A stretch of 64,000 nt of DNA from Actinomyces sp. GTDB taxonomy: Bacteria; Actinomycetota; Actinomycetes; Actinomycetales; Actinomycetaceae. The stretch's first letter is position 1; every line of letters starts with the position of its first letter. The notes beneath the pieces are model-generated. The model was not told where the DNA came from, did no database searches, and worked only from the letters and a program-made list of their open reading frames with translations. Positions 1 through 64,000 of the stretch are shown one piece after another. A program made the translations under genes and the position numbers. The DNA is taken from NCBI RefSeq assembly GCF_029851875.1, contig NZ_JARKVC010000006.1, positions 1 through 64,000 on the forward strand, given 5' to 3'.

Positions 1-409
1 GGCAAACCAAAAACAAAAATCAAGAACAACCAGACCCAACCACCACAACAGCAGCCAGACCCAGCCATCCCCAACCATGGCATAAAAAACATGACACACT
101 ATCGAGTTCTCAAACAACACACCCACCCGGATCTTGACAACCTCGGAAGGTTACCTCGCTCCGGCGAGCGACATCCGCAAGATTAAGAGATTCGCGCTTT
201 CGATGTCAACTTCGAGATCGTTGATCCGAGTCACACCAGATGCGTTCTTCACCTTGGGGCTGCGCGATTCACCGGGCTTGCGGCCCAGCCTCTCGGCGCA
301 ACGGGGAATACTTTAGCCAGGTACCACCAGACTTCGTCAACTTGAGAGAGCGTGACCTGACCCACACGGGCGAGCCCGGTGACGCCGCCCCGTGGGAGCA
401 ATGCGCGTC

Positions 410-457
410 ATGGGTGCAGGGGGTGCGCACGGTCTCGTGCGCACCCCCTGCACCCAT
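410..457 (-). terminator. Hairpin downstream of malic enzyme gene
   Basis: Perfect 21-bp inverted repeat ATGGGTGCAGGGGGTGCGCAC / GTGCGCACCCCCTGCACCCAT with 6-nt loop. Confidence 0.8.
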
Positions 458-513
458 CCGTCCGTCGCCGCTTCCAAGGCTGGTAGCAGGCTGAGGCTGG
501 CTGCGGCGTCGCC

Positions 514-1899
514 TCAGGACTCAGCGAGCTTCCGCACGGCGCGGGCCACAGCCTCAGCGACCCGGGTGTCAAAGGCACCAGGGATGATGTAGACGGGGCT
601 GAGCTCCTCGGGAGCGATGACGCCGGCGATCCCGGTGGCAGCCGCCCGCAGCAGGTCGGTCGAGATGTCGACGATGCCCGTGTCCAGCAGCCCGCGGAAC
701 AGTCCGGGAAAGACCAGCACATTGTTGATCTGGTTGGGAAAGTCCGAGCGTCCCGTCGCCACGACAGCGGCATAGTCCGCAGCACCGATCGGGTCGACCT
801 CAGGAGTCGGGTTGGCCATGGCGAAGACGATGGCGTCCTTGTTCATGACCGCCAGGTCCGCGGGCTCAAGCAGGTTGGGCCCCGACACCCCGATAAAGAC
901 GTCCGCACCCTTGAGCCCCTCCTTGAGGGAGCCGGTGACCCCGTGCGGGTTGGTGTTCTCCGCCAGCCACTTACGGTGCTCGTTCATGCCCTCGGTGTGC
1001 GCGCCGTCCAGGGCCCCGTCACGTCCGTAGCCGACGATGTCCGTGGCACCGTGAGCCATGAGCAGCTTGGCGATAGCGGTACCGGCAGCGCCCACTCCCG
1101 ACAGGACGATGCGCACCTCCTCGATCTTCTTGCCGACGATCTTGAGGGCGTTGATGAGCGCTGCGAGCGTGACGACGGCCGTGCCGTGCTGGTCGTCGTG
1201 GAAGACCGGGATGTCCAGCTCCTCACGCAGACGCGCCTCGATGTCAAAGCACTTGGGAGCGGCAATGTCCTCCAGGTTGATACCGCCGTAGGCCGGAGCG
1301 ATCGCCTTGACGATCTGGACGATCTCCTCAGGGTCCTTGGTGTCCAGGGCGACCGGCCAGGCGTCGACGCCACCAAACTGCTTGAACAGGACCGCCTTGC
1401 CCTCCATGACCGGCATCGAGGCCTCCGGGCCGATGTCCCCCAGGCCCAGGACGGCGGTGCCGTCCGTGACGACGGCGACCGTGTTGCGCTTGATGGTCAG
1501 CTGGCGGGCGCGCTCGGGGTGGTCGTAGATGGCCTTGCACACGCGGGCGACACCCGGGGTGTAGACCCGGGCCAGGTCACGGCGGTTGTGGATCGGGGTG
1601 CGCGGGGAGATCTCCACCTTGCCGCCCACGTGGGCCAGGAAGGTGGAGTCGCCGACGTTGTGAACCGTCACGCCCGGCAGGGCCTTGAGCGCCTCCACCA
1701 GCTCGCCACGGTGCCTGGAGTCGCGGGTGTCCGCAGTCAGGTCGACGATGAGGGTGTCACCGTCGGTGTCAGCGACGTCGACACCGTTGACGATCGCACC
1801 GGTCGCCGAGGCGGTGTCCACCAGGGTCGTCACCGCCTTCTGTGAGGCGGGTACCTCCAGGTGAAGGGCGACGGTGTAGCTGGGGCTTGGCTGGGCCAT
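514..1899 (-). CDS. NAD(P)-dependent malic enzyme with N-terminal ACT-like domain
   Basis: ORF 514..1995; likely start [10 protein letters not shown] at 1899. Motifs [42 protein letters not shown]. Confidence 0.93.
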
Positions 1900-2118
1900 G
1901 AAGTCTTCCTCTGCGTAAGCGATCAGCGCAGACGCTGCGCGACTGTCGTTGCGGGACGCCACGAGCCTAGCCCGAAGACGCGAACACCTGTTCACTCTGC
2001 GTCCACGTTTCGAGATGTTGCCGCAGGACGACGGCGCAGTCTGCCGTCCCCGGGTGACCGCACCCAGGCTGCCGGCTCAGGATCAGGCCCGCTGCGGGAG
2101 GGGCGAGCAGCACTAGGG

Positions 2119-2148
2119 CCCGGGTGGCAGGAGGTCCTGCCACCCGGG
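2119..2148 (-). terminator. Hairpin downstream of gatB
   Basis: 14-bp inverted repeat CCCGGGTGGCAGGA / TCCTGCCACCCGGG. Confidence 0.7.
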
Positions 2149-2180
2149 ACCTAGGACGCGAAGGCGCCAGGTACCTGGGG

Positions 2181-3677
2181 TCAGGCGCCCACGCGCTCCA
2201 TCACCAGCTCACGCACGCGCCTGGCATCAGCCTGGCCACGCGTGGCCTTCATGACGGCTCCCACGATCGCGCCCGCCGCCTGGACCTTGCCACCACGGAT
2301 CTTGTCGGCGACGTCAGGGTTGGCGGCCAGGGCCTGGTCAACGGCGGCCAGCAGCGCCGAGTCGTCAGAGACGACCTCCAGGCCGCGGGCCTCGACGACG
2401 GCCTGCGGGTCACCCTCGCCGGCCAGGACACCCTCGAGGACCTGACGCGCGAGCTTGTCGGTCAGACGGCCCTGGTCAACCAGCCTCTGAAGCTCGGCCA
2501 CCTGCTGCGCGGTGACGGCCAGGTCCTCCAGCGCGACCTCCTGCTCCTTCGCGGCACGGGAGAGCTCGCCCATCCACCACTTACGGGCCGCCTGGCCAGA
2601 GGCACCGGCCAGCGTCGTGGCCTCGATGAGCTCCAGCGCGCCGGCGTTGACGACGTCGCGCATCTCCTCATCTGCCAGGCCCCACTCCTCCTTGAGACGA
2701 CGGCGCTTGGCAGCCGGCATCTCCGGCAGCGAGGCGCGGACCTCCTCGACCCACTCCCGGCTCGGGGCCACCGGCACGAGGTCGGGCTCAGGGAAGTAGC
2801 GGTAGTCGTCCGCGTCCGACTTGACGCGGCCAGGCCTGGTGGTGCCGTCAGCCTGACCGTGACGGGTCTCCTGGAGGACCTCTCCCCCAGCCGCCAGGAT
2901 GGCGGCCTGACGCTGGATCTCGTAGCGGATGACGCCGTCGATCCCGCGGAAGGTGTTGACGTTCTTGGTCTCGGTACGCGTGCCCAACGGGGCGTCAGGA
3001 CCCGGGCGCAGGGAGACGTTGACGTCAGCGCGCACGTTGCCACGCTCCATCCGGGCCTCGGAGACGCCCAGGGCCCGGAAGACGTCGCGCAGGGTCCGCA
3101 CGTAGCTCGCCGCGACCTCGGGCGCCTTGGCGCCGGCGCCGATGATGGGCCGCGAGACGATCTCAACCAGGGGCACACCGGCACGGTTGTAGTCCACCAG
3201 CGAGTGGTCAGCGCCCTCGATACGCCCGTCGGCACCACCGACGTGGGTGTTCTTGCCGGCGTCCTCCTCCATGTGAGCGCGCTCGATCGGCACGGTGAAG
3301 AAGCTGCCGTCCTCCAGCTCGACCTCCAGGGCCCCGTCGAAGGCGATGGGCTCGTCCGACTGGGAGGTCTGGAAGTCCTTGGCCAGGTCCGGGTAGAAGT
3401 AGTTCTTGCGCGCGAAGCGGCAGGACTCGGCGATCTGGCAGCCCAGCGCCAGACCGATACGGATGGCGTACTCCACGCCCTTGGCGTTGACCACCGGCAG
3501 GGCGCCAGGCAGGCCCACCGAGGTCGGAGTCACGCGGGAGTTCGGCTCGCCGCCGAAGGCGACCGGGGCGGCGTCGAACATCTTGGTGGTGGTGCCCAGC
3601 TCGACGTGCACCTCCAGGCCGATGACCGGGTCGAAGCGGCGCACCGCCTCGTCGTAGTCCATGAGCTCGTCAGCCAT
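2181..3677 (-). CDS. gatB: Asp/Glu-tRNA(Asn/Gln) amidotransferase subunit B
   Basis: [28 protein letters not shown]; GatB/Yqey C-terminal tail. Confidence 0.97.
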
Positions 3678-3678
3678 C

Positions 3679-5214
3679 TCAGGCCTCCTTCTCGTTCAGC
3701 TCGGGGGCGCGGTCCAGCAGGTGACCGCCCCAGCTCTCCTCCAGCGCGGCCTCCAGGACGGCACCCACCCGGTACAGGCGGTCGTCAGCCCGCTGCGGGG
3801 CGAGCAGCTGGAAGCCAACCGGCAGGCCGTCGTCGCTCAGCCCGGAGGGCAGGCTCATGCCCGGGACACCGGCGAGGTTGGCCGGGATCGTGGTCACGTC
3901 CAGCTTGTACATGGCCAGCGGGTCGTCCTTCTCCCCGAAGCGGTAGGCCGTCACCGGCGCCGTGGGCGAGACCAGGACGTCGAAGCGCTCCCAGGCCGCG
4001 TCGAAGTCGCGCTGGACCAGCGTGCGCACCTTCTGGGCGCTGCCGTAGTAGGCGTCGTAGTAGCCGGCGCTGAGCACGTGGGTGCCCAGGATGACGCGGC
4101 GCTTGACCTCGTCCCCGAAACCGGCGCCACGAGTGGCAGCCATGACGGTCTCCGCCGTCACCGGGCCGGAGGAGGGCTCCACGCGCAGGCCGTAGCGCAT
4201 GCCGTCGTAGCGGGCGAGGTTGGAGGAGACCTCGGCAGGCATGATGAGGTAGTAGGCGTCCAGCGCGTACTCCAGGTGCGGCAGCGAGACGGTCTCGATG
4301 AGCGCACCGGCCTCCTCCAGCAGCGTCAGGGCGGCGTGGAAGGAGTCCAGGACGCCGCTGTGGTACCCCTCTCCCCCGTCCAGCTCGGCGATGACGCCGA
4401 CGCGCAGCCCAGACAGGTCGCGACCGGCCTGGGCTGCGCGCACGACCTCAGCCATGCCGCGCGGGACGTCAGACAACGAGGTCGAGTCCAGCGGGTCGTA
4501 GGAGGCCATGACGTCGTGCAGCAGGGCCGTGTCCAGGACGGTGCGGGCCATCGGGCCAGGGGTGTCCAGAGAGGAGGCCATGGCGATGACGCCGTAGCGA
4601 GAGACGGTTCCGTAGGTCGGTTTGACACCCACGGTGCCGGTCACGGCCGCAGGCTGGCGGATCGAGCCTCCGGTGTCCGTGCCCAGGGCCAGCGGGGCCT
4701 CGAAGGCAGCGACGGCGGCCGCCGATCCGCCCGAGGAGCCGCCCGGGATCCGGCCCAGGTCCCAGGGGTTGGCGGTGCGGTGGAAGGCCGAGTGCTCGGT
4801 CGAGCCGCCCATGGCGAACTCGTCGAGGTTGGTCTTGCCCAGGATCGGCATGTGGGCCGCGCGCAGGTTGGTCACGGCGGTGGCGTCATAAGGCGGGACC
4901 CAGCCCTGAAGGATCCTGGAGGCGGCCGTGGTGACCTGACCGCGGGTGACGAAGAGGTCCTTGACTGCCACTGGGACACCGGTCAGCTCAGGGACCTCGT
5001 GCCCCTGTCCGCGGGCCTGGGCCCGAGCGGCGTCGGCGGCGTCGGCGTCAGCCAGGGCCTTGGCGGCGTCGACGTCGAGGAAGGCGCCCACAGCGCCGTC
5101 GACGGCCTCGATACGCTCCAGGTGGGCCTGGGTGAGCTCGCGCGCGCTGAGGTCACCGCGGGCGAGGGCGGCCGCCTGCTCAGCGGCGGTGGCCTTGACG
5201 AGGGAGGTGGTCAT
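3679..5214 (-). CDS. gatA: Asp/Glu-tRNA(Asn/Gln) amidotransferase subunit A
   Basis: Amidase signature [32 protein letters not shown]. Confidence 0.97.
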
Positions 5215-5516
5215 GAGGCGGAGTCCTCTCCCAGGATCTGCGGAACGAGGAACATGGAGTCCTCACTCGCCGGGGCACCGGCAAGAAGCTCCTCGACGTC
5301 GAGCGTGGGGCCCGGCACGTCCTCGCGCAGCACGTTGGTCAGCGGAACAGGGTGTGAGGTGGCTGGAAGGTCAGGCGTGACGACGCTGGTGACCCGGGCG
5401 AAGGAGGATGCGACGGCGTCCAGCTCCCCGGCCAGGCGCGTCACCTCCTCGTCGGTCAGGGCCACGCGCGCGAGCGCCGCGACTCGGGCGACCTCGTCCT
5501 TGGAGATGGCAGACAT
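5211..5516 (-). CDS. gatC: Asp/Glu-tRNA(Asn/Gln) amidotransferase subunit C
   Basis: [32 protein letters not shown]; 4-bp overlap with gatA. Confidence 0.95.
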
Positions 5517-5699
5517 GCGACCGAGTCTAGCCGGAGCTCGCGGCAGCAGCGTCCCGCCGCATGCACGATCTCACAGCACTGTGACAGCCAAGTCGATTGA
5601 CAATCGGACTATCTGCCGTTGTCATGGGCTTTACAGCCTCTACGTACAGGTAGAGCATGACCGGGGTGGCCTCGGGTACCCCAGAACCGGGAAACAGGA

Positions 5700-7541
5700 A
5701 TGCACGACGAGGAAACGGTCCAGGGCTCAGGATCCTCCGCCCAGCAGGCCGCTACTTCCACAGGTCCGTACCAGGCCCTGCCCACACCCTACAGCGGGGC
5801 GGCCAGCGTGCGACGTACCTCGGTCTTCGGCGCGCAGCCGGCCTCCACCGGTGCGGGCACCGGCGAGGACACCGAGTCCCTGCCCCCGGTGCCCGCCGCA
5901 GCCACGACCACCGTGGCAGCCAGCCCGTCAGCGCCCAGTGCGCAGACGGCTGCCCCTTCTGCCCCTTCCGAGCCTGCTGCCGTCCCGCCTGCCGCCAGCC
6001 AGGCCTCGACGCTGCCCTCGGCCGCCACGCCCCCGGCTTCCTCGCCCGCCCCTGAGGCGGACGGCGAGGGCGAGCCCGCCGACCGCGGGGAGACCCGTGA
6101 CAACCACCAGCCCGAGCGCAAGAAGCGCTGGCCGCTGTGGACCGCTGCCGCCGCTGTCCTGCTCCTGAGCGTCTCCGCCGCCGGCGGCTACGCCTACGCC
6201 TCCCACTACGCCGACACCGCCGTGCCCGGCACGAGCGTGGGCGGGGTCGATGTCTCCGGCAAGACCCGCGAGCAGATCGTCGAGATCGTCTCCAAGCGGG
6301 CCCAGGACGCCACGGTGGCCGTCAGTGGTGACGTGACAGCCACCGCCTCCCTGGAGGACCTGGGGACCGTGGTCGACGCCGAGGCCACCGCGGAGGCCGC
6401 CATGGCGCGCTCGGCAGACGTCCTCGACCGCTTCAAGGCCCTGGTGACCAGCAACGACGTCGCGGTCGTCACGACCGCCAACCCGGACACCGCAGCCGCC
6501 TACGCCGCCTCGCTGGTCTCCGAGGACCAGGCCAAGGCGGTGGACGCCACCGTGACCCTGGCTGCCGACGGCGCCAGCTTCACCACCACCCCGGCTGCCG
6601 ACGGCACCGGCCTGGACCCGGCCGCCCTGGAGCGCACGGCAGCCAAGGCCGCTCAGACCCTGAGCCCGCAGTCGGTCGAGCTGAGCTACACCACGGTGGC
6701 TCCGACCGTATCCGACGCTGACGCCCAGGCCGCCGCGGACAAGGCTAACGGGCTAGTCGGTCTTGACGTCACGCTGTCCACCGCCGACGCCTCCTCCAGC
6801 TTCACTGCCGACGCCCCGACCAAGGCCTCCTGGATCAGGATCGAGCCTGGCCAGGACTCCAGGCCTGCGGTCTCGGTTGACGCCGCGAAGGTCGGGGAGT
6901 GGGTGGCGGCCCAGAGCGCCCAGGTGAGCAAGGACCCGGTGACCGGGCAGCGCAACGTCAACTCTCGTGGTCAGGTCGTGGCCACACGCGTCGAGGCTGT
7001 CAACGGCGTCGTCGTGTCCAACTCTGAGGACCTGACCAGCGCCATCACACAGTCCCTGACTGAGGGCAAGGCCTACAGCGGCTCCTTCGTCACCTCCGAG
7101 GTGGAGGCCGGCTGGGAGGACCGCACCATCGCCGACGGCGCGGAGAACCTCCTCTACCAGGCCGCCCCCGGGGAGAAGTGGGTTGATGTCAACCTGGCGG
7201 CCAAGACCGTGACGGCCTACGAGGGCGCGACCGTGGTCCGCGGCCCGGTCACGATCGTCGACGGCGCTGCCGAGACCCCCACGGTCACCGGGACCTTCAA
7301 GGTCTACCTGCAGTACGCCTCACAGACCATGCGTGGTGAGAACGTCGACGGCTCACGCTACGTCACCCCGGACGTGCCCTGGGTGACCTACTTCCAGGGC
7401 GGCTACGCCTTCCACGGTGCTCCTTGGCGCTCGAGCTTCGGCTACTCCGGCTCGCACGGCTGCATCAACATGCCGGTGAGCGAGGCCAAGTGGGTCTATG
7501 ACTGGGCCGAGATCGGCACCACCGTCGTCAGCCACTACTGA
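5700..7541 (+). CDS. Membrane-anchored L,D-transpeptidase (YkuD) with peptidoglycan-binding (PG_binding_4-like) repeats
   Basis: Single TM WTAAAAVLLLSVSAAGGYAYA; catalytic HGAPW...SHGCINMPVSEAKWVYDW. Confidence 0.92.
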   Translation: MHDEETVQGSGSSAQQAATSTGPYQALPTPYSGAASVRRTSVFGAQPASTGAGTGEDTESLPPVPAAATTTVAASPSAPSAQTAAPSAPSEPAAVPPAASQASTLPSAATPPASSPAPEADGEGEPADRGETRDNHQPERKKRWPLWTAAAAVLLLSVSAAGGYAYASHYADTAVPGTSVGGVDVSGKTREQIVEIVSKRAQDATVAVSGDVTATASLEDLGTVVDAEATAEAAMARSADVLDRFKALVTSNDVAVVTTANPDTAAAYAASLVSEDQAKAVDATVTLAADGASFTTTPAADGTGLDPAALERTAAKAAQTLSPQSVELSYTTVAPTVSDADAQAAADKANGLVGLDVTLSTADASSSFTADAPTKASWIRIEPGQDSRPAVSVDAAKVGEWVAAQSAQVSKDPVTGQRNVNSRGQVVATRVEAVNGVVVSNSEDLTSAITQSLTEGKAYSGSFVTSEVEAGWEDRTIADGAENLLYQAAPGEKWVDVNLAAKTVTAYEGATVVRGPVTIVDGAAETPTVTGTFKVYLQYASQTMRGENVDGSRYVTPDVPWVTYFQGGYAFHGAPWRSSFGYSGSHGCINMPVSEAKWVYDWAEIGTTVVSHY

Positions 7542-7613
7542 GACTTCCAGGTGCCGGCCGGTCCCGGACCGTGACCGGCTGCCACGAGGCCGGGGTGGGT
7601 GGCGGGCTGGCGC

Positions 7614-10890
<3,277 letters not shown>

Positions 10891-11001
10891 AGGTCCAGGA
10901 TGTCACAGCCCGGGCTCCACAGGCACGCGCCGTGACACCCCCGGCACCGTCCGTCCACAGGTGCGCAGCGGCGGTCCGGGCGGCCTTGGCATGGTGGGCG
11001 C

Positions 11002-14000
11002 ATGACGACCTCTCCCGGCCCTGCAGCCAGGCAGGCGCAGGATGCCCTCGCCTGTGCCTGGCACCTGGCGGTGCTCCGCGGGCCCGACGCCGGGCTCGTG
11101 CTCGCCCTGCCCACACAGGGCACGCTCGTGGTCGGCAGGGGCGAGATCATCACCGACCCCTTCGTCTCACGCCGGCACCTGAGACTGCGCACCCGGCCTG
11201 CTGCCGTGACCGTCAGCCTCGGCAAGGAGGGGCTGGAGGCGCGCTGGCGACGTCGGCGCCTAGGTCCCCTCCTGCTCCCAGGAGCCGGTGGGCTCGCCGC
11301 CGCCACCCGGTGGAGGGAGGGCGAGCGCCTGCAGGTGGGCTCGACCCTGCTGGAGCTGCGTCGTCGTCCCTCCCGGCTCGTGGCGGGACCCGCCCGCGCG
11401 CGCCGCAGGATCTCCTGGCAGCATCTGGTGATGGTGGTGGGAGCGCTGCTCATGGTCGTGGTGGTCCTCGGCATGCTGCTGGTCGGAGGAGGAGCGGGCC
11501 GCAGGTGGCCGGCCGGGCTCATGGTGGTGCCGATGCTGCTGATGGCCGTCAGCCGGCTCGGCCTGAGCCAGGCCGGGGCCTCTGGCCGGCGGCGGGGAGC
11601 CACGGGCTGGCGTGGCAAGGATCCGGACCTGGCGCAGATGCTTGTGCTGCTGGCCCGCCCCCGCACCCCCGCCGTCGCCACCGCCGCCTCCTCAGGCGAG
11701 ACCACCGCGCTCACGGCGTGGCTGGCCAGGCGGCGACGGCGCAACCTGCTGGAGCTCGAGCCCGGAGAGTGCCAGGCGCTGTGCGGGCCGCAGGCCAGCG
11801 GCTTCCTCACCTGGTGGTGCGCCCAGGTCGTGGCCGCAGGTCTGGCGACGGCACGGCCCCAGGAACAAGGCTGGCAGCTGTGGTGGCAGGCGCAGGGCAA
11901 CCAGGTCACCGGGGCCCTGACCTGGTCCGAGGAGGATGTGCCGGCCAGTGCCACGGCCGTGCGCGCGCAGCCTCGGTGGCCCCATCCGCCCTCCCCCGGC
12001 TGGACCCGGGCCGCCACCGGGCTCATCGCCCGGGCCTGGCAGGTGCAGGCGGGGAGGGGCCTTGCTCCCACCGGTCCCGAGGGACGGCCCTTGGAGGCTG
12101 GGCTACCTGCACAGGTACCGCTGGCCTCCCTCACCGGTGTGGTGGACCAGGACCTGGTGGCACAGCGGTGGGCCCTGCCTGCCGCCTGCGGCCACCTGCC
12201 GGCGGTCCTGGGCGTCACCGAGCACGAGCAGGTGGTGGCTGACCTCGTCGAGCACGGACCCCACGCCCTGCTGGCCGGGACCACGGGCTCGGGCAAGTCC
12301 GAGCTGCTGAGGTCCTGGCTCCTTCAGCTCGCCGTCGCCCTGCCTCCGCAGCGGCTGAGCCTGGTGCTGGTCGACTACAAGGGTGGTGCAGCCTTTGGGC
12401 CGCTGACGCGGCTGCCGCACACCGCCGGCGTGCTGACAGACCTGGACCCGGCACTGACCACGCGTGCGCTGGCCTCCCTGGAGGCGGAGGTGCGCCGCCG
12501 CGAGAGTCTCCTGGCACGACTGGGCGTGGCTGACCTCGCAGCCTGGGAGGCCATGGCCCTGTCTACCACCTCGCCCGAGGGCCAGCAGGGCGGCGCCGCG
12601 GGCGAGCAGGTCCTGCCCTCCCCCGCTGCGCCTCCTCCACCGCCGCCTCGGGTGGTCATCGCCGTGGACGAGTTCGCGACCCTGGCCTCTTCCCACCCGC
12701 AGGTGCTGGACGGGCTGGTGCGTGTAGCCGCCCAGGGACGCAGCCTGGGGATGCACCTCGTGCTGGCCACCCAGCGCCCCGGCGGAGCGGTGTCCCAGAC
12801 GGTGCGGGCCAACGTCAGCGTGCGTGTGTGCCTGAGGGTGCTGGACGCGGCGGACTCCCGCGACGTCCTCGACCACGCCCAGGCCTCGCTGCTCTCGACC
12901 CACCCGGGACGGCTCATGGTCAGCGGGCTGGAGGGGGCCGAGGGGCTGGTCCTACAGGCTCCGTGGTGCGGCGCGCCCCAGGCCACGCAGCAGAGCGTGG
13001 AGGAGATGGTGGCTGAGCTGGGCGCCGCGGCGCGGGGGTGCGGGGCACGGCCCTGGCGTCCCTGGGCCGACCCGTTGCCCGAGCACGTGCAGCGGCCCGG
13101 GAGCGAGGAGCCGGCGAGTCAGGGCGGCGTCATGATGGCGCTGGTTGACCAGCCGCACACGCAGAGCACGACGACCTGGTCCTGGTCAGCCAGCCAGCCG
13201 CTGGCGGTGCTGGGCTCACCGGGCTCGGGGCGCTCCACGGCGCTGGCCTCGGCCGCGCTCGGCTTCCTGGCCTGCACCGCCCCTGAGGGAGCCCGGTCCG
13301 CCAACCACGGCGTGCACCTGTGCGGCCTGCCCGAGCAGCTAGCTCGGCGCTGGCCGGCCCTGGCCGAGGGCGCCGCAGGGGTGGGTACGGTGGTCGGGGT
13401 GAGCGATCCCCGACGCCTGGCGCGCCTGTGGGAGCTGGCCGCGGCCGGGACGCTGAGCGGGGACCTGCTGGTGCTCGACGACGTCGACCGCCTGGCAGCC
13501 GCCGTCGATGCCTGCCGGGGCGCGGGCGAGGGGCTGGCCCTCCTGGAGGCCCTGATCCGTGCCAGTGCGTCCCTGGGCACGCACCTGGCGCTCAGCGCTC
13601 CCCTGTCCGCCGCCTCGACCCGCTGGGCCACGACGCTGCCCACCCGCCTGGTCCTGGGAGCCAGCCAGGCGAGCCAGGCCGCTGTGGCCGGCCTGCCCCA
13701 CGGGGTGAGGACCGGCGACCTGCCCGGACGCGGTGTCCTGCTGGGCAGCGGGCTTGACCTGAGCCAGGCGCTGGAGTGCCAGGTCCTCCTGCCCGCGCAG
13801 GGCGAGGCGGGCCAGGGACCGGCCCCGGCGGCGCTCAAGGCGATCCCGCTCCACCTCCCGCTGGCGCCGCCCGCTCCCGGCAGCGGCCTCCCGGCTGCCT
13901 GGGCGGTGGGCGGGGACGAGGCCCGGCCCCTGGATCCTCCCTGCGGCAGCGTCCTGGTCATGGGGCCGGCAGGATCCGGGCGCTCCACGACGCTGCGGGT

Positions 14001-14376
14001 GCTGGAGTCCGTGTGCGTCGACGACGCCCCGCTCGTCGTCGACGACCTGGACCTGTGCACCACGGATGAGCTCAGCAGGGTCGAGCAGGCACTGGCCGAG
14101 GGCCGCACGGTACTGGCCTCCGCCCTGACGGAACGGGTGGCTACGAGCTTTCGTGGTGCTCTGGCCGAGCTGCGGGCCAGGGCTGACCTGGTGGTGCTGT
14201 GGCCAGGGGTGGGACCAGCGGCCCAGGCCGTCGGCGTGAGCCTGCGGGCGGTCTGCGATCCGCAGGCTCCCACGCACCCCGGACGCGGGGCACTGGTCCG
14301 CCACGGGCAGGCCGTGGCGCTGCAGGTGGCCTGCCCCGCTCCTGCAGGCGAGGCCGTCGCGCGGGTCCGTGCCTGA
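11002..14376 (+). CDS. FHA-domain FtsK/SpoIIIE-type ATPase (EccC/EssC-like)
   Basis: FHA-like VVGRGEIITDPFVSRRHLRL, TM pair, three Walker A motifs (GTTGSGKSELL, GSPGSGRSTAL, GPAGSGRSTTL). Confidence 0.85.
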   Translation: MTTSPGPAARQAQDALACAWHLAVLRGPDAGLVLALPTQGTLVVGRGEIITDPFVSRRHLRLRTRPAAVTVSLGKEGLEARWRRRRLGPLLLPGAGGLAAATRWREGERLQVGSTLLELRRRPSRLVAGPARARRRISWQHLVMVVGALLMVVVVLGMLLVGGGAGRRWPAGLMVVPMLLMAVSRLGLSQAGASGRRRGATGWRGKDPDLAQMLVLLARPRTPAVATAASSGETTALTAWLARRRRRNLLELEPGECQALCGPQASGFLTWWCAQVVAAGLATARPQEQGWQLWWQAQGNQVTGALTWSEEDVPASATAVRAQPRWPHPPSPGWTRAATGLIARAWQVQAGRGLAPTGPEGRPLEAGLPAQVPLASLTGVVDQDLVAQRWALPAACGHLPAVLGVTEHEQVVADLVEHGPHALLAGTTGSGKSELLRSWLLQLAVALPPQRLSLVLVDYKGGAAFGPLTRLPHTAGVLTDLDPALTTRALASLEAEVRRRESLLARLGVADLAAWEAMALSTTSPEGQQGGAAGEQVLPSPAAPPPPPPRVVIAVDEFATLASSHPQVLDGLVRVAAQGRSLGMHLVLATQRPGGAVSQTVRANVSVRVCLRVLDAADSRDVLDHAQASLLSTHPGRLMVSGLEGAEGLVLQAPWCGAPQATQQSVEEMVAELGAAARGCGARPWRPWADPLPEHVQRPGSEEPASQGGVMMALVDQPHTQSTTTWSWSASQPLAVLGSPGSGRSTALASAALGFLACTAPEGARSANHGVHLCGLPEQLARRWPALAEGAAGVGTVVGVSDPRRLARLWELAAAGTLSGDLLVLDDVDRLAAAVDACRGAGEGLALLEALIRASASLGTHLALSAPLSAASTRWATTLPTRLVLGASQASQAAVAGLPHGVRTGDLPGRGVLLGSGLDLSQALECQVLLPAQGEAGQGPAPAALKAIPLHLPLAPPAPGSGLPAAWAVGGDEARPLDPPCGSVLVMGPAGSGRSTTLRVLESVCVDDAPLVVDDLDLCTTDELSRVEQALAEGRTVLASALTERVATSFRGALAELRARADLVVLWPGVGPAAQAVGVSLRAVCDPQAPTHPGRGALVRHGQAVALQVACPAPAGEAVARVRA

Positions 14377-14631
14377 GGGGCCCGGTAGGACGTCGGGCAC
14401 GCGCATGACCGGGGCCTCGTGTCAGACATGCGCGTTCGGGGCCTGATTTCAAGAACATGATCCTGTGAGGATCACGACAGCATCTCGGACGTAGGTCTCA
14501 TCGCGCATCTCTTGCCCTCCCTGTGCCCACGTGTGAAGGTTTCCCCAGAACGCGGTCACCCGCTGTTCACCTTCGAGGCACGCCGCCTCAGCTGAGCAGC
14601 CGACTGCAGCACGACCCTGAAGGGAGCCCTC

Positions 14632-14928
14632 ATGGACTGGCGCAGCCAGGCAGCATGTCTCACAGTTGACCCTGAGCTCTTCTTCCCCGTTGGCAACACC
14701 GGTCCGGCCATCGCCCAGATCGCCCAGGCGAAGGAGGTCTGCGCCCGCTGCGACGTCGTTGACACCTGCCTGAAGTGGGCTCTGGAGAACGGCCAGGACG
14801 CCGGTGTCTGGGGAGGTATGAGCGAGGACGAGCGTCGTTCTCTCAAGCGCCGGGCCGCACGCGCCCGCCGTATGCAGCAGCGGCCCGTGACCCTGCCGCT
14901 CAGGACTCCTGCAGCTGAGCGTGGATGA
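14632..14928 (+). CDS. WhiB-family transcriptional regulator (WhiB1-like)
   Basis: MDWRSQAACLTVDPELFFPVG..CARCDVVDTCLKWAL..GVWGGMSEDERRSLKRR; four conserved Cys. Confidence 0.95.
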   Translation: MDWRSQAACLTVDPELFFPVGNTGPAIAQIAQAKEVCARCDVVDTCLKWALENGQDAGVWGGMSEDERRSLKRRAARARRMQQRPVTLPLRTPAAERG

Positions 14929-16360
14929 CGACGTCGGTCCCCTGGCCGCCGTCGGACGGCTGCCAGCTGATCGAGCCACGCAGCTCACCGCGCACGAGCG
15001 TCTGGATGATCCGGGTGCCCAGTCCCGTCATGATCGTGCCCGGAGCCACGCCGGCACCGTCGTCGATGACGTGAACCTCCAGGTGGGAGCCCTCACGCTG
15101 CGCGGTCACCGTCACCACGCCGTCGCGGTCCTCCAGACCGTGCTCCACGGCGTTGGTCACCAGCTCGGCGAGCACGGTGGCCAGGGCCTGGGCGGCGTCG
15201 GCCTCGACCACACCGAACCTGCCCTCCAGGCGCGTGGTCACCCGCCCCGCAGCCGTGGCCACCGAGGCCGCCCCGCGCAGGATGGAGGAGAAGACCTCGT
15301 CAAAGTCCACGGTCTCGTCGACGTTGTGGCTCAGCGCCTCGTGGACGGTGGCGATGGTCGCCACCCGCCGCTCGGCCTCGGCCAGGGCCTCACGGGTCTC
15401 GTCGTTGGTGGCGCGCCGTGCCTGCATACGCAGCAGCGCCGAGACCGTCTGCAGGTTGTTCTTCACCCGGTGGTGGACCTCGCGGATGGTGGCGTCCTTG
15501 TTGAGCAGCACCTGCTCCCGGCGCCGGATCTCGGTGACGTCACGCACCAGCAGCACGGCGCCGGCACGGTGACCGCCCAGGGTCAGCGGGATGGAGCGCA
15601 GGGACAGGAAGGCACCGCCGGCCTCGACCTCGGTCAGCCAGGCCTGGCGTCCCATGAGCACCACCGCCATGGTCTCGTCCACCGGCGTGCGCTCGGGGAT
15701 GATCGAGGTCACCGCCTCGGCGAGCTGGCGTCCTTCCAGCTCGCCGTCGATGCCCAGGCGGTGGAAGCAGGAGTAGGCGTTCGGCGTGGCGAAGCGGACC
15801 CGTCCCTCGTCGTCGAGGTGGACCACGCCGTCGGCCACGCGCGGGGTGCCGTGGCGCATGACGGTGCCGGCGCCGCGGATGGGGAAGGTGCCCTCGGCGA
15901 TCATGGTGCACAGGGAGTCGGCCAGGTCCTCCAGGAGCTTGTCCCCCAGGCGACCACCGCGGATCAGCCCCACCGAGGTCTCGCGCGTCATGATCGCCAC
16001 CGCGTGCCCCTTCCGGACCACTGGCACGTACTCCTCGCGCACCGCCGTCGTCCCGGTCCACTCAGGCTCCGAGGCCACGAGGATCTGCTCACCGTCGTAG
16101 GCCTCGACCGCCATGGCCTCGCGGGCCGTGAGCATACGGCGCCCGATGACGTCCTCGAGGTGGACGGTGTTGCCGCCTGAGGGCCGGCAGTGGGCGATGG
16201 CTACGAATCGCCCCGAGTCCGTCTTGGCCCACAGGACGAGGTCGGACACCGACAGGTCGGCGATCACCTGCCAGTCGGCAACGAGCTGGTGGAGCCAGTC
16301 CAGGTCGGCCGGACCCAGGTCAACAAGGCCGCGGACAGCAGTGGGCAAGAGGTTTGACAC
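14900..16360 (-). CDS. PdtaS-like sensor histidine kinase (GAF/PAS/HisKA_2)
   Basis: EVHHRVKNNLQTVSALLRMQARR; ATPase LVTNAVEHGLEDRDG; probable GTG start at 16360 (VSNLLPTAVRGL). Confidence 0.9.
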   Translation of the reverse strand: MSNLLPTAVRGLVDLGPADLDWLHQLVADWQVIADLSVSDLVLWAKTDSGRFVAIAHCRPSGGNTVHLEDVIGRRMLTAREAMAVEAYDGEQILVASEPEWTGTTAVREEYVPVVRKGHAVAIMTRETSVGLIRGGRLGDKLLEDLADSLCTMIAEGTFPIRGAGTVMRHGTPRVADGVVHLDDEGRVRFATPNAYSCFHRLGIDGELEGRQLAEAVTSIIPERTPVDETMAVVLMGRQAWLTEVEAGGAFLSLRSIPLTLGGHRAGAVLLVRDVTEIRRREQVLLNKDATIREVHHRVKNNLQTVSALLRMQARRATNDETREALAEAERRVATIATVHEALSHNVDETVDFDEVFSSILRGAASVATAAGRVTTRLEGRFGVVEADAAQALATVLAELVTNAVEHGLEDRDGVVTVTAQREGSHLEVHVIDDGAGVAPGTIMTGLGTRIIQTLVRGELRGSISWQPSDGGQGTDVVIHAQLQES

Positions 16361-16487
16361 ACCTGGATCGTAGCGAGGCAGCCACGACCTGTGCAGGAGG
16401 TGTCCCGCGACAGGCCTGAGCGCAAGAGCCGGCAGGCTCGCCACGCACCGTGTGAGAGGACCAGGTGCCACGTGGCAGGATCAAGGC

Positions 16488-16985
16488 ATGAGGAAGACCG
16501 TGACGATCACCTACCCCGCAAGCACCGAGCGCGTGGCCACGATGCTCGCTGACCCCCGCTACCTGCGCCAGCGCCTGGGCAGGATCGGCCTGGAGGAGGC
16601 CGACGTCGACGTCGCGACGCGCGGCCGAGGCTTCGTCTCCACAATCTCTGGCACGGTCCCGCCCAGCCGCCTGCCGCAGGCTGCAGCACGCTTCGTGCGC
16701 TCCGCCGTCGGCTTCACCCTGAGCGAGTCCTGGGACGAGCCGGCCGACGACGGCTCTCGCCGTGGCAGCCTTGACGTCACCGTCTCCGGCGCGCCGGTGC
16801 GCCTGGGGGCGAGCTCGCGCCTGGAGCCCTCCTCACCGCAGGGCACGAGGCTCACGATGGACCTGGAGCTGAGCGTGAGCGTGCCGCTGATCGGGCGGAC
16901 GCTGGAGGACAGGGCCATGGGGAGGGTGAGCGCGGTGGTCGCTGACGAGGAGAGGCGGGCCGCCGCCTGGCTCGCCCAGCACTGA
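16488..16985 (+). CDS. DUF2505-family protein
   Basis: MRKTVTITYPASTERVATMLADPRYLRQRL. Confidence 0.75.
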   Translation: MRKTVTITYPASTERVATMLADPRYLRQRLGRIGLEEADVDVATRGRGFVSTISGTVPPSRLPQAAARFVRSAVGFTLSESWDEPADDGSRRGSLDVTVSGAPVRLGASSRLEPSSPQGTRLTMDLELSVSVPLIGRTLEDRAMGRVSAVVADEERRAAAWLAQH

Positions 16986-17114
16986 GCCAGCGGTGACCGG
17001 ATGCCAGGACGCAGCCACCGCCCGGGGCGGCCTGGCAGCCCCACCCCGCCCGCCCCGGACGAACAGGTGGGCGCGCACTGGTCCTGCCGCCTCGTGCCGT
17101 GACACGATCAGGCC

Positions 17115-17558
17115 ATGACTGACACGCCCGCCATCATCCCCCCGACCGAGACCGGCTCCGTGTGGGCCGAGCGCACCGGCACGCGCCAGTACCTGGCGCG
17201 CAACGCGCGCGGCGGCGAGGTCCGCGTGGGGACGGGACCTGGCGAGCTCTCCCCCGGTGAGCTGCTCAAGATCGCCCTGGCGACCTGCAGCACCCTGTCC
17301 GCCGACCACCGCCTGGCCAAGGCCCTGGGAGAGGACTTCGAGGCCAGCGTCATCTGCACCTCGATCAGGAACGAGGAGGAAGAGCGCTACTCCGACCTTG
17401 ACGTCCAGATCGTCACGGACCTGTCCTCCCTGAGCCCGGAGCAGCTAGCCACCCTGCGTGAGCGCGTCGAGGGCGCCATCGAGCGCGGCTGTACCGTGGG
17501 CCACACCATCAGCAAGGGCGCGGCGATCCGCCTGCACCTGCCCGGTGACGAGGACTGA
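17115..17558 (+). CDS. OsmC-family peroxiredoxin
   Basis: GPGELSPGELLKIALATCSTLSADHRLAKALG; C-terminal GCTVGHTISKG. Confidence 0.88.
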   Translation: MTDTPAIIPPTETGSVWAERTGTRQYLARNARGGEVRVGTGPGELSPGELLKIALATCSTLSADHRLAKALGEDFEASVICTSIRNEEEERYSDLDVQIVTDLSSLSPEQLATLRERVEGAIERGCTVGHTISKGAAIRLHLPGDED

Positions 17559-17568
17559 GGCGCGACCC

Positions 17569-18240
17569 GTGGCACGTCGACCTACCGCCTTCGAGCGCGC
17601 GCTGGACAAGGCCCTGTCGATCCCGGCACGCCGTATCGAGGACAACGTCGCTCACATGCGACGCGAGCTCCCTGGATCCGACGTCGCTGAGCTGACGCGC
17701 CGCGCTGCCGACCGCTTCCGCACCGAGTCCGGCCTGACCTCCGGGGCAGTTGGCGCCTCAGCCGCCCTGCCTGCCGTGGGCACCGGCACCGCCACCGCGC
17801 TGACGGTCGGTCAGACGGCGGTCTTCCTGGCCAGCGCGGTCAAGTACGTCCTCACCGTCGCCGAGCTGCAAGGCCTGCGCGTGATCGACCCAGACAGGCG
17901 CCGCGCCCTCGTGCTCTCCGCGCTCCTGGGGCCCGACGGCGCCGAGGCCATCCAGGGGTCGCTGGGCCTGTCCACCCTGTACTGGGCGGCGCAGTCCCTG
18001 GCGCAGATGCCGATACCCACCGTGCGCTCCGTCAACGCCCAGCTGGTCAAGCGCCTGGCCAAGCGCGAGGCCGTGCGTGGCGGGGCCCTGGTCCTGGGCC
18101 GCCTCATCCCCTTCGGGATCGGCGCCGCCATCGGCTGGAGCGGTGGACGTGCGCTGGCTAACCAGGTCATCGAGGGCGCCCAGGCGGCGCTGGGGCCCGC
18201 GCCGTCGGACACCGACGAGATCGAGGTGATCGAGGCATGA
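17569..18240 (+). CDS. EcsC-like/uncharacterised membrane-associated protein
   Basis: GTG start [16 protein letters not shown]; Gly/Ala-rich hydrophobic segments. Confidence 0.55.
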
Positions 18241-19124
18241 GGCCCTTGCTCCAGGGCGATCCCGCTGCCTCCACCCGCTACCCGAGCCTGGCCAGGCTCG
18301 GCCTGCAGGCCCCGCAAGGCGTCGACGTCGCCTACGAGGAACTGCTGGCCGAGGTCCTGCTCGACGGTAGCCCCAAGAGTGACCGGACCGGCACCGGGAC
18401 CCGCTCCCTGTTCGCGCGTCAGCTGCGCTACGACCTGTCCCAGGGCTTTCCCCGCGTCACCACCAAGTTCGTGGCGATGAAGGCCGTCAAGGGCGAGCTG
18501 CTGTGGTTCCTCCAGGGCGCGAGCAACATCGGCTGGCTGCACGAGCAAGGCATCACGATCTGGGACGAGTGGGCGGACGAGCACGGCGAGCTCGGCCCGG
18601 TCTACGGCGTCCAGTGGCGCTCGTGGCCCTCACGCCAGGGGGAGGCGATCGACCAGGTCACCCGGCTGATCCACACCCTGCGACACGACCCGGACTCGCG
18701 CCGGATGATGGTCTCGGCCTGGAACGTCAGCGAGCTGGACGCGATGGCGCTGGCTCCCTGCCACGCCTTCTTCCAGTGCTACGTCGCTGACGGCCGCCTG
18801 AGCCTGCAGGTCTACCAGCGCAGCGCCGACCTCTTCCTCGGGGTCCCCTTCAACATCGCCTCCTACGCCCTGCTCACCCACATGCTGGCCCAGCAGGCCG
18901 CTCTGGAGCCCGGGGAGCTGGTGTGGACCGGGGGCGACTGCCACGTCTACGACAACCACGTCGCTCAGGTGCGCGAGCAGCTGGCCCGCGTGCCCCAGGC
19001 CTACGCCTTTCCCACCCTGAGACTGCGCCACGCCGAGTCCATCGACTCCTACACGATGGAGGACATCGACGCCTCGGCGGGCTACCAGCACCACCCGGCG
19101 ATCAAGGCTCCGGTGGCGGTATGA
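18237..19124 (+). CDS. thyA: Thymidylate synthase
   Basis: [44 protein letters not shown]. Confidence 0.97.
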
Positions 19125-19726
19125 GCGGCGTCGGCGCGGTCTGGGCCCAGGACTCCCACGGCCTGCTGGGCGCGGACGGCAAGATGCTGTGGCGCGTCCC
19201 GGCTGACTTCCGTCACTTCAAGGCCACGACCCTGGGCAGCGTCGTCATCATGGGGCGCACGACCTGGGAGTCGATCGGTGCCGCGCTGCCCGGCCGCGCC
19301 AGCATCGTGCTCACCCGCCAGCCCGGGTGGACGGCGCCTGGCGCCGTCGTCGCCGGAAGGCTGGACCAGGCTCTGGGGCTGGGAGGGAGCCTGCTTGAGG
19401 GCCTCGGTCCGGACCCGCGTGAGGAGGCCGTGCACGCCCTGCCGCGGCTGTGGGTGATCGGCGGCGGCAGCGTGTACGCCCAGGCGCTGGCAGCGGGTTG
19501 CGTGGACGAGCTGGTCATCAGCGTCCTTGACCTCGACGCCGCCGAGCGTGCCCGCCAGCGGGGACTGGCGCGCACCCAGCTCGTCCACGCCCCGCGTATC
19601 GACCCGGTCTCCTGGCACCTGAGGGGAGCCGAGGAGCCGGGATCGGTGAGCGACCCGCCGGGCACGTGGCGCCCGGTCTCCGGTGACGCACGGTGGCGCG
19701 TGGACCACTGGCGGCGCTGTTCCTGA
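19121..19726 (+). CDS. folA: Dihydrofolate reductase
   Basis: ATG at 19121 overlapping thyA stop; [32 protein letters not shown]. Confidence 0.94.
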
Positions 19727-19753
19727 GCACCCGCCCAGCTTGACGCCCTGCCG

Positions 19754-21082
19754 GTGATGGACGAGGGTGGCGCGGTGCCCCAGACCACCCCGCCGTCCTC
19801 CTCCCAGCCACACTCGCTGGCCGCTTCGGCGACGCTACGCGCCCTGCTCGTCATCGTCCTGCTGACCTACGTGGCCCAGAACATGCTCAACGTCTCCATC
19901 GCGCCTCTGTCCCGGGCCCTGGACCTGGCCGAGTGGGTGGTTGGGCTGGCGGTCTCCGCAGCAGCGCTGTTCGTCACGCTGCTCTCCCAGTTCTGGGGAC
20001 GGCGCTCGGTGGCCTGGGGACGACGGCGGGTGCTGCTGACCTCCCTCGGCCTCGCCCTGGTGGCCGGGAGCCTGTTCAGCGCGGCGGTCGCGCTGCGCTC
20101 GGCGGGACTGGTAGGCGCGGTGGCGGCCTCCGCCGCGATCGTGGCGGCACGCGGCCCCTTCTTCGGCTCGGCGGTGGCCGCTATCCCACCGACCGGGCAG
20201 GCACTCATCGCTGAGATCACGCCTGACGAGGCCAGCCGTGTCAGAGGGATGGCCGCCTTCTCCGGCTCGGTCCAGCTCTCCATCATGATCGGCTCGGTGG
20301 TCTCCTCTGCCTTGGCGGCCTGGTGGATCTTCGCTCCGGTCCACGCCACGCCGTGGTTCGTCCTCATCGCCCTGGTCGTGGCCTGGCTCTGGGTACCTCG
20401 CGACGGCGGTGCGGTGACTGCCACTCGTAGCCTGCGGGGCAGGCCCGCGGGCGCCGACGACGCCAGCGCCGGGGCCGACCGCGCCCTGCCTCCCCGGGTC
20501 TCCTGGTTCGATCCGCGTATCACCGCCTGGATCGGCGCGGGCCTGGGCACCTTCTTCACGGCCGGGGTCGTCCAGATCACCATGGGGTTCCTGGTCCAGG
20601 ACCGCCTGGCTCTGCCGGCCCAGACCGCGGTGTCGGTGACCGGGCTCATGCTGCTGGCCAACGCTGGCGGTGCCATGACCACCCAACTGCTGGTGGTACC
20701 TCGTCTGCGGTGGTCCCCGCCGCGCCTGCTGCGTGCCGGGACGCTGCTGGGGCTGGTTGCGCTCATCGCACTGGCCGCGGCACCGTCGGCCTGGGTGCTG
20801 GCGGTCTCAACCTTCGCGCTCGGGGTCTCCTCAGGACTGAGCGGGCCGGGTTTTAGTGCTGGCGGGTCGCTCGCTGTCAGCGCAGCCGAGCAGGGTGGCG
20901 TGGCCGGGGTGCTCAACGCGACCGGCTCGATGACGTGGATCGTCGCCCCGGTCACGGCGACGGCGCTCTACGGCTGGCAACCGCTGGCCCCCTTCGTCCT
21001 GGCCCTGGTGGTGCTGGCCGTCTCGACGTTCCTGGCCTGGAGCCGGCTGGGGCGCCCTTCCCGCCGTCCGCAGATCGGCTGA
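19754..21082 (+). CDS. MFS transporter
   Basis: About 12 hydrophobic segments; FWGRRSVAWGRRRVLL loop motif. Confidence 0.88.
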   Translation: MMDEGGAVPQTTPPSSSQPHSLAASATLRALLVIVLLTYVAQNMLNVSIAPLSRALDLAEWVVGLAVSAAALFVTLLSQFWGRRSVAWGRRRVLLTSLGLALVAGSLFSAAVALRSAGLVGAVAASAAIVAARGPFFGSAVAAIPPTGQALIAEITPDEASRVRGMAAFSGSVQLSIMIGSVVSSALAAWWIFAPVHATPWFVLIALVVAWLWVPRDGGAVTATRSLRGRPAGADDASAGADRALPPRVSWFDPRITAWIGAGLGTFFTAGVVQITMGFLVQDRLALPAQTAVSVTGLMLLANAGGAMTTQLLVVPRLRWSPPRLLRAGTLLGLVALIALAAAPSAWVLAVSTFALGVSSGLSGPGFSAGGSLAVSAAEQGGVAGVLNATGSMTWIVAPVTATALYGWQPLAPFVLALVVLAVSTFLAWSRLGRPSRRPQIG

Positions 21083-21101
21083 GGAGCACGTCCACCGCAC
21101 C

Positions 21102-22118
21102 TCAGGAGACGATCCCCTGGGCCGCCAGCCACTGCGCTGCGATCGTTGCCGAGTCCAGCTGCTCGGCCGTTGATCGCTTGTTGAGCGCCTGCAGCTCCGG
21201 AGTCGTCAGCCGTGCCTGCACGGCGTTGACAGCCTCTACCGCGCGCTCGTCCAGGGAGGAGGAGACCAGCGGGACAACGTGCTGGGGCAGGATGAGCCCC
21301 TGCGGGTCCTCCAGGACCACGAGGTCGTGATCCGCGATCGCAGGGTCGGAGGTGTAGATGTCAGCGACATCGACGTCCCCGTCAAGCAGGGCCTTGACGG
21401 TCAGCGGGCCGCCAGAGTCCTCCACCGGCGTGACGCTGGCGTCCACGCCGTAGACCCTCTTGACACCCTCAGGTCCGTAGGGGCGGGTGGCGAACTCAGA
21501 GCTGGCGGCCACGCGCACCGTCCGCCCCAGGTTCCTCAGGTCTGCGACTGTGGTCAGTGAGTGCTCCTGGGCGCTGGCGCGGGTGACGGTGTAGGAGTCC
21601 TGGTCCGTGGCATCGGCCGTCTCCAGCACCTGCAGCCCCGCAGGAAGGACCTGGCTCAAGGCGTCACGAAGCGACTGCGCGTCGGCGGCTGTGGCCTGTG
21701 AGTCATAGACCTGCAGGAGGTTGCCGTCGTACTCGGGCATGACGTCGATCGTGCCTGCGACGAGCTCGGGCAGGTAGATCTCCCTCTGACCGATCTGGAA
21801 CTGACGCGTCACGCTCAGCCCTGCGTGCTCGATCACCTGCGCGTAGAGCTCAGCAATGATCTCGTTGGAGTAGTACTGCTGGCTGCCGACGACGACCGCT
21901 CCGGCGCTGGCGGAGGCAGCCTGGGAGCCGGAGCCAGAGCCTGCACGCTCGGCAAAGGGGTCGCTCTGCCTCGTGCAGGCCGCCAGAGCCCCGGCCACGG
22001 CCAGGAGGCCTCCAGCAGCCAGGAGGCTGCGCCGCGGCACCCGACGGCCCGGATGCTGGGAGAGACCGTCCGGCCCTGGGACGCAGTGGGTGGTCATCGC
22101 GCTGTCTCCTGCCATCAT
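21102..22118 (-). CDS. Osmoprotectant/quaternary amine ABC transporter substrate-binding lipoprotein (ProX/OpuC-like)
   Basis: Lipobox LAACTRQ; VVGSQQYYSNEIIAELYAQVIEHAG. Confidence 0.88.
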   Translation of the reverse strand: MMAGDSAMTTHCVPGPDGLSQHPGRRVPRRSLLAAGGLLAVAGALAACTRQSDPFAERAGSGSGSQAASASAGAVVVGSQQYYSNEIIAELYAQVIEHAGLSVTRQFQIGQREIYLPELVAGTIDVMPEYDGNLLQVYDSQATAADAQSLRDALSQVLPAGLQVLETADATDQDSYTVTRASAQEHSLTTVADLRNLGRTVRVAASSEFATRPYGPEGVKRVYGVDASVTPVEDSGGPLTVKALLDGDVDVADIYTSDPAIADHDLVVLEDPQGLILPQHVVPLVSSSLDERAVEAVNAVQARLTTPELQALNKRSTAEQLDSATIAAQWLAAQGIVS

Positions 22119-22801
22119 GCGCTCTCCTGGTGGTCATGGGGGCGGCGGACGCCCGCTGGCGTGAGGAGCCGCCCGAGAAGGACGAAGAGAGTCTCACTGG
22201 CCAGAGCCACGGCGGTCACCAGCAGCGCTGAGGCCAGCATCATGGGGTAGTCCTGGGTCTTGAGACCAAGGAACATCAGGCGGCCCAGGCCGCCAGCACC
22301 GGTGTACGCGGCAAGCGTGGCGGTGGCGACCACCTGGAGGCTGGCAGAGCGCAGGCCCGCTACCAGCAGCGGGGCGCCCAGAGGAAGCTCCACGCTTGTC
22401 AGGACCTGAAGCTCGCTCATCCCGCTGGCCCGTGCGCCATCGACAGCCTCACGGCTGGCCGATCCCACAGCCGTGTAGGCACCGGTCAGGACGCTAGGCA
22501 GCACCAGGACGACCAGGGCGATCAGGGGCGCAGCGAGACCGATGCCCAGAGTCAGGGCGAGCAGGGTGATCAGCCCCAGGGTCGGCAGAGCACGAGCGGC
22601 TCCGGACAGACCTGTCAGCAGGTCCCGGCCTCGGCCGCTGTGGCCGGCCCACCACCCCACGGGCACGCCAAGCAGGCTGGCGAGTGCCAGCGCGGCCAAC
22701 GTGTAGCCCACGTGCTGGCGCAGCAGCGTCGCGATGCTCAGGGGGCCGGACCAGTGGGCCGGGTCGGTGAGATAGGCCAGTGCCTGGAGAAGGTGGCTCA
22801 T
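22115..22801 (-). CDS. Osmoprotectant ABC transporter permease
   Basis: HVGYTLAALALASLLGVPVGWWAG; EAVDGARASGMSELQVLTSVELPLGAPLLVAGLR; start at 22801 overlapping upstream gene. Confidence 0.88.
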   Translation of the reverse strand: MSHLLQALAYLTDPAHWSGPLSIATLLRQHVGYTLAALALASLLGVPVGWWAGHSGRGRDLLTGLSGAARALPTLGLITLLALTLGIGLAAPLIALVVLVLPSVLTGAYTAVGSASREAVDGARASGMSELQVLTSVELPLGAPLLVAGLRSASLQVVATATLAAYTGAGGLGRLMFLGLKTQDYPMMLASALLVTAVALASETLFVLLGRLLTPAGVRRPHDHQESA

Positions 22802-23490
22802 GCGCTCCCCACCCCGTTCCTCGTTCCCGGTACCAGGCGCCGACGCGCGCGCTGGCACGGGCGCCTGGTCCAGGGCATGATCAGCCGGCCCACGAGGACC
22901 AGCAGAGCATCCAGGACGAGGGCGAGCATCGCCGTCGTGACGATGCCAGCGAGGATCTCAGCGCCCAGCCCTCGCTGGAAGCCGTCAGTGAAGAGCAGCC
23001 CGAGGCTGCGCACGCCCAGGACCGCGCCGACCGTGGTCAGGGAGACCGTCGAGACGCACACGACCCGCACACCTGCCAGGATCGTGGGGCCGGCCAGCGC
23101 CAGCTCGACCGTGAGCAGCCTGGACAGCGGAGCGGTGCCCATGGCCGTGGCCGCGTCCAGGACCGGAGGATCCACGCTCTCCAGGGCCTCGACGCTCACG
23201 GGCACCAGCAGGGCGAGCCCGTAGAGGGTCAGGGCGACGACGACGTTGGCCGCGTCCCGGATGCCGGTACCCAGCACCGCGGGCAGGACGACGAAGAGTG
23301 CGAGCGAGGGTAGGGCGTACAGCAACGATGCCCCCGTCACGAGCGCGGCACGCAGCCACCGCACCTTCTGGGCGAGCCGGGCGACCGGCAGCGCCAGGAG
23401 CAGGCTCAGGGTGACAGCCGGCACCACCTGGAGCAGGTGCGCCACCAGATAGCCCGCGATGAGAGGCAGGTGGCTCAGGACCCAGCTCAT
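22798..23490 (-). CDS. Osmoprotectant ABC transporter permease
   Basis: VDPPVLDAATAMGTAPLSRLLTVELALAGPTILAGVR. Confidence 0.88.
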   Translation of the reverse strand: MSWVLSHLPLIAGYLVAHLLQVVPAVTLSLLLALPVARLAQKVRWLRAALVTGASLLYALPSLALFVVLPAVLGTGIRDAANVVVALTLYGLALLVPVSVEALESVDPPVLDAATAMGTAPLSRLLTVELALAGPTILAGVRVVCVSTVSLTTVGAVLGVRSLGLLFTDGFQRGLGAEILAGIVTTAMLALVLDALLVLVGRLIMPWTRRPCQRARRRLVPGTRNGVGSA

Positions 23491-24410
23491 GCGCGAGGCC
23501 CCGGGTCGCTCGTGGCAAGGCGGCCGGAGCCGGGTCGTGAGGCCGCTGACGTCTTGTCCGTGGCCAGCAGCCCGACCGCACGTCCTGCCGCGTCCACGGC
23601 CACCGTGCCGCAGACGCGCTCCTCCAGGTGCAGGTGCCGGTCAGCCTCGTCCAGTCCGAGGAAGCGGACCACGAAGTCGTCAGCAGGGTCGGCCAGCAGC
23701 TCTGCCCCGCTGCCACGCTGAGCGATCTGGGCCCCCTCGCGCAGGAGAATGATCTCGTCCCCCAGGGCCAGGGCCTCGTTGACGTCGTGGGTGACGAAGA
23801 GGACGGTCTTGGCGAGGCTGGCCTGGAGCGCGCGCATCTCACGCTGCAGGTCGCGGCGCACCAGCGGGTCGACCGCCCCGAAGGGCTCGTCCATGAGGAG
23901 AAGCCCCGGGTCGGCGGCCAGCGCCCGGGCGACGCCGACGCGCTGAGCCTGGCCGCCAGAGAGCTCATGGGGGTAGCGCCGGGCGAGCTGAGGTGACAGA
24001 CCGAGCACGTCCATGAGCTCTTCGGCACGCTGGCGCGCCTGCGCCGTACCGACCCCGTTGAGACGGGGCACGAGGGCGATGTTGTCGATGACCCGGCGGT
24101 GGGGCAGCAGACCGGCGCTCTGCATGACGTAGCCGATCGAACGACGCAGGGCGACCGGGTCGCGGTCAGCGACGTCAACGCCGTCGACCAGCACGCGTCC
24201 GCTGGTGGGCTGAACCATCCGGTTGACCATCCGCAGGAGCGTGGTCTTACCACAGCCTGAGGTCCCAAGCAGGACCGTCGTCATCCCCGGGGCCAGGGTC
24301 GCGCTGAAGGAGCTGACGGCGGCGTGCTCAGTACCCGAGCCTGGGTAGCGCTTGGTGACCGAGTCGAAGGTCAGCGACGGCGCCTGGGCTCGCGCGGCAG
24401 GCTGACCATT
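23487..24410 (-). pseudogene. Osmoprotectant ABC transporter ATP-binding protein, 5' end missing (no start codon upstream of the Walker A region)
   Basis: Frame is open to about 24410 (NGQPAARAQAPSLTFDSVTKRYPGSGTEHAAVSSFSATLAPGM...GTSGCGKTT) but has no ATG/GTG/TTG before M at 24284; Walker A, LSGGQ and LLMDEP intact. Confidence 0.75.
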
Positions 24411-24915
24411 TCACGGCCACGAGCTACGCCGCAGGCTCCTGGAGCTGTCCGGCCCCGGCGCGCGCGTGTCAGACGGCACGCTCTACCCCGCCCTGGCACG
24501 GCTGGAGCGCGCTGGTCTGGTCACGCGCGACACCCGCGCTGGAGCCCGCGGCCGCTCCAAGCAGGTGGTGCACCTGACCGAGGCTGGCCGCGAGCGCTTG
24601 CACGCGCTGCTGCGCGAGGCCTCCGGACCCGACATCGAGTCCACGCCTCGTTTCATGATGATCTTGGCCTTTCTCTCCCACCTGCCCGACGCCGAGCAGC
24701 GCGAGGCCGTCCTGCGCCGTCGCCTTGCCGCCCTGGAGACCGCGCCCGCCTTCTTCGTCGACAACGGCACCCCACGCCGCCTGTCCCAGGAGAGCGACCC
24801 GTACCGCCGCGGCATGCTGGTCACCGCCAGCGCCGCGCGCCGGGCGGAGATGGCCTGGCTGCACGAGCAGCTTGACGGCCACGAGGTCGCTGCCGCACCG
24901 ATGACCAGGGCCTGA
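24406..24915 (+). pseudogene. PadR-family transcriptional regulator, 5' end missing
   Basis: In-frame PFHGHELRRRLLELSGPGARVSDGTLYPALARLERAGLV begins immediately after a TGA at 24403-24405; the conserved N-terminal LLGLLAEG segment and a start codon are absent; only GTG start is internal (24466). Confidence 0.75.
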
Positions 24916-24925
24916 GCCCACGCCC

Positions 24926-25942
24926 ATGCCAGAGGAGACCACCGTGCCACACGCACCCGCCACCATGAGCGCTGTCGTCCTGAGCGCTCCCGGGATCGAG
25001 AACCTGCGCCTGACCACCCTGCCGGTCCCCAGCACCCGTCCGGGCTGGGTGCGGATCAAGGTCATGGCCTTCGGAATGAACCGCAGCGAGTACCACTCGG
25101 TGACGGGCCAGGCTGAGGGGATGACCTACCCGCGCGTACTCGGCATCGAGGCGGTCGGTGTCGTCGACGCCGACCCCGACGGACTGCTCACGACGGGCAC
25201 GCAGGTCGCCACGATGATGGGAGGAATGGGCCGGGCCTTCGACGGCGGCTACGCCCAGTACGTCACCGTCCCGCGCCACCAGGTACTTCCCTTTCGCTCC
25301 CACCTGCCCTGGGAAGTGATCGGCTCGCTACCCGAGACCCTGCAGACGGCCTATGGCTCGCTGACCACCGGGCTGGGACTGACCGGACCCAGGGCGCAGG
25401 GCACGGTGCTCGTGCGTGGAGGGACCTCCGCGCTGGGGCTGGCCACTGCGGCGCTCGCGCGCAGCTGGGGGCTGCGGGTGCTGGCGACCTCCAGGCGGAG
25501 CGAGGGCGTCGATCTCCTCCGTTCCCGCGGCACCGAGGCCCTGCTGGACGACGGGGAGGTCGCGTCGCAGGTGCAGGCACTGGCACCCGGTGGGGTCGAC
25601 GGCGTCGTGGAGCTGGTAGGGGTGCCCACCTTGCGCGACTCCTTGCGCGCAACCGCCACCGGCGGCACCGTCTGCTTCACCGGCATGCTCTCAGACTCCT
25701 GGACGGTCCCGACCTTCTACCCGATGGACTGGATCCCCAACGGGGTCCGGCTCACCGCCTACTCAGGTCAGGCCGCCGACCTTCCCGCCACCGAGCTGCA
25801 ACGGGTGCTCACCCAGGTCGAGGACGGGAAGCTGGACCTGGTACCGGTACACACCTACCGCCTCAGCCAGGTCGTGCAGGCGCAGCAGGACATGGCAGCG
25901 GGCACTCGCACCGGCAAGCTCGTCGGGCTGCCCTGGCACTAG
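24926..25942 (+). CDS. Zinc-type/quinone oxidoreductase-like (MDR superfamily)
   Basis: RVLGIEAVGVVDADPDG; GTVLVRGGTSALGLATAALARSWGLRVLAT. Confidence 0.9.
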   Translation: MPEETTVPHAPATMSAVVLSAPGIENLRLTTLPVPSTRPGWVRIKVMAFGMNRSEYHSVTGQAEGMTYPRVLGIEAVGVVDADPDGLLTTGTQVATMMGGMGRAFDGGYAQYVTVPRHQVLPFRSHLPWEVIGSLPETLQTAYGSLTTGLGLTGPRAQGTVLVRGGTSALGLATAALARSWGLRVLATSRRSEGVDLLRSRGTEALLDDGEVASQVQALAPGGVDGVVELVGVPTLRDSLRATATGGTVCFTGMLSDSWTVPTFYPMDWIPNGVRLTAYSGQAADLPATELQRVLTQVEDGKLDLVPVHTYRLSQVVQAQQDMAAGTRTGKLVGLPWH

Positions 25943-26079
25943 CGGGGCGCGCTCCTGCCTGCTGGCTCATACCGGTGCACCGAGTGACAGCGGCGAGGGA
26001 GGAGACCTGCGCGACATCCTGGGCGCGGGTGAGAGCTTGGCGACCTTCGTAGTGGCGCAGATCCTCCTGCCTGGCCGCC

Positions 26080-26502
26080 CTAGAGCAGGGCGGCCAGCCC
26101 CAGGGCCACCAGTGCCAGGAGAGGCAGGGCGCCCTGCTTGGCGGCAGCGCCGCGGTGCGCCGGGGACTTGGCTGCCAGGACGAGGGCGGCAGCCAGCATC
26201 GAGGCGGTGGCGAAGGCGGCCAGCGCCACACCCGCGACAGCCGCGTAGCCGCTGCCCGCCCACACGAGGATGGCACCGAGCAGACCCTCCAGGGCGAGGA
26301 AGAGGTTGTAGAAGCCCTGGTTATAGGCGTAGAAGGCGTGTGACCGGGCCTCCTCAGGAGTGCCGCCGAAGGTCTTGCGCGCCAGCGGCCCCTCCCAGGC
26401 GATGGACTCCATGTAGAAGATGAGCACGTGCAGCGCGCTGGCGAGCACGGTCAGCACGAGACCGGCGTGAGCCAGCACGGGCGTCAGGGCAAGCTCAGTC
26501 AT
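26080..26502 (-). CDS. DUF1304 membrane protein
   Basis: MTELALTPVLAHAGLVLTVLASALHVLIFYMESIAW...TFGGTPEEARSHAFYAYNQGFYNLFLA; start at 26502, not the 26970 ORF start. Confidence 0.85.
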   Translation of the reverse strand: MTELALTPVLAHAGLVLTVLASALHVLIFYMESIAWEGPLARKTFGGTPEEARSHAFYAYNQGFYNLFLALEGLLGAILVWAGSGYAAVAGVALAAFATASMLAAALVLAAKSPAHRGAAAKQGALPLLALVALGLAALL

Positions 26503-26604
26503 GGCGCCGATCCTAGTGCGCGCTGAGGCCACCTGAAGATCCTTGACAACAAGGCGTCTCCCTGTGACGTTGCAAACGTGTGTGGAGCTGGGTACGGGCC
26601 TGGC

Positions 26605-26973
26605 GGCGTGCTTCCGCCTGGTCGCGGCGTACATATCCCTGGTTGCGGCGTACTTCCACGCACCGGGGCGTACATCCAGGCATTGACGGCGTGCAGCCGC
26701 CTGCTCGCGGCGTGCATCTACCAACAAGCGGCGTACTTCCACACACCGGGGGCGTGCTTCCACTGGCCGGAGGCGTGCCTGCGTGGTGAGGGCGTACCTG
26801 GCAACGTCTGCAGGCACGCCCTCCCAACACACACACGCCCCCACAACACAAACACACGCCCCCACCCCAGACAAGCACGCCGCCACCGGGAAGCATCTCG
26901 CCCAGACCAGGGACCACCGCCGGCAAGCACGCCCCAACCACCAAAACACGCCACCACGGCAGGCAAGCACGCC
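26605..26973. repeat. Convergent array of heptamers (GGCGTRC x10, then inverted GYACGCC x7 plus one degenerate) at about 21-bp spacing with central palindrome
   Basis: GGCGTRC starts: 26605, 26626, 26647, 26667, 26688, 26709, 26730, 26751, 26772, 26791. GYACGCC ends: 26820, 26839, 26860, 26881, (26902 degenerate), 26933, 26952, 26973. Innermost pairs share exact dyad at 26805/26806. Confidence 0.9.
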
Positions 26974-27081
26974 GCCACCGCCTGCCCGGGTTCTTATCCG
27001 TCACAGCGCGCTGCAAGGCCGACGTCGAGATCCTGAGAACCTGCACGCCCCGGAGGAGGCCCCGTAACCGCAACCGAGCGC

Positions 27082-27400
27082 ATGACCTCAGCGCTGTCTC
27101 AAGCTGTCCGCCAGAGAGCACCTTCCCCGGGCGTCCTGCTCCCCCAGGACGACCTCACCTCCGTCTCGAGGTCCCACGCAGCACGCTGCGTGAGGCGCTG
27201 GCCGTCCCGGCCTGCGAGGATGTGTGGAGCCGCGTGTGGGACAGCACGCCGCCGTCCGCTGTCGTCCACAGTCTGACGCCAGCCGAGGTCGCCGAGCTCG
27301 ACAACCTGCGTGTCGCGATCGAGCCGGCTCCGGCGACGCCCAACGTCGACCTGGCTTCCCCACGCGCTCTGGCCTCGGTGGAGGAGTCAGACCGCATACG
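27082..27400 (+). pseudogene. Remnant of GntR/FadR-family regulator
   Basis: MTSALSQAVRQ..., then after a frameshift EVPRSTLREALAV...LTPAEVAELDNLRVAIEPAPA; resembles wHTH and FCD segments with material missing. Confidence 0.5.
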
Positions 27401-27439
27401 CAGGTGGCGGGCACCCTGCTGTAGGGTGCCCGCCACCTG
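27401..27439. terminator. Strong hairpin, probable terminator
   Basis: Perfect 17-bp inverted repeat CAGGTGGCGGGCACCCT / AGGGTGCCCGCCACCTG, 5-nt loop. Confidence 0.85.
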
Positions 27440-27561
27440 CTCACGGTCCGACGGCGTTGCTGAGGCCCGCTGGATCAGGGCCTGTCACAGCCTGGTCATC
27501 TCCCGACGGCCGTCGGCGTCATCGAGGTACTCGCCCGCCACGGCCTGCGAGGGCAACCGCC

Positions 27562-28983
<1,422 letters not shown>

Positions 28984-29167
28984 GGGACCAGGCTAGCCGG
29001 ACGCACGCCGCCCGGCACGGGGACGGGCGTCCTAGTCCTGCTCGCTCATCACGCCAGGCCGGGCCAAGACGCCGGTGGCGGGAGGGGACCAGCGTCCTGC
29101 CCACCGCCCCAGGAGACTGGCCGCGGCCCCGGGCAGGCCCGCCCTCCCGCTCAGCTCCGCCTTCCGC

Positions 29168-30028
29168 TCAGCTCCGCGCGAGCTCGGCCACGACCGCGTC
29201 CACGCCGTCAGCCAGTGTGCGGTGCGCGCCGCAGACCAGGCGGACCACCTCCTGGGGGTCGGTGGCCTCAGCAGCGAAGGACAGGTCGGACACGACGCTC
29301 ATCCCGGCCACGCGCACGCCCAGCTGGTGCAGGGCGACGGCCTCCAGGACGGTGGACATGCCGACGACGTCCGCTCCCCCACCAGCCAGCCACCGGGTCT
29401 CAGCCATGGTCTGGTACTCCGGGCCCCGCAGGGCCGCGTAGGTGCCCTCACGCTCGGTCCGCTCACGCAGGACCTGGGCCAGGCCCCGGTCCCAGACCTC
29501 GCGCACGTCAGTAAAGACCGTGCCGTCAAAGGGCGAGGAGCCCGTGAGGTTGAGGTGGTCGGTGATGGTCATGACCTCGCCGAGCCGCCAGCCGCGCAAG
29601 CAGCCGTTGGCGTTGACAAGCACCGCGGCGCGCACACCCGTAGCAGCCGCGGCGCGAGCCAGAGCCACGACCGGTACGGGACCGTGCCCCTCGTACAGGT
29701 GCGTGCGACCGTAGGCGACCAGGACGCGCAGACCGCACTCGCCGTCGTCTCCTGGCAGCACGCGCCGGTAGGAGGCGAGCAGGTCCCGGTGCCCGGGAGC
29801 CACCGGAGCCAGGACGCCGGGCAGGTCGGACAGCGCAAGCCTCGCCTCGGGCTCGCCCCACCCCTCCAGCGCGCCGTCCGCGCCCGAGCCGAGCACGACG
29901 AGCAGGTCATGACGGTCAGCACCGGTGCGCCTCATGATCTGGTGCGCGGCCTCCAGGGCCGGGCCAGGGCCGGCAATGCCGCCTGAGACAGTGAGCGCCT
30001 CCAGCAGGGTCGGATCCGTCGTCGTCAT
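29168..30028 (-). CDS. Purine-nucleoside phosphorylase
   Basis: LLVVLGSGADGALEGWG; ALRGPEYQTMAETRWLAGGGADVVGMSTVLEAVALHQLGVRVAGMSVVSD. Confidence 0.92.
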   Translation of the reverse strand: MTTTDPTLLEALTVSGGIAGPGPALEAAHQIMRRTGADRHDLLVVLGSGADGALEGWGEPEARLALSDLPGVLAPVAPGHRDLLASYRRVLPGDDGECGLRVLVAYGRTHLYEGHGPVPVVALARAAAATGVRAAVLVNANGCLRGWRLGEVMTITDHLNLTGSSPFDGTVFTDVREVWDRGLAQVLRERTEREGTYAALRGPEYQTMAETRWLAGGGADVVGMSTVLEAVALHQLGVRVAGMSVVSDLSFAAEATDPQEVVRLVCGAHRTLADGVDAVVAELARS

Positions 30029-30030
30029 GC

Positions 30031-31488
30031 TCAGCGCCCCTCCTGACGGCGCACTCGGGAGGCTCCCGCCAGCAGGTGACCAATGAGACCGATGAGCAGC
30101 GCCGCGAGCACGCCGAGGTTGGCGTAGGCCCAGGCTCCCTCACGCCCACCCAGGGGCGCGAGCAGGTAGCCCTGCCAGGCCAGCCACGAGGCGGAGGAGT
30201 TGACCACCAGTCCCCAGCCGACGGCTGACCCGATGACCACCAGTGCCACGGCCTCCCAGTTCACCGACCCGTAAATCCCGTTCGGGGTGGCCAGGGCGGC
30301 CTCGTCGTAGTCACGCTTGCGCAGCAGGACCTCGGCGATCATGACGCCGGCCCAGGCGGCGATGACCACGCCGAGCGTGGTGAGGAAGCCCTGGAAGGGG
30401 CCGAGGAAGTCGTCTGCCCCGGCGAGGACGGCGATTGTGCCGACCGTCATGATCGTGGCGTCGAGGGCGGTGGCCACGTGCCGCTTGACCGGCAGGCCGG
30501 TGGCCAGCAGGGACAGGCCTGAGGAGTACAGGTCCATGATGATGCCGCCGGCCAGGCCCAGGATCGCCACGAGCGCGAAGGGCACGAGGAACCAGGTGGG
30601 CAGGATCGTGGTGAGCGCCCCGATGGGGTCGGAGTCGATGGCGGTGCCGAGCTCAGGGTCACTGCCCACCAGCATGATGCCGGCCACCACCAGGACGACC
30701 ACGGGCAGGGAAGAGCCGAAGGTGGTCCAGCCGATGACGCCGGCCGTGGAGGCCTTGCGCGGCAGGTAGCGCGAGTAGTCCGCGGCCGCGTTGACCCAGC
30801 CGAGCCCGAAGCCGGTGACCACCATGACCAGGGCGCCGACGACCGCTGCGGCGCTGCCTGCGGGAAGCGCGGCAAGCGCGGAGAAGCTGATCTGCGGGGC
30901 CACGAGCACCAGGTAGATGACGGTGAGCACGCCGGTGGCCCAGGTGATCCAGGTCTGGACCTTCATGATGGTGTCGAAGCCGAGGATCCCGGCCGAGGCC
31001 GCCAGCCCCACGGTGATGAGGAAGCCGACCACCTGGGCGCCGACCTGGTTGTGCCAGCCCAGGGCCTGCAGGACGGTGGCCGAGGCCAGGGTGGCGGTCA
31101 CGCACAGGACCGTCTCCCAGCCCACGGTGAGCACCCAGGAGATGGCGGCGCTCAGCCGGTTGCCGTTGTAGCCGAAGGCCGCGCGTGACAGGGCGAGCGT
31201 GGGGGCCGAGCCCCGCTTGCCCAGGACAGCGACGACGCCGCACAGAGCGAAGGAGACCACCACGCCGACGACGCTGGCCACCACGGCCTGCCAGAAGGAC
31301 AGGCCGAAGCCGAGCACCCACGAGCCCCAGGACAGGCCGAGGACGGAGATATTGGCTGCGAACCAGGGCATGAAGAGGTCGCGGGAGCGCCCCTTGCGCT
31401 CGGACTCGGCGATGACGTCGAGCCCGGCGCTCTCGATGAGGCCGGTGCCGCTGTCGGGCGCGGTGGAGGGGGAGGCGGTGGAGGACAT
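30031..31488 (-). CDS. NCS1-family cytosine/purine permease
   Basis: ALSRAAFGYNGNRLSAAISWVLTVGWE; NAAADYSRYLPRKAS. Confidence 0.9.
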   Translation of the reverse strand: MSSTASPSTAPDSGTGLIESAGLDVIAESERKGRSRDLFMPWFAANISVLGLSWGSWVLGFGLSFWQAVVASVVGVVVSFALCGVVAVLGKRGSAPTLALSRAAFGYNGNRLSAAISWVLTVGWETVLCVTATLASATVLQALGWHNQVGAQVVGFLITVGLAASAGILGFDTIMKVQTWITWATGVLTVIYLVLVAPQISFSALAALPAGSAAAVVGALVMVVTGFGLGWVNAAADYSRYLPRKASTAGVIGWTTFGSSLPVVVLVVAGIMLVGSDPELGTAIDSDPIGALTTILPTWFLVPFALVAILGLAGGIIMDLYSSGLSLLATGLPVKRHVATALDATIMTVGTIAVLAGADDFLGPFQGFLTTLGVVIAAWAGVMIAEVLLRKRDYDEAALATPNGIYGSVNWEAVALVVIGSAVGWGLVVNSSASWLAWQGYLLAPLGGREGAWAYANLGVLAALLIGLIGHLLAGASRVRRQEGR

Positions 31489-31662
31489 GAGGTCCCCTTC
31501 TGTGAGGGATGGCAGTGGCGCCGTGGGACCGTGCCAGCCTATGCCTCGCGAGCCCGCCAGGTGTCATGACACCTGACACGTGGCCATGGCCCCTGACACA
31601 TCGTCCTGCGTCAGCGCCGCTCGTCTGCGGGCGAGCCCGCTGCCTCCGGGGAGCCGGCCCGC

Positions 31663-32061
31663 CTAGGTCGCCGGCGGCGCGGACAGGTCGTCGTCGACCC
31701 GGTCCTCAGGATGGAGGTAGCCTGCCTTCTCCAGGTCCGCCGCCAGGTCGTCCACGACGGCGTCGCTCGCCTCCCACAGGCCGGTGCGGTAGGCGGTGCG
31801 AGAGACCATGTGCGCCGAGACCGGGCTCGTGGCGATCTGGAAGGCCGCCACCAGCACGCACACGCCAGCGACCTCCCAGCTGCGCTGGGACACGACGATC
31901 CCGGTCAGGATGAGGAGCAGGCCGAAGACCTGGGGCTTGGTCGCTGCGTGCAGACGCGTGATGACGTCCGGGAAGCGCAGCACCCCCACGGCCGCGGTGA
32001 GGCAGAAGAAGGCGCCTGCCAGGAGCAGCAGGGCAGCAACGAGGTCAGCGAGCGTGCTCAT
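31663..32061 (-). CDS. mnhG: Na+/H+ antiporter subunit G
   Basis: GVLRFPDVITRLHAATKPQVFGLLLILTG; end of Mrp operon. Confidence 0.9.
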   Translation of the reverse strand: MSTLADLVAALLLLAGAFFCLTAAVGVLRFPDVITRLHAATKPQVFGLLLILTGIVVSQRSWEVAGVCVLVAAFQIATSPVSAHMVSRTAYRTGLWEASDAVVDDLAADLEKAGYLHPEDRVDDDLSAPPAT

Positions 32062-32504
32062 CGACGTCCCTCCGTGTCCGCGTCCTCGTCGTCCTCGGCG
32101 TCGTCCCAGGTCTGCTCGGCCTCTGGCCTCACCGCGGCACAGGCCTGCGCCGCGTCCGCCGACCGCTCGAGCGGGCCCTGCGCCTGGCTGCCCGCTCCGG
32201 CGCCCGTCTTGGAGCGCCGCAGGTCACGGACCTGCGCCGACCTGGAGGAGATGAGCCGGGCGATGGCCACCGGCCCGGTGAAGCCGATGAGGCTGAGGAC
32301 CACGAGGACCGGCAGGGCCGTGGTGGACCCGGAGACGACGACGTACAGACCCGTTCCCGCCACCGTGACCGCGGTGAGCAGGTCGGTGGCGATGGAGCGG
32401 TCCAGGCTGGAGGGACCCATCGCCATGCGCGCCAGGGCCATGGCTGCCGCGACCACGAGCAGCACCAGGGTCAGGGCGTGAGCCGCTCCGATGAGCATCG
32501 TCAT
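32058..32504 (-). CDS. mnhF: Na+/H+ antiporter subunit F
   Basis: ARMAMGPSSLDRSIATDLLTAVTVAGTGLYVV. Confidence 0.88.
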   Translation of the reverse strand: MTMLIGAAHALTLVLLVVAAAMALARMAMGPSSLDRSIATDLLTAVTVAGTGLYVVVSGSTTALPVLVVLSLIGFTGPVAIARLISSRSAQVRDLRRSKTGAGAGSQAQGPLERSADAAQACAAVRPEAEQTWDDAEDDEDADTEGRR

Positions 32505-33199
32505 CGCCTCTCCTCCCCCTGTGCGGCGCTGTCCTGCGCCGCACAGGCGCGCGCAGCCGGAGCGGCGAGCGCCTGCGGCCCGCCCAGCGCCTCACGCTCC
32601 AGCGCACGCACGTGCTGCGTGGCCTGCGCGATCTCCTCGCTCGTGCCGAAGGCTCGCAGGATCCTCAGCTCGGCCCGCAGCGCCCCCACGCGCTCGCGCG
32701 CGGCGTCGCCTGACTCCATGTCGAAGATGTGCATGTAGAGCGTGCGCGTGCGCCACCGGGCCTCCACCACCACTGAGCCCGGGACGATGGACAGGATCGT
32801 TCCTGTAGCCACCTGGTAGAGATCGGCGTCCGAGCTCAGCGGGACGGCCACCACGCCGGACCGCGGCTGGCGCCGCCAGGACAGGGCGAACCAGGCCAGC
32901 TGGACCGAGGCGCGCGCCAGGTCCCAGGTCACGGCGCCCACGAGGCGCAGGACCCCGAGCGGGTGGATCCAGCCTGGCCACACGATGGCCGGCATCGGGA
33001 ACAGGAGGGTCACGATCGTGGCGATGAGCGCGCCACTGACCACGGTGAAGACACTGAGACGGCCTGCCAGGAGCACCCACACCGCCGTCAGCAGGACGAG
33101 GTTGACGCCCTTGCCGTTCAGGTCGCGCGGGCGCCGCAGGCGTCGTCGGGCACGCTCGGCCCCCTCCCGCGCGCGCAGGCTGATCAGCGTGTCCATCAT
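32501..33199 (-). CDS. mnhE: Na+/H+ antiporter subunit E
   Basis: LSIVPGSVVVEARWRTRTLYMHIFDM; operon position. Confidence 0.88.
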   Translation of the reverse strand: MMDTLISLRAREGAERARRRLRRPRDLNGKGVNLVLLTAVWVLLAGRLSVFTVVSGALIATIVTLLFPMPAIVWPGWIHPLGVLRLVGAVTWDLARASVQLAWFALSWRRQPRSGVVAVPLSSDADLYQVATGTILSIVPGSVVVEARWRTRTLYMHIFDMESGDAARERVGALRAELRILRAFGTSEEIAQATQHVRALEREALGGPQALAAPAARACAAQDSAAQGEERR

Positions 33200-34839
33200 C
33201 GCCCTCCCAGCACAGCGGTGACGTAGCCGTCACTGAGCAGCATCGTGGCAGCGTGCTCGCAGAACTCGTACAACGGCCCCGCGGCCACGGTCAGGGCCAG
33301 CGAGACCACAATGAGGCCCAGGCTCGCCCCTACCATGACGGCGGGCATGGGCTCAGCGACGCTGGTCCGTCTCGTGCCGGCCGCGCTGGCGCCAGGCGAC
33401 GGCGAGGCCCCGCCCTCCTGGGCCACCGTCGCCACCGTGCCGGCCGGGACGTAGGCGGGCTGCGCCGTCAACCCCGCGGGCCTGGCGGGCCGAGCCGTCC
33501 GCGCCCGCCGCGCCCCCACCACGCGCACATCGCCCCAGAAGGCGCGGTTCCACACCTTGGCCATGACGTAGAGGGTGAGCAGGCTGGCAACCACCGAGGT
33601 CACCACGAGCAGCCAGGCCAAGGGCGTGCCCACCTCGGCGCCGGCCCGCATGAGCCCGATCTTGCCGATGAAGCCGCTGAAAGGCGGGATGCCAGCGAGG
33701 TTGAGCGCCGGGATACCGAAGAGCAGCGCCAGACGCGGCGAGAGCGAAGCCAGCCCGGAGACCTTGTCCAGCTCGGTGGAGCCACCCACCCGCGCCATGA
33801 GTCCGGCGGTGAGGAAGAGCGCGGTCTGGATGGTGATGTGGTGAGCCGTGTAGTAGATGGCGGCGGCCAACGAGCCTGTGGTCGCCAGGCCGACGCCCAT
33901 GATCATGTAGCCCACGTGGCTGACCAGGGTGAAGGAGAGCAGACGCTTGAGCTCGCTCTGCGCCACCGCTCCCAGGATCCCGACCATCATCGAGGCTCCC
34001 CCCACGATGAGCAGGATCGTGGTCAGCGGGCGCTCGGCAAAGAGCAGGGTCTGCACCCGCAGCATCGAGTAGACCCCGACCTTGGTCAGCAGCCCGGCGA
34101 AGACCGCGGTCACAGGGGCCGGAGCCGTGGGGTAGGAGTCGGGCAGCCAGGCGGACAGGGGAAAGACCGCCGCCTTGATCCCGAAGACGGTGAGCATGAG
34201 AGCCTGGATCATCAGCTGCATGTCCGCTGGCAGCTCAGGCACACGCTGCGCCAGCTCGGCCATGTTGACGGTGCCGGTGGCCGTGTAGACCACGGCCAGC
34301 AGGATGAGGAAGAGCGCCGAGGAGACGAGGTTGACCACTACGTAGATCGCACCGGCCCGGATACGCGGCCGGGTGGCTCCCATGGTCAGCAGCACGTAGG
34401 AGGCAAAGAGCAGGATCTCGAAGCCGACGTAGAGGTTGAACAGGTCACCGGCCAGGAAGGCGTCCGAGACTCCGGCACTGAGCAGAAGCAGGGTCGGGTG
34501 GAAGATCGACACCGGGGTCTCCTGGCGCACCTCCTCCTGGTCCTGCCCGGCGGAGAAGACCAGGACCGCCAGGGTGACGACCGAGGCCACGAGCAGCATG
34601 AGGGAGGACAGGCGGTCAGCCACCAGCACGATGCCCGCCGAGTCCGGCCAGGCCGCGACCCACAGCGTCTGGATCCCGTCGGTCTCGGTGAGGTAGACGA
34701 GGAAGGAGGCCACGAGGACGACGGTGCCCAGTGCCGCGACGGACAGCGCGCGCTGGAGGCGAGGCCGGCGGCCGGCCAGCATCGCCAGGGCGGCACCCAG
34801 CATGGGCACCAGGACGGGAAGAGCCAGGACGTTGCTCAC
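33196..34839 (-). CDS. mnhD: Na+/H+ antiporter subunit D
   Basis: NADH-quinone oxidoreductase ND5/ND2-like: FPLSAWLPDSYPTAPAPVTAVFAGLLTKVGVYS. Confidence 0.93.
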   Translation of the reverse strand: MSNVLALPVLVPMLGAALAMLAGRRPRLQRALSVAALGTVVLVASFLVYLTETDGIQTLWVAAWPDSAGIVLVADRLSSLMLLVASVVTLAVLVFSAGQDQEEVRQETPVSIFHPTLLLLSAGVSDAFLAGDLFNLYVGFEILLFASYVLLTMGATRPRIRAGAIYVVVNLVSSALFLILLAVVYTATGTVNMAELAQRVPELPADMQLMIQALMLTVFGIKAAVFPLSAWLPDSYPTAPAPVTAVFAGLLTKVGVYSMLRVQTLLFAERPLTTILLIVGGASMMVGILGAVAQSELKRLLSFTLVSHVGYMIMGVGLATTGSLAAAIYYTAHHITIQTALFLTAGLMARVGGSTELDKVSGLASLSPRLALLFGIPALNLAGIPPFSGFIGKIGLMRAGAEVGTPLAWLLVVTSVVASLLTLYVMAKVWNRAFWGDVRVVGARRARTARPARPAGLTAQPAYVPAGTVATVAQEGGASPSPGASAAGTRRTSVAEPMPAVMVGASLGLIVVSLALTVAAGPLYEFCEHAATMLLSDGYVTAVLGGR

Positions 34840-35264
34840 TCGCTGACCACGTCCTCTCCGGTGTCCGAGAAGGTCTGCTCCTCGAAGGAGGTGGAGGTCT
34901 CGTCGCGCTGGGCGAGCTCGCGGATGCGGCGGTCCTCGACGTCGTCACGCACCTCGTCATGGCCTGAGAGCTGGAAGGAGCGGTAGGCCATCGTCATGAC
35001 AAAGGCGGAGACGGCCATCGTGATGACGATGGCGGTGAGCACCATGGCCTGCGGCAGCGGGTCCGTCATCGTCGACGGGTCCTCCTGCCCCAGGATCGCG
35101 GGAGTGCCGGCGCGGCCGGCAGCGACGAGGAAGAGGACGTTGACCCCGTTGCTCATGAGGATGACGCCCATGAGGATGCGCGAGAGCGAGCGCTCGGTGA
35201 GCAGGTAGACGCCGCAGGCCACCAGCAGGCCTGCGACGACAGCGAGGGTGAGGTTGGCGGTCAT
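34836..35264 (-). CDS. mnhC: Na+/H+ antiporter subunit C
   Basis: MTANLTLAVVAGLLVACGVYLLTERSLSRILMGVILMSNGVNVLFL; start at 35264. Confidence 0.92.
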   Translation of the reverse strand: MTANLTLAVVAGLLVACGVYLLTERSLSRILMGVILMSNGVNVLFLVAAGRAGTPAILGQEDPSTMTDPLPQAMVLTAIVITMAVSAFVMTMAYRSFQLSGHDEVRDDVEDRRIRELAQRDETSTSFEEQTFSDTGEDVVSE

Positions 35265-38164
35265 GGGCGCTGCTCCTGGGCCGGGGCGGTCACGGTCGAG
35301 CTCGGGCGGGGCACGGGGGCCCGGTGCTCCCTGGCCTGGGCGTCGATACCAGCCCCCAGGCTTCGGGCGTAGTCGAGCAGGACGCCGACGACGACGAGGT
35401 AGACGCCGATGTCGAAGACGGTGGAGGAGACCAGGTGAAGCTCCTCCCCCAGCACCTGGACGCTCACCTCGTAGCTCTGCAGGACGGTGCCCCCCAGGAG
35501 CGCAGGAGTCAGAGCCGAGACGAGAGCGACCAGCAGGCCGGCTCCCAGCAGGTGACCGGCGTCGATCGGCGCCGCCTCCTCCAGCTCGCTGGCGCCCGCG
35601 GCCAGGTAGCGAGTCATCAGCGCCATGCCAGCCACCAGGCCGGCGGCGAAGCCGCCACCAGGGGCGTTGTGCCCACGCAGGAGCAGCCACACCGAGACCA
35701 TCATCATGACACCGAAGATGATCCGGGTGACGACCTCGAAGAGCAGGGAGCGTGCTGCCGGGCTCAGGGAGCGTGAGCCGCGCAGCCAGGTGTGGTCCTC
35801 CCCGGCGGCTCCACGCGCCAGGCGGCGGCCTCGTCCCGAGCCCCGGGCCACGTGCCGCACGTTGCGCGAGCGCAGGAAGATCAGGCTCGACACCCCGGTG
35901 GCGGCGATGACAAGCACTGAGATCTCGCCGATCGTGTCCCAGGCCCTGGTGTCCACCAGGACGACGTTGACGATGTTGGAGCCGTAGCCGAACTCCTTGG
36001 CCGCGGTGTACAGCCCCGACGAGGCCGGCTCAGCCACGCGCAGGCCGGGGGCGATGAGCGCCAGCAGGACGACGACGAGCCCCACCGCTGCCGCCAGCAG
36101 GACCCGCCACCACCGGGTGGCGGCCAGCGGGCGGTTGGTGAAGTAGCGCGGCATGCGCCGCAGCAGCAGGACGAAGACCACGAGGGTCACGGTCTCCACG
36201 AGCACCTGGGTCAGGGCCAGGTCCGGGGCACCGTGCATCTGGAAGAGCAGGGAGACCCCGTAGCCGGTGACACCCACGAGCAGGACGGCGCGAACTCGTC
36301 CACGCGAGGTGGCGGCCAGCAGGGCGGCGGCCGCCATGACGACGGCGACGGCGACCTGGGCCAGTGAGTCCGCCCAGACGGTGGTCCTCGGCCAGTTGGT
36401 GGTCAGCAGCAGGGGCGTTCCCACCGCGAGGACGGCCACGGTAAGGACCACGGAGAGGTAGACCGGCAGCGAGCCGGCCTGGAGCCGCGAGATCGTCTCG
36501 ACCCCGGCGCGCTCGAGCGCGCGCACGCCGCGCCGGTACCACTCGTCAGCCGGTACGACCTCAGGGAAGGTGGACTGGATGCGGGCCACACGCTCGCGGC
36601 CGAGGAAGAGCGCCGTTCCTCCTGCCACCGCCACGAGCGAGGCGGCCAAAGGCGCCCCCAGGCCGTGCCACAGCGCCAGGTGCGTCGTCGTCAGTCCCAG
36701 CGGCACCGACTCCGCGTAGGGCTCCAGGACGTGACCTAGCCAAGAGGCGAGCAGACCGCCGGCCAGGCTGCCCAGCGTCAGCAGCGCAGGCGCGACCAGC
36801 ATGCTGCGTGGCGGCATCGCCAAGGTGGTGTCCGCCTTGCCCGGCTTGGGGGCCAGCGCCCCCCACAGCAGGCGCAGGGAGTAGGCCATGGTGAGCACGG
36901 AGCCGAGCACGACGGCGATGAGGACCAGCACTGCCACGGCCGGGGACAGCCCGGTCCCGTCCCCCTGGGAGACTAGCGCCACCAGGGCGGAGAAGGCCGC
37001 CTCCTTGCCCACGAAGCCGAGCATGGGCGGCAGCCCGGCCATGGAGGCCGCCGCCAGGACCATGACGACGCTCAGGGAGCGCATGCGCCGTCCCACCCCG
37101 GACAGCTCGCGCAGGTCACGGGTGCCTGCGGACTTGTCGATGATCCCGATGATGAGGAAGAGGGCGGACTTGAACAGGGCGTGGGCGATCGTCATGGCCA
37201 AGCCGGCCAGCGCGGCCGAGCGCGTCCCCATCCCGGTCAGCAGGACCATGAAGCCGAGCTGACTGACAGTGCCATAGGCCAGGAGCAGCTTGATATCGGT
37301 CTGTCGCAGCGAGCGCCAGCCGCCGATCAGCATGGTGACAGCGCCCAGCAGCCCCACCGCCAGGCGCCAGCCGGGCACCGAGGAGAAGGCGGGCGCCAGC
37401 ACGGCCACGAGGTACACGCCGGCCTTGACCATGGCGGCGGCGTGCAGGTAGGCGGACACGGGGGTGGCTGCGGCCATGGCGCCAGGAAGCCAGAAGTGGA
37501 AGGGCACCAGCGCGGACTTGCTCAGGGCGCCCACGAGCATGAGCAGCGCTGCGACGGTGGCCAGGGCACCGGAGGGCGGCGCCGCCACGATGACGGACAG
37601 ACTGAGGGTGGAGGTGAGGACCCACAGGATGACGATGCCCACGAGCATCGCCAGGCCACCGATCGTGGTGACGATGAGAGCGGTCAGCGCCGCACCTCGG
37701 TTGGCCTTGCGTGTGACGTCGTTGCCGATGAGCAGGTAGCTGTAGACGGTGGTCAGCTCCCACATGACGTACAGGATGATGAGGTCGTCCGCGCACACCA
37801 GCGCCAGCATGGTGCCTGCGAACCACGTCAGGAGCGTCAGGCAGCGCGTGGCTGCGGGGCTGGAGCTGAAGTACCAGCGGCAGTAGACCAGGACCAGGGC
37901 TCCGACGCCGGTGACGATGAGGCCCAGGACCCACTGGACCAGCCCCATGCGCAGGTCCAGCGACACTCCGAGCACGGGGATCCAGGAGGAGTGGTAGGTC
38001 AGGACCCCACCGGTGGTGATGGTAGGCGCCTGGGCCAGGAGCCAGGCGAAGGAGACGGCTGGCGCGAGGGCCGCGACCAGGAAGGCGGGAGACCCGATGC
38101 GGCGGGCCACGGCAGGCACGACGCCACCGACCACCATGTGGAGGGCAACGAGGGCAAGGAGCAC
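35261..38164 (-). CDS. mnhA: Na+/H+ antiporter fused subunits A/B
   Basis: MrpA (HFWLPGAMAAATPVSAYLHAAAMVKAGVYL) followed in frame by MrpB-like tail (LFEVVTRIIFGVMMMVSVWLLLRGHNAPGGGFAAGLVAG); probable GTG start 38164. Confidence 0.92.
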   Translation of the reverse strand: MLLALVALHMVVGGVVPAVARRIGSPAFLVAALAPAVSFAWLLAQAPTITTGGVLTYHSSWIPVLGVSLDLRMGLVQWVLGLIVTGVGALVLVYCRWYFSSSPAATRCLTLLTWFAGTMLALVCADDLIILYVMWELTTVYSYLLIGNDVTRKANRGAALTALIVTTIGGLAMLVGIVILWVLTSTLSLSVIVAAPPSGALATVAALLMLVGALSKSALVPFHFWLPGAMAAATPVSAYLHAAAMVKAGVYLVAVLAPAFSSVPGWRLAVGLLGAVTMLIGGWRSLRQTDIKLLLAYGTVSQLGFMVLLTGMGTRSAALAGLAMTIAHALFKSALFLIIGIIDKSAGTRDLRELSGVGRRMRSLSVVMVLAAASMAGLPPMLGFVGKEAAFSALVALVSQGDGTGLSPAVAVLVLIAVVLGSVLTMAYSLRLLWGALAPKPGKADTTLAMPPRSMLVAPALLTLGSLAGGLLASWLGHVLEPYAESVPLGLTTTHLALWHGLGAPLAASLVAVAGGTALFLGRERVARIQSTFPEVVPADEWYRRGVRALERAGVETISRLQAGSLPVYLSVVLTVAVLAVGTPLLLTTNWPRTTVWADSLAQVAVAVVMAAAALLAATSRGRVRAVLLVGVTGYGVSLLFQMHGAPDLALTQVLVETVTLVVFVLLLRRMPRYFTNRPLAATRWWRVLLAAAVGLVVVLLALIAPGLRVAEPASSGLYTAAKEFGYGSNIVNVVLVDTRAWDTIGEISVLVIAATGVSSLIFLRSRNVRHVARGSGRGRRLARGAAGEDHTWLRGSRSLSPAARSLLFEVVTRIIFGVMMMVSVWLLLRGHNAPGGGFAAGLVAGMALMTRYLAAGASELEEAAPIDAGHLLGAGLLVALVSALTPALLGGTVLQSYEVSVQVLGEELHLVSSTVFDIGVYLVVVGVLLDYARSLGAGIDAQAREHRAPVPRPSSTVTAPAQEQRP

Positions 38165-38439
38165 GTGTGGTTCCGTTTCGATCGCGGGCGGTCGGCGGGC
38201 AAGTCGGTTGCGGAGGGTGCCGGGCCCAGTGTACCGGGCGTCACGCTCCCCCTGACCGGGCAGCGCTGCCGGCGAACGTGGGAATAACACTGCATCCGCC
38301 TGGTCTCACGCATGTACGCGGTCACCATGACGCTGTGCCCCCGCCGCGACAGGGCCAGCGAGCTAGGCGTACAGGTAGGGCGACAGCTACGCTCCGTTTA
38401 TCACCGGTCGCTGCGCGCGCCCGCCCTAAGGAGCATGTC

Positions 38440-39807
38440 GTGCCTTTTACCTACAACGCACCCGCGAACCCGTACCTCGGACCTGCTGGTGCAGCGACCA
38501 TGCACTGTGACGCCCAGGCCTCCGACGCAACACCGCTGTCAGGCCCTGGAGTCCCTCCGAACGGGGGGAGGTGGAACGTCAGGACCATCGGTCTCGGCGG
38601 CGCCTGCCCGACCATCCTTTCTGGTCATGACGGGATCATCCAGATCCTGTGTACCAAGGTGCTCTCGTCCGACCTTGTCGGGCTCCAGCCGAACCTGACG
38701 ACGATGAGCTCAGACGGCAGGGTCCTGGATGACCTCAACCTGCCGAAGGGGGCGCTACTCGGCGGCGTCTACGCGTACGTGGACAATGACAACCGCATGG
38801 TGCTGGTGGACGGAACCTCCACGCTCATCCGGATCACACACGACCCTGACGGCGGTAGCCTACGGGTCGATCAGCGCGTAGACCTGTCCTCCGTGCTCCA
38901 GGGCGACCAGGTGGTCGGACTGACACCTGACTGGCAGGGACGAGTCTGGATCGCCTCCAAAAAGTCTCTCGCCATCGTGGTCGATCTCGACCGCAACCTC
39001 ATTCGCGCGACACCGCTGCGACGGTTCAGCAGCAACGAGAACGTTGACAACTCGATCTCCTCAAGCCCCGACGGCGTCAACGTCGTCACGAATTACGGCA
39101 TCTACCAGCTTGGTGCTGGCACCGACAGCGTCCCGCGGATCCTCTGGGCTCACGGCTATGACCGTGGCACCCACCGCAAGCCCGGCCAGCTGTCCTGGGG
39201 GTCGGGTGCTTCTCCTACCTTCTTCGGTCCGACCGGCGGGGAGTACGTCATGCTCTCTGACAATGCCGACGTCCAGGAGTCGGTGACTGTCTACCAAGTC
39301 TCCGACGGAGCCTCGGTCGGGTCAGCCGCGCTCTTCCAGGCGGGCAAGTCTGGTACCGAGAACTCCATGATCGGTATCAACAACACGATCTTCGGAGCCT
39401 CAACCTACGGCTACCCCTACCCCAAGTACCCGGACGGAGCCGGGACCTCGGTACCCGCCAGCGCTCCGTTCGCACCGGGGATGGAACGCTGGGACATCAC
39501 CGACAGCGGCCTGGTACAGGTATGGAACCGCACCGACGTCTACTCAGCGGCCGTCCCGCGCCTGTCCGTTCCAGACAACCTCATCTACACCTGTGAACGT
39601 CGCCCCACCATCCTGGGCACGACCGGCGGCTTTGTGCACGCCGTAGCGATCGATCCAGAAACAGGCCGGACCTGTTACGAGCAGAGGATCCCCGGGCTGG
39701 CCGCGATCGGCGGGGTTGACCCGCTGGAAATGGTCGGCCTGATCAAGGACGGCATCTGGTGGCAAGGAACGATCAGCGGCGTCGTCCGTATCTCACTGGG
39801 AGCCTAA
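38440..39807 (+). CDS. Hypothetical beta-propeller-like protein
   Basis: GTG start after AAGGAG; repeated Gly/Trp/Asp motifs (TPDWQGRVWIASKK, FFGPTGGEYVMLSDNADVQESVTVYQV); no obvious signal peptide. Confidence 0.65.
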   Translation: MPFTYNAPANPYLGPAGAATMHCDAQASDATPLSGPGVPPNGGRWNVRTIGLGGACPTILSGHDGIIQILCTKVLSSDLVGLQPNLTTMSSDGRVLDDLNLPKGALLGGVYAYVDNDNRMVLVDGTSTLIRITHDPDGGSLRVDQRVDLSSVLQGDQVVGLTPDWQGRVWIASKKSLAIVVDLDRNLIRATPLRRFSSNENVDNSISSSPDGVNVVTNYGIYQLGAGTDSVPRILWAHGYDRGTHRKPGQLSWGSGASPTFFGPTGGEYVMLSDNADVQESVTVYQVSDGASVGSAALFQAGKSGTENSMIGINNTIFGASTYGYPYPKYPDGAGTSVPASAPFAPGMERWDITDSGLVQVWNRTDVYSAAVPRLSVPDNLIYTCERRPTILGTTGGFVHAVAIDPETGRTCYEQRIPGLAAIGGVDPLEMVGLIKDGIWWQGTISGVVRISLGA

Positions 39808-39812
39808 AGACC

Positions 39813-40472
39813 ATGCCCTCATCGCCCTCGTCCCTTTCTCGTCGCACCGTCCTTGCAGGCACCTCTTGGGCCGTGCCTGCGGTCGTCGTCGCCACAGCAG
39901 CACCAGCCGTCGCCGCTTCGGCGCCGTCGTCCCCCTCCTGCGGCTCGACAGTAGCAACAGCGCTGCCACGCTACGAGGGGCAGAGCCTGAGCCTGAGCCT
40001 GTCTGCCCCCACGCGCACCACCGTCGCTCGAGCGGAGAACGCCGGCATCTTCGTTCCCGCAACGAGCACTGTCTCCGTGCCGGCCACGCTCACCATCGCC
40101 AACACAGGGACCATGCCGCTGCCTGCCGGGACCAGGGTCGTCTTCTCCGCATGGACGCTGAGCCCGGCCGGAGTCCTCGACAAGACCCCCGCCACCCTCA
40201 TCGCCGCTGCAGGGAGGACTCCTAGCTCAAAGAACGAGAGCGTTGACTCACTCACCTCGCTCACGGCGTCCTCCTCACAGTCCAGCCTCGTCACTGCCTG
40301 CAGCCTGGAGGCTGGACAGGAGATCATGATCGAGCTGACCTGGCAGCGCACGGGAGCGGGGAACAAGGATCTCGCTCGCCTGCAGTTTCTCGCCCGCATC
40401 GTCACCGACAGCAGCCCCACCTCCTATACCGAGTTCCAGTCAGACGAGGTTATCGGCGGCACAAGCTACTGA
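39813..40472 (+). CDS. Tat-type secreted hypothetical protein
   Basis: SRRTVLAGTSWAVPAVVVATAAPAVAAS signal; 5 nt after the preceding stop codon. Confidence 0.7.
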   Translation: MPSSPSSLSRRTVLAGTSWAVPAVVVATAAPAVAASAPSSPSCGSTVATALPRYEGQSLSLSLSAPTRTTVARAENAGIFVPATSTVSVPATLTIANTGTMPLPAGTRVVFSAWTLSPAGVLDKTPATLIAAAGRTPSSKNESVDSLTSLTASSSQSSLVTACSLEAGQEIMIELTWQRTGAGNKDLARLQFLARIVTDSSPTSYTEFQSDEVIGGTSY

Positions 40473-40605
40473 TCGAGTGTCGTCATGCTGGTGAGCTGGT
40501 CCTAGCGGCCGTGGAGACCAGCCCACCACCCCTCTCACGCGGCTTGCCGCCCAGGTCGCACCTACGAGATCAGCGATACGGAACACCGCTGACGACAGTC
40601 ATGCC

Positions 40606-40800
40606 GTGCACGGCGCCGTGGGACGACGGCGACCACAGGATCCTGGCGCCTCCTCACCCCGATCCGGGGCCGCCGACGTCGCGCCCACCCTCGTGTACCA
40701 CTACCTCGGCAACGCCGAGGGCCTGGTCCAGGCCGTGGCCGACTGCGAGCGCCAGCTCCTGATCGACGCCGTCGCCCCTCGCCCTCCGGGGCGGGGCAGC
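40606..40800 (+). pseudogene. TetR-family regulator N-terminal remnant
   Basis: VAPTLVYHYLGNAEGLVQAVADCERQLL resembles TetR HTH end; no intact upstream or downstream. Confidence 0.55.
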
Positions 40801-40801
40801 A

Positions 40802-41815
40802 TCACCTCGTCTGCGAACCGAAACGGACCAGGACCTTGCCTCGCGCCCTGCCGGACACGACCGTCTCCAGTACCTGCGGGGTCTGCTCAGCGGGAAGGAC
40901 CTGGTCCACCACAGGGCGCACCACGCCGTCGTCCACAAGGCGCGAGAGCCCGGTGAGCCCCTCACGGTCGGGCTGGATGAACAGGAAGCGGTAGGTCACG
41001 CCCCGCCGGGCAGCCTGCCGACGCAGCCTCCAGCTCATCAGCCCCAGCACCGTCTTGACGAGACGGCCCGAGCCGATTCGATCTGCCAGGGTCGGCTCAG
41101 GCGTGCCAGCCAGCGAGACCACCGTGCCGCCCCTCCTGACAACCTGGAGCGAGCGTCTGGTCACCTCACCGCCCTGGGTGTCCAGCACGAGGTCGACGGG
41201 ATCGTGGGCGAGGATCTCAGCAAAGTCCTGGTTGGCGTAGTCGATGTGCTCGTCGGCGCCCAGGTCACGAACAGTCTGGGCGCTGGCGGCGGACGCCGTC
41301 GTGATGACGTAGGCGCCCATGTGCTTAGCCACCTGGAGAGCAATCGAGCCCACTCCCCCGGCGCCACCGTGGACAAGAACCCGCTGACCAGCCCTCAGGG
41401 CGCCCATGCCAACGAGACCCTGCCACACCGACAGGCCGACCACCGGGAGGGCAGCCGCCTCCTCCAGGGGAATCGAGGTAGGAGCCGGTGCGAGCGCCTG
41501 GGCATCAGCTGTCACGTACGAGGCAAAGGTGCCCATGGCGCGTGGGCTCGGAAAGCCGTAGACACGGTCACCCACCGCCAGGTCACGGACCCGGGAACCG
41601 ACCTTGACCACCTCGCCGCTGAGCTCAGACCCCATGACCTTGGGCAGGTGAAGCGGGATGAGAGGCTTGAGCTCCCCCAGGCGCAGGCGCTCATCAAGGT
41701 GGTTGACCCCGCTTGCCACCACCTGCACGAGCACCTCGTGCTCAGCAGGCTCAGGACGGTCGACCTGCGCCGCACGCAACGTGGCACCGTAACGGTCCAG
41801 GACAAAGGCTAGCAC
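40802..41815 (-). CDS. NADP-dependent quinone oxidoreductase-like protein
   Basis: VLVHGGAGGVGSIALQVAKHMGAYVITTAS; GTG start 41815 (VLAFVLDRYG) or TTG 41827. Confidence 0.9.
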   Translation of the reverse strand: MLAFVLDRYGATLRAAQVDRPEPAEHEVLVQVVASGVNHLDERLRLGELKPLIPLHLPKVMGSELSGEVVKVGSRVRDLAVGDRVYGFPSPRAMGTFASYVTADAQALAPAPTSIPLEEAAALPVVGLSVWQGLVGMGALRAGQRVLVHGGAGGVGSIALQVAKHMGAYVITTASAASAQTVRDLGADEHIDYANQDFAEILAHDPVDLVLDTQGGEVTRRSLQVVRRGGTVVSLAGTPEPTLADRIGSGRLVKTVLGLMSWRLRRQAARRGVTYRFLFIQPDREGLTGLSRLVDDGVVRPVVDQVLPAEQTPQVLETVVSGRARGKVLVRFGSQTR

Positions 41816-41902
41816 AGACCCCTCCAAGTAGTTATGTTTTGCAACTCCTTAGGGTGAGCGCAACCTGTGCAGTAATAATAGGCAACCACTTGGAGCGTCG
41901 TC

Positions 41903-42307
41903 ATGATCGACCAGCCACGGTCCCCCTGCCCGATCAACCGCAGCATCGAGATGCTGGGAGACCGTTGGAGCCTCCTCATCCTGCGCGACATCGCCGTCAA
42001 GAACCGCCGTTCGTTCCGCGAGCTGCTCACCGGCAACGAGGAAGGCATCAGCGCCCCGCTGCTGTCACGACGACTGGCTGACCTGACCGCGCACGGTTTC
42101 CTGACCAAGCAGGAGGCCCCCCGAGGCAAGCAGGGACGCTACTGCCTGACCGCGCTCGGGATCGCCACCGTGCCTCTGCTGATCGAGCTCGGCCGTCTCG
42201 GGACACTCCTCGACCCTACGACCGCCGAGCACGCCCCGATAGAGGAGTCCGCGTTAGAGCAGCAGATCGTGGCGCTACGGCGTGAGCACCTGGGGACCCA
42301 GGCCTGA
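41903..42307 (+). CDS. HxlR-family transcriptional regulator
   Basis: CPINRSIEMLGDRWSLLILRDIAVKNRRSFRELL. Confidence 0.93.
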   Translation: MIDQPRSPCPINRSIEMLGDRWSLLILRDIAVKNRRSFRELLTGNEEGISAPLLSRRLADLTAHGFLTKQEAPRGKQGRYCLTALGIATVPLLIELGRLGTLLDPTTAEHAPIEESALEQQIVALRREHLGTQA

Positions 42308-42373
42308 GCACAGGCTGCCCGCGTCGGAGGGCACTGCCCTCCCGGCCGGTCAGCAGCGCGTCGACCGGCGCCC

Positions 42374-42778
42374 TCAGCCCTGCAGCACGCTCGGGTCACG
42401 GCGGTGGGCAGCGTGACCAGCGATGAACCCGTGCCGCTCGTAGTAGCCCAGCAGCTCTGGGTCACACGTCAGGTCGACGGCGTACATACCGTCCAGCTCA
42501 TCGAGGACTCGGCGCATCAGCTCGCTGCCAACTCCCCGCCCCTGGTAGTCGGGACGGACCTCCAGCCAGGGGATGAAGGCGTTGAGGACGCCGTCGCTGA
42601 TCGCACTGACGTACCCGACCACGCGATCACCGTCCAGGGCCCAGACACGGCGGTAGCTGCCATCCATGACGTCTACGAGCTGCTGCGGGTTCGGAGGAGT
42701 CGGCCAACCGACGAAGAAACCTGAGATCTGCTCGGGACGGACACAACCGGGTGCCGTGAGATACGTCAGTCGTTGCAC
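42374..42778 (-). CDS. GNAT-family N-acetyltransferase
   Basis: WLEVRPDYQGRGVGSELMRRVLDELDG; ELLGYYERHGF. Confidence 0.85.
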   Translation of the reverse strand: MQRLTYLTAPGCVRPEQISGFFVGWPTPPNPQQLVDVMDGSYRRVWALDGDRVVGYVSAISDGVLNAFIPWLEVRPDYQGRGVGSELMRRVLDELDGMYAVDLTCDPELLGYYERHGFIAGHAAHRRDPSVLQG

Positions 42779-42913
42779 GCCAGCAGTGTAGTGGGCAGCT
42801 CGCAACTCACCTCGGGTGCGTCACGGGACCGACGACGGCGACCGCAGGACTTTGGGACTCTCACCTCCCGGCCCGCGGCCGCCGTCGCCCCGCGACCTCC
42901 GGGGCGGGCAGGC

Positions 42914-43696
42914 TCAGCGGCGACGGGCCGCCAGGAGAAGCACCCCCCAGCACAGCGTCCCGCTCACCAGCACCCCGGTGAGCACCGGAGCGAGCCCGTC
43001 CCAGTCCAGTCCCTGTGCGTTGGCCATGGCGTCAGAGCCCAGCACCTGCGCGCGCGTGACCAGGGAGTAGGGCCACACCTGCGCCAGGGCCTCTGACTCA
43101 CGGACCACGCCCAGGCCCACGATCGTGCCAGCCAGGCCGAGGGCAACCGGTCCCCCGAAAGAACGCAGGCGCATCGCCAGCAGCGACTGCAGGGCCACCA
43201 GCGGCAGGGCAGCCACCACTGTCACAGCGCTGGAGACGAGCAGACCGAGCGGGACGCTGTCCGGCAGCCGCAGGACCAGCGCCCCGGACATCCATGTCAG
43301 CGCCACGAGCACCACCTGCATCACCGCCACCGGCAGCATGACGACGAGGGTCTTGGCCGCCACGACCCTCGCAGGAGAGACGGGCATGGTGACCATGGCG
43401 TTCCACGAGGTGCCCCGGTGCTCCGGTCTCCAGACCGCGCTGACCACGAGCGCCACACCCACGGAGAAGAAGAACAGGGCGTAGAAGATGGTGACCTGGC
43501 TGGTCAGCGACTGCCATCCAGCAGACAGGACCCCCTGGTTGCCCACGTAGTTGACGGTGCCCGTGATCACCGCGAGCAGCGGCAGGAGGAGGACGAAGAC
43601 CCAGGTCAGGGAACGACGCAGCTTGAGGGTCTCTGCCGCCAGCAGGTCCGCAAGCCCTGCACGGGGCGCGGACGACGACGCAACCGATGCGCTCAT
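42914..43696 (-). CDS. ABC-2 type transporter permease
   Basis: LADLLAAETLKLRRSLTWVFVLLLPLLAVITG; start at 43696. Confidence 0.85.
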   Translation of the reverse strand: MSASVASSSAPRAGLADLLAAETLKLRRSLTWVFVLLLPLLAVITGTVNYVGNQGVLSAGWQSLTSQVTIFYALFFFSVGVALVVSAVWRPEHRGTSWNAMVTMPVSPARVVAAKTLVVMLPVAVMQVVLVALTWMSGALVLRLPDSVPLGLLVSSAVTVVAALPLVALQSLLAMRLRSFGGPVALGLAGTIVGLGVVRESEALAQVWPYSLVTRAQVLGSDAMANAQGLDWDGLAPVLTGVLVSGTLCWGVLLLAARRR

Positions 43697-43701
43697 GGCA
43701 C

Positions 43702-44466
43702 TCACCTCTCGATCCGGTTCAGTCGGGCAGTCGCAACCAGGAAGACGGCTGCCGCCAGCACCAGGAAACCTGCGACCCACGGCCAGTCCACGCTGGCGTA
43801 GGCCGTCACGCCGTCCTCCCCTGACTGTTGGACCGGCGTGACCATGGCCCAGTACCCCCAGGGCAGGAGACGTACCGCCCAGGGCGGGGCGAGCAGGCAG
43901 AACAGCGAGATGAAGGAGCCGAGGAAGCCCGCCCCCACGCAGATGATCTGGTTGTCCACCCAGGTGGCCAGCAGCACGTGCAGCGCGCACCAGGCCAGGT
44001 CCAGCGCGAGCAGGCTGAGCAGGTAGCCGCTCCAGGCAGCAGGTCGAGGCGAGCCGACGGCGCCGAGCTGGCAGGCTGCTAGCGCAGGCAGTCCCACCTG
44101 GCAGGCCGCCACCGGCACGATGACGAGCGTCAGGGCGGCCACCTTGGCCCGGCACAGGCTGCCGGGGGTCAGGCCGGCGGCCGCGGCCAGGTTCCACCCG
44201 CCGCCGGTGTGCTCCACGTCCACCAGCCTGCTGGCCAGGACCGCTGTGAGGATCGGGGAGACCAGGGCTACTGCCATCGAGATCGCCAGGAGCAGGTGCG
44301 GCCAGGGGTCCTGGGCCGTGTCGGTCAGGGCAGCACGCTGGGCTGACGACACCGGCAGGCTGAGGGCCACCGACACGGACACGAGGATGAGTGCCACGGG
44401 CGCCAGCCTCAGGCGTCTCATCTTGGCTACCTCCAGGCGCAGGGCGGTCAGTGCGTGGACCATCAC
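43702..44466 (-). CDS. ABC-2 type transporter permease
   Basis: ALRLEVAKMRRLRLAPVALILVSVSVAL; hydrophobic, operon with the ATPase. Confidence 0.83.
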   Translation of the reverse strand: MMVHALTALRLEVAKMRRLRLAPVALILVSVSVALSLPVSSAQRAALTDTAQDPWPHLLLAISMAVALVSPILTAVLASRLVDVEHTGGGWNLAAAAGLTPGSLCRAKVAALTLVIVPVAACQVGLPALAACQLGAVGSPRPAAWSGYLLSLLALDLAWCALHVLLATWVDNQIICVGAGFLGSFISLFCLLAPPWAVRLLPWGYWAMVTPVQQSGEDGVTAYASVDWPWVAGFLVLAAAVFLVATARLNRIER

Positions 44467-45491
44467 AGCACCCCCGCCCCACCGGTGAGGTCCATGAAGA
44501 CGTCCTCCAGGCTCTGGGCCTGACGACGCACCTCGTAGACCGGGGCCCCGGCTGACACGAGACGACGGACCATCTCAGCCACGCGCTGCGGCGCCAGGCC
44601 CTCCACCTGGAGACCGTCGGGGGCCAGGTGCACGGCGCTGGCCGGGGCGATGCCCTCCAGCAGCCGCGCGTCGAGGTTCCGGGCAGGTGTCACGACCCGC
44701 ACGTCAGGTACCGAGCGCGCCATGAGATCGTCGCGTGTGCCCTGGAAGACCAGGTGGCCGGAGGACAGGATCCCCAGGACCGTCGCCATCTTGTCGATCT
44801 CATCGAGCAGGTGGCTGGAGACCATGACCGTCACGCCCTGCGCGGCAAGACCGACCAGCAGGTGCCGGATCTCCTCAGTACCAGCCGGGTCCAGGCCGTT
44901 GGTGGGCTCGTCCAGGATGAGCAGATCGGGCTGGCGAGCCAGGGCCATGGCGATGCCCAGACGCTGCTTCATCCCCATGGAGTAGCTGCGCACCAGGCGG
45001 TCCTTGTGCTCCCTCAGCCGTACCAGGGACAGCGCCCGGTCAACCTGGGCGTCGGTGAGACCCAGCATCCGCTGGACGACCCGCATGTTCTCCGCCCCGG
45101 TGAGGTGAGCGTAGCCTGGCGGCTGCTCAATCATCGAGCCGGTACGGGCCATGAGGGCGCCTCGGTGACGGCGGTCCAGGTCCTGCCCGAGCAGGCGTAC
45201 CCGCCCTGAGCTGGGAGCGAGGACGCCCAGCAGCATCTTCATGGTCGTCGACTTCCCTGCCCCGTTGGGTCCCAGGAAGCCGTAGACCACGCCTCGCGGG
45301 ACCGCCAGGTCGAGCCGGTTGACGACGGTGCGTGCCTTCGCCCCCGTCCCGAAGCTCTTGGTCAGCTGGTGCGTGGTGACGGCGAGATCGCCGGCCCCCT
45401 CCACCGGGCCAGCGCCCGCAGCCGTCGGCTGTGCTGCTGGTGCAGATGCCGACGTTGACGTAGCGGATACAGCAGATGTCTCAGGTGTCAT
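44463..45491 (-). CDS. ABC transporter ATP-binding protein (antibiotic/lantibiotic-exporter type)
   Basis: GFLGPNGAGKSTTMKMLLG; YSMGMKQRLGIAMALARQPDLLILDEPTNGLDPAG. Confidence 0.92.
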   Translation of the reverse strand: MTPETSAVSATSTSASAPAAQPTAAGAGPVEGAGDLAVTTHQLTKSFGTGAKARTVVNRLDLAVPRGVVYGFLGPNGAGKSTTMKMLLGVLAPSSGRVRLLGQDLDRRHRGALMARTGSMIEQPPGYAHLTGAENMRVVQRMLGLTDAQVDRALSLVRLREHKDRLVRSYSMGMKQRLGIAMALARQPDLLILDEPTNGLDPAGTEEIRHLLVGLAAQGVTVMVSSHLLDEIDKMATVLGILSSGHLVFQGTRDDLMARSVPDVRVVTPARNLDARLLEGIAPASAVHLAPDGLQVEGLAPQRVAEMVRRLVSAGAPVYEVRRQAQSLEDVFMDLTGGAGVL

Positions 45492-45579
45492 GGCTCCCAC
45501 CCTCCCCGTCGCGAGCCCTCTGGTCGTCAGGCTCGAGGCTGATCTTTCGGGCCCCGCACACGGGTGGTCATACCGGGGT

Positions 45580-46986
45580 ATGACGACGACGCAGGATGAG
45601 CGCCGATACGGTGGGCCGGTGAGTCGAGAGGTCAGGCATCTGGTCGGTCAGGCACGGGTTCGCGTCGCTGCGGCGCGCGCGGCGGGGACCTGGCCGGGCT
45701 GGCCCGAGGCTGTCACCGCCACGCTCCTGGTCTACCTCAGTGCGTGGAACGGTCCTGGCACCGGGAGCGAGCCGGCTACCCGCCTGGACGCGGCCACGTC
45801 CAGTGCCGTCTTCGTGTGCCTCGTCCTGGCCTGCGCCCTGGCTGTCCTGGTGCGCAGGCGGGTACCGGCCATGAGCGTGTGCGTCCTGGGAGTAGTGTGC
45901 ACGCTCCACGTCCTGGTCTGGGACACGCTCACGCTCCTGGTGGTGGCCGCGGCGCTCCTGGCCGCGCAGACGGCGACGAGCCGGGTCGCCCGCCCCTGGT
46001 CCTGGCTCCTGCTGGCGGCGGGGTACCTCGGGGCGGGTGCCGGGATCCTGCGCGTGGGATATCAGGGTGGCGGGCAGGAGCTCGAGGGCGTGCGAGCCGC
46101 CACGGTCCTCACGATCTCCTGGTCCTTCCTCACCGTCGCCACCCTGACCGGGCTGCTGCGCCGTCGGGCGCGCGAGCGACGCGAGCAGGCCGCCGAGAGG
46201 ATGGGGCTCCTGCTGGCCCAGCGCGACGCCGAGCAGGCGCTGGTCGTCGCCCGCGAGCGCCAGCGGATCGCGCGGGACGTGCACGACGTCGTCGGCCACA
46301 GCCTGGCCGTCATCGGCATGCAGGCCGAGGGCGCACGGGCCGTCATGCCGGTCAGCCCCGAGCGGGCCGAGGAGGCCCTGGCGGTCATCGCGCGTACCAG
46401 CCGCCGCGCGATCGACGAGGTCCACGCGCTCGTGGACGTGCTGCGCCACGCAGACGACTCCCCTGCCTCACCTGCGCGGGAGCAGCACCCTGCGCCAGAG
46501 ACCAGGGCCGTCCCGACGGCGCACACTCGCGTGCTCACTGCCCCTGCCCAGGAGCCGCCAGGTCTTGAAGGGCTGGCGGCGCTGGTCACCAGGCTGCGTG
46601 AGAGCGGCCTGCAGGTCTGCCTCGACCTTCATGACGCCTTGCCCTCACCCTGCCCCGTCAAGGTCGCTCAGTGCGTCTACCGGCTCGTCCAGGAGGCGAC
46701 GACCAACGCGCTGCGCCATGCGCCGGGAGCCGGGGTCCAGGTCTGTGTGCGTGCCGTCGGTGGGCAGGTGAGGGCACGGGTGCGCAACGACGCAGCACCA
46801 GTCTCCAGCCTCCCGCCTGTCGGCCAGCACGGCGTGCGGCGTCAGGGTGCTGGCCTGGAGAGCATGGCCGGGCGGGTGGCCGAGCTGGGAGGGAGCCTCC
46901 ACGCGGGTCCGCGTGCTGGAGGAGGCTGGGGCGTGGAGGCCGTGATCCCCCTGACGACCCCGCTGACCGTGACGGAGGAGGAATGA
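45580..46986 (+). CDS. NarL-type sensor histidine kinase
   Basis: RQRIARDVHDVVGHSLAVIGMQAEGAR; HATPase LVQEATTNALRHAPGA; ATG at 45580. Confidence 0.92.
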   Translation: MTTTQDERRYGGPVSREVRHLVGQARVRVAAARAAGTWPGWPEAVTATLLVYLSAWNGPGTGSEPATRLDAATSSAVFVCLVLACALAVLVRRRVPAMSVCVLGVVCTLHVLVWDTLTLLVVAAALLAAQTATSRVARPWSWLLLAAGYLGAGAGILRVGYQGGGQELEGVRAATVLTISWSFLTVATLTGLLRRRARERREQAAERMGLLLAQRDAEQALVVARERQRIARDVHDVVGHSLAVIGMQAEGARAVMPVSPERAEEALAVIARTSRRAIDEVHALVDVLRHADDSPASPAREQHPAPETRAVPTAHTRVLTAPAQEPPGLEGLAALVTRLRESGLQVCLDLHDALPSPCPVKVAQCVYRLVQEATTNALRHAPGAGVQVCVRAVGGQVRARVRNDAAPVSSLPPVGQHGVRRQGAGLESMAGRVAELGGSLHAGPRAGGGWGVEAVIPLTTPLTVTEEE

Positions 46987-47744
46987 GTGTCATCCGTCTG
47001 GCCCTGGCCGACGACGAGCCGCTGCTCACCGCCGGCCTGGCGATGATCCTGGACGCCCAGGAGGACATGGAGGTGGTCTGGCAGGCCAGCAGCGGCGACC
47101 AGGCCCTGCGCAAGGTGCAGGACGAGCAGGCCGACGTCCTGCTGCTCGATGTGCAGATGCCTGGGACCGACGGCATCGAGACCACCCGGCGGCTGGTCTC
47201 ACAGGGGTGGGACGGCAAGGTCGTCATCCTCACCACCTTTGACACCGACGGCTATGTGCTGGGCGCGATCGAGGCAGGCGCCGCCGGCTTCCTGCTCAAG
47301 AGCACCCCACCGCCCGAGCTGCTGGCAGGGATCCGGACGGTGTACGCCGGGGACTCCGTCATCTCGCCAGGCCCCACCCGGCGGCTGCTGGCGGCAGTGC
47401 GCGAGGCCGCCCAGCCCGCTCACGCGGCCTCCTCCTCAGATAACCTCGGTGGCGCTGGTCATGCTGGGCAGCCGCCCGTGTCAGGGGTCCTGCTGCCGGA
47501 TCTGTCCGGGCTGACGCGACGGGAGATGGAGGTCCTGCGCCTCATCGCCCTGGGCCTGAGTAACCAGGAGCTGTGCGACCGGCTGTGGCTGTCTATGCCG
47601 ACGGTCAAGACGCACATCTCGCACCTCCTGGCCAAGACCGGTGCCAGGGACAGGGTCCAGCTGGTCCTCACCGCCCTGCGCTGTGGCGCGGTCCAGGTCG
47701 AGGAGGTGCTGGCGCTGTCCACCTGGAAGGGCCCAGGCCTGTGA
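46983..47744 (+). CDS. LuxR-family response regulator
   Basis: LALADDEPLLTAGLAMIL; LTRREMEVLRLIALGLSNQELCDRLWLSMPTVKTHISHLLAKTGARDRVQLV. Confidence 0.95.
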   Translation: MSVIRLALADDEPLLTAGLAMILDAQEDMEVVWQASSGDQALRKVQDEQADVLLLDVQMPGTDGIETTRRLVSQGWDGKVVILTTFDTDGYVLGAIEAGAAGFLLKSTPPPELLAGIRTVYAGDSVISPGPTRRLLAAVREAAQPAHAASSSDNLGGAGHAGQPPVSGVLLPDLSGLTRREMEVLRLIALGLSNQELCDRLWLSMPTVKTHISHLLAKTGARDRVQLVLTALRCGAVQVEEVLALSTWKGPGL

Positions 47745-47770
47745 CGGGAGCGTCCCGCACAGGCCTGGGC
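47731..47770. terminator. Bidirectional terminator between convergent genes
   Basis: GCCCAGGCCTGTGACGGGA / TCCCG-CACAGGCCTGGGC near-perfect inverted repeat. Confidence 0.75.
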
Positions 47771-47781
47771 TCATCTCCGCC

Positions 47782-50700
47782 TCAGCGACGGGTTCGCCTC
47801 AGCGCCGTGCCTGAACCGATGAGGCCGGCGGCAGCCAGGGCCACCAGAGTCACGGTCGCGCCGGTCTGGACCAGGGGCGGCAGGGGCTTGGCCACGTGGA
47901 CGCTCTGAGCGACGTCGTCCAGGTCCTCGTGAGAGGCCAGGACCACGTGGCTGTCCGGCTCGTAGACCCGCTCGAAGGCCACCAGCGTGTGGCCCGCGAG
48001 CCCCCTGGTGTCAAAAGAGAAGGTGACGACGACGCAGTCCGTGGCCGAGGAGGGTGTGAAGCTCGCCGAGGCTGCTACCTCCTTGCCCTCCTTCCCGGTC
48101 AGCGGCCTGCCGGTCTTCTTGTCCATGAGCCGGCCCTGGACCTCATAGGTCCGCCCCGGCTCAAACGTGGTCTCGTTCTTGGGACACACCCTGTCCTCCA
48201 GCACCACAGGGCCGGGCGAGACCTCGTGGTCACCGTCGGAGGAGTCGGTGAGCGTGGTCCCTACCTCAGGGACCGGCGCACCCGTGACGGTCTGTCCCTC
48301 GTCCTCGATGTCGGTGTGGACGGCAACGGTGCGCCCGTCCAGGGTGACGTTCTCGAACATGACGATCCTCTTGCCGTGCAGCAGCCGTGCCGGGATCCTC
48401 ACCTCCACCACGGCGCAGTCAGACGGACCCGACGGCGTCAGCTGCGCCTGGCCGGTGAAGGGACGGCCGCTGTCATCCATGATGGGCTGGCCCGTCTCCT
48501 TGTCCATCGCCCGGGCCGTGAAGGTGTAGGTCTTGCCCGCCTCCAGGGGCTTGCCCTCCTTCTGGCACACCCGGTCCGCGATCGTCACGTCCCCGGTGGC
48601 CGGCAGGAGCTTGTCCCCGTCCGAGGCGTCGCTCGCCGTCGTCCCGATCTCAGGCTGGAGCGGCGGTGGCGCGACCACGTACTGCTCACTGACGTCCTCG
48701 ACGGAGGAGGAGTAGGGCGCCGTGCGATCGTCGCCGGCGAAGTCCGTGACGAAGACGTAGGTGCCGGGCATGGCTGCGCCGTCGTCGTCCTTCTTGACCT
48801 TGAAGGAGGTGGAGCCGACGTGGAAGTAGGCGCCGTTGCGGGCCGGGACCTGGACGGTAGCGATGAGCTCAGCCTGCGCCCGGTTGGCCTCGGTGACCTC
48901 CTGGCCGTCAGGGAAGAAGAGCAGGGACTGCGTCATCTCCTTCTCATCCGCCTTGAAGCCCATCCCTCCCTCGAAGTCCCCGTGGTTGGAGGGGAAGCCC
49001 TCGACAAAGAGGTCGTCTGAGAGGTACTCACCGCTCCTGGTGGCGTGGACCTGGATCGAGGAGTCGGTCCTCGTACGGTACACGGTGGAGGTGGTCTCCT
49101 CGGCGACGCCGTAGGAGTCCGCCCACCCCGAGGCGATCCAGCGCCCGTTGGCCGCCTGGTCCTCGGCCTGGACCCGCCACACCCAGGTCAGGAAGCCTGG
49201 AGCGACGCTCTGGCCCAGGCAGGCCTGCACCTCCTGGCCCGGACCAGACGCGGTCACCTTGACGCTCCCTAGCACCGTCGCCTCAGGTGGGACCTGCTCG
49301 GCGGTAGCAGGCAGCACCTCCGGGTCGAGGCGGTAGGCGGTGGCCGTGTAGACCACCGGGACGTAGACGCCGTCGTCAAAGGAGTCGGCGGAGACCAGCC
49401 GCGTCCACTCCCCGTCCCGGTAGCCCGGGTCAGCGGCGGGAGTGAAGGTGTCGCACGGAGGCTCCTCGGGCTGGTTGACCTTCCAGCCCGAGACGTGCGA
49501 GGTGCCCAGGGGACGGAAGTCGAAGTTCTCGCTGCTGGTCTCCTCGGGCAGTCCGTAGCCGTCCAGCCAGCTGGCAGCCACGTAGGACTCGTAGGCGCCT
49601 TGGTCAGCCTTGCGCACCTCCCACACCCAGGTGACAAAGCCCCGCCTGCCCAGCTCCAGCGAGGCCTGAAGGCTCTGCCCGGGACCGGTCGCGGTAGCCG
49701 TGACCTCACCGATCTTCTCCGCTCCCTGCGGCACCCGGTCCGCCCGGGCCGGTCGTGTCCGCGACCAGTAGGCGGTGGCGCGGTAGACGACCGGGACCAA
49801 CTGGCCGGCGTCGCTCATCCAGTGCGGGTTGACGTAGGAGGTGTCCGTCGCCGTGGTCAGGGTGTCATTGATGGCGCCGTCGGTGTTGACCTCCACGGTG
49901 TGCACCTGCGAGGTACCCAGGGGCTGGAAGTCGTAGTGCACGCGAAAGGGGGTTCCTGGCTGCTCGATCTCCAGTATCTCGGTGCTGGTCTGCGGGCCGC
50001 GGGTGATCATGTCCTGGCTGGAGCCGTCATTGGCGTAGTAGCGCAGGACCTGACGCGGCACGCTGAAGTGCGCCGAGTAGCTGACCTCTCCGTTGCCCGT
50101 CGCCGTCCAGGCCAAGGAGATCGGCTCCGTGCCTGTGACGCCGGCCCAGGTCCCGGTGCCGGTGGTGTCGAAGACGGCAGGCCCCACCAGGGTGACCGTG
50201 ACCGGGACACCGGGAATCAGGCTGCCGTCCGTGGCGGTGGAGACGATACCTCCCACCTGCCCCGTCCGTACCGCGTCCTGCCGCTGCACCTCGCCCGTGG
50301 CGAAGCTCTGCGGCGTGGAGACCCTGGCCTCTGCCGCGTAGGCCTCCGCCATGGCGTAGGCCGAGGGGAACCTCGCGGGGATCTCGGCGATGATGCTCGC
50401 GGCCTGCGCGGCGAGGTCGTAGTTCGCGTGAGCCAGGATCGCCAGGGCGGCTCGGGAGTCAGCGGTGTCCACCGGCTCGTACTTGGTCAGGAGCCAGTAC
50501 ATCTGGGCGGGAGCGACCTTGAGCGAGGGCGCGGTGTCCCCTCGCTGGACCTGCTCGGTCAGCTCCCTGGCGTCCGCCATCTGAGCCCTTCCCATGATCG
50601 GTGCCGGCCCGAACTCGATGCACCAGTTGAGCACGCCCGGCGTCACGGGATCCGCGTTGGCTCCGAGCCAGTGGTAGGTGCCGAAGGAGTCGTAGAAGGG

Positions 50701-50931
50701 GTAGCCCTCGCCGGTGTTCGGCGGGATCTTGGTGACCGCGGCCTGCGCCGGGGCCCGCAGCCCCAGGTCCTGGCCGACCGGCAGCGCGCTCACTCCTGCC
50801 ATGGCGCCGGCCAGGAGCGCTACCGCTGCGACGAGGGCGCTGGCACGCCGCAGCCTGTCAGGTCCCGGTAGCATCGTCCTCAGCCGTGAGCGGCGTGCTC
50901 GAGGCACGCGCGTAGTGGTCGTCTTGGCCAT
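47782..50931 (-). CDS. VaFE-repeat, sortase-anchored surface protein
   Basis: Signal peptide; two VaFE-type repeats (PEIGTTASDASDGDK..., PEVGTTLTDSSDGDH...); C-terminal LVQTG + TM + RRTRR; tandem FxPLGTSxV modules. Confidence 0.87.
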   Translation of the reverse strand: MAKTTTTRVPRARRSRLRTMLPGPDRLRRASALVAAVALLAGAMAGVSALPVGQDLGLRAPAQAAVTKIPPNTGEGYPFYDSFGTYHWLGANADPVTPGVLNWCIEFGPAPIMGRAQMADARELTEQVQRGDTAPSLKVAPAQMYWLLTKYEPVDTADSRAALAILAHANYDLAAQAASIIAEIPARFPSAYAMAEAYAAEARVSTPQSFATGEVQRQDAVRTGQVGGIVSTATDGSLIPGVPVTVTLVGPAVFDTTGTGTWAGVTGTEPISLAWTATGNGEVSYSAHFSVPRQVLRYYANDGSSQDMITRGPQTSTEILEIEQPGTPFRVHYDFQPLGTSQVHTVEVNTDGAINDTLTTATDTSYVNPHWMSDAGQLVPVVYRATAYWSRTRPARADRVPQGAEKIGEVTATATGPGQSLQASLELGRRGFVTWVWEVRKADQGAYESYVAASWLDGYGLPEETSSENFDFRPLGTSHVSGWKVNQPEEPPCDTFTPAADPGYRDGEWTRLVSADSFDDGVYVPVVYTATAYRLDPEVLPATAEQVPPEATVLGSVKVTASGPGQEVQACLGQSVAPGFLTWVWRVQAEDQAANGRWIASGWADSYGVAEETTSTVYRTRTDSSIQVHATRSGEYLSDDLFVEGFPSNHGDFEGGMGFKADEKEMTQSLLFFPDGQEVTEANRAQAELIATVQVPARNGAYFHVGSTSFKVKKDDDGAAMPGTYVFVTDFAGDDRTAPYSSSVEDVSEQYVVAPPPLQPEIGTTASDASDGDKLLPATGDVTIADRVCQKEGKPLEAGKTYTFTARAMDKETGQPIMDDSGRPFTGQAQLTPSGPSDCAVVEVRIPARLLHGKRIVMFENVTLDGRTVAVHTDIEDEGQTVTGAPVPEVGTTLTDSSDGDHEVSPGPVVLEDRVCPKNETTFEPGRTYEVQGRLMDKKTGRPLTGKEGKEVAASASFTPSSATDCVVVTFSFDTRGLAGHTLVAFERVYEPDSHVVLASHEDLDDVAQSVHVAKPLPPLVQTGATVTLVALAAAGLIGSGTALRRTRR

Positions 50932-51200
50932 CTCCGTCTTCCTTTCGTGAGGATGGGTGAGAGACCCCGGTGCACGAGCGTCGGTTTCCTAGGCCAGCAA
51001 GGCTCGCGTTCCGGGGCGTGTGTAGTCGGTGTGCCGCTCACGGCACTCCTCGATGAGGCCGTACCCCGACGATAGGCGACAGCGGCGCTCCGCTCCTCCA
51101 GCCATCCACACCCCCGTCCTGGGTGCTCGTCCCCTCCTCTCCTGTGGAGCCCGAGCGCGGCCTGAGGTGGCTGCTGGGGCGGCTGGTAGGGTCACGGCCC

Positions 51201-51592
51201 GTGGGGCAGGAGATCATCGTCAGCGCCGTCGTCATCCGTGACGGTGACGGTCGGCTCCTGACCGTGCGCAAGCGTGGAACGCAGCTGTTCATCTTTCCCG
51301 GAGGCAAGCCCGAGGCTGGCGAGGACGCCGCCCAGACAGCCGCGCGCGAGGCCCGCGAGGAGCTCGGGATCGTCATCGCCCCGAGGACCTGCAGCCGCTG
51401 GGAACCTTCAGCGCTCCAGCGGCCAACGAGGAGGGCTACGAGGTCCTCGCCCACGTCTTCTCCCACCCGTACGTGGCTGGGGCGCAGCCGGCTCACGAGA
51501 TCACCGAGCTGCGGTGGACGGACCTGACCGCGCCCCTGCCGCAGGACCTGGCGCCGCTGACGTGCGTGGTGATCACGGCGCTGATCAGCTGA
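51201..51592 (+). pseudogene. NUDIX hydrolase with 1-bp frameshift
   Basis: IIVSAVVIRDGDGRLLTVRKRGTQLFIFPGGKPEAGEDAAQTAAREAREELGI, then frame shifts at C-run 51379-51382; +1 frame gives EDLQPLGTFSAPAANEEGYEVLAHVFSHPY...LISstop. Confidence 0.8.
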
Positions 51593-51815
51593 GCGCTGTC
51601 ACGATCCCGGGTGACTGACGTGGGTGCTCCTCCGCTCACTTCCCACTCTGCCGCTCCGTGAGACGGCCAGGAGCACGAGGCCGCTACTCGTCGCGTATCG
51701 AGGAATCACCCGTCACGCGCCCGTAGCCGCAGGAGAACACGTCTGCGACGATCACCCGTACCCGAGAGGCCTCACCAGGCCCGGTCCACATGTCCTCGCC
51801 GCGCATCATGGATGA

Positions 51816-52823
51816 CTAGTTGTATGAGGTCATAACGTTGGTGACGTGTGCTGGGACGCGGGTGGCGGGTAGCTGGTTGTGGCAGGCGGTGTGGGGATGG
51901 TAGTTGTAGTGGTGTTTCCACACGGCGATGGCGTCGCGGCGCTGCTGTTCTGAGGGGTAGCTGCGCGCGTAGAGGCACTCCTGGCCAGGATGCGGTGATG
52001 CGGTTGTAGCGCTCGACCTTGCCGTTGTGGCGTGGGGTGTAGGGGCGGATTCTCTGGTGGCGCGAGGCCAGGGAGGCAATGGCTGTGGTGAAGGTCCGGG
52101 CCCGGTAACTCGCTCCGTTGTCAGTGACAACCCGCACGAGCCTGGTTACGCCGTGGGCGGCGAAGAAGGCTCGGGCCCGGCAGAAGAAGCCGATCGTGGT
52201 CGAGGCCCTCTCGTCATCCAGGGCCTCGGTGTAGGCCAGGCGGGAGAAACCGTCGACAGCGGTGTGCAGGTAGGTGTAGCCGATCCTGGCTGCCTTGCCC
52301 CGCTTGGAGGCCTTCGCCTCGGGGTACCGCGCCCGTGGGCCCTCCAGCCGCCTCCAGGTGGGATGCGTCCGACCTTCTTGACGTCCAGGTGGATCATGTG
52401 GCCCGGGAAACGGGCCACGATGGGTTTGCCCACCCGGTTGGGCTGCCCGGTGGGGTCGATGTCGCGGCGTCGGTTCAGGCCGGCTCTGTCCAGCCAGCGG
52501 GTCACGGTACGCACCGACACCACTGTCCCGCGCACAGCAAGCTCATGACTGGTTCAGCGGGCAGACCACTTGTGGGTGCGGCGCCAGTGCTCGATGAGGT
52601 CCACCGTCTGGGCACTGGTCTGGGTGGGACGGTGGACTGGGGCGCTGGAGCGGTCCTCAAGCGCCTCGGTTCCGCCTCGGCGGCAACGGGCGACCCACTT
52701 GGACAGTGTGGCGCGGGCGATGCCGGCCTCGGCGGCTACGTGGGCGATAGGACGACCGGCCTGGACACGCATCACGAGCCGGTAGCGGCCCTGAGGCGTC
52801 AGCGGAGCGTCACGGTGGAGCAT
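51816..52823 (-). mobile_element. Decayed IS481-family transposase (in-frame TGA plus frameshifts)
   Basis: MLHRDAPLTPQGRYRLVMRVQAGRPIAHVAAEAGIARATLSKWVARCRRGG; VRTVTRWLDRAGLNRRRDIDPTGQPNRVGKP; VVTDNGASYRARTF; RIRPYTPRHNGKVERYNR spread over several frames. Confidence 0.85.
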
Positions 52824-52968
52824 GGCAGCGGGGCTTTCTATGTCAGAAGGATGATTCAGCACCACCCATCCTGACAGCCCAAGCCCCGCTGCCCCCACGA
52901 CTACAACCTCATGACCCACAACAGCTAGCAGTCCTTGTGGGTCCACCGGCTATGGAAGTGGTCTCGGA

Positions 52969-53967
52969 TCATGCATCTACTTCGAGCCCGACGCCAAAGC
53001 GGTCCGTCTCGGGGTCGTAGACAGCAACGGCCAGCGTCGTGTCGGATTGTCCGTAGTAGGCGAACCACTTGCCCCGGAACTTCACAAGGCCCTCCACAAA
53101 AGTTACGTTGGAGACGAGGCCGTGGAAGTCTTCGAACATCTGCGGCTTCAGCCAGGGGACCTCGAGTCGGGCAAGCACGTGATCGGGCGCTGCGGGATCA
53201 ATGGCGATCTGCCCGCATCGGTAGTCCACATCGACCGACCCATCCGCGTTGAAGGTCCGCGTCGCCCCATTTGTGAGCATCACGAGCAGCCCTGTGTCTG
53301 TCACGACCGGTGAGGTGCCGATCTCGACGAGGTCCTCATCAAAGCTGCCGGGAGTCGACGTGTAGAAGGGCTCTTCATCGCTACCTGTTGGCGTCCAGTG
53401 AATGAGATCGTCGCTGACTGCCGTGTAGATGGAGCCTTCACCAAAGTACATCCACCACTTGCCGTTCAGCTGGCGCGGGACAATGACCCCAGCCTTTGAC
53501 CAGTTGAAGCCTCGTGGGTCGTTGGTGGTCTTGAACGTGTCGAACTGCTCGAAGATGGGACCGTGCTTCACCCATGTCCGCAGGTCCGACGACGTTGCAA
53601 GACAGAGCTGCGCGGAGCGGCGGTCCCAGCCCGTGTAGGTCAGGTAGTAGGTGCCGTCGATAAAGGCGATGCGCGGGTCCTCGCATCCGAACCGTTCGTA
53701 GTCGAATTCCGGCGAGACGATCGGAGCATCTTCGCGCCGGAAGCTGTAACCGTCGTCGGAGAATGCGATTCCGATGTGGGACACGATGTCTTCGGCATGG
53801 GCTCGGTAGAGAAGGACAACCTGATCATCAACGACGAGCGCTGCAGGGTTGTAAAGGTTCGCGGATTCCCAAGAATCACCCCTTGGGCGGAGAATCGGGT
53901 TCCCGGAGTACGGCGTGAACGGCCCCAATGGGAATCGGGCGTCACCGAAGAGTGAGATAGTCGCCAT
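52969..53967 (-). CDS. GH130-family glycoside phosphorylase/hydrolase
   Basis: YSGNPILRPRGDSWESANLYNPAALVVDDQVVLLYRA; GCEDPRIAFIDGTYYLTYTGWD. Confidence 0.82.
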   Translation of the reverse strand: MATISLFGDARFPLGPFTPYSGNPILRPRGDSWESANLYNPAALVVDDQVVLLYRAHAEDIVSHIGIAFSDDGYSFRREDAPIVSPEFDYERFGCEDPRIAFIDGTYYLTYTGWDRRSAQLCLATSSDLRTWVKHGPIFEQFDTFKTTNDPRGFNWSKAGVIVPRQLNGKWWMYFGEGSIYTAVSDDLIHWTPTGSDEEPFYTSTPGSFDEDLVEIGTSPVVTDTGLLVMLTNGATRTFNADGSVDVDYRCGQIAIDPAAPDHVLARLEVPWLKPQMFEDFHGLVSNVTFVEGLVKFRGKWFAYYGQSDTTLAVAVYDPETDRFGVGLEVDA

Positions 53968-54019
53968 GATAGGCGTCCTTTCAGGTGATGTGCGAGAGAT
54001 GTTGCCACGCAGAGGTCTG

Positions 54020-54889
54020 TCAGCCCTTCACACCGGCCGAAAGATCTGACGGGCGGAACCATCGCTGGAATAACATGAACAGGATCACCACGGGGAAAGC
54101 AAGAGCTGTCGCTCCGGCGAGGATCGCCCCATTAGGGTTTGCTGCGGTCTTGGCGACATTCGAGATGTAGTTGGCCAGTGTCACTGCCAGCGGCTGGAGC
54201 GATGGATCCTTGGTGATCAGGAACGGCCACAGGAATTCGTTCCACGGCCCAATAAATGTGACGAGAACCACGGTGGCGATCGCTGGGCGAACAAGCGGTA
54301 TCGCGATACTCCAAAGGATTCTCAGTTCCGATGCACCATCAAGGCGCGCTGCCTCGAAGAGCGATTCTGGCAGAGACAGGAAGAACTGGCGGAAGATGAA
54401 TACTGCGGCAGTATTGATGAAGAACGGCAGAATCATTCCGATGTAGGAGTCGCCGAGACCATAGGTACGCGCGACCTGGACGTAGAGCGGAATCATCAGC
54501 AGTTGGAATGGAATCGCCTGCACTCCAACCATGATCGTAAATACAAGGCCCTTCCCGCGCCAACTCAGCCGGGATAGCGCATAACCGGCGCAGAGACCAA
54601 AGGTCAAGGTTCCGAGAAGGACACCGGTGGTGTAAATCAACGAGTTGAGAAGGGATCCGATTAGATCGATCCTCGCGTTGATATCTGCAAAGTTGCCGGT
54701 CGTCCACCCACCCGTGGGGAATAGGCTGGTCGGCGTGTTGGCCGGATTCGCCTGGAAGGCGCCGACGACCATGAAGTAGAACGGGAAGACAAATACGAGT
54801 GCAGCGAGGGTGAGGAGCAGGTAGAGCCACGCACGACGCTTCCTTCGCGACTGGAGAGCCCCCTGCGCATTACTGCTGATGTCACTCAT
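54020..54889 (-). CDS. Carbohydrate ABC transporter permease (MalG-like)
   Basis: EAARLDGASELRILWSIAIPLVRPAIATVVLVTFIGPWNEFLWPFL. Confidence 0.92.
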   Translation of the reverse strand: MSDISSNAQGALQSRRKRRAWLYLLLTLAALVFVFPFYFMVVGAFQANPANTPTSLFPTGGWTTGNFADINARIDLIGSLLNSLIYTTGVLLGTLTFGLCAGYALSRLSWRGKGLVFTIMVGVQAIPFQLLMIPLYVQVARTYGLGDSYIGMILPFFINTAAVFIFRQFFLSLPESLFEAARLDGASELRILWSIAIPLVRPAIATVVLVTFIGPWNEFLWPFLITKDPSLQPLAVTLANYISNVAKTAANPNGAILAGATALAFPVVILFMLFQRWFRPSDLSAGVKG

Positions 54890-54890
54890 C

Positions 54891-55820
54891 TCAGCCCTCC
54901 TTCCCGACTCGGTTGGAAATCGCCGACAAGACACCGATAAAGATCACGAGGATGACGCCGATCGCAGACGCCACGTCCGGGTTGCTCTGTTGAATACCTT
55001 TCTGGTAGATCAGCAGCACGGGCGACAACGATGCGCCGTCGGGTCCTCCGCCTGCAGTAAGGAGGTAAGGCTCCGTGAAGAGATTCGAGCCTGTGATGAT
55101 GGCGAGGATAAGCACGAGCACAGTCGCCTGCTTCACGCCAGGCACTGTGACGTAGCGGAAGCGCCGCACTACTCCCGCCCCATCCATCGCCGCAGATTCG
55201 TACAGCTCCTTCGAGATGTTCTGGAGTGCGGCGAGGTAGAGCAGGATATAGAAGCCCAGCTGCTTCCAAGTCACGTACACGGCGATCGAAGGCATCGCAA
55301 GGTGGGAGTTCACCAGCCATGACGGATCGGGCGCAAGAGGTCCAAGAACGGTGTTGATCAACCCGTTTTGGCTGAACAGCAGCATCCACACGCCGATCAG
55401 CGACACGCTGGCGGTAACGTACGGGATGTAAAAAGCGACCCTGAACGCGGCGGCCCATTGAACGATGTTGTTGAGCGCAGACGCGAGGACCAGGGACAGG
55501 AGGACCGTAAGAGGCACATTGATGATCAGGAAGATCGCAATGTTGGCAAAGGCCTTCCGCACATCCGGATCCGAGAGCACGGTGACGTAGTTCGCGAGCC
55601 CGACGTAGGGGTGGTCCACCGTGACGTTCGGCGCGGTGAAGAAGTAGTCGTGGAATGAGATCCAGACCGCCTGGATCAGGGGCCACGCCATGACGGTCAC
55701 AACAAAGAGAACGTATGGCGCGACAAGGACTAGTCCGATGGGATGGCGCCCCAGGACCCCACCCAGCGGTCCTGTCACACGCTGGACAGGACGGGTGGCG
55801 CTCACACCTCTGCGAGCCAT
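54891..55820 (-). CDS. Carbohydrate ABC transporter permease (MalF-like)
   Basis: ELYESAAMDGAGVVRRFRYVTVPGVKQATVLVLIL. Confidence 0.92.
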   Translation of the reverse strand: MARRGVSATRPVQRVTGPLGGVLGRHPIGLVLVAPYVLFVVTVMAWPLIQAVWISFHDYFFTAPNVTVDHPYVGLANYVTVLSDPDVRKAFANIAIFLIINVPLTVLLSLVLASALNNIVQWAAAFRVAFYIPYVTASVSLIGVWMLLFSQNGLINTVLGPLAPDPSWLVNSHLAMPSIAVYVTWKQLGFYILLYLAALQNISKELYESAAMDGAGVVRRFRYVTVPGVKQATVLVLILAIITGSNLFTEPYLLTAGGGPDGASLSPVLLIYQKGIQQSNPDVASAIGVILVIFIGVLSAISNRVGKEG

Positions 55821-55825
55821 GCGGA

Positions 55826-57130
55826 TCAGCCCTTGACGAGGCTGTTGATCTTCGTCTCCGCGTTGGAAAGGAAGTCGTCGACGGATTCCGTCGCGAAGAT
55901 GACGGCGGCGGAGTACTCGTTACGAAAGGTCTGCCAAACCTCGGTCGAGTTGGCGATGTTCGGGACGTCAACGGTCCTGCTGGCGAGACCAGCGAACTGC
56001 TCGTACTCCGGGTTGCTCTTGAAGTAGTCGGAGTAGCTCGTGGCAAGGTCGCTGCGGATGGGCATCTGGCCGGTGGCCTCGAGGAACTTGCCGTCCTGCT
56101 CGACGGAGGTGGCGAACTTGAGGAATTCCCACGCCGTCTGCCGGTTGATCGACGTGGCAAACATAGAGACGTTCTTGGAGTCAGCGAACGACTTGACGGA
56201 GTCCATACTTGAACCGCTCTCGGTCGGAATCGGCATGAATCCGACGTTGACCTTGTCCTTGTAGGAAGCAATAGCCCATGGCCCTGCCATCTGCATGGCA
56301 GTAGCCCCGGTGACCATGGCGTCATCCGTGGCGGCTTCCTTCGATGCGTAGCCGTTCGCGTAGATCTCGGCCCAGAAGCTGGCAACCTTCTTGCCGTCGT
56401 CGCTGTTAAAGGTCGCCTTTTGGTCCACCACGAGCTGGGTACCGTCGGCCTGAGCGATGTACACGGGGTAGTAGTCAAACCAAGGCTGATAGAACTCACT
56501 GGTCGGCGCCGGCCAGATGGCAGTCTTGGCGGCTCCCGAATCAACGATCTTCTTGCACCCGGCAAGGAAGTCGCTAAAGCTGCTCATTCCCGGGTTCTCA
56601 GGATCGATCCCGGCCTTCTTGAAGATGTCCTTGTTGTACATCACGAGGACCGGGTTGGACTTCCACGGAAGCAGGTAGTACCTACCTTCTGCGTCAGCAT
56701 AGCCCTTGGCGAGGTCTGCACCGGAGCGCGACTCGATGTACGACTTGCCATCAGAGAAGGTCGTGAGGTCGACCAGTCCACCCGTAGCGGCCCACCCGGG
56801 CGCGGCGGCAGTCGAGATATTGAAGATGAGATCGGGAGTGGTCCCGGCCGTGATCGCCGCGGTGATCGTCTCCTCAGAGCTCTTGCCTGCAGGAATCTCC
56901 TGAGCAGTCACCTTCTGGTCCGGGTGTGCAGTGTTCCAGGCCTCGACGACAGCCCTCCCCCAAGCGACTTCCTGCTCGTTGTTCGACATCCAGATCGTGA
57001 TGGGCCCAGTGGATCCGGTAGCAGCCGCCGAGGACGACGAGCCGCTCTTCGAGCCGCAAGCGGCCAGAACGCCTGCTGCCGCAAGAGATGCTGCAGCAGC
57101 AGTGAACGATCGACGCGAGATGTTCATCAT
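55826..57130 (-). CDS. Carbohydrate ABC transporter substrate-binding lipoprotein
   Basis: ISRRSFTAAAASLAAAGVLAACGSKSG lipobox; family 1 SBP features. Confidence 0.92.
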   Translation of the reverse strand: MMNISRRSFTAAAASLAAAGVLAACGSKSGSSSSAAATGSTGPITIWMSNNEQEVAWGRAVVEAWNTAHPDQKVTAQEIPAGKSSEETITAAITAGTTPDLIFNISTAAAPGWAATGGLVDLTTFSDGKSYIESRSGADLAKGYADAEGRYYLLPWKSNPVLVMYNKDIFKKAGIDPENPGMSSFSDFLAGCKKIVDSGAAKTAIWPAPTSEFYQPWFDYYPVYIAQADGTQLVVDQKATFNSDDGKKVASFWAEIYANGYASKEAATDDAMVTGATAMQMAGPWAIASYKDKVNVGFMPIPTESGSSMDSVKSFADSKNVSMFATSINRQTAWEFLKFATSVEQDGKFLEATGQMPIRSDLATSYSDYFKSNPEYEQFAGLASRTVDVPNIANSTEVWQTFRNEYSAAVIFATESVDDFLSNAETKINSLVKG

Positions 57131-58173
57131 TGAACTCCTTGTGTTGTGGTTCCCCGAGGGCCGATGCTTCCTCGGACGGTGAGACGGGTCGTGTCAACGA
57201 ATCGGATGGAAGGCTCCTCGCCCTCCAGCATGGCGAGCATGGCTTCACATACTGCGACGCCTCGTTCGAAGTCCCCGGTGGCAACGGACGTCAGTCCGGG
57301 CGAGAGGCTCCCTGCCAACTCGGAGTCATCGAATCCTGCGACCGACAAGTCGTCTGGAATCCTCAATGCCTGTTGCCACGCGACGGACATGCCAGCGATT
57401 GCCATGACGTCGTTCGAGTAGCAGATCGCAGTAGGTCGGTCGGATGCACGAAGGAGCAGCTCGGTGCTGCGTTGCCCCCCGCCAGCTGTGAAGTCACCTT
57501 CAACAACGAGTGGGGCATTGATCCCGGATCGTGCAGCCTCGTCAACGAAGGCGTCACGACGCGCTCTGGCATGGATGAACTCGAGGGGGCCAGACACGTA
57601 CGCGAGCCGGCGGTGGCCGTAGGCAATCAGGAGTCGGACGAGCTCGCGGGTTGGACGAGCGTCATCGGAGTACACGTAGGACGACCCGCGCAGCTCGAAA
57701 GGATCGAGTTCGCCCACGCCAAGCGCGACAGTGGCGAGCCCAAGGTCGTTCGTCAGCGCAAATCTAGGATCGTTACGACGAACGTCGAGCAGGATGACGC
57801 CATCGGCTCGTCCTGCTGCAAGACGCCTGTACGCCTGCTCCTCGGCTTCCGCGTCACGGACGACGTGCAGAGCGAGTCCGTAGCCATGGTTCGAGAGCAC
57901 AGACTCGCAACCTGTGATGAACCTGGGGAAGAACGCATCCGTCGCCAGGACGTTGGGGTCGCGCATGAGAACAAGGCCGATGGTCTCGGTCTTGGAGGTA
58001 GCCAGGGCTCGCGCCGGCACCGAAGGCTGCCACTTGAGGTGGCGAGCAGCAGCGAAGACCCGCTTCTTCGTCTCGTCAGCGACTGGGCGCTTGCCCGAGT
58101 AGGCGAGCGAGACCGTCCCCTTGGACACGCCGGCAAGGTTGGCGACGTCTCCGATCGTGACGGCATTCCGCAT
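57127..58173 (-). CDS. LacI-family transcriptional regulator
   Basis: MRNAVTIGDVANLAGVSKGTVSLAYSGKRPVADETKKRVFAAARHL. Confidence 0.95.
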   Translation of the reverse strand: MRNAVTIGDVANLAGVSKGTVSLAYSGKRPVADETKKRVFAAARHLKWQPSVPARALATSKTETIGLVLMRDPNVLATDAFFPRFITGCESVLSNHGYGLALHVVRDAEAEEQAYRRLAAGRADGVILLDVRRNDPRFALTNDLGLATVALGVGELDPFELRGSSYVYSDDARPTRELVRLLIAYGHRRLAYVSGPLEFIHARARRDAFVDEAARSGINAPLVVEGDFTAGGGQRSTELLLRASDRPTAICYSNDVMAIAGMSVAWQQALRIPDDLSVAGFDDSELAGSLSPGLTSVATGDFERGVAVCEAMLAMLEGEEPSIRFVDTTRLTVRGSIGPRGTTTQGVQ

Positions 58174-58208
58174 GGCTCACCTCCTCATGGGCGTCATCCC
58201 GGCAAGCA

Positions 58209-58245
58209 CAAACCGGTTTGACTGAGATCAAGTTAAACCGGTTTG
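58209..58245. promoter_or_regulatory. Tandem LacI-type operators upstream of the lacI-SBP-permease-GH130 operon
   Basis: CAAACCGGTTTG (58209-58220, perfect palindrome) and TAAACCGGTTTG (58234-58245), centres 25 bp apart. Confidence 0.85.
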
Positions 58246-59010
58246 CATGAGGTTGTCAACCAGCCTTCTCGGGGATGACATCAAGTTGCTCCCGGGACAC
58301 ACTCAGGTTTGGCGACGCTCGGACGACTAGAGCCGTGCTGCCATCCGTCCACCCGGAACGGCTGCCGGTGGCGGGTAGCAGAACCTCACGTTCAAGTTCT
58401 CACTCGTTAGGTCATTGGCCATGCGTGCCACTGGTCTGGCGGCGATGCGCTGCGCACCGTGAACCCTTCCGCCCCAGCGGTATTGGCTGACGCGAGTCAG
58501 GACGTGTCCGGTTGTCTCACGCAGACGCGGCTGGCGCGCCAAGATGCCCACGTGCGCGATGCGCTGCTGCGCGCGTCACGCTCCGTGGGCGGTCTGGCTC
58601 AGCCCCACAAACGCCTTGCAGCGCCCTCGCCCGTGGGCATTGACATGAGACTGGTGCGATCACTGGCAGCCCTGCACGAGCAGGTAGCGCAGACCAGCTC
58701 CGTCGTGGCGTTCCTGCGCCACGCGCACAGAGCCTTCGACCTCATCCACACCGCCCGCTGCCCCGTCGCCGTAGGGCAGCCCAGGAGCGCTTCGAGGCCT
58801 TCGCCGCCACCCCGGCGCTCAAGGTCACCGACACGGCGCCGGTCCCTGAGCCGGTACTGGAGCGGGGCCCTAGTGCCATTGTCCTTGAAGCCCCCGCCTG
58901 ACAAGAGAACGATCGAGCCGTCTGGCGAGGGTGATGGACTCTGCGACGCCCGCCAAGCCCGCCCGGAGCGGCGCTGCAGGGACGCTCGAGGAGACGGGAC
59001 CACCCCGGCG

Positions 59011-59811
59011 TTACCACCCCAGACACACCCGGTGGTGGGCACACGTAGCACGGCAAAGGCATGAGCTGCGAACGCAGCGGTGAGGGTCAAGTAGTGACCG
59101 GCGAGGGATCTGCTCAGAGATGATGCCGACTACGCGCCAGACCTGCGCCACAGTGCCGATTCGTCCCAGTGATCTGGGAAGTCCATCGACGTCTGGGCGT
59201 AAGCCCGAGGACGCGGGAAGGTCAGGGACGAGGAAGTCGAGCAACGCAATGAGGCAGCCCATCGTCATGAACTCGACGGCAGCCCAGATCGGCACGTTGC
59301 CGTCGTACTTCTTCTCGAAGTGCAGGACGAACTCCTGCTTGCCATTGCGGGCCTTAGCCTGTTGCTGGTCGTACTGGTGACGCCACACCTCGTAGCGCGT
59401 CTGCCCTCGCAGTCAAGAACTGGTCTGCTGCGCCTTCGGGCCGAGGTTGGCAGGGTCAAGATGGGCGAGAGATCCCCTCTTGCCCAGTGTGTATCCGACC
59501 TTGACCCGTAGTCCGATCTCGACCTGCTGAAGGCCACCCAGGAGGCACTGGGACAGGCGGTGGTCGAAGTCGTGAAGACCCACTCCATCCTCGAAGGCAG
59601 CACCGTCAACGTAGTGATCCAGACGCCTTGGCCGCTTGGCGCCCGGCTGCTGCTCGACCCTGCGCATTGGGTAGAGGTAGCCGGACAGGCGGTAGTAGCC
59701 GATCCGCTTGAGGTCTTTGATAGCCCGAGCTGGATCAGCGACAGCGAGGTCCCGATTGCGCAGCAGGTTCAGCTGCTCGTCGAACGGCACATGAGGCTTG
59801 GTGTACTGCAT
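59011..59811 (-). pseudogene. Abi-family (Abi_2/AbiD-F-like) abortive infection protein with in-frame TGA and degraded C-terminus
   Basis: MQYTKPHVPFDEQLNLLRNRDL...LKRIGYYRLSGYLYPMR; after TGA (59413-59415) same frame continues LRGQTRYEVWRHQYDQQQAKARNGKQEFVLHFEKKYDGNVPIWAAVEFMTMG. Confidence 0.8.
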
Positions 59812-60278
59812 CCCGACTCGCATTCCCGGAGACAAGAAAACCGGCCCATCGCGTACCGGGGGCCGAAGCCAGTGGTACGTGAGAGGGGCCGGTGTTTATA
59901 GGTCTAGCCTAGATCATTCCATCTGGAAGTAGCTCCGGCACTGCGACTGGTCTCAGTGTCTCGCCTCACTTCACCTGAGCGTGTTCGTACGTCCTTGGGA
60001 GCCGACCTGCTTGGGACGCCGCCCCGTCGTCGCCTCGACCGGGGTGATTGCGGCCTCGGTGGCGGGCTTGGACAGGGAGAGCTCACCCTCGCGCGCGGCG
60101 TGTCGCGGAGTGTCCGTTAACAGCCGTTTGTGGTCACGGCGAGCCACCTTGTCGGATCTCGACAGGATGCGGGCTTGATCCTCCGCGCCCGCCAGATGAG
60201 CATGACAATGCTTTTCCACCGGGAAGCGGACTTTGTTCGTACCTGGAACGAGGGATTGCATCACCTAGCGTTGGGCGG

Positions 60279-60986
60279 GTGAGAGAACTTGCGTGGGGCG
60301 ACGTCCCAAACCTTCGAGACCTGGGCGGAATCCGCACGTCAGCGGGCCTGACACGGTTCGGGCGCGTGGCCAGAGGCCCGCGCCGTGAGCGTCTGGACGC
60401 CGAGGGATGGGCCGCGGCAAAGGACTGGGGGCTGGTGACGGTCGTCGATCTGCGCTGCCCCTATGAGATCGGGGTGCGCGACGGGGACCCCGCACCGGTC
60501 GACATTCCCGACATGACAGTGGTCAATGCGCCGACCGAGGACCATGACGACGAGGAGTTCCGTCGCGTGTGCTTCCCGATCCTCGATTCCCCGGAGTACT
60601 GGACACACAACCTGCGGATCCTGCCCGCTCTCGTGCGCACCACGCTCGAGGCCATTGCTGCCGCCACACCCGGTGTCCTGGTCCACTGCAGCGCGGGCCG
60701 GGACCGTACCGGTATGGTCACCGCACTCCTGCTCGCCAACGCAGGCGTGGAGCCCGACCTGGTCGCAGACGACTACGAGTTGTCCGTGCGAGCCATGGCC
60801 GGTACCGCGAGCCATCAGCCCACCCACGATCGGCAGTCAACGTGGACCCAAGCACAGGTCGACGCCTGGACTGCGCAGGTGCGTCCCCACGTAGTCCACT
60901 TCGCCCTTGCGGCGCCGGTGCTCCTGGACCACATTGGTGTCTCTCATGAGACCCGTGACCAGTTGAACGACCTACTCGTCGCCTGA
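60279..60986 (+). CDS. Tyrosine-protein phosphatase family protein
   Basis: [23 protein letters not shown]; catalytic [13 protein letters not shown]. Confidence 0.9.
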
Positions 60987-61156
60987 GGGCCAACATCCTG
61001 GACTGCCGCTGGCCGTGGTCTGTGCGGAGTGTCCGGAAGCGGCCCATTGTGGACACCTTCGTCGCGCGACTGTGTCGTACCCGCCCCCGAGCAACACCTA
61101 GTGTCCTTTAACCCGCGTCTTTTGACCCCACCTCGTACGCGCCCGGGCAGCAGAAG

Positions 61157-61182
61157 GCCCCGGCACCTGCTGGTGCCGGGGC
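61157..61182. terminator. Hairpin next to tRNA fragment
   Basis: GCCCCGGCACC / GGTGCCGGGGC, 4-nt loop. Confidence 0.7.
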
Positions 61183-61190
61183 TCCCTCTC

Positions 61191-61230
61191 TCGTAGCGGG
61201 GACAGGATTCGAACCTGCGACCTCCGGGTT
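61191..61230 (-). other. 3' half of a tRNA gene (candidate attachment site)
   Basis: Reverse complement AACCCGGAGGTCGCAGGTTCGAATCCTGTCCCCGCTACGA contains a canonical T-arm and 3' acceptor strand; no matching 5' half (no AGCGGGG acceptor) upstream. Confidence 0.7.
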
Positions 61231-61234
61231 GTCC

Positions 61235-61543
61235 TCACGACGCTTCGCTCATGTGCTCCGCGTGCGTCTGGAGTGGTTCGAGCTTCAGCTGTGCTGGCAC
61301 ACCCGAGGAGCGTGGCTCCTCTTCCTCGCGGCTGTTGAAGCGTATGTGGCTCGGCGTCTTCTCTTTTTTGCCTCTATAACCGGTAACAGAACCCTTGGAA
61401 GCAATAACGCTGTTACCTCCTCTACCGGTGATGCCGCTATGACCGGCATTGGAACCGTCAGAGCCGTGAGAGGTAATAGAGCCGTTGCTGGCGATAGCAG
61501 CGAGGACGCTGTTAGAGCCGTCAGCAACGTTGGATCGGCCCAC
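61235..61543 (-). CDS. Hypothetical protein with low-complexity GSxTG repeats
   Basis: MGRSNVADGSNSVLAAIASNGSITSHGSDGSNAGHSGITGRGGNSVIASKGSVTG; plus-strand ORF overlaps, so coding strand uncertain. Confidence 0.3.
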   Translation of the reverse strand: MGRSNVADGSNSVLAAIASNGSITSHGSDGSNAGHSGITGRGGNSVIASKGSVTGYRGKKEKTPSHIRFNSREEEEPRSSGVPAQLKLEPLQTHAEHMSEAS

Positions 61544-61659
61544 GGCTAGCCGAGCGCGAGCTCACCGCTCCTCCCCTAACCCACTTCCCGGTCTTTTCAC
61601 TACCTGTTTTCCGTGAAGCCGCCTGGCTTTCACTCCACCTCTCTCCGAAAGGAATCCTC

Positions 61660-62181
61660 ATGAATCACCTGACGATCACCGGCTACCTGGGTGCTGACCC
61701 TGAGCTGTGCTACGTCGCCGCGACCGGCAAGCAGGTTGTCAGTGTCCGTGTCGCTGACACTCCTCGATCTCTCAACCGTGAGACCGGCCAGTGGGAGAAC
61801 GGGACAACGCTGTGGCTTCGCGCTAGCGCCTGGGGACCTCTGGCCGAGCACATCGCCAACAGCGTGCGTAAGGGCGACCGTGTCACGCTCACTGGACGCC
61901 TGACGCAGCACGACTATGTCAACCGCAATGGCGAGCAGCGTCATCGCATCGAGCTCAGCATCGAGGACTTCGCCGTTTCCCTGGCGCGCACGAGCGTGAG
62001 CGTCCACCGCGAGCCCCGAAGGGGTGGCGCTCATGGCTCTGTTGCCTCTGACGGCTCCGTTACTGGTAACAGCGGCATGGCCGGTAATAGCGCTGATGGT
62101 GGCGTTACTGGTGGATGGCCTGGTGATGTCGACGAGGACGGCCCGTGGGGGCCTGTGGCCGTGCCTGGCGGCGGAGCCTGA
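61660..62181 (+). CDS. ssb: Single-stranded DNA-binding protein
   Basis: MNHLTITGYLGADPELCYVAATGKQVVSVRVADTPR; OB-fold ssDNA-binding features. Confidence 0.9.
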   Translation: MNHLTITGYLGADPELCYVAATGKQVVSVRVADTPRSLNRETGQWENGTTLWLRASAWGPLAEHIANSVRKGDRVTLTGRLTQHDYVNRNGEQRHRIELSIEDFAVSLARTSVSVHREPRRGGAHGSVASDGSVTGNSGMAGNSADGGVTGGWPGDVDEDGPWGPVAVPGGGA

Positions 62182-62223
62182 GTGAAGAGTCAAAACGAAC
62201 CAAAGAGTAGTTAGGAGGGGATC

Positions 62224-62985
62224 ATGATTTTCGCGATCACTAACCAAAAAGGCGGCGTGGGCAAGACATCCACGACCGTGAACCTAGCAGCGATCCTGGC
62301 TGCCCAGGGCCAGCGTGTGCTGGTGGTTGACGCTGACTCCCAGGCCAACGCCACATCCATCACCGCCCCGAGCCTCGACGCGCAGGCACTGAGCCTGCAT
62401 GACGTGCTCACTGCTGTCGCCGTCGGCCAGGCAGGAGAAGGCTCCATCACCCAGGTTGTCGTCCCCAGTGCCTGGGACGGGGTGGACATCGTCCCTGCCG
62501 AGAGGGCGTTGGCCTCTCAAGAGAGTGATGCCGCACCAGGGCGGGAGTTCCGGCTGCGCACCGCCCTGGCAGGGGTAAGGGAGCGGTGGGACCACGTCCT
62601 CATTGACTGTCCTCCGTCCCTGGGAACACTCACAATCTCCTCGCTCACCGCCGCTGATCGTGTCCTGATCGTCAGCGAGCCCAGGGCCAGTGCCGTAGCG
62701 GGTGTTGAGGGGATCATCTCGACCCTGGAGCAGATCCAGCGCTTCTACAACCCTGACCTGACCCTGTCTGGGATCGTGCTCAACCGATGGCGCTCAGACC
62801 GCAGGGACCGTGCCCTGTGGCGGGGGTACCTGATGGAGACCTATCCAGGCGCTGTACTCGACCACCCACTGCCCGAACGTGAAGTCGTGGCAACTGCCGC
62901 GACCAACGGGGTGCCTGTCCCGCGTGAGGAAGCACGCGACTACCACAACGCCCTGTCGGCTATCGCCGCTGAGATCACCGCCTGA
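62224..62985 (+). CDS. parA: ParA-family partition ATPase
   Basis: MIFAITNQKGGVGKTSTTVNLAAILAAQGQRVLVVDADSQANAT. Confidence 0.93.
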   Translation: MIFAITNQKGGVGKTSTTVNLAAILAAQGQRVLVVDADSQANATSITAPSLDAQALSLHDVLTAVAVGQAGEGSITQVVVPSAWDGVDIVPAERALASQESDAAPGREFRLRTALAGVRERWDHVLIDCPPSLGTLTISSLTAADRVLIVSEPRASAVAGVEGIISTLEQIQRFYNPDLTLSGIVLNRWRSDRRDRALWRGYLMETYPGAVLDHPLPEREVVATAATNGVPVPREEARDYHNALSAIAAEITA

Positions 62986-63002
62986 GAAGCAGAGGAGAAG
63001 TG

Positions 63003-63503
63003 ATGAGACCGAATGTTCCCAGCGCCCAGGCTCGTGACCTGACTGCCTTGACTGGCAGGGTCACGAAGGCCCGCACGCCAGACCCGGCCAGTCCACGCGA
63101 GGCTCTCCAGCCGCCTAGCTCCAACGCCTCCATTGGCTCTCATAGCTCCAACAGTGGCAATAGCGATAACACCTCTGTTGGAGGTAAAAGCGGCAACACC
63201 GGCATTGCTGGTAGCACCGGTATTACCGGTAATAGCGGTGAGAGCGCTGAGGGTGCTCAGGTGGTGCGTGCTGAGCGCTCCAAGATCAGCGTGTATGTGC
63301 CGACAGAGATAGCGGACCGAGCACGTAGCGCATGGCGCATGACAGGGGTTACCCCAGGGCAGGAGTATGTCTCGTTCTCAGCCTGGGTCTCCCAGGCTAT
63401 CGAGAAGGCTGTCCTTGAGGCCGAGCAGGAGCTGAACCAGGGGCAGCCTTTCCCGCCGACGCCTGTCGGGATCAGCCCCACCGGGCCAGCACCTCGCCTC
63501 TAG
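63003..63503 (+). CDS. Putative ribbon-helix-helix partition protein (ParB analogue)
   Basis: Immediately downstream of parA; SKISVYVPTEIADRARSAW...VSFSAWVSQAIEKAVLEAE resembles RHH. Confidence 0.55.
   Translation: MRPNVPSAQARDLTALTGRVTKARTPDPASPREALQPPSSNASIGSHSSNSGNSDNTSVGGKSGNTGIAGSTGITGNSGESAEGAQVVRAERSKISVYVPTEIADRARSAWRMTGVTPGQEYVSFSAWVSQAIEKAVLEAEQELNQGQPFPPTPVGISPTGPAPRL
63221..63234. repeat. 14-bp perfect palindrome TATTACCGGTAATA inside the RHH gene
   Basis: Direct reading; one of several GGTAAY-type repeats in 61.38-63.25 kb. Confidence 0.85.
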
Positions 63504-63605
63504 CTCTCCGCTTGCTATCACTCCCACCTGGCTGGCGGTGGTGGAGGACAGGAAGCGCGCTACTCCTTCTCTCTGCCGCCGCCAGCCCCAGCTGACTGAG
63601 GACCA

Positions 63606-64000
63606 ATGAGGTACCTGTCTCCGTTGCGCTACCCGGGCGGCAAGGCCCGCCTGGCACCGCTCCTCGCGCACCTGATCAACGCCCAGCAGCCCCGCCCTGC
63701 CTGCTACGCCGAGCCATACGCTGGTGGAGCAGGAGCGGCTCTGCGCCTGCTGTCCGACGGCGTTGTCGAGCACGTCCACCTCAACGACGTCAATCCAGGT
63801 ATCGCGGCTCTGTGGCGCACCATCACCTGCCCCGAGGGCGCTAAGGCCTTCTGCGACCTCATCGAGGACACCCCCGTCACTATCGAGCAGTGGCACCACC
63901 AGCGCAGCACCTACCAGCACGGGCAAGCCGATGACCTCACCCTGGGGTTCGCCACCTTCTTCCTCAACCGCACCAACCGCTCCGGCATCCTGGGAGCCCG
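63606..64000 (+). CDS. D12-class DNA adenine methyltransferase (Dam-like), 3' truncated by window end
   Basis: MRYLSPLRYPGGKARLAPLLAHLI...YAEPYAGGAGAALRLL; reading frame open to end of window. Confidence 0.85.
   Translation, partial: MRYLSPLRYPGGKARLAPLLAHLINAQQPRPACYAEPYAGGAGAALRLLSDGVVEHVHLNDVNPGIAALWRTITCPEGAKAFCDLIEDTPVTIEQWHHQRSTYQHGQADDLTLGFATFFLNRTNRSGILGA

Follow-up and report, generated by a model that had tools for sequence, protein, structure and literature searches.

Organization of the array locus

The window analyzed here, a stretch of 64,000 nucleotides, belongs to a 2.45-Mb draft assembly, G000, from an Actinomyces closely related to A. urogenitalis; A. urogenitalis DSM 15434 (G068) and a further genome, G008, represent its sister species. 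Between a DUF1304 membrane protein gene and a decayed GntR-family regulator gene, the window carries an array of phased heptamers arranged about a dyad. The features of the locus are as follows.

26080 to 26502, minus strand: DUF1304 membrane protein gene, starting at a distance of 103 bp from the first heptamer
26600 to 26980, no strand assigned: entire array element; its likeness to the other G000 arrays ends at its edges, and the flanking genes are unrelated
26605 to 26797, plus strand: left arm of ten GGCGTRC heptamers, with outward steps from the core of 19, 21, 21, 21, 21, 21, 20, 21 and 21 bp
26791 to 26820, no strand assigned: central 30-bp core, GGCGTAC-CTGGCAACGTCTGCAG-GCACGCC, with ACGT on the dyad at 26805.5
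26814 to 26902, minus strand: right arm of inverted units GCACGCC, ACACGCC, ACACGCC and GCACGCC and a degenerate fifth, with steps of 19, 21, 21 and 21 bp
26927 to 26973, minus strand: second inverted block, with units at 26927, 26946 and 26967 (steps of 19 and 21 bp)
27049 to 27462, plus strand: decayed GntR-family regulator gene, broken relative to the open GntR-like genes of the sister species
27562 to 28983, minus strand: fumC (fumarase C), a neighbor gene

The preliminary description had named both flanking genes. The DUF1304 assignment was confirmed (PF06993, 8e-24), and the GntR gene is indeed decayed in the window, with open GntR-like counterparts at the homologous place in the two sister species (A. 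urogenitalis L107:2433-3056; G008 L042:2490-3254).

The left-arm heptamers, all exact, start at 26605, 26626, 26647, 26667, 26688, 26709, 26730, 26751, 26772 and 26791, and the steps reported for these ten copies (21, 21, 20, 21, 21, 21, 21, 21 and 19 bp) were reproduced at the same coordinates. The inverted units of the right arm occupy 26814-26820, 26833-26839, 26854-26860, 26875-26881 and 26896-26902, and the five mirrored pairs are all centered on 26805.5, as had been proposed. These inverted units had been given as GYACGCC; they are present, but the second and third read ACACGCC, with one mismatch, and the fifth is the degenerate TCTCGCC. Similarly, the second block exists with its steps of 19 and 21 bp, but its middle unit is ACACGCC rather than GYACGCC; this block recurs in similar arrays of G000. 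The innermost heptamers of the core are 23 bp apart, start to start, a geometry common to the other arrays of this design (type-1) examined. The layout had been called unlike that of CRISPR or REP elements, and comparison with both sets of criteria bears this out; instead of the direct repeats of approximately 21-48 bp in one orientation that define a CRISPR, the array has a 7-bp repeat, inverted halves and 12-14-bp spacers.

A dispersed family of type-1 arrays

The array in the window is one of approximately 25 intergenic arrays of a single design dispersed through G000. Its sequence is common to arrays at several unrelated loci of that genome, and the likeness stops at the array edges. Approximately 18 such arrays are found in G008, and A. 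urogenitalis has a few strong type-1 arrays and several diverged ones. In G000 there are 47 instances of three heptamers in succession with 12-15-bp spacers and none of the reversed control pattern, which excludes chance as the source of the pattern. The palindromic 30-bp core of the type-1 design is GGCGTRY-N16-RYACGCC, with RACGTY on the dyad and the innermost heptamers 23 bp apart. Outward from the core, the first step is 19 bp, the second almost always 21 bp and the further ones mostly 21 bp, and the outermost step is often 19 bp. Each unit has TGRS-GGCGTRY-NT as its conserved block, the spacer is otherwise variable, and the arrays range in size from several to about 22 heptamers. The preliminary description was therefore right about coordinates, spacings and dyad, but overlooked the RACGTY center, the TGRS 5' extension and the multicopy nature of the element. 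Its suggestion of a centromere-like or terminus-like site does not hold for a single such site, which the approximately 25 copies spread through the genome rule out.

The type-1 family is narrowly distributed. A profile built from 27 arrays, with inspection of weak matches, identified nothing convincing of this type in the remaining 46 genomes of the genus. When 84,980 species representatives, which may leave out the window's own genome or a very near one, were scanned for the type-1 heptamer, A. urogenitalis was found twice, and the remainder were single matches in unrelated genomes that are probably due to chance. Several contig ends of G000 lie within arrays (seen at loci L025, L030, L031 and L037): contigs C33 and C34 both terminate in half an array, and the 127-bp ends of C22 and C43, likewise within an array, are identical. 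Because assembly contigs break inside the arrays, draft genomes will undercount them. The genes beside the arrays have no common function, and, of about 20 arrays assessed with our own gene prediction, a single one is located between divergent genes.

Conservation and turnover at orthologous loci

For most arrays of G000, the orthologous intergenic position of G008 or A. urogenitalis is also occupied by an array, which indicates that array movement is slow. Between orthologous arrays of G000 and G008, 8.9% of heptamer sites differ compared with 29.4% of spacer sites (p=1e-14); between G000 and A. urogenitalis, 4.1% of heptamer sites and 16.4% of spacer sites have changed. The check proposed earlier, namely whether period and dyad persist while spacers diverge, was thus answered positively: the heptamers are kept and the spacers drift at orthologous loci, and the dyad geometry is fixed. 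Whole units have been gained and lost in the arms between orthologues, and some arms are homogenized.

This variation in unit number and the homogenized arms would be expected if the arrays had grown as neutral tandem repeats with no trans-acting reader, or if they were a decayed coding repeat. The neutral form of this explanation is refuted by the unequal rates of heptamers and spacers, and neither growth by itself nor coding decay agrees with the fixed 19/23/19 center; furthermore, no reading frame can run through the 19-bp steps and the dyad, on which ground a coding repeat was rejected. We regard this explanation as most improbable.

One array of approximately 305 bp, at locus L027 in G000, is cleanly absent from both sister species, in which the flanks are 1 bp apart (A. 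urogenitalis) and 35 bp apart (G008). This is most simply explained by a single gain in G000. Among the criteria for a MITE, a clean empty site is therefore found for this array; at its edges, there is only an unconvincing GGCGCAC repeat near both, with no clear target duplication. Mechanisms other than mobilization, such as gene conversion or slippage, may account for the spread.

The array as a site on double-stranded DNA

A transcribed long hairpin with periodic stems had been among the roles suggested for the array, and a DNA cruciform was considered along with it. The predicted RNA fold of the window array is stable (z-score -5.6), and complementary extensions are present in some short dyads, such as the L105/L028 pair and elements from other genera; two of these extensions changed together. 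Long arrays behave differently. The variable sixth and seventh heptamer bases and the spacers of 27 inner and 48 outer pairs were compared with the arms of other arrays, and across the 27 arrays the mirrored arms exhibited no covariation: heptamers and spacers pair no better than with shuffled partners, and mismatches at the R position between mirrored heptamers are as common as chance predicts. Rfam gave only chance matches, with no family above noise. Despite its stable fold, the transcribed RNA hairpin was consequently rejected as a candidate for the window array, and hairpin or cruciform readings in general are very unlikely. Since the mirrored arms do not covary, it is double-stranded DNA rather than an RNA hairpin that appears to be read. 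Of the roles suggested earlier, a cooperative operator or nucleoprotein array with all cores on one DNA face fits best with how the site is read, because conserved heptamers are combined with drifting spacers, the geometry of the dyad is constant and the arms lack covariation.

In the two short two-unit dyads at L105:3590-3650 (A. urogenitalis) and L028:3480-3530 (G000), the palindromic extensions have changed together (GATTGT/ACAATC versus GACTGG/CCAGTC), which could reflect hairpin pairing or palindrome correction. The covariation of these few short dyads does not extend to the long arrays.

Array families with other words and their association with DUF559 genes

The same design is common to other Actinomyces, in which the words differ: GCTACCC, GGACGTAC, ACGGTTCG, GCACGACC and more. 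At the A. urogenitalis counterpart of the window locus, a diverged type-1 core lies beside a GCTACCC array with 20-bp steps and a 16-bp center as in type-1. Pairs of GCTACCC are abundant in A. urogenitalis (64 versus 0 for the control), GGACGTRC arrays are found in G017 (24 versus 1) and GGACGTGC arrays in G067 (7 versus 0), and one genome can contain several array families. The GCTACCC family is decayed at an orthologous locus of G000 and G008. Dispersed TTGGACCG arrays with 20-21-bp steps and a dyad center were also observed in unselected stretches (L199:4200-4420 and L202:5830-6000, in G029 and G066).

In both G008 and G000, a gene for a DUF559 protein, the candidate partner described below, sits between two arrays; its positions are L096, about 3185-4246 on the plus strand, and L149:1498-2595 on the minus strand, respectively. 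The flanks of its nearest paralogues across the genus were inspected without an assumed motif, and partner genes proved to be flanked, frequently on either side, by arrays with the heptamer of their own genome. GACGGTTCG arrays flank paralogues in G014, G029, G063, G066, G012 and G005; elsewhere the flanking words are GGACGTAC (G017), GAGGTCG (G019), CTCGTTC (G020) and GGGAACGTG (G036), and the G015 paralogue is flanked by a GATCTCG 20-mer. In A. urogenitalis (L137:5340-7030), a distinct DUF559-like gene of 311 aa has GCTACCC arrays with 20-bp steps on both sides; this species has retained the type-1 protein despite the divergence of several of its type-1 arrays. For many DUF559 paralogues, no array could be detected in the flanks. 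In G031, a DUF559 gene (L174:2560-2900, with L127 and L067) has beside it repeats with the words TTTGCGTC and GCACGTCC, which resemble dispersed repeats found elsewhere in that genome.

The association was quantified with a motif-free score for 19-21-bp phasing and inversion, applied also to random windows from the same genus. A score of at least 3 was reached by 25 of 44 windows flanking the closest paralogues and by 9 of 520 random windows (p=2e-24); for other DUF559 genes the count was 18 of 56 against the same random windows (p=9e-14). With a control spacing of 13-15 bp, no DUF559 flank window reached a score of 3. Several of the nine random-window matches are arrays themselves, including one in G029 that bears GCACGACC, a word whose arrays flank a DUF559 gene in G029 (both sides) and in G064 and which also occurs in an unselected stretch of G029. 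The link is specific for the word as well. Pairs of ACGGTTCG number 13-76 in each of seven of 49 genomes and one in the other 42, and six of these seven are exactly the genomes that have a partner gene flanked by ACGGTTCG (p=5e-7); the seventh is G064, where different words, or no word at all, stand beside the DUF559 genes that were inspected.

These data also bear on the idea that the arrays are host chromosome-organizing sites, recognized by an unknown reader such as a nucleoid protein or acting in a centromere-like or terminus-like manner, with the DUF559 association being secondary. Dispersed intergenic copies, phasing on one face and positional conservation would all agree with such sites. 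However, the heptamers differ between species, several families occur per genome, and the DUF559 association is both strong and heptamer specific, so that we consider chromosome-organizing sites improbable.

The candidate partner protein

The candidate partner is a protein of approximately 350 aa with an AbiEi-like middle and a C-terminal DUF559/REase_MTES_1575 (Vsr-like) nuclease domain. The Pfam MTES_1575 match (35.9 bits) is below the curated cut-off of 38.2, and the DUF559 match (24.4) is above its cut-off of 20.6. In 23 aligned proteins, E253, D284, E295, D297 and K301 are invariant; such acidic residues and a lysine would be expected in a nuclease of the PD-(D/E)XK or Vsr-like type, and the protein is thus a putative nuclease. 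The closest solved chain to this domain is the homing endonuclease I-Bth0305I (3R3P), a weak match (E=0.014). The target on which I-Bth0305I dimerizes is nearly 60 bp long (PMC3943268), and the inner two dyad pairs of the array span 68 bp. PADLOC matches to AbiEi (best E 1e-5 to 2e-10) cover mostly the central part, and Pfam AbiEi_1 is not significant; beyond AbiEi and one insignificant DpdF match, PADLOC found no defense system. NCBIfam gave no match, and there was none to a Y1 (HUH, IS200/IS605-like) transposase. Matches to DUF559/MTES_1575 are present in 46 of the 59 genomes sampled across Actinomycetales.

Both AbiEi and Rv2827c bind to tandem inverted repeats within the promoters of their own genes (PMC7319586). 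Together with the AbiEi-like matches in the middle of the partner and the purifying selection on heptamers at orthologous loci, this raises the alternative that the DUF559 protein is an AbiEi-like autoregulator whose flanking arrays are operators, that the dispersed arrays are regulatory or insulating sites beneficial to the host, and that the nuclease domain is incidental or serves defense. On the other hand, the gene often has arrays on either side, the neighboring genes have no functional theme, and arrays are rare between divergent genes, where shared promoters would be expected. There is also turnover of copy number and heptamers from one species to another, and one array has a clean empty site. 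A regulatory network of this kind is possible but, in our view, rather unlikely.

Proposed mechanism and comparison with known systems

Based on the results presented above, the array in the window is probably a non-coding member of a dispersed family and a candidate DNA target of a family-specific AbiEi-like/Vsr-like protein, in the manner of RAYT genes and REPINs. That the protein binds the arrays is what we infer from their association. The nuclease domain, and the occurrence of both genes with arrays and lone arrays, further suggest that the protein helps the arrays to spread, which is supported by the single clean empty site and by array sequences common to unrelated loci.

In this mechanism, each array would be read by its own DUF559 protein, with one heptamer per two helical turns. 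The protein would start as a dimer on the central palindrome and spread outwards along one DNA face, and the nuclease would nick or cut at or near the arrays. Repair or copying could then lead to the spread of arrays and to the gain or loss of whole 19-21-bp units. A gene with its flanking arrays would form the autonomous unit, and lone arrays, including that of the window, would be passengers, like RAYT genes and REPINs, respectively.

The REPIN/RAYT systems (REPtrons) resemble the present one in that short intergenic repeats of family-specific sequence are dispersed, the partner gene is flanked by copies, turnover is slow and several families occur per genome. In contrast, the partner here is a DUF559/Vsr-like nuclease-type protein instead of a Y1 HUH transposase, and the repeat is a phased dyad array instead of a 20-40-bp hairpin with a GTAG or CGTC tag. 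By the criteria for REP/REPIN elements, a partner flanked by repeat copies is found and the tagged hairpin is not; the array-protein system resembles a REPtron in its working but is not one, lacking both the Y1 transposase and the tagged hairpin.

BOX elements of pneumococci are likewise dispersed modular intergenic repeats with a variable number of the middle unit, like the arrays here. To our knowledge, they have no dyad center with mirrored arms, no 19-21-bp phasing and no partner nuclease gene.

With the AbiEi antitoxins of type IV toxin-antitoxin systems (AbiEi, Rv2827c), the partner shares a weak to moderate AbiEi-like match in its middle and tandem inverted repeats by its own gene, the binding of which is documented for AbiEi (PMC7319586); it differs in its C-terminal nuclease-like domain and in repeats of up to approximately 22 units that are dispersed genome-wide. 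The Vsr-like EDxHD homing endonuclease I-Bth0305I is the closest solved relative, with a target length near that of the inner dyad, but the partner gene here lies outside introns and inteins, copies of the repeat are dispersed without it, and the match itself is weak.

No homologous component ties the system to the described dispersed-repeat systems, which would set it apart as new, unless its arrays turn out to be merely the operators of an AbiEi-like regulator. In the open-licence literature, we found no description of such a protein-array system, no paper giving a role for DUF559/MTES_1575 proteins, and nothing relevant on DUF559 or MTES_1575 with repeats or on Actinomyces repeats. There is, in our judgment, about an even chance that the system represents an undescribed class of selfish chromosomal element in Actinomycetales, consisting of a Vsr-like nuclease with an AbiEi-like region and a cognate dispersing phased dyad array whose word diversifies by species together with the protein. 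If so, the REPIN/RAYT way of life would have been reached a second time by an independent route.

The link of DUF559/MTES_1575 proteins to cognate arrays gives these widespread Actinomycetales proteins a predicted target. If the link is true, the array heptamer could be read from the genome beside the gene, and many natural protein/target pairs would be available for studying how DNA recognition changes. Short two-by-two dyads with approximately 20-bp phasing were also seen beside DUF559 genes at L219, L220, L223, L226, L228 and L243, in G030 and other genera. On inspection, these dyads lie mostly outside the genus, in other Actinomycetales families, which suggests a wider distribution in this order.
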